This document shows positions 1 to 64,000 of a stretch of DNA of 64,000 nucleotides, piece after piece; position 1 is the stretch's first letter; every line of letters begins with the position of its first letter. The DNA is from Macrocystis pyrifera. Lineage: Eukaryota; Sar; Phaeophyceae; Laminariales; Laminariaceae. Below the pieces are notes generated by a model. The model was not told the DNA's origin. It worked only from the letters and a program-made list of their open reading frames with translations, and ran no database searches. Position numbers and translations under genes: made by a program. The stretch is from NCBI GenBank assembly GCA_031763025.1, contig JASSKH010000012.1, positions 2,480,001 through 2,544,000 on the forward strand, read 5' to 3'.

Positions 1-277
1 TCAATAGGTTAAGAGCCTCGTCAGTCAGAAATCAGCAGGCTCGAAAGTCCCCCCTCTACCGCACTTCACCGCCCCCTCTACCGCACTGCACCGCACTGTA
101 GAAGCACGATACCACACTGTAGAGGCATTTTAGCGCACTTAGAGATGTACTACAGCGCTGTAAAAGAGTGATTCTAAACCCTGCAAAATAGTAACCCCCG
201 CCCCCCCTTTCCTTGGCCGTTCCCTCCATATGCCTTTTTGCCCGTGGAGTTCCTACAACAGGAGCATGTTTCCTCAC

Positions 278-3200
278 CGGACTCTAAAGATGGGCTGCGC
301 CGATAGAGCGTCCATGATTTGCAGCGAATGAAACTCGTCCGCACCGACTGAAGCCAAGAAATTCCCGCAGGGAGACCACGTCAAGCCGCAAATGCCAACC
401 GTGTGGAAACCCGCGACCGTAGTCCTGATCTGCTTTGTAGCGGCGTTCCACACCACAATCTGGCGAGGCATGTTTGGTAGCATGGTGGCAATCGGGGATC
501 GCTGCTTTTTAGGGTGGTCCCATGAATGATTACGTGTAACGCACACCGCTGAAGCTCCCAAGCTTTCGCAAACGAGTCTTCCTCGGCGTTAACAGTAGCG
601 CTGCCACTAATGTGTCAGGTGACCGTTCTTGCGGGGTAACTTGTTGGTGCTTTGCTTTGGCAGCCTGGGCAGTTAGAGGAGATAGAGGCTACAGCAATGA
701 ACTGCAAAGCCTTAGCCTTGAGTATGCATACGTCGTTCTCAAAGTTCGCACGCAACAGGGCTTCCTTTTCCCCGGGCGTGAGGCAGCTTTCCCTTGGGAA
801 TGATTCTCCGAACCCGTCGGTAGCACTTTACGTTGATACGACCTCAGACGGAGGTCCCTACACCTGACAGGGCAACCCTACTTTTGCGAAAAAGGGAAAA
901 AAAAAACAATCCGCCTCGGACAGATCGCGATCTATCTGACGATAAAAATCTAGACGTTGATTTGCCGTTAATATGTGTTGTGCAGGATCTGCATATAGGT
1001 ATGTATAGTACAAGATCCTACACAAAGGAACATGTGCTAGATCACACACAATTCATACGGTTCCCACCCGGAAACACGAGCTAGACCCTGGTAGTATACA
1101 GACCAGGAATGGATTTATCTGTCTGCCCTGAAAGATCTAGATCGTCAAGTGGGAATGGATTGTCTAGGCCATGATCTGTCCGAGGTGCAAAACAATCCCA
1201 AGGGCTATATACACCTGTTACAAAAACATGTACTTTTACGTAAAATACACGTTGAGTCCAACAACGTTTTGTGTATGTAGTTCCTCTGTTCAGGAGAAAA
1301 TGTTCGGGCTCAAGACGTACGACCCCTCACAGCGTTACCGTGCCTATGTGCGTAGTGAACAGCCATGCTGCGGCGGGGGAAGCTATATATATATATAGAG
1401 AGAGAGATATCTCTCTCGCTCATAAAAGACAACCTATTTTTCGAGAAAACTTGTTCACCGCAACCCGCAAACAATAAATACAATAGAAAAAAACACAAAA
1501 TCGAATCACAAACATAGTTGGTTTGCATAGATCCTATAAATAGTAGTCGAGGAGAGAGCCCAGTCAGGATGAAACGTGTGGGCGAAAAAACTGCAGCCCC
1601 CTCTTCCCCATAGCATGGCCCTGAAAGCGATGCTTCGTACCTTCGGGTTGGCGCCGGTCTCCCCTGTAGCAACCCACTTGCCGCAGGGGGTGACGGCTAG
1701 AGCGGTGATGTCGTCCGTGTGTTCCTGCATGAAGCTTTGGACGCGGTCACCTGATCGGTGCATGCGTGACGACGACGACCAACCGCGTTTAAGGGTGCTT
1801 AGGCCGTGTTTCGTTGGTTCGAGAAGATGTTGCTTAGCTCAGGCCTGAACCCATTTAGGACTGCACCCTTTTTTTCGGTGAAAACTGACTTGGAATCAGT
1901 CTGGGACAAATTTTACAGCTTTGCCAGGATTTAGAAGCTAGCGACCAAAACAATGGTTGATAACTTTAGGTGTTATCAGCCGTGTATGAGCAGCGTCAGC
2001 GTCCAGCAAAACGGGTAGGATTACGTTGCCCCCGTCCGTGCCGGACGACTCCTTGCATTGTGCATAGCTCGGACACCAATTTGGTGCCGTACGACTCCTT
2101 GCATTGCGCAGTGGTCGTTTGCCGCAATCGTCCCTTTTCAACGTCAATTATCCCCTCTTGAGCACCAACAGGGTTAAGAAGGACGCCCGAACGAAAAAAA
2201 ACAAGCAACAGGAAGCTGACTCAGCACAACGATGACATGCTCAAAATTCTTAGACGCAACATGCTTCGAGATGATGGTGCTTAGCTTAGGCCTCAAAAAG
2301 GCTGGCTTGACAATTAAACAGGCAGCATAAAGCTGCCTCAGTGCAACGATGACATGCTTAAGATGCGTAGACATGCTCGGGAATATTGTGCTTAGCTCAG
2401 GCGTTGAGAAGGCTGGCTTGACAATTTAACAAGCAACATAAAGCTGACTCAGAGCAACGATGACACGCGTGAGACGCTTAGACGTGCTCTGGGAATATTA
2501 TGTTTAGCTCAGGCCTTAAGAAGGATGACTTGAAATCTAAACAAGTACTCTAACAGGAAGCCGATTCAGTAAAGCGATGACACGTTTCAATTGCTGAGAC
2601 GTGTTTGAGAAGATGCTTACTCAGGCCATAAAAACGGTGTCGGGGACAATTATCAGGCAACAGAAAGCCGATTCAATAAAATGACGGCACGAAGACTGCA
2701 GTGGTACTCTTGGCATATGACCACTTGCGCAGACACAACAAGACGTTAGCACCAGACCAATCATCTCGATTAAATTTCCGTATAGCTCAACTCACCCACC
2801 ACCGGTGCTTCGTCTACAGAATGCATAAAGCGGAGACTTCCAAGGATTGTCCGTTTTTACCGCGTTGCCGCGCCGTGGCTCCGTGGACAAGCATGCCAAG
2901 TGATAAAACAAACAACCAACCAACACCCATGATGCTAAAACTGGTTGTCTATCTACCTCCCGTACACGCGTCCCGCAGACACTACCACTCGCAGCACCGT
3001 ATGCTACCACCCAAGTCGAATGTAGCACTAATCCAATGGTGTGTTTAGCAGGGTATATTCTCTGGTGGGTACCCGGGTGTATGTACTCTGGGGGGTACCC
3101 GGGTATTTACTTTGTGGATACCCGAATATTTACTCTGGGGGCACCCGGGTATACTCTCTGAGAGGTACACGGGTATGCACTGTGAGGCTTGACCGGGTAT

Positions 3201-6200
3201 ATACTGTGGGCGATACCGGGGTATATACTCTGGGGGCACTCGGATATATATACATCCTTTGGGATTCCCCGGTATATACTCTGGGGGTGCCCGGGGTACC
3301 TACAACGTAGGACAAAAACAACCAGGGCTGTTCGCGGGTGGGGTCAAATTCCGCGGATGAAGTCGGGTCGGGTCGGGTCGGAATCCGACCAGATCCGACC
3401 CGACCCGACCCGACCTTGAGATTTAAATAAATCCTGAGCTGACCCGCAGGTCGCGTCGTGCCCCGTGAAGAGCCCTGAAAATAACCAGGTCTGGTACCCG
3501 GACACCCCAGAATATGTCCCTTCCTGAGCACATCGTTAAAATATCCCGGGTCCGATTTAGAGTCTTTCCAGTAGTGTCACACCAATGTACAGCATACGCT
3601 CCGCGTGTCGGCAGCTCAGACGCAACAAACTTTACGGTACATATGTTCATATCTCTCCTGGCATACCGTGTTCTGTCATACGGCCCCATGTCTGACATGA
3701 ACAAAATCCGCTTCCTACAAAAAAAAAAAAAACTTCCCCAACTACAGTACTCGTGCAAGAATAAATATACATCGCCATTATGCTTGGTCACCTTCCGTCT
3801 CCGCTCCTTCCTCGTCGACCGGCTGAGCCAAGACTACAGCCACCTTTCCAGCGGGGTACACCACACCGACACCCTCGGGAGTTGCGCCGCTTGCTGTGTA
3901 GCACACCGACGCACGAGAAGACGCCGCAGAGTAGCCGTACACCCACTCCAGTGAAAGTTGCGTGTCGGGAGCCGGCGGCGCCGGAGGTGGGGGTGGGGGC
4001 GTGGGGTCTGCGGCGTCTTTTCCGGCGGCTGCAGGCGAGTCTTCGTCCTCGTCGTTCGCGTCTTCGCCGGCTTCATCGCCCTCCTGTCACGGCAGTAAAG
4101 CCATGGGAAAAGCGAGTAAAAACAAAAAAAAAACGTGTGAGAAACGCTCAACGCGGCAGGGCTGTGATTTGGCTGTAGTTTACGACTAGTTTTTAGCTGG
4201 ATGGAAAATTAAGCCGTCTAACTGACTTACCTATCAATATTATCCAACAAAACGCGTATGTCGAACTATAAACGCGCCAGCCAAACACAAAGGACGCAGA
4301 ACTTAGGGGAAAATTCAAGCGAGCATCTCCCTGTAATGCGTGGTCAATTAAAGAACTAGTCGGCAACCGGGGGGTCACCCAACTCACATCCTTACGAACG
4401 GGCGACAGGATCGCCGGACTAGTCCTCGGTTTCTGTAAGGTTGAGGGTAGCCATTTTACCCTCTACCAATAATCGACGTGGTTGCTGATCCTCACACACA
4501 CGGAAACGCTTCGCTCTGGAACATTTGTTTTAAGTTGATTCCCCTTCGTGAGACGCATTGATTCCGTCCTCCTCTCCACCACGCGGTTAACATTTTAGCT
4601 CGATGGGAGCGAAAAAGGCGGAAACGCGGCGGGATGAAGGACCCCGACAAATTTTCCAACAAAAAACGACGAATAAATTGGCTGTGAGTGCTTCCGGCGT
4701 GTTATTGACCTTTCACACAGGACTGTTGTTGTTCCGGACGACCGCAGAAACAGTGTCGTGCGTATACTCAATTCAAGATATTCCGCTGAAGCAACCATTG
4801 CGAGTCATCGAGGACATAATTCCAATCTTAGCACCCACAAAATCCAAGCCCCTAGACGGGTCATGACCCGGCCCGCGGATCGGGTCAGGATGTTTTAAAA
4901 ACTCATCACGGGCCGGGTCGGGCCGGGCCGGGTCGGGTCGGGTCGGGTCGGGTCGGGTCGAGTCGGGTTGGGTCGGGTAGAGTCGGTAGGCTTTTCAAAT
5001 CTCACGGGTCGAGCCAGGCCACTCTGACCCGACCCGACCCGATCCGACCCGCGAGGTTTGACCTGACCCGTGAATGGCACCCACAAAATTAGTTCAGCTG
5101 CTGTAGTTGAACCTTCTCTACTTCAGAAGCTTCATTCAGCATTCCCGACGCTCGTCGACTGTCATCGAATTCTGCTATATATTTATAACTTCACGCTCTG
5201 GCGCTCTCCGCGAAGACAAAAAGGCGCGTGACGTATCTGTTCTTGGTTTTTTGGGAACCCGCCAGGACTCGAACCCCGGCCCGCATACGCCAATGCTACT
5301 CGAGATTAACCACTACACCCCTGGGGCGACCGGCCTATGCAGACTCATGTAGTGGGTAGTGCTATACCAACAGGCTCGACTAAATACCTCAGGCGGAGGT
5401 GGTGGAGGGACGAGCTCCTTGGCTGCTTCCACCCATGCGCCCGTCGGACGTACGGCGGTCACCACGTCGTCGTTCCCTGCGTTAGCCTTCTCCTGAGCTT
5501 CCGAGCGCGGCACAAATAGCGCCTCCTCGTGGTGGATGTCCGGAGCGGCAGCTTCCAGCGTGACTGCTGACGAAATGGTTGCGTCCTCGCCGCTGCCACG
5601 CTCCTTCGATGTCCGGTTTAATATGCGGAAAGGGAAAGGGGAGTGTAGGATGCTAACGCAGGCTGTAACGAAGAGAAAGACGCCCAAGGCTTCACCTTCA
5701 AGTGCTAAGATATGATCCAACGTGGGTTGTGTTTTTTTTCTCGCTTTCAGATTTACCTTGAAAACTCAAAAGGGTTGGTATTGTTCGGGAGCGATGGATG
5801 AAACATGCAGTATAATTATTATTTGCGTCGTTAATTTGAACATGCTACCATTCTGTGATCCGCCGCGTTTGCTTCGCTTTCAGTACTATAGGTATGCGCC
5901 CACTTGTCGCCGGAGAGGATTGGTTTTATAGGTTGCAGTTTCCGGGCCAAACGTATTCAGCACCGATCAGTGTGTTGGCATAACAGGGGGAAGGGACTCA
6001 CAGCAGCAGCGAGGGCACCTTGCGCTCAAAGGAAGTGAAAAAAACGTGTACAGCACCAGTCAGTGTGTCAGCATACACGCCGCTACAGGGGGAAGGGGCT
6101 CACAGCAGCAGGGAGGGCACTCTGCATTCCAAGGACGCGAAAACACAGCCGGAAGTGCGCCTAGCATATAATGGACGTGAACACAAGGCATACCTTCCCT

Positions 6201-9200
6201 TCGCAATCGTCGTAGAAAGCCAGCCAGCTATACGCCACCGGGTTGGTGTCGCAATAGCTCGACAAGGTGTCGAGCTCCAAGCCTCCTTTCATTCCGGAGT
6301 CGCTGTGCATGAACACCTTTTAGCAGGTTCGTTTATCGGATGAAATCAGCGGATTTTTTATGGTATGCCCGAGTGGACTAGTGGATACATCGCCTTTTAA
6401 GTTCGTGTAGCATCCTCACATACTGCTTGATTCAGATTGGCTCCTTGACACCTTTCTCCACCGCAAAAACATATTCTACACTAACTCCAGCTAGTACAGC
6501 AGTACGCCCACTTCATACGTGCGTGGCATAAAACTCAAACCACTTGGAGTAACGGTGGACTCTTTTTTGCAAAGTGTGTGATACACGGCTTATACCTTGG
6601 TGTGGAAAGCGGCCGCTGTTGAAACGCGTATAAAAACAGTCTCAAACCGATGCCGTGTGGCTCGAGGAGTTACCTCGGCAAAAAAACCGGTGGCGGTTGG
6701 TGGTCGTCAAGGTCGGTTGCCCGTAACTGACGGCACCACACGACGGTATGCGGTGAGATGCGCACACGCAAGCGAGCGAGCGGTGCTTGATCTCTATATT
6801 CCCTCGTGCGCCCCCCGCCCCCTCTCCCTGGAAGCACGCTCACCAGACTGGCGACGGACTCAAACCTAGCGGAGTCGGGCGCGTCTGTCCCGGATAGCTT
6901 GCAAAGTCCCGCGGTGGTGCTCTTGAGCAGTAGGAAGAGCTCGCTCATGCTGAGTCGCGACCTCCCCCCGACGTCGTAGCAAGCGAACACAAACTCCACC
7001 TGGGGACAGATTTTTGTTCATAAAAGTGATCATCATGTTTTCCTTCCACAATTTGTGGCATATGCTTTTGACGTCCATCACTCACAAACAGCTACAACAG
7101 AAATAAGAATATAATCAAGGGAAGCCAAACAAGGACAGCTCTCTATTCTTGTCTTTCGGACAAGTCTAGCTCCATTCGATACCCACTTCCGGGCTGACAT
7201 CAACCTTAAATACCCCACGACTTGCTTGTTATTACAAGTACTTTACTCGATACCATTCTGTGATGACCTTGCAAGGTGCTCGCGCTGGTGGTGTACTATG
7301 GCTGACTTCGGTTTCACGCCGGAAGACTTCGTAACGCGATAACAACTAAGGTACACAGCTCATCTTACCGCTTTGGCAATGCTGGTCGTTGGCATATGCT
7401 CGAAACTCCAGGAGCATTTTCGGCCCGTTTAAGCAAAAACTGTCATACTGCAAACCGACACATCATCGGAACTCCGTTGACGCAGTTTCCTCATCAAGCA
7501 GCGTTTCGCTCGTCACGTTTCGACACAATTCTTCATCGAAAAATATCACAACTACACAAACAGAGCCACTCGTATAAACTTGAAGAAGTACGCGCAAGCG
7601 ACGTGGGGCTGAACGGCATCCGCCGCTGTTCACAAAATATCACAAATCGGACAGATCACTCTAAATCATCTACCAGTAGATCCTATGATACATTTGCCGT
7701 TCTGGGATGTTGTGCAAGATCCGTAACATATATATATCACCCTGCAAATGTGTGCGCAAGATTCGTGTTCGTACAGATCCCATCCAGCAAGTATGGCCTA
7801 CGATACGCCGTGCAGATCATACACATTAGGGACGTGCATGCAAAGTACATACGTATACTTCGAGTATTTTTATATATATCTGCTCCAAAAGATCTACAGG
7901 TAGATCATGAAACGGGAATATAATCTGTCCGATGTATGCAATGACGTTCGCTCGTCCCCCTCTCTCGCCTTTTCTTCGCGTGTCATCGCCGAGAGCATTC
8001 CGAGCGTAGATATCAGCTCCAACCCATCCACAAGATTGTTCTGGGTGGGACAAGGGCGAGGAATGAGACCGCGAGTTGGGCAGGGAGCAGACTCAAATAG
8101 GTGTCCCCACGGGGGATGAAACCATGAATTGGGCAGGTATCACACTTGAGCATACTTCAGTTCGCAGTCCTGCGAGTCATGAAGTATTCGCAGCTCCATG
8201 CACAGTCTCATCGGCGGGGTTTCTGCTGTTTTGCTTTTGTTGTAGTCGTTGTCGTTGTTGTCGATGTTGTTGTTGATCTCACTTTAATTAGCCCCTCTTG
8301 TGACTTCACATGGGAAAATTGACGCTAAAAAGTGTCGATTAGAGCAACGACCACCTCGTGATTGAGGGGTGATACAAGTTGGTGTTCGAGTTTCAATGCA
8401 AGGAGGCGTACGGCATGGGCGCAACATGAATCCTACCCGTATTGCTGGGCGCTCACGCTGCTCGTATTGGATACGATTGATAACGCAAAAGTTATCAGTG
8501 TCTTGGTTGCTACAGCAGTATCGAGGGATTGCCCAAGGGTTCATGATAATTGAGATCGCTTCGTATACTGCTGTAGTTTATACTTATTACGGGGGACCAT
8601 AGGAAATACAATAGGACCAAATAGTGTTTGCAAACATAGGGAAATGTATAAGTTTTTATCTGTAACGTATTTACTATTTACTATGGTCCTCCCTTACTAG
8701 TATTCTAGCCCGTGGCAACGAATTTGCCCAAGGAGACAAGGGACTCACAGGCAGGTAGGGACCAGTACTGTACAGCAGTAGTAGAAGAGTATCACCAGTC
8801 GCCACCGACGCCGACGTACAGCAGTAGAAATAGCGTAAAGGCTTTTCACATACACACCTCATCACTCCACTCACAGATCACAATCACAGCTACAGCCGAT
8901 CACCCGCAAACACCACCAGAACTCGTTACTCGTGTATCATATAACAGATCGTGGTCTGCTGGGTTAATTATGTTCAGATCATACCGTAGATCCGGACTGT
9001 TCAGTGCCGACACTGATTGCTCAAGCGTTGCTTATTCCTACCTCGTCCGTGTCAAGGGCGAAAAAAAAAACGCTCTACTGGCTTTTTCATCCGGCTCGAC
9101 GCCCATCGATCTGGCAACGGCCCCGCACAGCTGCTCGAAGAAGGCCGGCTCGACACCCCAGCCATTTGCGCACAGGTTGAACTCTTGCCATAGTGCTCTG

Positions 9201-9247
9201 ATGGATTCCCCCGGGACTGCGCCATTTTGTCCAATTTGAAGAGACAT
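278..9247 (-). CDS. EF-hand/HELP/WD40 protein of the EML (EMAP-like) family, 3' end beyond window
   Basis: Exons read on the minus strand: 9247-9042, (one or more not found), 6999-6844, 6316-6194, 5603-5388, 4083-3792, 1750-1641, 459-278. From 6999 to 278 every junction keeps frame (phases 0,0,0,1,0) with GT-AG borders. The first exon starts MSLQIGQ and ends in LDTDE, an EF-hand loop start. Exon 6999-6844 holds a second, degenerate EF-hand (YDVGGRSRLSMSELF). Exon 5603-5388 is an acidic and proline linker (RPTGAWVEAAKEL). Exon 4083-3792 carries the HELP signature LSLEWVYGY. Exons 1750-1641 and 459-278 are WD40 blades (EHTDDITALAVTPCGKWVATG; GLTWSPCGNFLASVG). EML proteins bind tubulin and microtubules, and EF-hands would add calcium control (family knowledge). 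The last exon ends in phase 2 at a GTGAGG donor, so more WD40 exons lie off the left edge. Oddity: an A10 run at 9061-9070 puts LDTDE out of frame with the exon start. At least one exon between 9042 and 6999 is unidentified. Confidence 0.85.
1800..2700. repeat. Diverged ~113-bp tandem repeat in an EML intron, interrupted by another repeat
   Basis: Four to five units with the shared words GATGACACG, TTAGCTCAGGCCT and GGCTTGACAATT start near 2214, 2332, 2442, 2562 and 2667, spaced about 105-120 bp. A partial unit at 1800-1870 is separated from the rest by an unrelated block (about 1930-2160). The array lies in the intron between the HELP and first WD40 exons. It shows no coding signal. Confidence 0.6.
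3051..3300. repeat. Minisatellite, ~27-bp unit
   Basis: About nine imperfect units around TACTCTGGGGG and TACCCGGGTAT lie between the HELP and WD40 exons of the EML gene. Every unit contains the CCCGGG core. The open frames over it are artefacts of the repeat. Confidence 0.75.
3323..3477. repeat. GGGTC-rich palindromic interspersed element, copy 1
   Basis: The element begins AGGGCTGTTCGCGGGT and ends AGAGCCCT, so its ends are short inverted repeats. Inside are a run of GGGTC pentamers and then a run of the complementary GACCC pentamers, which together can form a long hairpin. Related copies are at 4854-5085 and 19790-19933. It is unclassified. Confidence 0.55.
4854..5085. repeat. GGGTC-rich palindromic element, copy 2
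   Basis: GACCCGGCCCGCGG is followed by about 12 GGGTC-type pentamers (4913-4985), an A/T-rich spacer with TTTTCAAATCTC, and then complementary GACCC pentamers. It has the same architecture as the copies at 3323 and 19790. It lies in the EML intron between the linker and HELP exons. Confidence 0.55.
5105..5334 (-). mobile_element. tRNA-derived SINE with a different head (type 2)
   Basis: Read on the minus strand from 5334, the first ~75 nt resemble a tRNA: box A is TGTAGTGGTTA, and box B GGTTCGAGTCC sits in a T-arm with stem CCGGG/CCTGG. No matching acceptor stem is present, so it is a SINE head and not a tRNA gene. The body beyond it (near 5134-5215) resembles the body of the SINEs at 21010 and 56496 (GCTGAACCC/ATTCAGCATTCCC, then GAGCGTGAGTTA-like words), but the head differs. 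Confidence 0.6.
8585..8699. mobile_element. Family A inverted-repeat MITE, copy 1
   Basis: Ends are TTACGGGGGACCATAG and CTATGGTCCTCCCTTA with the A/T-rich core typical of the family. This copy is diverged and carries extra bases inside the left arm. It lies in an EML intron. Confidence 0.75.
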
Positions 9248-9961
9248 CGCCGGTACGCGCACGGGGAGATGGCGGAGATCGCACAGGAGTAGTAAGACGG
9301 ACCAGCAGCGTTTGTATATCTTTTGATACCTGGTACAGTAGTAGAAAGTCTTTTTTTTTGGGTGGATATGTGCTGACATTGCCATCAATTCAACAGGCGG
9401 CACCAGAGTACGCTAGGCTTTATGCGAGAAGGAGAGCAAATAGATTTCGCTAGAGGTTGTCGTCTGCCGTATCACAGCCACTCTACGGCAACTCAGCGTG
9501 CGCATATACTACTGCTATGCGTAGCATAGGAGGGCTCGAATTGAAAGATATAACGACGGTACAACTATTGATGCACAATTATTGTGGGCCCCTAAGCTGT
9601 TCGAAGGCGGTATGCTTCACACTCACGGTTCACGAAGGGCTTGGCCCGTTCGTCAAAGACGGCCTTCCCGACCTTCTGCCCCATGGTGCCTGCGCGTGTG
9701 CTCAGGGTCGGGGCTTCACACACAGGGGAATTGAGCGCTGAGAGCTACAGCAGCCGTCGTCGGAACCTAGAAACCAAAACGGTTACAGAAACGCCTTTCA
9801 TCCAGTATAAAATCCTGTTTCCAAGATAATGTCACAGAACACGGACAGAGAGAGGTGGGGCGGGATCGCTGTGCTCCGCATCCAGAGTGTGTCTACCTCC
9901 CGCTGGTGAGAGCATACCACTGATCTCTGGAGTACATTCCCCAGCCAGGATCTCAGAAGTG
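9248..9961. promoter_or_regulatory. 714-bp divergent intergenic region between EML and glucosidase II beta
   Basis: The two start codons (9247 minus, 9962 plus) face away from each other, so both promoters must lie here or extend into the first exons. A TATAAAA lies at 9806-9812, 150 bp upstream of the glucosidase ATG, and is a weak TATA-box candidate. No interspersed repeat of the window's families is recognised here, which contrasts with the introns. Confidence 0.45.
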
Positions 9962-12900
9962 ATGAGCTGGAGGCCGATGCACTTGGTGGCCGCTCCTGCC
10001 GTGCTGTTGATACTCGGAAAGGCGAACGCCCTGTTCGGCTTCGGCGCGCGGCAGTCCGATGTGACAGAGGCGAGGGCTACAGCCATGGCGCTGATCAGGG
10101 AGAATGCCGCAGGGGACGACTTCGTGCCGCCGGCTGGTGGGGTTGGGCGGCGAGATGCGGCTAAGTTTATAGCCGCACGCGCTTCGGGAAAGCTTGCGTG
10201 CGGAGATTCCTCGTCCTCTTCTATGGTGTCTTGGGAGATGGTGAACGACGACTTCTGCGACTGTCAAGACGGCAGCGACGAGCCTGGGACGTCTGCCTGC
10301 AGCAACGGCGAGTGTGGCTTGGTTGGTGTTGTCGGGGGCTACTACTGCTGTTGTAGTTGTGCTGTGGCATGCACGGTTTGTCGCGCTAGGCCCCGTATTT
10401 ATGCTCCGGCTATGTCCGGCCTTTCGTCCTGATTCTTCGATTTCTTTGCTTCGTCCGCACAGAGAGGTCAACTTGCGGAGTAAACGGCAGGAGTGTACGA
10501 GCACCAGGTATACTCATAGTAAGTACTGCAGGAAACTACTATTTGCGGGGGACCATAGTAAATAGGACCTACGGTGCAGACAAAAACCTACATATTTACC
10601 TATTTTGACCGACAATATTTGGTCCTATTTACTATGGTCCCCCGTAATAATAACATATACTGGTACATGTGTAGCTGGAACATACCAGATGGCACAAACC
10701 GGCTGGAACAAACAGCACCAGTAGCTAGGCTAGTCAGGTTGATGATGTACTGCTGTACCTACAGTACAGTAGTACCAACAAAGATCTTGTCATCGATCGA
10801 AACCCCTACGAGTACAGCAGTAGTTACGGTGGTAGCATCTTCACTCCGCACTGCTGTCTGTTTCCGACAAGCAGCTATCAATAGCAAACATGCGCGACGC
10901 TCAGAGAGAGCGGCCACTCACGACGGAGTTTACCTACTCATACGTACCGAACCGAACCGTACATGTCGCACCCTTGCTGCAGAGCACGACACAGCCAGTA
11001 CGATGCCCATACCCTACCGTATCGTACCGTACCTTACCGTACCTTACCGTGACATGTGAGATGGTACGGGAACACGGAATTGTGTCCGCATTTGCGCGAA
11101 CTGCGTTGTTTCGGCACGCCTCACTCCGTTGCGAACACACTAAATACTATCGATAAGTCGCTCGTACCGAAGGTTGTCGAGTTGTCGGGCCAAGTATACA
11201 CAACTGCAGCTGAACCAAACCTCACGTTCTCTCTCCTCTTGTATCACACCCTTGCAAGTCGGCGTGATGTTGATTTTCGAGCGCGCTTCAGCTAATAACA
11301 GCAACTGGAAAACGGGCACACACCACGCAACGAACACGCGAAGACTGGAAGCGAACATAGAACGATCTGAACGCTCATCGTGTATCTAGAGAACTAACTG
11401 CCTATATGTGCGCCGGTGACGCCCACGACACGCGAGGCGTCCTGCGCTGCACTCGCCTACCAGGTACATAGAGTGTTTACGAGGATACCGTATGACACTA
11501 CAGTATCACACTAGGGTGATAGGATAATACACCCCCTCGGACGAATTTCCCATCCGAGTTTTCTCGACAACGGAAAGAGTGCACACACCAAGCGACGCGT
11601 TTCATGGGAATGTCTCGACGAGAACTTTCCAAAGCCGCCGTTTCCGTCTTGCGTGTGCCTCTCTCGGGGCATGTTTTGGAGAAAATCGTCTCGGAAGTTC
11701 GTTGAAGGGGGTGTGTTATCTTGTCGCCCTAGTGTGATACGGTACGTACTCGTTTGGTCGGTGAGTGGCAGCGCGGCAGCTACAGGCAGTCCTCTTCATG
11801 ATGAGTCTATTGTTGGTTGTTCGCCTCCAGTCGTCGCGTGTTTGTTGCGTGGTGTGTGTCCGCTTGCTTCCGCAGCTGAAAGCCTATGTTTGAAAACATC
11901 TAAATCTCGCTGATTTGCAAGGATGTGATAGAAGGGGAGAGCGGATTAGGTTTTGGTTTATAGGTACTTTGTCGGACAAATGGCCACCTTTGGCTCGAGC
12001 ACCTACTGTATCTGGCATTCTCGTTTTTTTCGGTTATTTGTTTCTTGTTCAGTTCCCATCTCTTGTCCTCGCCCTTCCTTCTCCTGCTCCCTCTCTGGTC
12101 GTAATTCAGACTCGGGGTCACATAGTAGACTCTCTCTCTCCCCCGGTGCAAAGATTCGGGGTCACATATTAGGCTGCCCCCCCCCCCCCCTCCCCCCCTC
12201 CGGTGCTCCGTCTCGAAAGGGATGCGTGGTCAATGGTCTAATGACTGAGGGAAGCAACAAATGAGTACGCCCCCCCCCCCCCCCCTCCACCACGGTACGT
12301 GCCTTGCATTTTTATCTCGAGAAGGGTTCAACGCTTTCTTCCCTCGTCGACTAGCGTCTAATTGTGCCTGTGGGACGGTGGTCCCGCAGCGACTATTAAG
12401 AGGTCGCTTTGGCAAGAATTGCGTTTGGAAATTAACCGAGGTGGGTTGCTGAGGGTGAGCTGACAAAAGGCCACTGCTGTGGCGCTGAGAGTGGCGTAAC
12501 CACACTGTCGGGGGTCCAAGAAACGAAACTTATCTCAAGAGACTGGCCCTGCCGAGGCTAACATGGGCTGCGACTACAGTGTAAATAGAAAAGCCCTAAG
12601 GTTTTCACATTTCGGACAGATCATGTACAGATCATTCCCACACTGGATTATATTAATAGGTCTTTCAACTAAGGCAGATGGATGATCTGTATGATGTGTA
12701 TTATTTGTATGATCTGTGTTATCTGTATGATTTAGCTCGTGTTTCCGGGTAGGAGCCGTAGAATCTGAATGATACGCAGTGGCACATGTTTCTTTCGAGT
12801 AGGTTGGATCTGTACTATAGACAGATCCTGCACAACCTCTCACAACGGCAGGTGAGGAACTAGATCATCTACAACAGATCAGATAGGTCATCATTTGCCC

Positions 12901-15900
12901 AAGATGTGAAGGCTTGCATTGCGTACCAGGTACTTGGTTAAGTCCATGGCCCAGAATGCCGAAGCGACAGGAGTTAGAGGACTATACTACTGTAAGTATC
13001 TCGTGACCATGAGGCGGTATCATGTAAGGGACACAACCTGGTATTCCCTAGGTTTACCTACGGTTTCCTGAATCAGAACTTCGAATCCTGTCTGCCTGCC
13101 TGACTCCCCTCAGGAGAAACTCAAATATTCGCGAAGTCCGGTCCCAAACCGCTCCCGACGTTGACGTGTATGATATTGCGTTTTCGTTATGTCTTGTGTC
13201 TGGTGCGAGCACCTCTGGTGTTTTTTATGTGGTCGCTTTTTGGTGTTTTCCTTATATTGTATTTTCGTATGATACAAGCAATACCTGGGTATACTTTTAA
13301 TGTTTTCCGACGACGAATTTCGTTTTATCATATTTTCGTGTTGTACCTGGCATGTGAACCGTTTTCAATGTTTGCTTTTTCATGCAACTCTGTCCCTAAA
13401 TACAAGCACTGGTTGTATTTCAATATTTAATCCAAACGATCCTCATGTATATCCCAGGACATTGGTAGATTGGTAGTGGTAGGTTTCTGTAACAGGTGTT
13501 TTTTGGGATGTATTGCTCTCTTATCATGCGTAACCAGCTGTGATGCGATGCTGCTACGATGTCGCCCGCAGGAGTGTTCGAGTGCGCCAACCGCGGACAT
13601 CGACCAGTGCGGATACCATCGTCTAGGGTAGGCGATGGCGTGTGCGACTGCTGCGATGGGAGCGATGAGCCGGCAGGGCTGTGCACGGCCACTTGCGGGG
13701 AGGCCTCGGAAGCATGGATGATGCGGCTGGCCGACAGGTGGGCGGTTGCACTCGATCGCTCGTTCAGGGCGTGTCTTGACCTTAATCCCCTTCGGACTGT
13801 ACTTCCATTATTGGGACACAACTCTTGGAAATTGAGTCACGTTTGCCTTGGAATCGGAGTCATATTTGTCTTGGAATTGAGGTAATATTTGTCTTGGAAT
13901 TGGAGTCATGTTTGTCTTGGAATTGGAGTCATGTTTGTCCTGGAATTGGAGTCATGCTTGTCTTGGGATTGGAGTAATATGGGATCGGAGTCATGTTTGT
14001 CTTGGAATCGGAGTCATACTTGTCTTGAAATTGGAGTCATATTTGGCTTGGAATTGGAGTCGTATTAGTCTTGGAATTGGAGTCATATTTGGTTGGTGTA
14101 CAGTGCTGTACTAAAACAATCCACGATCATTGGAACGGTTTGGAATGGAACATTAGATTTCGCCTGGTGAATACAGCAGTAGTGCTGATTGGGTGTAAAT
14201 CATTTTCAGTAGGTAAATTGATAGATTCCAAGCGTTCCTGCATGTACTTGCACCGTCTGTTTTTTTTGGCTGGAAGAGGAAGCACATTGTCTGGTTAGAT
14301 TGGTTGATCTTGCGACGACTCAACCGATCCATGTTTGATTGAGGTGCTGTGTATGTATCGTAGAGCTTGGCCCAGCTTCATGAAAATGATTGAAACTTAC
14401 CCTAACCCCGACCCCCCCAGAAATTTCATGTAGTGAGGCGTTTTTGTGAACTATCAACCTTTTTTGGTTCATGGCTCTAACCCTGACCCCGACCGCCTTG
14501 GGAAGTTTCATCTAATGAGGCGTTTTTGCGGACTGCCAACCTTGTTTGTTTGATCTGGAGGGCTATGACGCGTGCTTGCCCAATAGGAGCAGCACCTTAT
14601 TATTCTCAGGCTTGACAATCGCATGGGCTATGATAGGCGTTTATAACGAACGAAGAATAATGTGCAACACCCAGTGATAGATAGGGCTGTGACATACCTG
14701 GTAGGGTTTATCCTTGGCTGAGGAGTGTGTTGATACTCACTCAGAAAATATTTCGCCGGCGCGTCCTGTATAGACCACAACTATTTTGTCAAAACTGGGC
14801 CCAAGTCGAAAACAGTGTACACTCCTCGGACAGATCATGTACAGATAGATCATCTATCTACAGATTATCTTGATGATCTAGTTCCCCACCTGTCGTTGCG
14901 AGAGGTTGTGCAGGATCTATCTTCATGGTACAGGTCCAACCAATGGAAACATGTGCTAGATCATGCTGATTGTACGGCTCCCGCCCGGCGACATGAGCTA
15001 CATCATACAGATCAAGAATATATCTATCTATCTGACCCGAAAGATCTCCATGGTGAAATGGGGATCGACTAGCTGTCCGACGCGTGAAACGCTTGTGCTT
15101 CATTGTACTCTGGGAATAAACCGTAACCGCTGCAGTAGCAAGGGTTTCTATGTCATGCGTACCTGGTACCATGGTGGGCATTTATTTCATAGCGAATTCG
15201 TTACGTCCCGAAAAATGTGAGATTTGGTAGACCGCTGGAAAACCTGTGCAGCCCGAATTTAGAGCAGTGGCACGCGCGATCGAAGTGTGTATCACACACA
15301 GCCTGCAAATATGAGGTTCGCGGAGGTTTTCGATCCCACTGCTGAGGCGTTTTTGTTTTGTTTTTTTTTCTCCAGTGTATAATGCATTACGGCAGTGAAT
15401 CCCTCTATTCATTCACATGGTGCCGGTTTGTGCCAGCCAGCAATACCGGCGATATACGAAGCAGCAAAACTAGTCACTCCGCACGCTTCCACACCGGTTA
15501 GTCCCGTGTGTTGAGCGATTTCAGAGGCGCTTACTCATTTAGCGGGTGGCCGGCACTATTGTCACTATTGTCACTGCTGTGCTGTGCTGTGCTGTACTCA
15601 AACGGCGGCGCTACTAAAGAGGGACCACTAGGGTAGTATTATAATGGGCGGACTCTTGAGCTGACTGCTCTGTACTATTACGGGGGGGGGACCATAGTGA
15701 ATAGGACCACATTTTTTTCGTAAAAATAGGGAAATATATAGGTTTTTGTGTGTATCGTAGGTGCTATTTACTATGGTCCTCTGTATTAGCGACGAACGCC
15801 TGTTTCGCTGTGATAATACGCTCAGCGCTACCGTGGTACTCGAGGTGCAACATGCAGAGCTTGCACACACCGGACATAGTCAGATAACTCAGATAGATTA

Positions 15901-18900
15901 GATCAGATCAGATCCCCAGATCAAAATCTAGATATTTCGGGGCAGATCAGTTCCTGATCCCGAGTGCAAGATTTAGGTGTTTTTTTGGGGGGGGGGTGGG
16001 ATCTGTACGACACAGCTCTTGCGCACATGTTTCGGTGGGTGAAATCTGTAAGACACGGCTATTGCACAACATATGGTAACGGAAGCTCGACAAAGGATCT
16101 GTAGATGATCTAGATGATGATATGTCCGATCTATATTGATTGCATGATCTGTGTGATCTGTATGGTCTGTATGACAAGAGCTGTCTTGGGAACACGTTTG
16201 GCGGGAGAGATCCGTATGACACGGCTATTGCACAGCATCTGATCACGGTAAATCACTACATGGATCTGTAGATGAACTAGATCGCGATCTGTTCGATATG
16301 TTCCAGGGTTGTCAAGGCCGAGAAAGGGGAGGCTCGTCGGGAGGAGTACGCACTGGAGGCCTCCAAGGCTGCCGAGGAGAGGGTGGGGGCGATCGAGGAG
16401 ACAAGACGGGCAGCAGAGGGGGCGAGGTGAGCGAGAGCCCTCGCTTATGTTTGAAAAATCTATAGAAAGCGTCAGCTGTGAGCTTAGATCGAATTTTTGG
16501 CTCGAACCTCGTCCTTGCAAACTGCGTGTATCTGGTTCTACATACAGTAGTAGGCGTGTTTTGATCGGGTGCCGCTGTGAACGGAAATATTAGGAGCGTT
16601 TAGTGTTGATATTTATGACTTAACGATGCTCATATTTCCGTCCAAGAGTGGTTTGTTTAGTATAACTAGGGGCACGAGTGGGCTGACTATAAGTCGCCGA
16701 CTAGTTGTTAGTTGGCAAACGTTTTGCGGCTAGTTGCGCGCGGTAATTTTTTGCGGAGTTCTGTGTGTCTCCGTGTCCGGCTGACGCGCTCGTGGCTCAA
16801 CCGAGGGCGTATGACACAACGAAAAAAGAAGAGAAATACGATCAACACTCCTTCCCAATGTCTGAATGAGGTACACACGAGAATAGTGAGATTTCTGCGC
16901 GAAATAAAAATGCGACATGAAAAACTGAAGTTTTTTTTGTACGTGGTTTTAGTGTACCCCTACTGTCTGGGACTAAAATGAGAGAGAAGATGGTGTGTCG
17001 TTTTTTTTTTTTTTCCCGAATACCCGTTTTGCTCAACCGATCTTTTTTTTTTTGGTCAACACGAAGCCAGTTACCGTAAAGAGCGATGAGTTTTGCACAG
17101 AGGGATGCAGTCGTTTTTTCAGCTCTCGATTTTTTCAAAACGGGGAGGTTGCCAATACCGGGACAACAAGGTCTTTTCGGAAAATATCTGGCCGAGAATC
17201 CTTTCGAAAATATGTTTTCGGTTTTTTAGCAGCCCTTCAGAGAAAACAAGCGCTGAAAAAAACGATCGCACCCTCTGTGCGAGCTCCAACGCTCTTTACG
17301 GTATTCGGCTTGCTCGGCCGTCGAGTCCAGTCAAAGGCATGCCTTGCTCAGAGCCCCAGTGTTTGACGTGTCGGTGCGTTGATGGGCTTCTGTGCGGCAG
17401 GGCCAAGCTGGCTGATGCAAAGGAGGCGTTAAGGGTGCTCGAGGAGGAGGAGGCACGGCAGAAGGACGCCAAACTCGACGAGGTACGACGTGGAATTGTT
17501 CACGCCTCGGACAGATGAGATGATGGCCTATCTATCTATCTATCTATCTACCTACAGATAGATAGATCATCTAGATGATGCTAGTTCCTCACCTACCGTT
17601 GTGAGAGGTTGTACAGGATCTTCCTTAGTAGGGCAAATCCAACCGGGGAAGTATGTCCTGTCACGGGTGTCCATAGTAAATAGGACCAAATATTGTTAGT
17701 AAAAATAGGGAAATATATAGGTTTTTATGCATACGATAGGTCTTATTAACTATGGACCCCCCCGTAGTAGATAGTTTATTAATAGATAACGTGGCTCCCA
17801 CCCGGCAACATGAGCCAAATTGTAGATTGTATGTGCGAACCGAGGATATATCCTTCAAGACGTTCTGCTGTAGAATCATCGAAAGGGAATCGATTATCCG
17901 GATGAGATGTTGAATTTTTTTGTTTCATTTTGTTTTCCCTCTCGGTGCCCTCTGTCGTGTGTTGCAAGCGTGCAAGGCATGCTGCATCTGACAACATACG
18001 ACACATACGACACATACGACACATTCGACACATTCGACACGTGCGTACGACTATTATTTTATCCCACTTTTTTTGTCGTGGTTTGTGTACGCCTCGCTTC
18101 GGTTATTGTGCGTAGTTTGTATTTTATGGGTATTGTACATGTTTGCTTCATTTTTTTCCTGGGTATTTTCCCACCCCAGGATTATTGAAGGGGGGGGAGG
18201 GGGGGGGGGGGGGGGACGCGGGGAGGGAAGGGGAGGGGAGCGGGGGAGAGGGAAGGGGGGGTGGGGGAGAGGAGGGGAGGGGGAGGGCGATGACGAATGG
18301 AACTTATTGGGGTTTTACACCGCCGACGAAACTGATCTAGCCTACGGTAGTAAGCAGGGCTGTGAGTTGGCTGGCCGTGAGTTGGCGACTAGTACTCAGT
18401 GGACTAGGTGTCACAGTTGGTTGCGTGAGGTTGTTTGCGGTTTCTGTATCCCACCGGCTCGAAATGCGTTTTTTTTTTTTGTCGGTACTTGATGAAGAAA
18501 TCAGTCTGTTGGCTTACTTGGCCATGCACCCACGGCAATGATTAAGCCGTGATTTCCGGCCAACTCGCGGTCCTATTAATAGTAATAGTAATATTACACA
18601 CCTCTGACAGATCATGTACAGATAGATCATGTAGATCATCTAGTTCCTCACCTGCCGTTGTGAGGCTGTGCAGGAGCTGTAGGAGCTGTCTATGGTACAG
18701 ATACAACCCAGAAAACGCGTGATATAGCATGCAGACTACCGTACGACTCTCACCCCGTCATCATCACGTATAGTCCATACAGATCAGGCATAAATATACC
18801 TACCTTAGAGTATGTAGAAAATAGAAGCAGGAATCAATGATCTGTAGATGATCTGTAGGTGATCTGTGAGATGATCTGTGAGATGATCTGTGAGATGATC

Positions 18901-21320
18901 TGTCCGAGGTGTGTCGCAGTGTTTCCTTGTTCTCACACTCCCGCGTCCGCATGGTGACAGGCGAAAAACGGCATTCGCGAGAGGACGGGAAGCGCCCTCG
19001 ACCCCGAGCGGCTGGCAGCTCTAGCCGTCGCCGTGGCCTCCTCGGAGCAGCCGTCGGTCACGCTAGGTAACGCGTGCCAATCGTTGTTAGACGGGATGGA
19101 CGTCAGCGACGTGCTCAACGGTCTCCTGGACACCGGCAAGGACCGCAAGAAGGGCGCCAAGGGAAGCAGAGGGTGAGCTGTCAGAACAAACTCATGTGTC
19201 AGTTCGTTCGCAGATTGTACGGGCCCCCCACCAAGCAGCATGAGCTTAGATCATACAAGATCGGCAGTAGATCTGCTCTGAAAAAAATAGCATCACGAAG
19301 TGGGGATCTGATCTATAACTGATCTATGTAATATGTGTGATATGTCCGGTGTGTGGACCTTTGTCTTTGTTGACCTCGCGCCCGACCCTACGTGAAACGG
19401 AGCGATAGGATCGAAACGTTCTCAGATCAGCAAACTATTACTGTAGGGTACTGGTATTTGCTTCGAGCCTACCGGGTATGCGCTTGCTGCACAAGCGGTG
19501 GGCCCAACTATAGTAAGCCTCACCCGACTTTCCCTATCGCCCAAACTCTCGGGCTGCAGCAGGTCCCCAACCGAGTCTCACCACAGTTTTCACTCCTTTT
19601 TATAACATTATGAAATACGTCAGCTGTGAGTTCGACTGATTAAATAGTCTGATACTCAACTTTGCAAGCTGCGTAATACGTCTCTTCTATACCCCATTTT
19701 TACTGAAGTTTACAAGTTGTATGATAAGCCGTTCGTGCGTTTGAAAACATGCCCATCCAAGAGTGTGCGAAAGCAAAAGAAACAGAGGCATCACTTGACC
19801 CGACCCGATCCGACCCGCGAGATTTGAAAACCTCTCGACTCAACCCGACCCGACCCGCCCGACCCGACCCGTGATATTTTGAACAGCTCCTGACCCAACC
19901 CGCGGGTCGGGTCGTGATCCGCCAACAGCCCTGAATTTTTGCACACATCGGCGAGATGATGAGTATGATCCCAAGGCCTCATTTTCCGTTCTCATTAACT
20001 CCTTTGCTTCGCTTTCTTGCAAGTCGCCTGGACAAGAAAAGTCCTCAGGAGGAAGAGGAGGATTATCTGGAGGCTGGGTTCGAGGATGACATCGACATCG
20101 AAGACATGCGAGAGCATGACCACTACGATGATTTGCACGTGAGTGATGGTGGACTTGGGCTGACTGCGCCGCGGAGTCTCTCAGTGTCACGTTACGCTTG
20201 TGTGCGTCTCGATCCGTGCTGTGTGTGATGTTCCTTGCGTTTTTCTTATGTGGCATTGCGAGGGCGGTGAGTTGGCTGCTGATTGTAAGTCGCCGACTGG
20301 TTGTGAGTTGACTAGGAATTGAAGCTAGTTGACTATAAGTCACCGACTATTAATAGTTAATACCTGGTAGTGGGCTAGATATCAGAGTAAGTCGGCTCAC
20401 TATAAGTTGCCGACTGGTTATTAGTTCGCCAGGTATTACAGTGAGTTGGGTGATTGCCAGTCGCCGACTAGTTACTGGTTGGCTAGGTATTACAGTGAGT
20501 TGGCTGACTAGAGGTCGCCGACTAGTTCTTAGTTGGATAGGTATTGCAGTCGGTAGTAGTTGCGTGCGATAATTCGCGGAGTTCTGCGGTGATTTGCGGC
20601 GTTCTGCTTGTCTGTATCTGACTATTAGTGCTGAAGAACGAGTTTGTGGTTCGACGTGTGTTTCTTCGTGTTCAAATACTCAAGTCGTATACTCGAAAAT
20701 ATACTGGTATAGACTAAGGTGCAAATAAGCTGTGGCTGGACGGTCGCTTGCTGAGCTTTTCGCTGGATAGTCGCAAGGTATTCGCTGGGTAAATGAGCTC
20801 TTCCCGGAGTGTTGGCGGGTTTTCGCAGGCAACAACGTCCGCGCCTTCCTTCGCTAGCTCTCTTGGCCACAAAAAAACGTATAAGGCGATGTGGTGATTA
20901 GGTGATAGTCCACCACTCTGTCGGTAAATAAAGGCACCACTTGTAGTATTTTTTCATATACTAACGGTCCTTTCATTTAGGGTATGTATTCTATTACGGG
21001 GGTCCATAGCCGGCGTCCCCGGTGGCTTGGTAGGTGGTCCGCGAGCCTATCAAGATCAATTTCGTGAGTTCGAGTCTCACCGAGTGCATGCTCATAGGGA
21101 CTTTTTCTTGCATAAAATTGATTAGCGGAAAGCGCGAGAGCGTGAGTTAGCTGTACATTCGATGAAAATCGACGAGCAGTGGGAATGCTGAACCCTATGC
21201 GCGATAAAAAATAAAGGCACGTACCGGGGGGGAGAAGGGACGACACCTGTGACCACGGCTTGTCCAGAAGATCGTCGAGGGTAAAACCTCCTACGAGTGG
21301 GCTGGAAAGTAAAAGTGATG

Positions 21321-21357
<37 letters not shown>

Positions 21358-21506
21358 GTTAATAGGACCTATGGTGTACATAAAAATCTATATATTTACC
21401 TATTTTTACCAACAATATCTGGTCCTATTTACTATGGTCCCCCGTAATAACGCTTACTATATTCAGGGTGGGAGGGCCTTCGCCCTGATGCCACACGCTA
21501 CCCAAA

Positions 21507-21542
<36 letters not shown>

Positions 21543-24500
21543 CGCACCTGCCTGGTCGGTGAAAACCCGACGTGGTCCGTCCCGGCATTGTAGGGATGCG
21601 AGGGTCTATGGTCAAACGACTACGGCCATGCGTGATATCGAGTACACCCCCTCCCCCCACGCTAGTCTACAGATGAGTAGAAACGGTGCTTCGTCTCGGA
21701 AGGGACGCGTGGTCAATGGTCACATGACTTAGGGTAAGCAACGAATGAGTACGCTCCCCCCCCCCGGCTAATGTAGCAGCCCGCTCCCCCTGCTCTCGCA
21801 ATTGTGGTACCAGCTCGACGATGACTATGGTTTCGGCGGCGACGGTTACGGAGGGTATGGGTACGACGAACTCTACGACGACTTTCCTCTTGACGATGAA
21901 ATAACAGAATCCGCCCCCGTTTTGGAAACCCGGGAAGGCGGGGACAGCGGTGACCCTGTACCCCAGCTTAAGACGGAAGACCCCATCGACAAGGAGGGAG
22001 GGGGGGGCGGTGACGGCGAGGATGTTAGGGAAGAGGGAGATGGTGGGGAGAAGCTTGGACGGGTTGAGGAGGAGGAAATAAAAAAGGACACGCCTTTCAA
22101 GGTGTGTGTGCGATATACAAGGTATCGTTTGCTTTTTCCTCCCCTCACCCTCGCTGTCGCATGTGTGCCCTGAATCGCAACCTTTCGCGTATCGAACAGA
22201 TTGTCTCGCAGGCCACCCCCACTTCCTGCTCTGTGTGATCTGTATGATCTGTATGATCCAGCTCAAGCTGCCGAGTGGGAGCCGTATGCTCTCTGCATGG
22301 TATTGCACAGGTCTTCATGGTTGGGTCTGTACTGTACAGATAGATACTGTAGAATCTGCACAACCTCTCATAACGGCAGCTTAGGATCTAGATTATCCAG
22401 GTGATCTATCTGTAGATGATCTATCTCTGTCCGACGTGTGCAACATTGGAGTTAAAAATAACTTCACGCAAGAGGACTGATCGTATCGCGTAGTGGTATT
22501 GTGTATACCAGGTGGTATATGTTTAGGCACCCAGGAGGCAGTTACGTCGTGTACCCATTGCTTTCTCTGGGAATGGCCACTCCAGAAAATAATTCAATTC
22601 ATTGGACGCTTGTCATTCGTATGCCAAGAATGTTCGCCTCACTACTTGTAGTGGTTCTTTAGTAGGATGCGAGCAGCTCGCCCTTCATGCGACTCGACGA
22701 ACACCTCACGGCGCTTCGCGCTTGGTGCAAGCAACGACTACCTGTTCAGTTACAAACCCGACATGCTCCTTGCCGGCATTGCTGGGATGCGAATGTCTAT
22801 GGACATACGACTACGGCCATGCATGATAATGAGTATGCCCCGTATACGCCCCCCACCCCTGCTGTTGTATGTATGCCTTGCCTTGTGGGATGAACATCAC
22901 TTTGTAGTCCATCCCCCCTAATCAAGCAATGCCTTCCTGGTCAGTTGAAACCCCGACTTGCTCCGTCCCGGCATTATAGGTATGCGAATCTATGGTCATA
23001 CTACTACGGCCATCCCTTACAATGAATATACCTCTGCTATAGCATTAGCGCCCTGAATCGCTGCCTTGTGGAGTCATCGTCACCTAATAACTGTGCCCCC
23101 AATTTTCCCCTCTGTGACTTGACTTGCAGCCTCCCCACCGGTTCAAGAACTTCAAGTACGAGTTGCCGGCAGCAGTAGACGGCAGGAAGAAGGTCGAGGA
23201 CCTCGGCGATGATGTCAAGACCCACGACAGGAAGATCAAGGTGATGCGAAACAAGCGATCCTTGCTACGGTACGACGAGGTACCGCCTGTGAAATAGTTG
23301 AGGAGCTCCGTCCCTCCACCGACAGACGATCCGCAGCTGTCGGCAGCAGCCCGCGAAGCACCGTGTGGCCGTTGTTCTCTGGTAGTGGCTGAGAGGCGTG
23401 AAAATAAAAAAATCAACGGCGGTGAGATCGAGGATGTCGTCGAAAGCCGTCTTTGCAAGCTGTGTGTGGTACTATATTAATAGTGGCATTTCGATCGCGG
23501 GTGCTACGTACGGGTTTTGTATGGCGTCACCGTTTATTTTTGACGACGAGCCGATGAGAAGCAGATGAGGGAGACAAAATCTGGGGGTGCAGGATTCAAG
23601 GGTATACGTACAGATCCAACCCAGGAAACGCGTGCTGCTGTACAATAGATCATACAGATCATTAATATATCTGTCTTGAAAGATCTAGATCATGAACTGT
23701 GCGAAATGTTTATGGTCTGTCCGAGGTGTGTGTGTGTGCGTGTGTGTGTGTGTGTTTTTTCCAAACTATAATCAAGTGCAAAACCTCTATACTACCGCAG
23801 CAAAGCTGTACGAAACCAGTACCGACTCGCCAACAAGAACCAAGTGATCTGAGCAAAAAAAATTGAACGAACCCTTGGCAAGGTATCGGACATGTCACGA
23901 TCTATCTGTAGATCTATCTGCAGATCATCTACAGCCACGGTAGAGATCTCTAACCTGCCGTTCTGACGTGCTGTGTAGGAAGTTCCTATTTTATACAAGT
24001 AGCACAAATCTAACCCAGGAAACTTTTTTGTCCTAGACTAGGTCAAGCAGATTATTTATGACCCCCACTCAGCAACGTGAGCCAGATAGAAACTATTAAT
24101 ACAGTGGTACATACCATCTACAGTAGATGATGAAGCGGGGAATCGACGCTCTGTCTGAGGCGTGAAACCTTGCTGTGACAACCAAATCTTGGGCGACCTT
24201 AAGCGTCCTGTACCAGTGTTGCGTTCGCCGCTTCCATATGTAGCTCGTTTTTTTTTTTTTTCATACTAATTTCTTAGCGTCCCCCGAAGCGGTGACCCCT
24301 TGTGTTTTATTTGGTTGAAGTATTCATAGTCTAGTGGACCACTGTACCGCTCTGAATGGTTATATTAAGCCCCGGTAAAAGTCTGAAGTCAGTATCAAAT
24401 GGGTTATATTATATTCACCGCCGTTTGAGAGGGGTCACGTCTGTGCCGTTGCCGCGGTATTGGTGTTGGTGTTGGTTTGTTGTCGTAATATCATATTTTC

Positions 24501-26743
24501 CTACCCTTTGCTTCGGACGATCTTGTCGCGCCAGACGCTGGAGGAGGAGGCATCGGCAGACTATGGCGAGGACGGTGTGCTGCTGCCGCTCAAGGATAAG
24601 TGCATCACCGCCAAGTCGGGGGGGTACGACTACCGGGTGTGCCCGTTCAAGGACGCCCACCAGGAAAAGGGGAAATCCAAGGTTGGTTGGTTGGTCTGCC
24701 TTCGTCATGTGTGCTGCTGCTGGGGGTACATTTTTCCCGTATTCTTTTCTTGCCGCTCCTATTACAGATCATCTACAGATCATTCATTCCCACAGTTGAT
24801 GATCTAGATCCTTAAGGGCAGATAAATACTATTAGGTAGATTCCTGATCTGTATGATCTAGCTCATGTTGCCGGGTGAGAGCCGTATAATCAGCATGATC
24901 TACGGCGGACCATAGTTAATAGGACCTACGGTGCACACAAGCACCCATATATTTCCATATTTTTACTGACAACATTTGGTCCTATTTACTATGGCCCCCC
25001 GTAATAGCACATTGTTTTGTACGATATACCTGGTACATACACAGATCCTGCACAAGGTCTCATATCGGCGGGTTTCGATCTACGTAGATCATGTACATGA
25101 TCTGATTTTGATCTCATCTGTAATATACACGTGTGAATCCTTCATTTATCACCCTTTTCGAACGGCATTTTCGATGTTTTTGGGGACAAGCTCCTTAGAT
25201 TTGGTCTCGGAAATGGCGTCCAGTGCGAAAAAGGGTCTCAAGTACGTTATTAGCAATCGTTTTTGGGGACAAGCTCCTTAGATTTGGTCTCGGAAATGGC
25301 GTCCAGTGCGAAAAAGGGTCTCAAGTACGTTATTAGCAATCGTTTTTCGTTTTCGGCGCACAAGGTTGGTGGTACGTGACCCTAACCCTGGCGCTATAAC
25401 CCATGCGTTAGTCATCCTCCTTCGCCGGCGTGTTTTGCTATCCTTGACCTTAGCCCCAACCCTATAACCGAACCTCAATATAACCATATATATCTATCTA
25501 TATATCCCGAATCTTTAACCTTGAGTCCTAATAACCCTAGCGTTCCGTGAAAGAGACACTTGAGACAACGCACCCCCTCCGGAAAAATTCCAATCCGATT
25601 TTACCGCCGAAAGGGGAAGTGCTTCAAACGCCCAGCGATGGATGAGTCTATGAAAATATCTCGATGAGATAGTTCCAAAGCCACGGTTTTTTGTGTGTAC
25701 GAACGAGTATGTGCTCCATCCTATTGTTGGAGAAAATCGGCTCGGAAAATCCTCCGGGGGGGGGGGGGGGGCGTTATCTTTTACAGTCATGTACCCACTC
25801 TTGAGATCACCCCGTGACCTTAAGGCAATTTTCGTGGTTTTATCTCGTTTTGGTCTGCATCTGTTGCTACTGAAAAATAATCCCGTGGTTATTTCTAAGT
25901 AGTGTTTTTATGTTTGTGATAAAAGCCGATATTTCCGTGGTCTTATCTCTGCTATTACGGAGGGCCATAGTAAATAGGACCTACGGTAAACACAAAAACC
26001 TATATATTTCCCTATTTTTACTAACAAATTTTGGTCCTATTTACTATGGTCCCCCGTGACAGGTACCGCCGCTTACCGAGAAGATAACACCGGTTCGATA
26101 TTTTCAAATCAGAGCCCAAACGATGTTTATATTCCTGGTGAAGAGTAGCACACTACTACCGTAGTTTCTGTTCTCTTTACTGTATGCTGTACAAGCTAAA
26201 AACCTGTCCGTACGCCCATAGCAGCCCTAAACTCACCTATTGATGGTGACGCCAACCCTGACCTTATCCCTGTCACCCCCGAACGATCAACGAAAAAATA
26301 TGTATCAGACGCTAATAGGAAAGTGGAAGAGGCTCGAGCGCGGCGGGTCCGCAGACGCCGCGAGCAAACCGCTGGACGGAGGAGCGAGCGAAGCCCACTC
26401 CGCCGCCGCCGCTGCCCCCGAACAAGACATGATACTCAGCGGAGACGTGCTTGTGTTCGAGAGGGGATCGAAGTGCTGGAACGGACCTGCTCGATCTCTG
26501 AGGGTGGCGCTGGCCTGCGGCCCGGAGGACGTCCTCTCCGATGTAGCGGAGCCCGAGACGTGCACGTACACGGCGGTTTTGGAGACCCCTGCGGCGTGCT
26601 CGCCCGGCTTGAAGGAGGCGTTGTTGGCGAGCTCGGTGGCGGCGGGCAAGGGCGGCGATGGTGGTAGTGGTGGTGGTGGTGGCGGCGGCGACGGCGGCGG
26701 CTACAGGTTAAGTACCGACTTAGGGTTAGAAGATGAGTTGTAG
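9962..26743 (+). CDS. Glucosidase II beta subunit (PRKCSH/GTB1-like), complete, 10 exons
   Basis: Exons 9962-10307, 13572-13737, 16307-16426, 17401-17482, 18961-19172, 20024-20138, 21814-22101, 23130-23240, 24535-24681 and 26309-26743 join in frame to 2022 bp (673 aa plus TAG). The protein is the non-catalytic ER subunit that retains and recruits glucosidase II alpha, which trims the inner glucoses of N-glycans. Visible parts: signal peptide [19 protein letters not shown]; two Cys-rich LDLR-like modules ([32 protein letters not shown]); Glu/Lys coiled coil in exons 3-4; acidic stretch in exons 6-7; MRH lectin domain in exons 9-10 with [26 protein letters not shown] and PETCTY, giving the Q, R, E and Y sugar-binding residues; C-terminus GLEDEL, a KDEL-like retrieval signal. 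I chose the Met at 9962 over 9887 because it exposes the signal peptide. Intron 1 fits only a GC donor (AACG/GCGAGT). The family length is usually 500-650 aa. Confidence 0.93.
10540..10650. mobile_element. Family A MITE, copy 2
   Basis: GGGGGACCATAGTAAATAGG and CCTATTTACTATGGTCCCCC are inverted ends around a ~50-bp A/T-rich core, in glucosidase intron 1. Confidence 0.85.
10930..11060. repeat. TACCG pentamer-rich tract
   Basis: Degenerate repeats of TACCG/TACCT (densest at 11010-11050) lie in glucosidase intron 1. It is simple sequence only. Confidence 0.5.
11503..11740. mobile_element. Inverted-repeat element with ~40-bp termini (family E), copy 1
   Basis: The left end GTATCACACTAGGGTGATAG pairs with the right end CGCCCTAGTGTGATAC. 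The complementarity extends about 40 bp through ACACCCCCT. A related but more decayed copy is at 25553-25790 (GAGATAGTTCCAAAGCC, GGAGAAAATCG shared). It has no coding capacity, as expected for a MITE. Confidence 0.65.
12170..12360. repeat. Oligo-C-joined modular repeat plus SINE fragment
   Basis: Two C runs (12177-12196 region and 12268-12281) flank a ~70-bp module (TCTCGAAAGGGATGCGTGGT ... CAAATGAGTACG) of the modular family described at 31640. Adjacent bases 12292-12355 match the minus-strand body of the SINE family (GTACGTGCCTTGCATTTTTA). Confidence 0.6.
12607..12909. mobile_element. Family B (CGGACAGATC-ended) element
   Basis: The left end TTCGGACAGATCATG pairs with the decayed right end TTTGCCCAAGATGTGAA. 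Internal hallmarks are TGCACAACCTCTCACAACGG and TGATTTAGCTCGTG. It sits in glucosidase intron 1 and is non-coding. Confidence 0.65.
13828..14097. repeat. 23-bp minisatellite in glucosidase intron 2
   Basis: About eleven units of GTCTTGGAATTGGAGTCATG-type sequence run head to tail with few substitutions, 90 bp after the exon 2 donor. Unit spacing is 23 bp, with one shortened unit near 13978. Confidence 0.85.
14820..15088. mobile_element. Family B element
   Basis: CCTCGGACAGATCATGTACA at the left and AGCTGTCCGACGCGTGAA at the right form the terminal inverted repeats. Inside are GATCT-rich palindromes and CCCGGCGACATGAGCTACAT. It is one of the better preserved copies. Confidence 0.75.
15676..15788. 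mobile_element. Family A MITE, copy 3
   Basis: TATTACGGGGGG and ACTATGGTCCTCTGTATTA flank the usual AAAAATAGGGAAATATATAG core, in glucosidase intron 2. Confidence 0.8.
15870..16306. repeat. Decayed family B sequence upstream of exon 3
   Basis: ACACCGGACATAGTCAGATA, several GATCAGATC words and two copies of a GTATGACACGGCTATTGCACA motif indicate one or two degraded family B copies directly before the exon 3 acceptor. Confidence 0.5.
16676..16805. repeat. Interspersed repeat with AAGTCGCCGACTAGTTG motif (family F)
   Basis: CTGACTATAAGTCGCCGACT followed by TTGCGGAGTTCTGTGTGTCT also occurs at 20262-20640 and 63085-63310, with fragments near 18358, 31435 and 35940. It is unclassified and non-coding. 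Confidence 0.55.
17095..17318. repeat. Interspersed repeat with GAAAAAAACGATCGCACCC motif (family H), copy 1
   Basis: AGCGCTGAAAAAAACGATCG followed by GCGAGCTCCAACGCTCTT is shared with 33050-33258 and 36535-36842. It lies in glucosidase intron 3, just ahead of exon 4. Confidence 0.5.
17660..17770. mobile_element. Family A MITE, copy 4
   Basis: GTCCATAGTAAATAGGACC and GGTCTTATTAACTATGGACC are inverted ends. It is inserted in a family B-like GATC-rich sequence in glucosidase intron 4. Confidence 0.8.
18184..18292. repeat. ~105-bp purine-only G-rich tract
   Basis: The plus strand is almost pure G and A (GGGGGGAGGGG-type) with only a few C or T bases, in glucosidase intron 4. It can form G-quadruplexes or a triplex. 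No gene is seen here. Confidence 0.8.
18598..18912. mobile_element. Family B element
   Basis: ACCTCTGACAGATCATGTAC at the left matches GATCTGTCCGAGGTGTG at the right. A short ATCTGTGAGATG tandem lies at 18865-18900. It ends about 50 bp before the exon 5 acceptor. Confidence 0.7.
19790..19933. repeat. GGGTC-rich palindromic element, copy 3
   Basis: GACCC pentamers, GTGATATTTTGAACAGCTCC and the CCAACAGCCCT end match the architecture of the copies at 3323 and 4854. It lies in glucosidase intron 5, about 90 bp before exon 6. Confidence 0.55.
20262..20640. repeat. ~60-bp tandem array of family F
   Basis: Five or six units of the form GAGTTGGCTGACTATAAGTC-GCCGACTAGTTxTTAGTTGGCTAGGTATTACA run head to tail and end in TTGCGGAGTTCTG. 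It lies in glucosidase intron 6. Confidence 0.65.
20991..21450. mobile_element. Family A MITE, copy 5, split by a SINE
   Basis: The left arm CTATTACGGGGGTCCATAG (20991-21009) and the rest of the element (21355-21450, ATAGTTAATAGGACC to CCCCGTAATAA) are separated by the SINE at 21010-21354. Removing the SINE and one ATAG restores a standard family A sequence. Confidence 0.85.
21010..21354 (+). mobile_element. tRNA-derived SINE with 35-nt poly(A) tail
   Basis: The tRNA-like head has box A TGGCTTGGTAGG and box B GAGTTCGAGTCTC inside a perfect T-stem GTGAG/CTCAC. A ~220-bp body follows (GCTGAACCCTATGCGCGATA, GGTAAAACCTCCTACGAG) and then A35 (21321-21355). ATAG at 21006-21009 and 21355-21358 is the target-site duplication in the host MITE. 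A second copy is at 56496-56822. SINEs are transcribed by RNA polymerase III and moved by LINE machinery (family knowledge). The long tail suggests recent insertion. Confidence 0.85.
21475..21770. repeat. Oligo-C-joined modular repeat
   Basis: A C run of about 31 nt (21511-21541), the module CGGTGAAAACCCGACGTGGT ... CGACTACGGCCATGCGTGAT, a second module TCTCGGAAGGGACGCGTGGT and another C run (21757-21766). It lies just upstream of glucosidase exon 7. Confidence 0.65.
22187..22440. mobile_element. Family B element
   Basis: CGAACAGATTGTCTCGCAG at the left and TCTCTGTCCGACGTGTGCAA at the right, with CTGCACAACCTCTCATAACG inside. It follows exon 7 in glucosidase intron 7. Confidence 0.65.
22521..22845 (-). 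repeat. Modular repeat (family G), long copy
   Basis: Minus-strand relative of 31740-32137: GAATGGCCACTCCAGA, CGAACACCTCACGGCGCTTC and TACGACTACGGCCATGCATG are recognisable in reverse orientation. More diverged than the copies at 31.7 and 49.4 kb. Confidence 0.65.
23600..24170. repeat. Two degraded family B elements
   Basis: 23600-23730 ends in GGTCTGTCCGAGGTGTGTG followed by a TG microsatellite. 23882-24168 runs from GGTATCGGACATGTCACGAT to GCTCTGTCTGAGGCGTGAAA. Both lie in glucosidase intron 8. Confidence 0.55.
24899..25007. mobile_element. Family A MITE, copy 6, nested in a family B element
   Basis: GGACCATAGTTAATAGGACC and GGTCCTATTTACTATGG ends. The flanks (24765-24898 and 25008-25130) read as family B sequence (CTCATGTTGCCGGGTGAGAG and CCTGCACAAGGTCTCATATC), so family A inserted into family B here. 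Confidence 0.8.
25177..25342. repeat. Perfect 83-bp tandem duplication
   Basis: 25177-25259 and 25260-25342 are identical over 83 bp (TTTTTGGGGACAAGCTCC start, TTATTAGCAATCG end). Identity implies recent duplication. It is in glucosidase intron 9. Confidence 0.95.
25553..25790. mobile_element. Family E element, decayed copy
   Basis: GAGACAACGCACCCCCTCCGG at the left and a G-run followed by CGTTATCTTTTACAGTC at the right. The interior matches 11503-11740 in order (TTCCAATCCGATTTT, AAGCGCCCAGCGATG-like, GGAGAAAATCGGCTCGGAA). Confidence 0.55.
25952..26059. mobile_element. Family A MITE, copy 7
   Basis: CTATTACGGAGGGCCATAG and ACTATGGTCCCCCGTGA ends with a well-kept core, 250 bp before the last glucosidase exon. 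Confidence 0.85.
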
Positions 26744-26810
26744 GGACACGCCGCGACTTTGACTGACTGGCCTGCCTCCTGCCCGACATATTTTTTTGTG
26801 GGGTCGGTCC

Positions 26811-26945
26811 CCGCCGGGGGGAGGGGGGCGGGGGGCGGGTGGGGAAAGGCGGCGGCGTCGTACAGTTTAGTTTAAGTTCTGACGCTGGGTTAGAGGATGA
26901 GTTTGAAGGGGCACGCCCCAACGTCGACTGTCCTGCCTTCTGCCT
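26811..26945 (+). pseudogene. Duplicated fragment of the glucosidase II beta 3' end
   Basis: Bases around TACAG...GGGTTAGAGGATGAGTTTGA...GGCACGCC...CCTGCCTTCTGCC line up with the authentic terminus at 26700-26790, about 158 bp upstream. The G-rich stretch before it resembles the Gly codons of the last exon. The copy lacks the TAG after GAT GAG TT, so it reads past the EDEL position. It is non-functional 3' flank. Confidence 0.6.
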
Positions 26946-26947
26946 TC

Positions 26948-27250
26948 GCCCCCCGGTGCTCCGTCTCGAAAGGGATACATGGTCAGTGGTCGAATGACTA
27001 GGACAATCAACAAATGAGAACGCCCCCCCCCCCCCCCAGACGGCGCTTCCTCTAGAGGGGTATGTGGCCAATGGTCAAACGAGTGAGGCGAGCTACAATT
27101 GTGTACGCCTCTCCCCTCCTGATATTGGTGCAAGCAATGTCTTGTCTGGTCGGTGAAAACCAGACATGCTCCGTCCCGGCATTGTAGGGACGCGAGGGTC
27201 TGTGGTCGTACGACTACGACCATGCATATCGAGTGCCCCTCCCCCCCCCC
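26948..27250 (-). repeat. Oligo-C-joined modular repeat (family G)
   Basis: Module CTCCGTCTCGAAAGGGATAC, C run (27022-27037), module TCCTCTAGAGGGGTATGTGG, then the CCGGCATTGTAGGGACGCG module and another C run (27239-27253). Confidence 0.65.
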
Positions 27251-28256
27251 CCCCTGATATCAGTAAATGTCGCTGTGACCGCTGTGACCAGTAGGTATAG
27301 TTTGCTTTCGTACCGTACCAACGGGCTGTGGATGTGTGAAGCACCCCCGCCCCCCCTCCACGCCGTTTTTTGGTTTTGCTCACGGGTCACGAGCTGGCAA
27401 CCGGACACGGCGAAGGAATTAGGATGTAGGATGTGTGTTACGTGACGCTGCTCTGGGTGGCTTCGTTTGAGACCCCCCCCCCCCCCCCCCCCCCTTCCCC
27501 CCCATTGTGACTTTGAGGTGGTGGTTAAGGCCTCGTAATAGTGGAGCACCTTGGGCATGGTTGTCTGTCTCGGAGAGCTGCTTTTGGGGTAAATTTCCGT
27601 TGCTCTGGAGAGCTGCTTCGAACGTTTTGGGAGAGTTTTTTCAGCGGTTGGGACAGCTGTTTGGAGTATTTTTGTTTTTTGAGCTTTCCCTCCCCCGTAC
27701 TTTTCATTTTTGGCATGGTTACTTTGGACTCGAAACTGTGGAGCGCCTTGGGGTATTCTTCTTGGGTATGTCTGTCTACCTTGGTGTTGCAGCAGCACCA
27801 GCAGCACCAGCAGCACCAGTTCCCGAGTCTTGGGGTTGGGGGTCGCCTGTGAGGGCCACAGATAGAAACTGTGTGTTGGGCGTTCCCGTACCTAACCCTC
27901 TCGGGAGGTCAGAGACAAAAATTGTCGATACGGCAACGGCAAATGCATGATTATGATTGGGGGGGGGGGGGGGTGATACAACTTGATGCCCGAAGTACAA
28001 TGGTTGAAAAGGAGTCGCAGGACATGGGCACAGCATGATGCATGATCCTACCCCAACTGCTGTGCTGCTGGGTGCTCACGCTTTGTGCTCTTACGTACCA
28101 GGTAGGCAGCTGATAGCACCAAAAAAATATCATTGTGTGGTTCGCTTTCTCACCGCTCCGTTTTGGCTGGTGGAGTCGAACCACGCCTACGTTTTTGGGG
28201 ACAAACCATTCGGAACTAGTGTGGGATAAAAATTTCAGTCGTAAAAGGGTTTCACG

Positions 28257-28718
28257 CACCGGACAGATCAGATAGATCAGAGCAGATCGTCAGATCATCA
28301 GATCATTCCTGCTTGATGATCTAGATCTCTCAGAGCAGACACATTCCTGATCTGCATTGTTTAGCTAACTCCGCGCGCGGGTGAAAGCCGTACAGTATAA
28401 TCGGCATCATCTATGTAGCGCATGTACACGGGTGCGATATACATTGCTGCTGTACCATACAGATCCTGCACAGCACCTCCTCTCGTAGCGGCAGGTTACG
28501 ATCTACGTAGATCTGCATGAGCTACGGTAGCTAATTTCGCGCGGGGGTGGAAGCCGTATAATTTGCATGATCTAGCACATGCCATGCTTCGTGGGTATGA
28601 TATGTATTTCTGCTGTAAGATACAGCTTCTGTACAACATCTCATCATAACGCCCGAGGTTAGGATCTACGTATGTAGATGATCTACGGCAGTATATCGTG
28701 ATTTGTCCGACTTGTGAA
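28257..28718. mobile_element. Compound family B element
   Basis: GCACCGGACAGATCAGATAG at the left and GATTTGTCCGACTTGTGAAA at the right bound 460 bp, nearly twice the usual size. The interior repeats the body twice (GGGTGAAAGCCGTACAGTAT and GGGTGGAAGCCGTATAATTT), so an internal duplication or nested copy is likely. Confidence 0.6.
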
Positions 28719-29055
28719 AGGGTTAGCTCTTACCGGGCAACATTGCCAAGCTCCGACTGACTCGGTGTCTTCTGACGCTTGAGTTGCACGACGTATCTAC
28801 GTACTCATAGAAGAAGCGACTGGTTTCATTCTGCCCTTATGTCGCTCGCGGTGCAGCCTTCAGTGTAGTATGTTCTCTGCCGGAGGTTGCGTGTGCTGTG
28901 TTCGATGGAAGTTGCATGTGTTGTATTTTTGTGACATCGCGAACAACAAGAAAGTTTACACGTACGTATGATATAAATACGATACGTATATATATACACA
29001 CGGTGTTGACGGTCAGTGAGAGTTTGAAAAAAAAAGTAGGCTTTTTTAACGCTTA

Positions 29056-29158
29056 TTAACCCTTTCATTCAAGACTGCAGTCCCGTTTTGGGGACAAACT
29101 ACCCAATTTCTAAGTAGTTTGTCCTCAAAAGGAGACTGCAGTAATAAAAAAGTGTTAA
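29056..29158. mobile_element. ~100-bp hairpin element with TTAACCC ends (family C)
   Basis: TTAACCCTTT ... CTGCAGTCCCGTTTTGGGGA pairs with TCCTCAAAAGGAGACTGCAG ... GTGTTAA, so nearly the whole element folds on itself. A similar copy is at 33264-33360. Half copies are near 39940-40028, 41753-41810, 57091-57180 and 60799-60860. Confidence 0.65.
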
Positions 29159-31120
29159 CACATTGAGCATGGCCATGCCCCTTCTCGCCGGAGAGGGCAG
29201 TTCGATGCCCGCTGCGTGTGGTTTGCACGCAGGACGTCACGATTTATGCGAGATGCGAACCGGCACAACGAGCGATCGAGAAGATGCTCTCAGTAAAGAG
29301 CGCCACCTCTTCCCAGATCAGACCTCAAACATGGGGCCAGATCATCGATTCCCACGTCACGATGATATAAAAAACAGATATTTCAGGGCAAAAAAAATCC
29401 TGAGCTGTATGATCCAGCGCGCTGTTGCCGGGCGGGAGGTTCAACATCATGCAATTATCTACAGGACCTGGTAGCTCCTACCGTAGGCTGGATCTGCACT
29501 TCATCAGACAAAAATTATCATAGAAATCCTTACATGTATGCGAGACGTGTACACGAGTTTCAGATGTTCCCAGCAGAACAGAGTTTTTTTTCCACCAGCT
29601 ACCACGTAAAAGGTGTACCACAGGAGTCCATGAAAAAACAGACAAAACGACCTATGAGTACTCGTACACTCCTTTCTTAAGATCAGAATGAGAAACACAC
29701 CAGAATGGTGGGGTTTCTTGACGAGTAGAATCAACGACATGTATTTGTTTCTGGATTCATTTTCACTTGGCTTTGGCATGCTCCGCTGTCTGGGACTCAA
29801 GAACGAAAGACTCGTGTCCGTTTTTTTCTCCATGTACCCACCCCTGACGGTGGTATCGGTATAATAGTACGTCTATATGTAGCTCGAAAACAATCTCATC
29901 GTGTTCTGCGATTTCCTAGTGCTGAGATTCGCGTCTTCTGGGGGTGGCGTCGACTGCCGGTTTACTACTGAGTGAGAATGCTCGTACTATGTGTTCATTC
30001 AATTAATTTCGCGTGGGTAGATTCTGGCCTATACGCTAGAGCAGTCAACTAGAACCATCCCGAACGCAACGTGTTACCTCGAGGATGGTCATTTTTTCCA
30101 TTTAGATTCGTCGCAGTCGCCCCCGCCTACAGGCGGAACGCCTCCAACGCACGCCGAGGAAACGAGAAAAAAAAAATGCCGCAAAAAATCCCGGCAACTC
30201 CCTGTGTTCCTACTGGGCTTCTGGCGGTTGGCACTCTACACTGCACCCTACATCTCACGTATCGCACGGCCGCAAGCGAAACCCGTAACCCATTTTTTGC
30301 CAAGCGAAGCGCGAGGAAAACAATTGAGAACGGCTGCTACCTTGCCTTGCGCACTGTCTGCGCATGGTGTGCCCGGCGATGGTAAACCGGGCGGCGTCTA
30401 TAGAGGGCAACGGCCACGATGACGGCGCATTCAAAGGCAAGAAAGTTCCGGCCTGGTGGTGTTCCCGAGGACCTCCAACCAAGGGCGGCACAATTAACGC
30501 CGAGTGTTTTTAGATGGTCATGTCCTCTTAGAACGAACTATTGACGGCAGCATTCGACGCCAATGACATTTTGGCCAAGAAAATATTTTGGCTTTATTGC
30601 TAATAGTGTTCCTTGATGCTTGTGTCCTCCTGACCTCCAAGCAACTACGGCGAAGGCAACGCCAAATATACTTGGGCTCCCTGGTGTCCCCCCTGACGCT
30701 CAAACAGCTACGGCGTATTCAACCCCGAGAAGATTTTGGCCTGCTGGTGTTGTTCCTGTTCGTGTGTGTTCTCCTCACCTCCACACCAACTACGGCGCAT
30801 TCAACACCAAGAAGATCAAGACTTGGTTTGTCCCCCTCGACCTCCACCTAGCCACAGCGCATTCAACGCCCCACCAATACCTTTGTAGTGCTGGTCTCCG
30901 CCCGCTGACCCACCACTTCACCCTTCCTGAGGTCCTACCAGCTACATGCGGCGCAATTCAACGCCAACAAGGTTTAGACTTTCTGGTGACTCCTCCGACC
31001 CCCAACCAGCTATGGCGCATCCAACGATACGCCAATAAAATTTGGCATGCTGATCTCTGCTCGCTGAACCCCCCCCCCCGCGTCCGTCTTAACTTCAACA
31101 AAAGCGACACGGCGCACTTC

Positions 31121-39751
<8,631 letters not shown>

Positions 39752-40640
39752 GGTGTCCCGCGGCTTGTCACACCAGGTCAGGTGTCGCTGGCGTGCCTTG
39801 CTCTAATCCCCGCCCCGACTCGCTTTGTCCCTGCCTCCTGTCCGGCGACCGCGGGTGAAAACGAAAGGCTGCGGTTAGCATGACTTCCGTCATTATCAGT
39901 GCCCATGACGTATGGTACGGGATACAGGTTGTTGGTTCCATAACGCGTTTGGGACCGCACTCCGGATTCGGGGACAACGTACTTGGAACTACTGTAGAAC
40001 CAATATACAGTGCAGTACTAAAAGGGTTGAGATAAGCACATCTTGTAGATTGTTGTCCAACTCGTACAGCACGAGGAAGGCGTTACTTGTTGTGGGGGCT
40101 GCGGGCGAAAAATTCAGGCAGCGGTCGGCATCGTTTTCAGTCAAGTGCCGCATGTAGATAATGTAGGTACATTTTAGCTGACCGAACTTTTTAGGGGGCT
40201 ATTATTGTTGTTGATGTTGTCCTTCTCGCATTATAACTCATGTCCAAATATATACGTATATATTGAGTCCGTGGGGCTCCAAAAGCTGGAGCGGAAGAAT
40301 ACCTCAGGGAACAACATACAGCCAAATCGAATACTAGAAGAGAAAAAAAAAATAGTTCACCGCTACGAACAGCTGTTGTTGTTATCATTGTTGTTTGCCG
40401 CTGTTGCTATGATTTCTACTGCATTGCTGTTGTTGCTGTTCCTGCTGATGTTGTTGGGGTCGTTGTTATTGTTGCTGCCGTTCTCAACTAAACTCGGCGC
40501 CACCATTTAGTCCGTGGTCACGCGACAGGCTCCACTGACTCGAGAGTGTGGAAGAAAAAAAAAAAAAAAAAAAAAACGGAAATAAACCCACGGCAAAGGG
40601 GGAAAAAAAAACGTATCCCCGGGGGTTCATCAATTGCTCA

Positions 40641-40845
40641 AACCTCGGACAGATCAGATAGACCATCTAGATCCCGATCTACCGTTATGAAATGCTGTGC
40701 AGGATCTGTGTAGTACAGATCCGAGACAGGAAACATGACCTACTGCAGATCATATAGATCAGGGATCAATCTATCTATCTGCTCTGAAAAAAGATCTAGA
40801 TCATCACGTGGGAATGATCAGTACATGATTTGTCCATGGTGTGTG
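40641..40845. mobile_element. Family B element, short copy
   Basis: AACCTCGGACAGATCAGATA at the left and GATTTGTCCATGGTGTGTGA at the right, only ~205 bp, with AAATGCTGTGCAGGATCTGT inside. Confidence 0.65.
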
Positions 40846-41839
40846 ATTGCTGGGTAAAAAAATCGAGGGTTGCAGCCGTGGAAAACCAACGCGGGTCGAC
40901 TCGAGCGATTTACGGCGGTATATTGCCGCTTTCTCTTCCACAGCGAACGGGGGGGAAATGCCGGAGGCCAGAGGGAAACGCAGAGCGTGTCTTAACCCCT
41001 TGGGACCGAACGTAATAGCGACCGAAACAATCGTTGGTAACTTTGGTGTTATCAACTACTGCGTATGCAAGGGCAGTGTGAGCGTCAAGCGTTGCGGGGG
41101 GGGGGGGGGGGGGGGGGGGGGGGAATCATGTTGCGCCCGCCTCGTACGACTCCTTACATTCAACCATTGTTACTCGGGCACCAGTTTGTGTCATCACCCC
41201 ACGATCACGCAATGGCCGCAGGGCAGCTGTAGTCGTCATTTTTTTTATCGTCAACTTTCACCCAAGAGGGTTAATGGTATGGGCTGTTTTGGCCGATTGT
41301 GCCTCAGTTTAGGGTCAGTGTGGTTCTCAAGCAAATTCTACAGTAGGGGAAAAAGTTGTTGAAAACACGTACTTGGTAACAATATTTGTCCCAACAACAA
41401 CAAAACACCGTTTATACTGAACATCATTATACAGACGGTCCGTATATTTGGGTACACACAGGAGACTTGTTTGTTCTTCGGCGCAAAAAAAAAGAGCTAC
41501 GACTCTCTCAGACATCTGCGACCATTTTTGGAAGAACAACTGGGAATACCGGAACACAACGGACAGATCACCGACCCCCGCATGCAATGGTGTACATATT
41601 TCAGGGCAGGGAGACTCCTGATCTTTGTGATCTATTAATAGCTCATGTTGCCGGGTGAAAGGAAGCCTGCACGAATCTACAGCATATTGTTTTTCCTGGG
41701 TTGGACACGTACTGTTAAGTACAGATGCTGCACACCATCTCAATTCGGTAGCTGAACCCCTTCGACCCGCAGTCCCGTTTAGGGGACAAACCAGTCAAAT
41801 TCCAAGTAGTTAATATCCAGATGGTGTGTTGAACTGCAG

Positions 41840-42007
41840 CTATGGTCCCTACGTAGTGCCGGTACACGCCAGCCAACAATACCCGCACTATATTTTATGA
41901 AATAGCGGCAACCAACCGGCACTAATCCCTCCGCATACTGCCACACTGGCTAATCTCATCTGTGCCAAGCCATTTCACCCGCACTATAGAGGGACCAGAC
42001 CACTACT
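41840..42007. mobile_element. Family D MITE, copy 3, opposite orientation
   Basis: The sequence is the reverse of copy 1: GTGCCGGTACACGCCAGCCA at the left and CACTATAGAGGGACCAGACCA at the right. Confidence 0.7.
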
Positions 42008-42309
42008 GTGTAAGCAAAAACGTTGCCCTCGCAGACACACGCGAGCAGTCACCGAGAATCTGAGAATTCAGGACGGCGACTGTGCAAGCGATTCCATTGA
42101 TAGCCAACGACACCGCCCTCAGGGTACCACGCACAGAATGTGCATCGTCTCGCTGTTTTTGCGACGCTGCAAATAGAGACCCTCCATCTCCCCCCACCCC
42201 CACTCCCTCCTGCACTTCACCGTCTCGCCCAGTCCCGCCTGCCCCTGCCCACGACATGAGCACACCCTCCCCCCCAGCCCACCACTACCCCCCCAATCCA
42301 GTCGAAGCT

Positions 42310-42600
42310 GTCATCCATTGCAAGTCCGCCTCACAAGCGGTTCTTAGCAGGATGCAGGCCACCCTACTGGTGACTCGCTGGACACCTCACGGCGCTTCGC
42401 GCTTGGTGCAAGCAATGTCTCCCTGTTCGGGGAAAACCCCACATGGTCCGTCCCGGCATTGTAGGGATGCGAGGGTTTATGGTCATACGACGACTACTGG
42501 AATGAGTATACCCCCCCCCCCGTCTCGAAAGGGATGTGTGATCAATGGTCAAATAATACTAAGGCAAGCAACCAATGAGTACGCCCCCCCCCCCCGCAGC
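42310..42600 (-). repeat. Modular repeat (family G) with two C runs
   Basis: CATTGCAAGTCCGCCTCACA, GGACACCTCACGGCGCTTCG and CCGGCATTGTAGGGATGCGA are the reverse of the family G body. GAGTATACCCCCCCCCC and GAGTACGCCCCCCCCCC mark its module junctions. Confidence 0.65.
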
Positions 42601-44960
42601 TTTACGCCACCATGCTGCCAGTCAAGAGCAAGCTTTCAGCAGCGGCAGTGGGGGAAGTTCGGAGTTTGCTGTGCTACGATGAAGTATAGCTACAATGTGC
42701 GCTTAAGGGTAGGTGTTAAACGTCTTTATAGCTGCACACTCCCATCCGGGGCAAAACCATTCGGAATTAGACTCGGACAATGCTTGCAGTGGTAAGCAAA
42801 TGCGCTGCCAAGTTTTCGGGCCACATTACTTGGAATTGCTATTGGATGTGGACACGCGGTACTTGTTGCACTAGATATTTAATAGAAAGAGGATGACCTA
42901 CTTGCTTCGCGGAACCACCTATACTATTATACCACCAGGTACTGCAGCAGACTACTGCTGTGGGTGCATCAGTAGGCTACAGTAGGCTACTGCTGTAGGT
43001 GCACCAGCAAACTAGGCTGCTACAGTAGGTGCAGCAGTAGACTGCTGGTGTAGGTTTAGCGCGACCAAAGTGACCGCGAGTGCGTACTGAAGTTGCGTGA
43101 ATCACGCGGCAGAGTCCACACTCCTGCCATACTGCTACACCACGCACTGCCATGCTTCTGCCATGCACTTAACGTGCTGCAGCAGTAGACTACTGGTGTA
43201 GGTCACGGGGATCAATGAGACCGCGAGTGCGTACTGATATTGTGTGAACTACGCGGCAATTGGTCGCCACAGCAGTATCCACATTCCTGCCACACTGCTA
43301 CACCACGTACTGCCATACTGCTGCCATGTATTTTACGTACTACTGCTGTTCGATGAACTGAACAGTGAACGGGGTCGGTAAACCAGTAGATCTCACACAT
43401 ATTCGATAAAATGGTTGGCGAACACTCTGTGAACAAGATAAAGAGGGTTGACGCTATAACCATTGTTTGATCTGATCTGATCGAGTTAGGGTTAGGCTTA
43501 GAGCTACTGCACATTTGGAGAAAATGGTTGGCATACAATGTGTATGTAATGAACATGGCTAACGCTAACCATTGTTTTTTTATGGGTCTGATTGGCTTAG
43601 GGTTGGGGTTAGGAGTAGCCCTTCTTCGTGATATTTTTTCATTTTTTCTTTCTTTTCCTCTTCTTTTTTTTTTCGAGTGCACCCATGATAGCTGTTCAAT
43701 TTTATAAATATAATAGGGTTAGGATAGATACGTTCCTGATGTTATTCGGTTGTAAGTGATACGGAATGGTATGATACAGTAACTGCCGTGCGCACTATTT
43801 CGTACTTGTTCGTTTTCTCCCATCGAGATGCATTTTTGTTACAGCCTGTTTTGTGACCGTAGGCAGGATTTCAGGGAAGAGAGCTAATGTGAGAACATCA
43901 TCATCACCATCACCATCAGTCCTATTCGTCTGGCACACAAGGGTGTCACAACCATCATCTCGAATTAACCCCCCGAGGTAGGCAGATCGACACTGGACTC
44001 GTGGATGTCAGACTGTGGATGACAGGTGATCAATGTTGCGTAGGGCACGGGCTGCTCCTCTATACCAGGTAGGTACCTTCAAAAACAGTAGCAGTCAGAG
44101 CAGTAGTACACAGCAGTACGTTATATTACTCTGTCCCGAAATGTAAGAATTGCAACATTAATATGGAAAACATAATCATACGCGCACAACCCCTCAGCGT
44201 ATGCCTCCCACATATATACAAGTACTACTGCTGTAGGTTATACTGTACTACAAACCACAACAAACAGTCGGTGCGGGCTCAAACAAAATCGCGTGGGGGA
44301 GCCGCATGCAGGGCAGGAACCCCTCTACGTCCGTTATTATGCAAATGAGAGAGCGAAGCGAGACCGAAAGAAAACACACCCACACGCACCCCAGCCCCCA
44401 ACCTCACCTCCCATTCCCATCCCCAGCTGTCTCCTTTGGCACATACCATAATGTACGCAAATATAAGGAGCGTATTAGAAGTAATATTAAAACTCATACG
44501 GTCCTTAAATTTCCGGACAGGATGGTACACCCAGACCGTGCACGTCGCGGGAAACCAAGACCTCAAAACGGACCCAAGAACCACCAAGAGCATCTCATAC
44601 GTGGCGAGATCGTTGCTCGGGGCGGCCATCTCACTGCTGCTGCTGCTGTACTGCTGTGTTGTTGCTGCTACGCAGTTGTACGTAACGAGGCTGCATTGAG
44701 TTGGGTCAAGAATGCACGCGATAGAAAGTGCTTGCGGGAGTATCACTTGTAGTCAGTCTACTTGCAGCAAGACTCTGTAAGGTAAGGCAGACAGCGTACG
44801 CATAACATGTGGTGAACATCTGCTCGAGGCACTCGGTAGCCATGGCTAGAGCACGGCCAAGTACGCAGCTGTTTGCCATACAGACTAAAGACGCTGGCTC
44901 AGCGAAAGCGAGCCAGGTAGATCGGGAGCGTCACAGCGAGCTACGCGGCTGCGGAAGCCC

Positions 44961-47900
44961 ATGGCTGCCCTTCGAGATAAAATGAAAAAGGCAAAAGCAG
45001 GTGAGGTTCTTGCCACGCATACTAAAAGCCTCCAAATGAGGTGCAAACTAACCTTGTACTATTGCAGGACCTCGTTTACAGCCAGCTCCAGCCCGTCGAC
45101 TAATCCACGCCTGTGTCGCTACGGCAGTTCCTTTCGCTTGCTTGTTATGATGGACTGAGCTGTGGATGCTGTGTCACCGATGGTCTCTTCCGCTGTAGCC
45201 CCTGTACCCTAAATAACCACCGCCTGGACATCAGTAAAACCCTATAATGCGGTACATCCGATACCCGTTGGACCGGAGATCGGCGGCCTAACTCCAAACG
45301 CCATACTCTCTGTTCTCTGTGCGTTGTGCGCTGTGCGCTGTGCGCCGCGTGCTGCGGGTCTGCGATCTGCAAGTCTGCGAGTGACAGAGCTGCACGTGAG
45401 TACGTGACGCGCGATCCTCGATGCATGCCAGACATCGAAGACTCCAGACTCCAGACACCTCCTAGCCCGATACGAAAAATCAGGGGATGATTAGCCTGGC
45501 ACCCCGGGCCCCCTGGAGTTCATTCGACGAAGGCGAGCTCCTAAAATTGGTCGCCCGATCGATTAAAACAGGTCAAGGTGTCCAAGGTACGAGTGCACTT
45601 CGTGCTGAGATGACTGAGATGGAGCTAGATATCCATGTCCCGACCATCAACATCAAGCCGCTGCTAGAAATTGCTGGCAGTACATACACGTGAGCTACTG
45701 CCAAAATACCTGGTTAGGTGTTCAATGTTCAGCCATCGTTCCTGGTACCTTGTACCAGGGTAGTTGAACTTTTTCAGCACAGCTCGGATGAAAAATGGTG
45801 CCATCGAAGCGATCGAAGAGCGCAGGGGCTCATCGGAGACGTGCAACCCATCATGTGACAAGTGATACCCTGGAGCAGCGTAAAGCAGGATTGAGGATAC
45901 AGATAGCTACACGGTAGACGGAGTCTCGTGGCGAGTGCCACCTCTTCAGTGAGAACAAGGGTTTTGACAAAAAATTGAAAATCCGTTAGTGGTGAGTTCG
46001 GTGTAGAGTAGCTAGTGTAGAGGTCGGCACGGCAACAAAGAGCAGGCAATCACCATCTGGCACCTCGTACTCACTTTGCGCGCGTGCTCATCAAGCACGA
46101 AGACGCTTCGCTTCACACACTGCTGTGTGGAGATCACGATCTGCTGCTATACTGCTGTACGTTCTGTGTATGCACAGCAGATAGATAGTCTGTACTGTCC
46201 ATTCTACATATGTGGATAGATAGTCGATACGCATGGATATATAATTCATGATTATTTGTCGTTGTGTCGTTGTGCAATGTTGTGTTCGGCTGTCGGGCCG
46301 TATTGTACAGATCCCGCCCGGCCAACATGACCTGCAGACTCTGTGCTGCTGCAGATCGTGCAAATCATATATGTGAGGGATACGACCTGGTTACAGTAAG
46401 AAGCACAGCATTTCACCTCCGGCGATCTAATAAAGACTACGTCGAAGTTTTTTTCCATACTGAACATTGAACATATCTACATGACCGCATGGATAAGGGG
46501 AACACATCAGCGAAGAGATTTTTGGCGTGCGAGTTGTAGTTCGAGAGACATGGACATTTTTCATGATTCTGGGGAGGCGCCATTTCATGCCAGGCACCAG
46601 TAGGAAATATATGAATTATAATCAATACAATAGGTTTTCAAGCCGTATATCGGTCAATACGACGAGTAGTTCGACACTAAACGTCTTGAAATGCTCGCAT
46701 CAGTACTGGGAAGTCGTCCATGTCACTTTTTTTTCTGCAAGCCTACAAGGCTGTGATAATAAACGCCTGCCAAAGTACTAGAGCATTGTACTGAGCAATT
46801 TTGGGATCTGAGGGGGAAAATTGCCCGTCCGGGAACTTGTTTTTGCGGCATAGTTTTTGAGAGTTGAAAAACAAAGTTTGACAAGGTTGTTCTTCATAGC
46901 AATACAAAAAAGGTGAGGGCTGGTCTTTAATATTATTTTTTATCGTGCGTCAGTTGAGGTCAAAGTTTCCCGAAAAAAAAAAACGAGAAGTCGTAAAAGT
47001 AAGCCTTAAGAACGAAAAAAAAAGAAGAAAAAAGTCAAGCTTCAGTTTTTTCGTTTATTCGCATGGTCATGAAGATCAACCGTGCGAAATCATTTGTTTC
47101 AACTCTCAAAAGCCATGGTGCAAAGTTCCGAAGCCGAAATCTTCCGCCTGTCGCTGGAACCAGCTCGTATCTGCCTTGAAAGATCTAGATCATGAAACGG
47201 AGATCTGATCTGTCCGATGTTTCAAGCATCTGCTCTGCTTGCTGTCTGTGGGTCTGCGTGTTCCAAAAAGGGAGGAAGATCGAGCAGCTACCGCCAGCAG
47301 GCTTCTGCAGGCGTGCGAGAGTCATGGGCTGTTCTTCGTGACGGGACATGGCATCACACAAACTCGGAGACAGCTGGCCTTCGATAATTCCAGGTGACGT
47401 ATTAAACTCGGCAAGTCATGCGTCGCCTGCAAACTATTGAGTACGTACTTTATTGGAGAGCACTTGACCTCTGCTTCGTACTTTGTGGCCACAGAGCTGG
47501 TGTGTACAGGGTATCTCTCTACGATGAAGAATCAGCACAGACACATCGCTGTCAATGGGTAAAAAAAAAGAAACGGTATAATGTGAAGACAACATCACGG
47601 GAGGGCGCACGCAGCCGCCCGCCAATACAGGACCTAAACGACCATAGCGATTGCTTTGCATGCGCTCGCTCGCGAGGTCGCGGCACGTCACCGTCGTGTT
47701 CGATTGCTTGCGCGAAACGCGTGCACCATCCAGTCGCAATGGGGGGTGCGCGCAGCCGCCCACCAGTCCAGGGACAAAGCGACCATATGTGTTTGCTTTG
47801 CAGGCGCTCGCTCGCTAGGCCGCGTCGCCGTCGTGTTTGTAAGAATACAGCGGCGGCGTGCCGTGGCCTCGCGAAAGAGCGCTTGGAGAGCAATCGTTAT

Positions 47901-50900
47901 TGTCGTTTTGGCCCTCAGCTGCCGGGCGCCTGCTTGCGCCCTCGACCGCGATTAGATGGCGCAAGCACGCCGCGCCGCCGTCAGGCTCGTGTACTCACGC
48001 AACACGCTTGCGCCATCCAATGGCGGTGGATGGCGCACGCATCCGCCCGCCAATACAGGACCAACAATACATAGCTACAACATAGCGGCTGCTTTGCAGG
48101 CGTTCGCTCACGAGGCCGCGACACGCCGGCGTAGTGTCTGCCTGCTCGCACCAAACGGGTGCACCATCTAGTCACAGTGGACGCGCAGCCGCCCGGCCGT
48201 GTAGAGCCCAAACGACCATACATATATTTTTGCAGCGCTCCCTCGTAAGGCTGCGGCACGCCACCGTCGTGTTCGCGCGCTTGCGCCATGCTATCGTGGT
48301 GGCAGGCGCACGCAACTACCCACCAGTACAGGGCCGAAAGGACCATGAGAGGTTGGTTGGCAGGCGCTCGCTCGCTTGGCCGCGGCAGGTCGCCGTAGTG
48401 TGCGCCGCCGTCAGTCTCGTTTCCTCGTGCAAAGCGCGTGCACCATCCAGTCGTGGTGGAGGGCGCACGCAGCCGCCGGCCGGTACAGGGCTAAAACGAC
48501 CATAACGATTGCGATGCGCACGCTCGCCCGCGAGGCAGCGGCACGTCGCCGCCGTGTTCGATTGCTCGCGCAAAACGCGTGCGCCATCTAGTCACAGTGG
48601 GGGGCGCACGCTGTCGCCCGCCAGTACAGGGCCCAAACGACCATAACAGTTGCTTTGCAGGCGCTCGCTCGCTAGGCCGCGCCGTCGTCGTGTTTGTACG
48701 AATACGGCGGCAGCGAATCGCGGCCTCGCGAGCGAACGCTTGGAGAGCAATCGCTATTGTCGTTTTGTCCCTCAGCTGCCGGGCACCTGCGTGCGCCCTC
48801 GACCGCGATTAGATGGCGCAAGCGCGCCGCGCCGCCGGCAGGCTCGTGTGCTCACGCGACACGCTTGCGCCATTCAATCGCGGTGGAAGGCGCACGCATC
48901 CGCCCGCCAACACAGGGCCAACAATACATAGCTATAAGTGTTCGCTCGCAAGGCGGCCGTCGTGTCTGCCTACTCGCACCCAACGGGTGCATAATCTAGT
49001 CGCAGTGGACGCGCAGCCGCCCGGCCGTGTAGAGCTCAAACGACCATACCGATATATTTGCGGCGCTCACTCGTAAGGCTGCGGCACGCCACCGTCGTGT
49101 TCGCGCTTGCGTCATGCTATCGTGGTGGCAGGCGCACGCAACTACCCACCAGTACAGGGCCGAAAGGACAATGAGAGGTTGGTTGGCAGGCGCTCGCTCG
49201 CTTGGCCGCGGCACGTCGCCGTAGTGTGCGCCGCCGTCAGTCTCGTTTCCTCGTGCAAAGCGCGTGCACCATCCAGTCGTGGTGGAGGGCGCACGCAGCC
49301 GCCGGCCGGTACAGGGCTAAAACGACCATAACGCTTGCTTTGCACGCGCTCGCCCCGCGAGGCCCTGGCACGTCGCCGTCGTGTTCGATTGCTCGCGCAA
49401 AACGCGTACGCCATCCAGTCGCAATGGGGGGGTGTACTCGATAGGAGAGATGTACTCGATCTCATGTATGGCCGTAGTCGTATGACCATAGACCCTCGCA
49501 TCCCTACAATGCCGGGACGGGGCATGTCGGGTTTTCACCGACCAGGCAGACATTGCTTGCGCCAAGCGCGAAACGCCGTGAGGTGTCCGGCGAGCCACAT
49601 GAAGGGTGAGCTGCATCCTACTAAAAACCGCTTGTGAGGCGGACTTGCATATGGATGACAGCTTCAATGAGTTAGTTTAATTTCCGGTGTGGCCACTTCC
49701 AGAGACAGCAATGGGAGTACTATGTAACTGCCTCTTGGGTGCCTTGTCTTGAACACTACGTGATACGATCAATCCCCCTTGTGCAGAGCAAAGGTTCCTT
49801 ACTTCGCACAAATGATCTAACTAGACGACCAGCTGTGGGCGACCGCCAAAAAAGAAAAAGAAAACAAAAAAACGGTACCCTACTGGATGTCTAGCTCACG
49901 TAGTGAGCGGCATGTTTTACAGTGTCGTTGCCAACCGACGCCAACCCAACCCATATAATATATATAATAGGGGGGGGGGCGCACGCAGCCGCCCGCCAGT
50001 ATAGGGCCCAAACGACCATAGCGATTGCTTTGCAGGCGCTCGCTCGCTAGGCCGCGCCGCCGTCGTGTTTGTACGACTACGGCGGCGGCGAGCCGCGGCC
50101 TCGCAAACGAGTTCTTGGGAAGCAATCGCTGTTGTCGTTTTGGGCCCTAATCTGCCGGGCGCCTGCGTGCGCTCTCAACCACGATTAGATAGCGCAAGTG
50201 CGCCGCGCGGCCGTCAGGCTCGTTTGCTCACGCGGCACGCTTACGCCATGCAATCACGATGGCGGGCGCACGCAGCCGCCCACCAATCCAGGGCCAACAA
50301 TACCAACATACTACATAGTGGCTGCTTTCCAGGCGTTCCCTCACGAAGCCGCAGCACGCCGCCGTGGTGTCTGCGTTCTCGCTCCAAACGAGTGGGTCAT
50401 CTATTACGGGGGACCATAGTAAATAGGACCACATATTGCTAGTAAAAATAGGGAAACATATAGTTTTTTTTGTATACCATAGGTCCTATTAACTATGGAC
50501 CCCCGTAATAGTCGCAGTGGATACCCAGCCGCCCGGCCGTTTGCAGCCCACACAAACATTCCGATATATTTTCAGCGCTCGCTCGTAAGGCTGCGGCTCG
50601 CCACCGTGGTGTTCGCGCGCTTGTGTCATGCTATGGCGATGGCAAGCACACTCAGCCGCCCGTAAGTACAGGGCCAGAACGACCATGAGAGGTTGCTTGC
50701 CAGGCGCTCGCTCGCTAGCCCCTGGCACGTCGCCGTCGTGTGCGCCGCCGTCATTTTCGTTTTCTCGTGCAAAGCGCGTGCACCATCAGTCGTAGCGGAA
50801 GGCACAAGCAGCCGCCCGCCGGTCCAGGACTAAAACGACCATAGCGATTGCTTTGCAGACGCTCGCTCGCGAGGCCGTGGCACGTCGCCCTCGTGTTTGA

Positions 50901-53900
50901 TTGCTCGCGCAAAACGCGTGCGCCATCCAGTCAAAGTGGGGGGCGCACGCAGCCGCCTGCCAGGACGGGGCCCAAACGACCATAGCGATTGCTTCGCAGA
51001 CGCTCGCTTGCTAGGCCGCGCCGCGGTCGTGTTTGTACGAATACGGCGGCGGCGAACCGCGACTTCCCGAGCGATCGCTTGGAGAGCAATCGGTATTGTT
51101 TTGGCCCTCAGCTGCCGGGCGCCTGCGTGCGCCCTCGACCGCGATTAGATGGCGCAAGCACGCTGCGGCGTCGTCAGGCTCATTTGCTCACGCGGCACGC
51201 TTGCGCCATCCAATCGCGTGATGAAGGGCGCACGCATCCACCCGCCAGTACAGGGCCAACAATACATTGCTACAACATAGCGGCTGGTTTGCAGACGTTC
51301 GCTCGCGAGGTCGCGGCACGCCATCGTCATGTCTTCGCTCTCGCGCCAAACGGGTGCACCATCTGGTCGGAATGGACGCGCAGCCGTCCGGCCGTTTGTC
51401 CAAACGACCATACTTACATGTTTACAGCCCTCGCTCGTAAGGCTGCGGCACGCTACCGTCGTGTTTGCTCGCTTGCGCCATGCTATCGCGGTGGCAGGTG
51501 CACGTAGACGCCCGCCAGTACAGGGCCAAAACGACCATGAGAGGTTGGTTGGTAGGCGCTCGCTCGCGAGGCCGCGGCACGTCGCCGTCGTGTGCGCCGC
51601 CGTCAGGCTCGTTTTCTTGTGCAAACCGCGTGCACCATTCCATCGTAGTGAAGGGCGCACGCAACCGCCCTCCGGTACTGGGCTAAAACGACCATAGCGA
51701 TTGCTTTGCACGCGCTTAGTCGCGAGGGCTCGGCACGCCGCCGTCATGTCCGTCTGCTCGCGCAAAACGCGCGCGCCTACCAGTCGCAATGGGAGGCGCA
51801 CGCAGGCGCTCGCCAGCACAGGGCCCAAACGACCACAGCGATTGCTTTGCAGGCGCTCGCTCGCTAGGCCACACCGCCGTCGTGTTTGTACGAATACGGC
51901 GGCGGCGTGCCGCGGCCTCGTGAGCTAGCGCTTGGAGAGCAGTCGCTATTGTCGTTTTGGCCCTAATCTGCCGGGCGCGTGCGTGCGCCCTCGACCGCGA
52001 TTTGATGGCGCAAGCGAGCCGCGCCGCCGTCAGGCCCGCTTGCTCACGCCGCACTCTTGCCATATTCAACCCCGAAGGAGGCCGCACGCAACCGCCCGCC
52101 ATTACAGGTGGCCAACAATACATAAATACTACATAGCGGCTGTTTTGCAGACGTTCACTGGCGAGGTCGCGGCACGCCGCCGTCGTGTCTGCCTGCTCGC
52201 GCCAAACGGGTGCACCATCTAATCGCAGTGGATGCGCAGCACCCGGCCGTTTACAGCCCAACGACCATACCGATGTATTTGCAGCGCTCGCTCGTAAATC
52301 TGCGGTACTCCACCGTCGTGTTCGCGCTCTTGTGCCATGCTATCGTGGTGGCAGGCACATGCAGCCGCCCGCCAGTACACGGTCAAAACGACCATGAGAG
52401 GTCGCTTGGCAGGCGCTCGCTCGCGAGGGCCGCGCCACGTCGCCGTCGTGTGCGCCGCCGCCAGGCTCGTTTTCTCGTGTAAAGCGCGTGCACCATCCAA
52501 TGGTAGTGGAGGGCGAACGCAGCCGCCGGCCGGTACAGGGCTAAAACGCCCCTAGTGATTGCTTTGCACGCGCTCGCTCGCGAGGCCGCGTCACGTCGCC
52601 GTCGTGTTCGATTGCTCACGCCAAACGCGTGAGCCGTCCAGTCGTGGTGGAGGGCGCACGCAACCGCCTGCTGGGACAGGGCCCAAACGACCATAGCGAT
52701 TGCTTGGGAGGCGCTCGCTCGCAAGGCCGCAGCACGCCACTGATGTGGTCGTCGCAAACGCCGCGCCGCCGTCAAGTTCATCTGCTCGAGCGGCATGTTT
52801 GTGCCATCTATTCGTGGTGGCGAGCGCACGCAGCCGCCTGCGTGTACACGGCCAAAAGTACCGTAGCGGTTGGTTTGGAGGAGCTGTGGCACGCCGCCGC
52901 CGTCTTCGTTGCTGGCGCGGCGCGCTTGCACTATCCAATTACCGTGGAGGGCGCCCGCAGCCACCCGGCTGTTTAGGGCCGAACGAACACAGCGATATTG
53001 TTGCAGGCGCTCGCTCGCAAGGCCGCGGCATGCCGCCATCATATTCATACGAATACGACGGTGCCATGCCGCGGCCTCACGAACGAGTGCTGGTCGTTTT
53101 AGCCCTAAACTCCTGGGCGCCTTTGTGCGCCCTCCGCCGCGATTGGACGGCGCAAGCACGCTGCGCGGCGATCGTGTTTGTCCGCTCGCGCGAAACGCGT
53201 GTTCCATCCAATCGCGGTGGAGGGCGCACGCAGACGCCCGGCATTGTAGGGCCAAAACGACCATAGCGATTGTTTTCGAGGCGCTCGCTCGCGAGGCCGC
53301 GGCACACGCGGCGGTCGTATTCGTACGAACACGACGGTGCGACACCATGTTGGGAGACACCCGATTGTTACTTGTGTGTTTACGAGTGTGTGAGACCGAC
53401 GTATATTGCAGCAGCAGCAGCACTAGCAGCACTAGCGGCAGCTGGAGCAGGGGTATTGGCCTGCTTTGCAGGGCGATGCGTTCAATTTGGCACAGAAGGC
53501 CCCTTCAACAAATTGTTTGGGGAAGATTTGTTGAATTTAGAATGGGATCATCATTTTTGCAGTTTATAGGACAAGGGTTGCGGTTGTGTGGGGCTTTTCA
53601 ACAAAGGTACGGACAAGTAGGCTTGGTCTTGCTAACCGTCCTCGCGCGCCTAGCAGCAACGTGCAGCGTGCGCGTCGTACGGCCGCTTGCGCCGGATGCG
53701 GGGTGCGCCATCTACGGCGGGGGTGCCCCTGAAAATTTCTTGGAAATTTCTGAGGGTCCTCACTTGAGGAGCTCTGTATATCAGCCAAACAACGAATACC
53801 TGGTACAAGAAAACGTGGACGCTTAACTCGACGAGCAATCCCATAGCCTATGTCTATGCCGGAACATGTAGCCATAACATGAGTTGATGTTGGGTACTGA

Positions 53901-56900
53901 TGATGATGATGAATATGTTCTCGCCAAAGAGGCTGTGACAAAAATGCATCTCGATGGGAAAAAACAAACCATCACGAAATAGCGCTCACGGCATCCCCAG
54001 TTCGTAAAGGGAAACGGTACTATTACGGGGGACCATAGTAAATAAGACTAAATTTCGGTAGAAAAAATAAGTAAATATATAGGTTTTTGTGTGTGCCATA
54101 GGTCCTATTAACTATGGACCACCGTAATAACGAGGTGTGGCATACCAAATCCCATATCAAACAAATATTACCAGGAACTTATCCATTGTATTGCATGTAC
54201 ACCCGAAAAAGAAAAGACTACAGGGCCTCAGGTGAGAAGCCCCCATCAGTCTTAAATGATTATTACCAACACGTGCTACCCCTACTATATAGCACGCCTC
54301 CATACCCTACCCCAGCAGCCCGAGTTGCTTCATTGGGCCGACGCTGTAATCGGCAATGCCACGGTAGGGGTGGTGGCTTATGGAGGTGGTGCCTTATTTG
54401 CCGAGGTTCTCACTCGCACAAATAGCTCAATATGCTCATCCCGAAAACATGGCTTCGAACAAGTTTGTCCGCGCATTCCGACAAAGATTTCTATGCGCTA
54501 CGTATTAATAATCCCCAAACAACTACGGTACACTAGTGACAGTATCGTTCTCACGAATTGTATGCTAATGGTTTCTCAATGGAGGAACTCAGCCGGTCAG
54601 AAAATGTGTATCAGTCTTATCTGAAATAAAGGTTATTTTGTACCTATTGTGGTAATCGACATGTACCTTGTATTTTCGATCAGACTGGTAGTCAAAAGCG
54701 CAAGCCTTACCGTGGGATGAGCCTAATCGTCTCTGTTTTCGACCCTTTTCCCCCTCGAGGTCCCAAAAGGTTTATATGTATGAAACCTGTCTTTTTGGGG
54801 CGCGTCAAGGCGGTCTCTTTTGACCTTATTATACTGGTTGTAGTGCAGAGGGTGGTCAGTCAAGGGGTTAAACCGCGGTCTCCTATAATCTTGGCTTTCC
54901 AAGGCAAGCATTGTCTGGGCGAGCAACGCCAAGTCGGGGGGTAAGCCGCCGCCCCTCTACGCACTTGACTCTAGGGTACGCCAGGTCTAGGGTAGCTCAC
55001 ATACCACAGAAGCTATGTTACACATTCACGCTGTTGCGGCATACCTGTTATGTATTTCGTGACAATAATTTACTGGCTACAGCGAAGTTAGTCTTTCGGC
55101 CTTACACATATGCTATGATTATATTGAAGCGATGGAAACAAACACAAACCCAAAATAGATTCCAAGTATAGACAGATCGACAGGGTTGCTTTAAAAACGA
55201 CTTACAAATGGTCATTCGAGCGAGCATCAAGGTAAACAAACCCCGGTTCATTTTCACAGGACTATTTTGATGGAAAACTGGACAATTTTCATGTCGTTTC
55301 CTACAGCAGCCAAAAAATCAATGCACTAATTTCGACTAAACACAAGCCATTCATTACCATTTTCACCCATCCATACCCTACATTCCATTATTATCCCTAT
55401 TGTTGGCGGGAAAACAGGCGATTCTTCTCGCTGCCCGAGGCGACCAAGCGAAAAATTCCGGCGAAGAAAGGCGGTTTCACGCGGGGTTACATCGGCTTCG
55501 GCGGCGAAAGCGGCTCCCACCTTCTCGAGTGCAAGGAGGCGTTCAGCTACGGGTGAGGGGCGAGAAAAACAAAATGTTAAGCCACACACCTCGGACAGAT
55601 TTTCTCTTCCTACTTGATGAGCTAGATCTTTCAGGGCACACGTATTTATGATCTGCGTGATCTGATTCATGCTGCCGGGTGGGAGCAATGTAATATGCTT
55701 GATCATGTAGGAAGTGTTTTCCTGGGCTGGATCTGTGCTGTACAGATACTGCACAAAATCACGACAGGTTGGGATCTATCTGATCTATCTGTGGATGGTC
55801 TATCTGTCCGAGGTGTGGTTAATTGCGAACCGAGCGAGATGCTAATTTTCACCTGATGCATAGGAGCGCCCTTTCGAGATTTCTGAAGCCTCTTTGTTCT
55901 TGATGAAACAAATTGTTTTCGGTCTGAAAGTTCTCATCAATTTCTCAAAACTTTTGTTTTAACGGAAAGAGGCGGTTTGTTTTCACTGCGGAGAAACATA
56001 CCTTTGGCAGCACCAGCAAAAAACTACGTACTACCGTCCACCACCCACCAACGCACACAAGTTGACAACAGTTTCAAACATCCTATGATAACGACAGAGC
56101 CTTGCCACGGTTACGGTTGCACTTTTAAGCTGAAACATGTCTCGCAGTATTTTTGGATAGAATTGTATGTTGAATTCAATTTCGCCGTCCGATAAGGTAT
56201 CGTACATGTTCCATTCCGACTTGAATCGAGTATCTTCCGATAAGGTATCGTACACGTTCCATTCCGACTTGAATCGAGTATTTTTCTAGGACCACAGTAG
56301 TAGCCTCTCTTCGGTCACTCTCGACCAATATGTATCCCATTTTCCCTTGCCGAAGGCTCCTTCTTACGCCTTCCGTCCTTGGCAAACCCTCGTTTACCGT
56401 ACCCCTCGTCGATGTTCCACCCCCACGGTGTATATTCATGTAACAATAGTCATTCGACACCTAGCCTATTTTATTGTGTACTTTTTTTCTCTTCCTTTTT
56501 TTAATCATCACTTTCACTGTGCAGCTTAACTCGTAGGAGGATTTACCCTCAGCGGTCTTCTTCTGGACAAGCCTTGGTCACAGGTGTCGTCCCTTCTCCC
56601 CCCCCGGTACGTGCCTTGATTTTTATCGCGCATAGGGTTCAGCATTCCCACTGCTCGTCGATTTTTATCGAATGTAGCTAACTCACGCTTTCGCGCTTTC
56701 ATGTAATCAATTTGTATGTAAGAAAAAGTCCTTACGAGTATGCACTCTCGGTGAGACTTGAACCCACGAACTTGATCTTAGTAGGCACGCGGACCACCTA
56801 CCAAGCCACCGGGGACGCCGGGCGGTACTGTACGATATCGGGATTGTCTTCCAATTTTATCAAATGTTGGGCGGAGCATAGCAGGGGTACCCCGAGTCAA

Positions 56901-59900
56901 GAGAGGTGTAGATAAGAAAGGGCATTCTGGAGTTAAGAGCGGTCAAAACGGCTTGTCCCACCTATACAATTAATAAAAGCTAACAGGTACCTGGCATATA
57001 TATATTCCAGTAGAAACAAGAGCAATAATATGCAGTCAAGAGCGCGTGTTTCGGGCTTACTGTAAGATTGTCACGGGGCACTCCAGGAGTGTTAAGAGTG
57101 CAGTCGCGTTGTGTGGACAAAAAACACTCGAAAGTATAGTAAAATTGAGGTGTCTGTACAGTGCAATACTGAAAGGGTCAACTCGGGGTACCCACTGTGT
57201 AGAGCTTTTCCAACGAGCATACTCATGAGAATTACCAGGTAGGTGCTATGCACCCCTATCGTCGAAGTCGTGGACAACCTACTATTACGGGGGTCCATAG
57301 TAAATAGGACCAAATATTGTTATTAAAAATAGGTAAATATATAGGTTTTTATGTACCCCATAGGTCCTATTAACTATGGACCCCCGTAATAGTACTTTCT
57401 CACAAGTTGCGCTCCTACGCTACGCAGCTCTAACGCGAGATTACCGACCGCATCAAACCTCTCCCTTGCAGGTACCCATGGCCAAAGGGCGAGCAGCCGA
57501 AGAACGCTTTGCAGGCGAGACACACTTCCGTTGCAGCGTGAATCGCTGCGCAACATGAACCGTATGTACAGCGAAAATAGGATGGATTTAATGTCCCCAG
57601 CGTCATGTTTTTTAGTATATGATTCATTTCGTGGTATACGCTAGAACCATGGACTGGAGCCCGCGATAACCGTACGGAATAATTTGTTTGAGGATAACCG
57701 TCGGGTGGCAGCTGCTTCGTATCCGGTACGTGGCACTTTAAGCTGTACACCACTCTTCCTGTGTCGCGGTGTACAGTGGGGTGGCAGTTATTGCGTATCC
57801 GACACATAGCACTTCAAGTTGGTGGAATTGAGCTGGGAGGCATGTTACAGCTAGAAAACGTGCGAGCTGTACTCGTTCGCACGGAGTTGGCCCAACGTCC
57901 GAAAGACAACCACACACCTTGAAAGGCGTTAACGCCGGGGGTGAAACACGATCATCCCCGCCCGGGGGAAAAGTAGGGATTTCCAGTGCATACGTATGGA
58001 CGCAGTTCCCCCCCAGGGACATATTTTTGAATTCAAAGAACGGCAGGAATTTTGCGAGCGGCGCGTGTGTTGTCGGATGGGAGCGTACGTGTAACGTGTA
58101 ACGTGCATCCCTGTTTCAAGCTGGTAGACCGCTCTCTTGTCTAAGGTCTACAGCGGGCTGGCAGCTATTGCGTCTCCGGCATATAGGACTCCGACGTGGT
58201 TGCAGAGGCGTTTTGCGGTAGGGGTAATGAGTGACGGGATGAACGGTAGATCCCGAGGGTCCGTCGTCGGAGGTTTACCGGGGTAGCTACGTGCTCGAAA
58301 CCAATGCCTGGCGCCTTCAATGTACCAGTAGCCGCGAGGGCGATAAGGGGAGAAAGTGCTGAACCCATCTCGCGATAAAAATGCAAGGCACGTCCCGTAG
58401 TGTGTGGGGGGTTGCGCTCATGTCATGCATGGCCGTAGTCGTATGACCATACCGTGTAAGGGTGGGGGGGGCGGGGAAGAACCTACTACTATTATACCTC
58501 AGATCTGAGGTACAACTAGGGAGGGAACAGGAGAAAAAAGGGCGAAGATGATGGATGAGATTTGGAACAAAAAAGCAACAACACCATTGGGTTGGTTAGT
58601 AGTGATGAAGGCCGGCGGCTGTCTACGCCTTTTGCCTCCAATGTACCGGTAAGTGTCCCACACCGTTCATACTACAGTGGTCTGGTATCGTGGTCATTGG
58701 CTGTTATCTCGTCTGTAGCATACCATTCGCATAGACCTGGTAACACACGACGGTTGCTCGTGCCTATCGCTGCTAACGCTTTGAAATATACCGATGACAA
58801 AACCAATCAAGGAACAAATTAATCGCGGCATGTGAAGGAGGAGTAAGGCTGAGGGTTCAAGCGGGCGACCCAACGTCCTAAGGTTTGCGTGCGACTTATT
58901 TACACAATTTTATTGCGACTTTGAATGATCCCCTTTCTCCCAGGGGTGCAACATTTGGCCTGAAGGAACCGCTCTGGGAGACGCTTGGCGAGAGGACATG
59001 ACTGAACTTTTCAGGTCCGTCCTAACACGAGTTTTATGTGCGGATCACCGGCGTCAGGTAGTTTTCGAAACGTCCTTAGAAGCCCATATTAGCGGGAGGG
59101 CGGGGGGGGGGGGTGTACTCATTATCGTGCATGATCGTAGTCATATGACCATAGACCCTCGCATCCCTACAATGCCGGGACGGGGGGGGGAGGGTGTACT
59201 CGATAGGAGAGATGTACTCGATCTCATGCATGGCCGGGGGGGGGGGTGGACCTAGTAAATCCAAACAGGATTTGATTTCACGAAAAATACGTGCTTGGTT
59301 CCTACCGGGATACGGTTGTTTTAGTTGTTCATTACTTATTGAATCGGAATGACGCAGCGCGTCACACATCGCCCAGCTGACAAACGCCGACGAGAGTAGA
59401 CGAGAGCGGAGACATGCGTCGTTAGTGTAGCCTAGCACCGCCACCGCTTGCACAGCGCATGGTAACCATTCTGTGTGTGAGGAGCCACGGTCGACGTTTC
59501 TTCGACGCCGCTGAAACGCCGCAAACATCAAACGGTAAACACGTCGGACAGATCATCGACTCCCACAGATCGTTGAGCCCCACGTCATGATCTAGACCTT
59601 TCAAGGCAGATGTACTCCCAAACTCGCATGATCTAGCTCATGTTGCCGGGTGGCACTCGGATATTCTGCATGATGTAGCACATGTTTCTCGGGATCTGTA
59701 CTATAGACAGGTCCTGCACGACCTCTCACAACGGCAGACGAAGAACTAGATCATCTAGATGATCTACAGTAGGCAGATCAAATAGATCATGATATGTCCG
59801 AGGTGTGAACTACAGCAGCACCAAGAGCAGCGCTCAAACGGCATCGCCTCGCCACCAACGAACCAACCGACCAGCCAACCAACCAGCTGATCAACCAACC

Positions 59901-62900
59901 AACCGACCAATCAAAACCACCGACCAGCCAATCAACCGACCGATCAACCAGCCAACCAACCCACCAACCGATCAGCCAATCAACCAACCATCCCACCAAT
60001 CAACCAACCGACCAACCAGTCAACCAACCAACCAATAGATCACCCAACCAACCAACAACAAATCATGGTTCGTGATCCGTTCTGGCGCACCCGTCTAAAA
60101 TCGGACGTCTCGCGGTCGTCCAGGCAGATGGTGGCAGTGAACGAGGGGGTGTCTCTGGGCCTCTCTCTTTGCCGTGGCGTCGGGTTGGAGGACCTACCCA
60201 CGCTATGCCGGGGCGGCGAAACGATCAGCCTCCTGAGGCTTTTTCACTACTTCCCTTACCGAAACGACGCCAACCCCGATAGGGACACTGCTGTCGGTGG
60301 CAGTTTCCAGTCCGGAGAACATCCTGCTCGCAATGATACGAACCCCGATAGCAACACCGACCGAGGCGATTGTAAGTCCGGAGAACGCCCTGATCTGGGC
60401 AGTGAAGGAGAAGCCGTGGCCGTCGGTGTTGGGGCTGTGGGTGACCAAGATGTACGAACGAGAGCAGGCGAGACGTCGACGTCAGGGTCGGCGGTAAGCT
60501 CTCGGGATGATTGTGTGGGTACGCCCGAACAAGCCAGTGTGCATCGTTGTCAATTCATGGTGTCGAACTAGAAAGTGTACTCCTTCCTCAGGCTTCCCCC
60601 CCCGACGCGTGCGCCTGTGTTTTTCGGGGGCTCTTGGCTTGAGGAGCTCTGTGCTAATAGTAAGTCAGCACCAAGTCACCCAGAAACTGATCTTGAGAAC
60701 ACATCAAAGTGCAGCAACCAACCCTATGGGCCTGGATGTACAACGAATATCCTGTGAAACGTGAATGGTGCTTTGACGATGTCGCGTACTTCCTCAGTTA
60801 ACCCCTTTAGAACTGCCCGTCCCATTGTGGGACAAAAATCACTTGGGATTGGAGTCGTATTTACAGTAGGTACATGTACTGTGCAGCACGACATGGTTTT
60901 AGGGTCCCCTATCCTGAGATGCGTCTTCCCCGCCAATTGTTACGAATAAAGGATGACATCAGGGTCCGACGTAAAGTGAAGTGAAGTGGCTGAGATTTTG
61001 TGTTTTTCAGTCGCTCATCCGCACCATAAACGCCACAACCAGGTCCTGATGTAATAGCAAGCAGCCCCCCCCCCTCCCGGAGCAGGAATTAGTCCGGGGT
61101 CACCAGAAAATAGGGGAATAGAATAAAATGTATCTAAGGGTGTCCTTTGCTGAGACTACGTTCCTGGCATGATAGGGATAATCGACAGAGCATCCCTGTG
61201 CATGGTCGTGTGGTAAGTACTCACCTGCCAGTAGATTGACCTACCTGGTTAATTCGCACGAAAGTGCACCCTTTGGTACCTGTCTATCCCTATCGATACG
61301 GGTATGTACTTTCCTATGCAAGGTGCCTAATTACACTCACGTACAATGCTTTCCTTCCAAGTGGTACAAGATGGAGTCGCTTCCTGTATCATGCAAATAG
61401 CATTTTGTTTAATGTTGGGTTTGGGCTACTCCGCCACACTCGCCTATACTCAGCTGTACCTATTTGACGTAGCCTATGTTTTGTGCGCTTGCGCTGCTGG
61501 TCCTCTGTTGCTGTCGGGTGGATGTTCAGCAGGTGCCGATGCCAGGGAAGATCGGATCAAGCCCTCACACCGACTGGTAATTTGGCTGTCCTTGTTGTCC
61601 GTCCTTGTGCAGCGTGGATACTGCATCCCCTGATCCCCTCCTCTAGTTAGCAAACTTGGAAACCTTGTGGCATTCTCAAGGTAGGTGGACCGCATGGATA
61701 CGGCGTACCTCGACCCCCTCCTATAGTTCGCACTACTCGCTGTATGTACGGTGTCTGGAACACCTTGTGGCGCTCTCACGCTGGCAGGTCTGCTTGCGTG
61801 TATACTGCACCCACGATCCCCTCCTATATTCCTAAGTGTATATAAGGCGTCTGAAAACCCTTGTGGCGTTCTCACGCCGGCAAGGCTACATGGATGCTGC
61901 ACACCCCGATCCCTTCCTGGGAGTTGGCACTGCCAACGGCGTATTCTGTGGCTGAAAAACCTTGATCCATTCTCACGCTACATATCAGGGCAACAGAACA
62001 GGGGGGAAGCGTCCAACCATGCCTGGTACATACTAGCGGGTCATGCCACACTGAAAGGGGCATCTGTTTTACCTCGAGTTCCCAGTTTGGCGTAAGGGGC
62101 CACCTGGTATATACCTCACCCATAAGCCGACTTTGAGCAGATTACAAGCGTAATCCGATGCAAAAAAATCCATGCGCTAGGCACGTAAATGACTCGTTTG
62201 TAAGTGTCGGACAAATCATGATCTAATTTCATCTGTAGATCATCTAGACCCTCACAGGCAGCTACGAGACGTTGTGCAGGATCTGTATGGTACAGATCCA
62301 ACCCAGAGACTACGTGCTGGATCATGCAGATCATACAGCTCCCACCCAGAAACATCAGCTACAGTTGATCAGTCAGATCAGGAATGTATCCGCCGTGAAC
62401 TGTGTAGATCGTGAAGTGAAAATCGATGATCTATCGGATCCAACCCAGGACATATGTGCTACCGCCGTAGATCGAGCAGATTGTACGCCCCCTACCCGGC
62501 TACATGAGCTGGATCATACCGATCATGAACGTATCTGGCCTGAAATATCTACTGGCAGATCATGGAGTGGGAATCGATGATCGGTCCGATGTGTGCAAAT
62601 TTGGAATCAGTCTGAAAATTTGGTGTACCGGACAGATCAGATAGATCAGATCAGATCCCCACAGTTCATGATCTAGACCTTTTCAGGTAAGATAGATATA
62701 GATATACACTCCTGATCTGTATGATCCAGCCCATGTTGCTGGGTGGGAGCCGTGTGATCTGCGTGATCTAGCACATATGTCCTGGGTTGGATCTGTACTG
62801 CACAGATCCTGCACATCGTCTCACACCAGCAGGTTAGGATGTAGATAATCTATAAATGATCTATCTGTACATGATCTGTTCGAGGTTGTCAAAGCGGTTC

Positions 62901-63062
62901 ATGTGTGTGGTTGCTATACCTGTGTCCTAAACATTGTAATAGTGGTGCAAACCCCTTTGCTTTTTGTTTTTTTTCACCCTTGCGCGTCTCAGGGGCTTGT
63001 CTACTAGCATTCTACAGGACGGTGCCGGCGGCCTGCAGTTTCTCGAGCAAAAAAACGCAGAG
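44961..63062 (+). CDS. 2-oxoglutarate/Fe(II)-dependent dioxygenase (isopenicillin-N-synthase-like), C-terminus beyond window
   Basis: Exons: 44961-45000 (tentative), 45572-45689, 47271-47393, 55418-55552, 57472-57514, 58944-59014, 60124-60493, 61533-61576 and 62993-63062. All phases match, giving 338 codons so far. Without the first exon, translation could start at 45610 (MTEMELDIHVPTINI). Visible: the DIOX_N start (VPTINIKPLLE, SHGLFFVTGHGI, FFSLPEATKRKIP, GYIGFGGES, KEAFSYGYPWPKGEQ, GCNIWPEG), LLRLFHYFP, then the iron-binding HxD in SSPHTDWG followed by LQDGAGGLQ. The distal His and the 2-oxoglutarate Arg should be in the missing exon(s). Such enzymes hydroxylate or oxidise small molecules, and the substrate cannot be told. 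Oddities: an ~80-residue Asp/Gly/Ser-rich insert before the HxD; a GC donor after exon 57472-57514 (CAG/GCGAGA); and an 8-kb intron (47394-55417) holding the IQ-repeat array. Confidence 0.9.
49430..49975 (+). repeat. Family G repeat inserted in the IQ array
   Basis: 49440-49848 matches 31740-32137 at about 95%. A further 120 bp (an A-rich stretch, then ATATAATATATATAATAGGGG) follows before the array resumes with GCGCACGCAGCCGCCCGCCA. In sister units the flanks join directly as CAATGGGGGGTGCGCGCAGC, so the whole block is an insertion into a G run. Confidence 0.75.
50404..50508. mobile_element. Family A MITE, copy 8, inserted in the IQ array with TA duplication
   Basis: TTACGGGGGACCATAG and CTATGGACCCCCGTAA ends. 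TA at 50402-50403 and 50509-50510 is the duplicated target: the flanks read CATCTA|TAGTCGCAGTGG, and sister array units (48170, 49003) have CATCTAGTCACAGTGG and AATCTAGTCGCAGTGG with a single TA. TA duplication is typical of the Tc1/mariner group (family knowledge). Confidence 0.9.
53351..55417. other. Remainder of the large dioxygenase intron
   Basis: No gene is seen. A short GCAGCAGCAGCACTAGCAGC microsatellite (53408-53445) and a family A MITE (54021-54129) are the only structures. A 318-codon frame at 52870-53826 plus only prolongs the GC-rich array into this stretch. The intron ends at ACAG/GCGATTC (55417/55418). Confidence 0.5.
54021..54129. mobile_element. Family A MITE, copy 9
   Basis: TATTACGGGGGACCATAG and CTATGGACCACCGTAATA ends with a TA at each side. 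Confidence 0.85.
55586..55817. mobile_element. Family B element
   Basis: ACACCTCGGACAGATTTTC at the left and ATCTGTCCGAGGTGTGG at the right, a good inverted pair, starting 34 bp after the donor of exon 55418-55552. Confidence 0.75.
56178..56285. repeat. ~44-bp tandem duplication
   Basis: CCGATAAGGTATCGTACATGTTCCATTCCGACTTGAATCGAGTATxTT appears twice (56188 and 56235) with one or two differences. Non-coding intron sequence. Confidence 0.8.
56496..56822 (-). mobile_element. tRNA-derived SINE, second copy
   Basis: Read from 56822 on the minus strand: CCGGCGTCCCCGGTGGCTTGG head, box B GGTTCAAGTCTCACC, body (GCTGAACCCTATGCGCGATA) and tail CTACGAGTTAAGC...AAGTGATGATTA before a short A run (T run 56496-56502 on plus). 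It is about 85% like the 21010 copy, with the tail mostly lost. Confidence 0.8.
57293..57391. mobile_element. Family A MITE, copy 10
   Basis: TATTACGGGGGTCCATAG and CTATGGACCCCCGTAATA ends, 80 bp before the 43-bp dioxygenase exon at 57472. Confidence 0.9.
59097..59248 (+). repeat. Three G-run-joined family G modules
   Basis: G run then GTGTACTCATTATCGTGCAT, G run then GTGTACTCGATAGGAGAGAT, and G run then GTGGACCTAG. These show the modules without the 400-bp body, 80 bp after a dioxygenase exon donor. Confidence 0.7.
59541..59808. mobile_element. Family B element
   Basis: ACGTCGGACAGATCATCGAC at the left and GATATGTCCGAGGTGTGAAC at the right, with CATGTTGCCGGGTGGCACTC and CACGACCTCTCACAACGGCA inside. 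Confidence 0.75.
59849..60060. repeat. CCAA/CCGA tetranucleotide array
   Basis: About 200 bp of ACCAACCAACCGACCAGCC-type sequence ends 60 bp before the acceptor of exon 60124-60493. It occupies the place of a normal branch/pyrimidine region. Confidence 0.85.
62205..62890. mobile_element. Two adjacent family B elements
   Basis: 62205-62596 (GTGTCGGACAAATCATGATC to GATCGGTCCGATGTGTGC; the body has two CAACCCAGxxxCxxATGTGCT copies) and 62626-62890 (TACCGGACAGATCAGATAG to GATCTGTTCGAGGTTG), in opposite orientation to each other, just before exon 62993. Confidence 0.7.
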
Positions 63063-63084
63063 GTGCGCTCCCTATATAGTTAAA

Positions 63085-63310
63085 CTGTGAGTTGTCGACT
63101 CGTTTTTGGTTAGCTAAGTATTACAGCAGTGGTAGGTGCAGAAGGTTTGTTTTGTTTTTTATTAAAAAAATTACCGAATGGGTGTGTACAAATCAAATAC
63201 TCCTACGTACGTACGGCACAACTAGTGCAGTAGTTGTGAGCGGTAATTTGCGGAGTTCCACATCTTTTTGTACCTGACGGGCGCCGCTGTTTGTGGCTCG
63301 ACCGACGTGT
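63085..63310. repeat. Family F repeat
   Basis: GTGAGTTGTCGACTCGTTTTTGG through GGTAATTTGCGGAGTTCCAC and GTGGCTCGACCGACGTGTG match 16676-16805 and 20262-20640 in order, interrupted by about 70 bp containing a T/A-rich tract. Confidence 0.55.
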
Positions 63311-63329
63311 GCTGTTTATTGGCAAATAG

Positions 63330-63438
63330 TATTACGGGGGGCCATAGTTAATAGGACCTATGGTATACATAAAAACCTATACATTTACTTATTTTTACTA
63401 ACAAATATTGGTCCTATTTACTATGGTCCCCCGTAATA
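63330..63438. mobile_element. Family A MITE, copy 11
   Basis: TATTACGGGGGGCCATAG and ACTATGGTCCCCCGTAATA ends, TA on both sides, intact core. Confidence 0.9.
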
Positions 63439-63740
63439 GTAGCACTCTGTACCTATGTATACAAGGATGTTTGGGTTGACAATGAATGCTAAAATTGTCC
63501 TTCGATTTACGGACAAAGCGGTAAGTCAGCTAGTTGGCGTATTCGCCACTCAACTAAAAATTAGCCGTCAAGTCCAGCCGACTGACTTCACAGCCCTTTC
63601 TATCCCTAGCAGACTACGACTTGGCTCTGTGGCCCTCTCTCACGCGTGCTTGTTTCTAGACCGGCCTCGGACAGCATCCCTACAGTTTCAACCCGCGTTT
63701 CGTTCCGGCCGGGCGGTCTCTCGCTTTGAACGTTGTGTCA

Positions 63741-64000
63741 TGCTGGGGCGTACTTTAGTTGTGCATGGCGGTAGCCGTGTATGACGATAGACCCTCGTAT
63801 CCTTACAACAATGCCGGAACGGAGCGGGCTTTCACCGGCCGGGCAGAAGCGCTTGCGAGGCGGGCTTCGGCACTTTTGTGCGTACTTTCTTGCATGTGGA
63901 TGACAGCGTTGAATTGATTGATTTGCTTTCTGGCGCGGCCACTTCCAGAGACAGCATAGTAGGGTGTACTCATGTCATGCGCGGTCGTAGCCGTGTATGG
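63741..64000 (+). repeat. Family G repeat body, cut by window edge
   Basis: GCATGGCGGTAGCCGTGTAT, CTTTCACCGGCCGGGCAGAA, GCATGTGGATGACAGCGTTG and GGCCACTTCCAGAGACAGCA follow the order of the 31740 copy with ~80% likeness and a large internal deletion. A second module start (GGGTGTACTCATGTCATGC) sits at the edge. Confidence 0.6.

Follow-up and report, generated by a model that had tools for sequence, protein, structure and literature searches.

The origins of satellites are usually lost. Higher-order repeats of the alpha-satellite type are centromeric and usually arranged head to tail, and they are not known to have a coding origin. We found a tandem array in a predicted intron of the kelp Macrocystis pyrifera that resembles them: its monomer types are strongly divergent within a unit, its units are more alike, and its edges are irregular. 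A second close system is TmSat2 of Tribolium madens. In its description (PMC13081366), this satellite is abundant and probably (peri)centromeric, and its 704-bp monomers are made of seven subunits going back to a ~110-bp ancestor. The kelp array shares with TmSat2, as presented there, a long unit of related short subunits, some of them in opposite orientation, and large palindrome-like structures. It differs from that account in having been found at one intronic locus, in having one inverted monomer in six, and in being related to a coding repeat. A literature search, judged on titles and abstract openings, found no description of this array.

We analyzed a window of 64,000 nucleotides (contig JASSKH010000012.1, positions 2,480,001 to 2,544,000 of the forward strand; positions in Table 1 count from its first letter). 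The monomer period of the array is ~141 bp, a value also given by TRF, and all 37 profile matches lay inside the array (37/37). Six monomers (a-b-c-d-e-f) form a higher-order unit, and the units are spaced 825-860 bp apart. Five units (H1-H5) were aligned; H3 measures 878 bp in the alignment once its two insertions are removed. Besides these five, the left edge of the array is partial and the right edge is altered. The first-pass annotation had described ~142-bp monomers in a sixfold unit of ~850-860 bp with about five copies, and the tandem-repeat finder and the alignment of the monomer classes bore this out. Monomers of the same type were 79-86% identical and those of different types 60-77%. 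The pairwise identity of the units (82.9-91.3%) is higher than that between monomer types, as in satellites and minisatellites. We did not find the abundance, the spread over many loci or the heterochromatic location of a satellite: when an 861-bp stretch of the array was searched as DNA against the 537-Mb genome, the result was at least the array locus and weak matches in a gene on scaffold C208, all counts from this search being lower bounds. Therefore, we call the array satellite-like and local.

Table 1. Positions of the array, its parts and the predicted host-gene features in the window.
Feature	Position	Strand	Evidence
Tandem array, ~141-bp monomers, probable IQ-like origin, six-monomer higher-order organization	47600..53301		profile matches, repeat families, unit alignment
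Higher-order unit H1, 860 bp	47693..48552	+	profile matches, unit alignment
Higher-order unit H2, 825 bp, 91.3% identity with H1	48553..49377	+	profile matches, unit alignment
Higher-order unit H3, interrupted by two insertions	49378..50890	+	profile matches, unit alignment, repeat comparison
Higher-order unit H4, 852 bp	50891..51742	+	profile matches, unit alignment
Higher-order unit H5, 858 bp	51743..52600	+	profile matches, unit alignment
Right edge, rearranged monomers: a, x, y, inverted b, c-like	52601..53301	+	profile matches, monomer-type comparison
Inverted monomer type b, unit H1	47863..47975	-	profile match
Inverted monomer type b, unit H2	48719..48832	-	profile match
Inverted monomer type b, unit H3	50094..50209	-	profile match
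Inverted monomer type b, unit H4	51058..51167	-	profile match
Inverted monomer type b, unit H5	51911..52024	-	profile match
Inverted monomer type b, right edge	53070..53167	-	profile match
Dispersed repeat, inserted in G tract of H3 monomer a	49432..49961	+	94% copy at 31732-32139; G runs at ends
MITE-like element, terminal inverted repeats, flanking TA on both sides, in H3 monomer d	50404..50508		repeat comparison; empty site in other units
Predicted host-gene exon, first part of DIOX_N	47271..47393	+	in-frame splice join, DIOX_N match
Predicted host intron, GT...AG, 8024 bp, contains array	47394..55417	+	in-frame splice join
Predicted host-gene exon, second part of DIOX_N	55418..55552	+	in-frame splice join, DIOX_N match

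From the sequence comparisons, we consider it likely that this non-coding satellite-like array, found at a single locus, was seeded by a protein-coding IQ-like tandem repeat, of which it took up one 141-bp (47-codon) unit. What still reads as IQ-like in it is probably a relic. In the monomer consensus, 47 codons are open and two IQ-like motifs can be read. A genome search for the donor of this consensus, as the first-pass annotation had proposed, led to homologous frames on scaffold C208. The consensus protein matched C208:4451725-4452640 in five pieces without internal stops (E 3.9e-16 to 2.5e-6, 57-67% identity), four in a 468-aa frame and one in a 387-aa frame, and the array frame that matches the open frame of this gene is the IQ frame. 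The match does not depend on the monomer consensus, as the DNA of this gene (L033, at 4.45 Mb) matched the array at 1.3e-21. In the reciprocal search, the array was the best match outside the gene (7.2e-19), above a paralogue at C208:10.08 Mb (5.9e-11). The repeats of L033, about six dimers plus a half, are spaced 138-142 bp; each dimer carries two IQ-like motifs and is 53-64% identical to the array consensus at the protein level. The gene at 4.45 Mb is stop-free across dimers 2-6. It has a one-base frame change between dimers 6 and 7 and one TGA within its C-terminal match, so the gene itself may be damaged. The paralogue is open over 491 aa and alike in the N-terminal, repeat and C-terminal parts, with weaker IQ-like repeats. 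The members of this small family (L033 and L034) are reading frames in which an N-terminal part is combined with a hydrophobic stretch and a C-terminal part that is basic. None of its repeat units is inverted, whereas the array has an inverted monomer b.

The IQ text might instead be coincidental, in that a GC-rich satellite monomer resembles IQ and the C208 gene took up satellite sequence. The Pfam results are compatible with this reading. The IQ family (PF00612) scored 16.3 and 17.4 bits on the array and 12.4 bits on the C208 gene, all under the 20.3-bit cut-off; 3 of 34 monomers matched at E<=1, and IQ was not recognized in the array consensus at E<=10. Three control frames of the consensus matched unrelated Pfam families similarly well by chance (best 4.6e-5, 0.0046 and 0.018, the last barely over its cut-off), and we discarded the Pfam scan as proof of ancestry. 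Moreover, a genome-wide IQ search in which 150 of 198 candidates were scored did not have the array or the C208 genes among the 24 matches listed, and the third-position excess among the gene dimers was borderline (p 0.022; p 0.050 in a second alignment). However, the stop-free C208 frame, the architecture that it shares with its paralogue and the identity of the matching frame with the IQ frame argue against coincidence. So does a 743-aa kelp frame on scaffold C223, a clear IQ protein (1.7e-28) that matches the array consensus at 4.9e-5. What connects the array with canonical IQ motifs is this match, together with a shuffling test in which the IQ-like pattern of the consensus, picked post hoc, recurred in 3 of 5000 shuffles. 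Taken with both sides, coincidence is unlikely. As for the first-pass idea of a satellite-like amplification of a coding calmodulin-binding module, the amplification of a probably once-coding IQ-like module holds; the module as such stays below the Pfam IQ cut-off in both the array and the C208 gene. Among other collections, PDB gave one match to the consensus (E 0.51), and the viral collection gave no relatives. A 19-base pattern had two bacterial matches, which we took as chance.

An open consensus with two IQ-like motifs and the existence of a related gene would also fit a functional gene block, nested or joined by alternative splicing, from which an IQ-repeat protein is made to this day. 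The state of the reading frame speaks against it. The IQ frame contained 31 stops in 1734 codons, compared with 27-38 in the other readings, and the longest open frame in the array was within chance (equaled in 21 of 200 shuffles). We scored 34 monomers at the motif position, excluding three profile matches in which that position is missing: 15 read I/V/M-Q, 8 had a stop exactly at Q, and 11 read otherwise. All five type e monomers read M-L. All units carried monomer type b in reverse orientation (6 of 37 profile matches, the one at the right edge included), so IQ text is not confined to one strand. The first-pass claim of IQ-like text in each monomer, always on the strand of the host gene, was not confirmed, given the inversions, the stops and type e. 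Frame retention, which had been proposed as a check, was mostly lost, since most indels between higher-order units break the frame. Codon-position bias was absent as well: no third-position excess appeared when array types were compared with one another (p 0.29), when monomers of one type were compared (p 0.81) or in the full set of array pairs (p 0.30). Between array and gene, there was an excess with the monomer consensus (p 0.010) that was weaker with real monomers (p 0.077) and that can come wholly from the gene side. The open frame and codon-position bias of a functional coding repeat were therefore not found in the array. The stops, the indels and the length of the open frames are those of sequence free of selection. 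Judged by its stops, frame-breaking indels, codon positions and inversion, the array is non-coding. A producing gene block is very improbable; among the possibilities that the first-pass annotation had left open, the decaying fragment fits, and the nested gene and the alternative exon block do not.

A collapsed or shuffled repeat in this single assembly, where polishing may leave homopolymer errors, is just as improbable, for the array spans 5.7 kb and PMC10498591 gives a mean PacBio read length of 15.8 kb and a coverage of about 100x, if that is the assembly used here; such reads are placeable because there are differences of 9-17% between units and insertions peculiar to H3.

For a non-coding array seeded by an IQ-like gene repeat, we propose the following course. 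A piece of the gene repeat, which is prone to unequal exchange because it is already tandem, would have arrived in the dioxygenase intron. Coding constraint would then have been lost and the monomers would have diverged. A single inversion would have turned one monomer; the inversion junctions are the same in each aligned unit. The six-monomer block would then have multiplied through unequal crossing-over or replication slippage, and the latest exchange may have been that of H1 with H2. The non-repeat parts of the donor gene, searched in the window, gave matches of E 0.7 or worse, so the capture itself was not observed. We take this course as a hint that satellites can start from long coding tandem repeats, which readily undergo unequal exchange. 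Since the same genome still has a coding relative whose period (138-142 bp) is close to that of the array, the change from a coding repeat to a non-coding array is open to study here.

The predicted exons on both sides of the array join in frame, and the joined text matched DIOX_N at 6.1e-20, compared with 8.5e-7 for the downstream frame alone. The in-frame GT...AG join and the stronger match support the intronic position between DIOX_N exons that had been suggested before. The scanned downstream frames had no Pfam match to the dioxygenase catalytic domain, and a search of the next 28 kb for simple motifs had two stray matches, both in one frame. In the window, neither Rfam nor the tRNA scan gave a match. 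Most likely, the array adds intron length and has otherwise no effect. It is also an example, within an intron, of a higher-order unit that includes an inverted monomer as a regular part. We folded 12 stretches from three of the five units. The z values were -6.6 to -10.8 for stretches across the inverted monomer versus -0.85 to 0.95 for other monomer pairs. According to this folding, the inverted monomers could, if the array is transcribed, form hairpins with neighboring monomers. It is highly doubtful that the intronic array serves as a natural RNA hairpin source, folded at the inverted monomers and cut into small RNAs that regulate the host dioxygenase or, via shared sequence, the C208 IQ-like genes.

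Two transposon-like insertions in the array were absent from the first-pass description. Both of these mobile-element-like repeats are confined to one unit, H3. The MITE-like element occurs at eleven places in the window, itself counted. Its terminal inverted repeats and its TA target duplication, evident by comparison with H1, H2, H4 and H5, where the site is empty, are those of a TA-inserting MITE.

Searching the 64-kb window with a profile grown from one monomer gave 37 matches, all of them within the array; 31 are plus-strand and 6 minus-strand matches. The minus-strand matches lay at the equivalent position in every higher-order unit; therefore, the unit reads a, b (inverted), c, d, e, f. 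The first-pass annotation had described ~142-bp monomers in a sixfold unit of ~850-860 bp, about five times repeated and all on the same strand. The layout held for five units, H1-H5, of 825-860 bp (878 bp in H3 with its insertions left out), and the uniform strand did not. Pairwise identity among the five aligned units was 82.9-91.3%, highest for H1/H2, and monomers were 79-86% identical within a type versus 60-77% between types. In a tree combining 36 monomers with six coding dimers, types a-f were each recovered (support 0.88-1.00; edge copies at 47600, 52771, 52905, 53167 and 53172 left out), and all array monomers were split from the coding dimers (0.94).

The flanking DIOX_N exons are joinable in frame and their joined text matches the domain at 6.1e-20, indicating that, as first annotated, the array lies inside the predicted intron between them and fills most of it. 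In the genome, which comprises 223 contigs and 537,376,219 bases, the window occupies C192:2480001-2544000; these figures tally with the giant kelp assembly, described as 537 Mb in 35 scaffolds and 188 contigs (PMC10498591).

Features and their positions
Feature	Position	Remark
Array	47600-53301	37 profile matches
Monomer divided by insertion	49378-49431 + 49962-50056	Two of the 37 matches
Rearranged right edge of array	52601-53301	
Predicted GT-AG intron, 8024 bp	Between 47271-47393 and 55418-55552	In-frame junction, DIOX_N match
~530-bp family	49432-49961, 31732-32139, 22835-22525, 21646-21548, 42494-42304, 37928-38015, L033:2208-2748, L033:2757-3278	
~105-bp MITE-like family	50404-50508, 54020-54129	Nine more in the window
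~113 bases, almost all G	32135-32247	Adjoins a 530-bp repeat copy
Locus matched by consensus	C208:4451725-4452640	No internal stops
T run, dimers 6 and 7	L033:5480-5510	
Kelp protein family	L033:4261-6193, L034:4487-5959	

In one frame, the consensus monomer gives 47 residues with two IQ-like motifs spaced 23; an open cycle with two such patterns, chosen afterwards, occurred in 3 of 5000 dinucleotide shuffles. The claim that each monomer encodes such text was borne out in part: among 34 monomers the motif reads IQ in 12 and VQ or MQ in 3, with a stop at Q itself in 8 and another reading in 11. Pfam IQ stayed under the cut-off on the monomers (E<=1 in 3 of 34, best 0.0021), and any other family matched a single monomer at most. 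Since the consensus had no Pfam IQ match and three of its control frames matched unrelated families (best 4.6e-5, 0.0046 and 0.018), Pfam alone proves nothing.

When 94 residues of the consensus were searched against the genome, they matched, in addition to the array, a donor-like gene, L033 at C208:4.45 Mb (57-67% identity, up to 3.9e-16). Further matches were at C208:10.08 Mb (5.1e-8), C196:11.45 Mb (7.6e-7) and C223:10.31 Mb (4.9e-5), the last a clear IQ protein (Pfam 1.7e-28). The dimers of the 4.45-Mb gene are spaced 138, 138, 141, 141 and 142 bp; its DNA matched the array at 1.3e-21, and in the reciprocal search its repeat ranked the array first outside the gene itself (7.2e-19). Judged from sequence, the array likely descends from an IQ-like coding repeat, a case that rests on the C208 gene and not on Pfam.

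The 10.08-Mb paralogue (L034) has an N-terminal part, repeats and a C-terminal part in common with this gene (35% over 350 positions); their 101-residue C-terminal stretches are 57% identical, and that of the 4.45-Mb gene contains one TGA. At the T run, a one-base difference shifts the frame; the gene may be damaged, or this may be a homopolymer assembly error. In this protein family a hydrophobic stretch precedes the IQ-like tandem repeats, the C-terminal part is basic, and Pfam gave no match above a cut-off. An additional 39-residue match lies on C216.

Divergence was compared at codon positions 1, 2 and 3, in that order, with one-sided permutation p. In the first alignment, it was 0.337, 0.323, 0.429 among gene dimers (p 0.022), 0.289, 0.282, 0.417 between gene dimers and consensus (p 0.010), 0.287, 0.297, 0.313 between array types (p 0.29) and 0.173, 0.157, 0.150 within them (p 0.81). 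The second used real monomers in place of the consensus: p was 0.050 for gene dimers, 0.077 for the comparison of monomers with dimers (0.391, 0.375, 0.451) and 0.30 for all array pairs (0.280, 0.268, 0.291). By these values the gene side is borderline and the array side flat, and the proposed substitution check found no third-position excess between array copies. Sites fixed in at least 5 of 6 dimers differ in the consensus at 2/29, 4/29 and 5/23. Between units, most indels disrupt the frame: counted pairwise, a single event being tallied several times, they numbered 36 of one base, 22 of two, 8 of three and 4 each of 10, 18 and 19, the 18-base indel lying at the edge of the insertion. Across 1734 codons the IQ frame contains 31 stops (27-38 in the five other readings), and the longest open frame, 305 aa with insertions left out, was equalled in 21 of 200 shuffles.

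Most likely, a fragment of the tandem repeat of an IQ-like gene arrived in the dioxygenase intron, its monomers drifted apart free of coding constraint, one would then have been inverted and the six-monomer block multiplied. No other part of the C208 gene was found within the window. Inversion junctions line up in all five aligned units, which argues, at the level of sequence, for one inversion before amplification.

Predicted RNA folding across the inverted monomer gave z of -6.6 to -10.8, versus -0.85 to 0.95 for other neighbouring pairs (12 stretches drawn from three of the five units, with 60 shuffles per stretch); such modelled hairpins are a possible consequence of the array. Satellites of Tribolium also have units in which some subunits are inverted (PMC13081366). 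The kelp array shares this trait and is set apart by a probable coding origin, a single intronic locus and a surviving coding relative.

Two insertions occur in H3 only: one, a 530-bp dispersed repeat, lies in a G tract; the other, a MITE-like element, at a TA. The empty site of the former is a plain G tract in sister units; thus, the element may insert at G tracts or carry them. Of ten family copies inspected by eye, five end in at least 6 G on both sides and the other five on one side. The MITE-like family occupies eleven places in the 64 kb; its members carry terminal inverted repeats (TTACGGGGGACCATAG...), and TA marks the insertion site.
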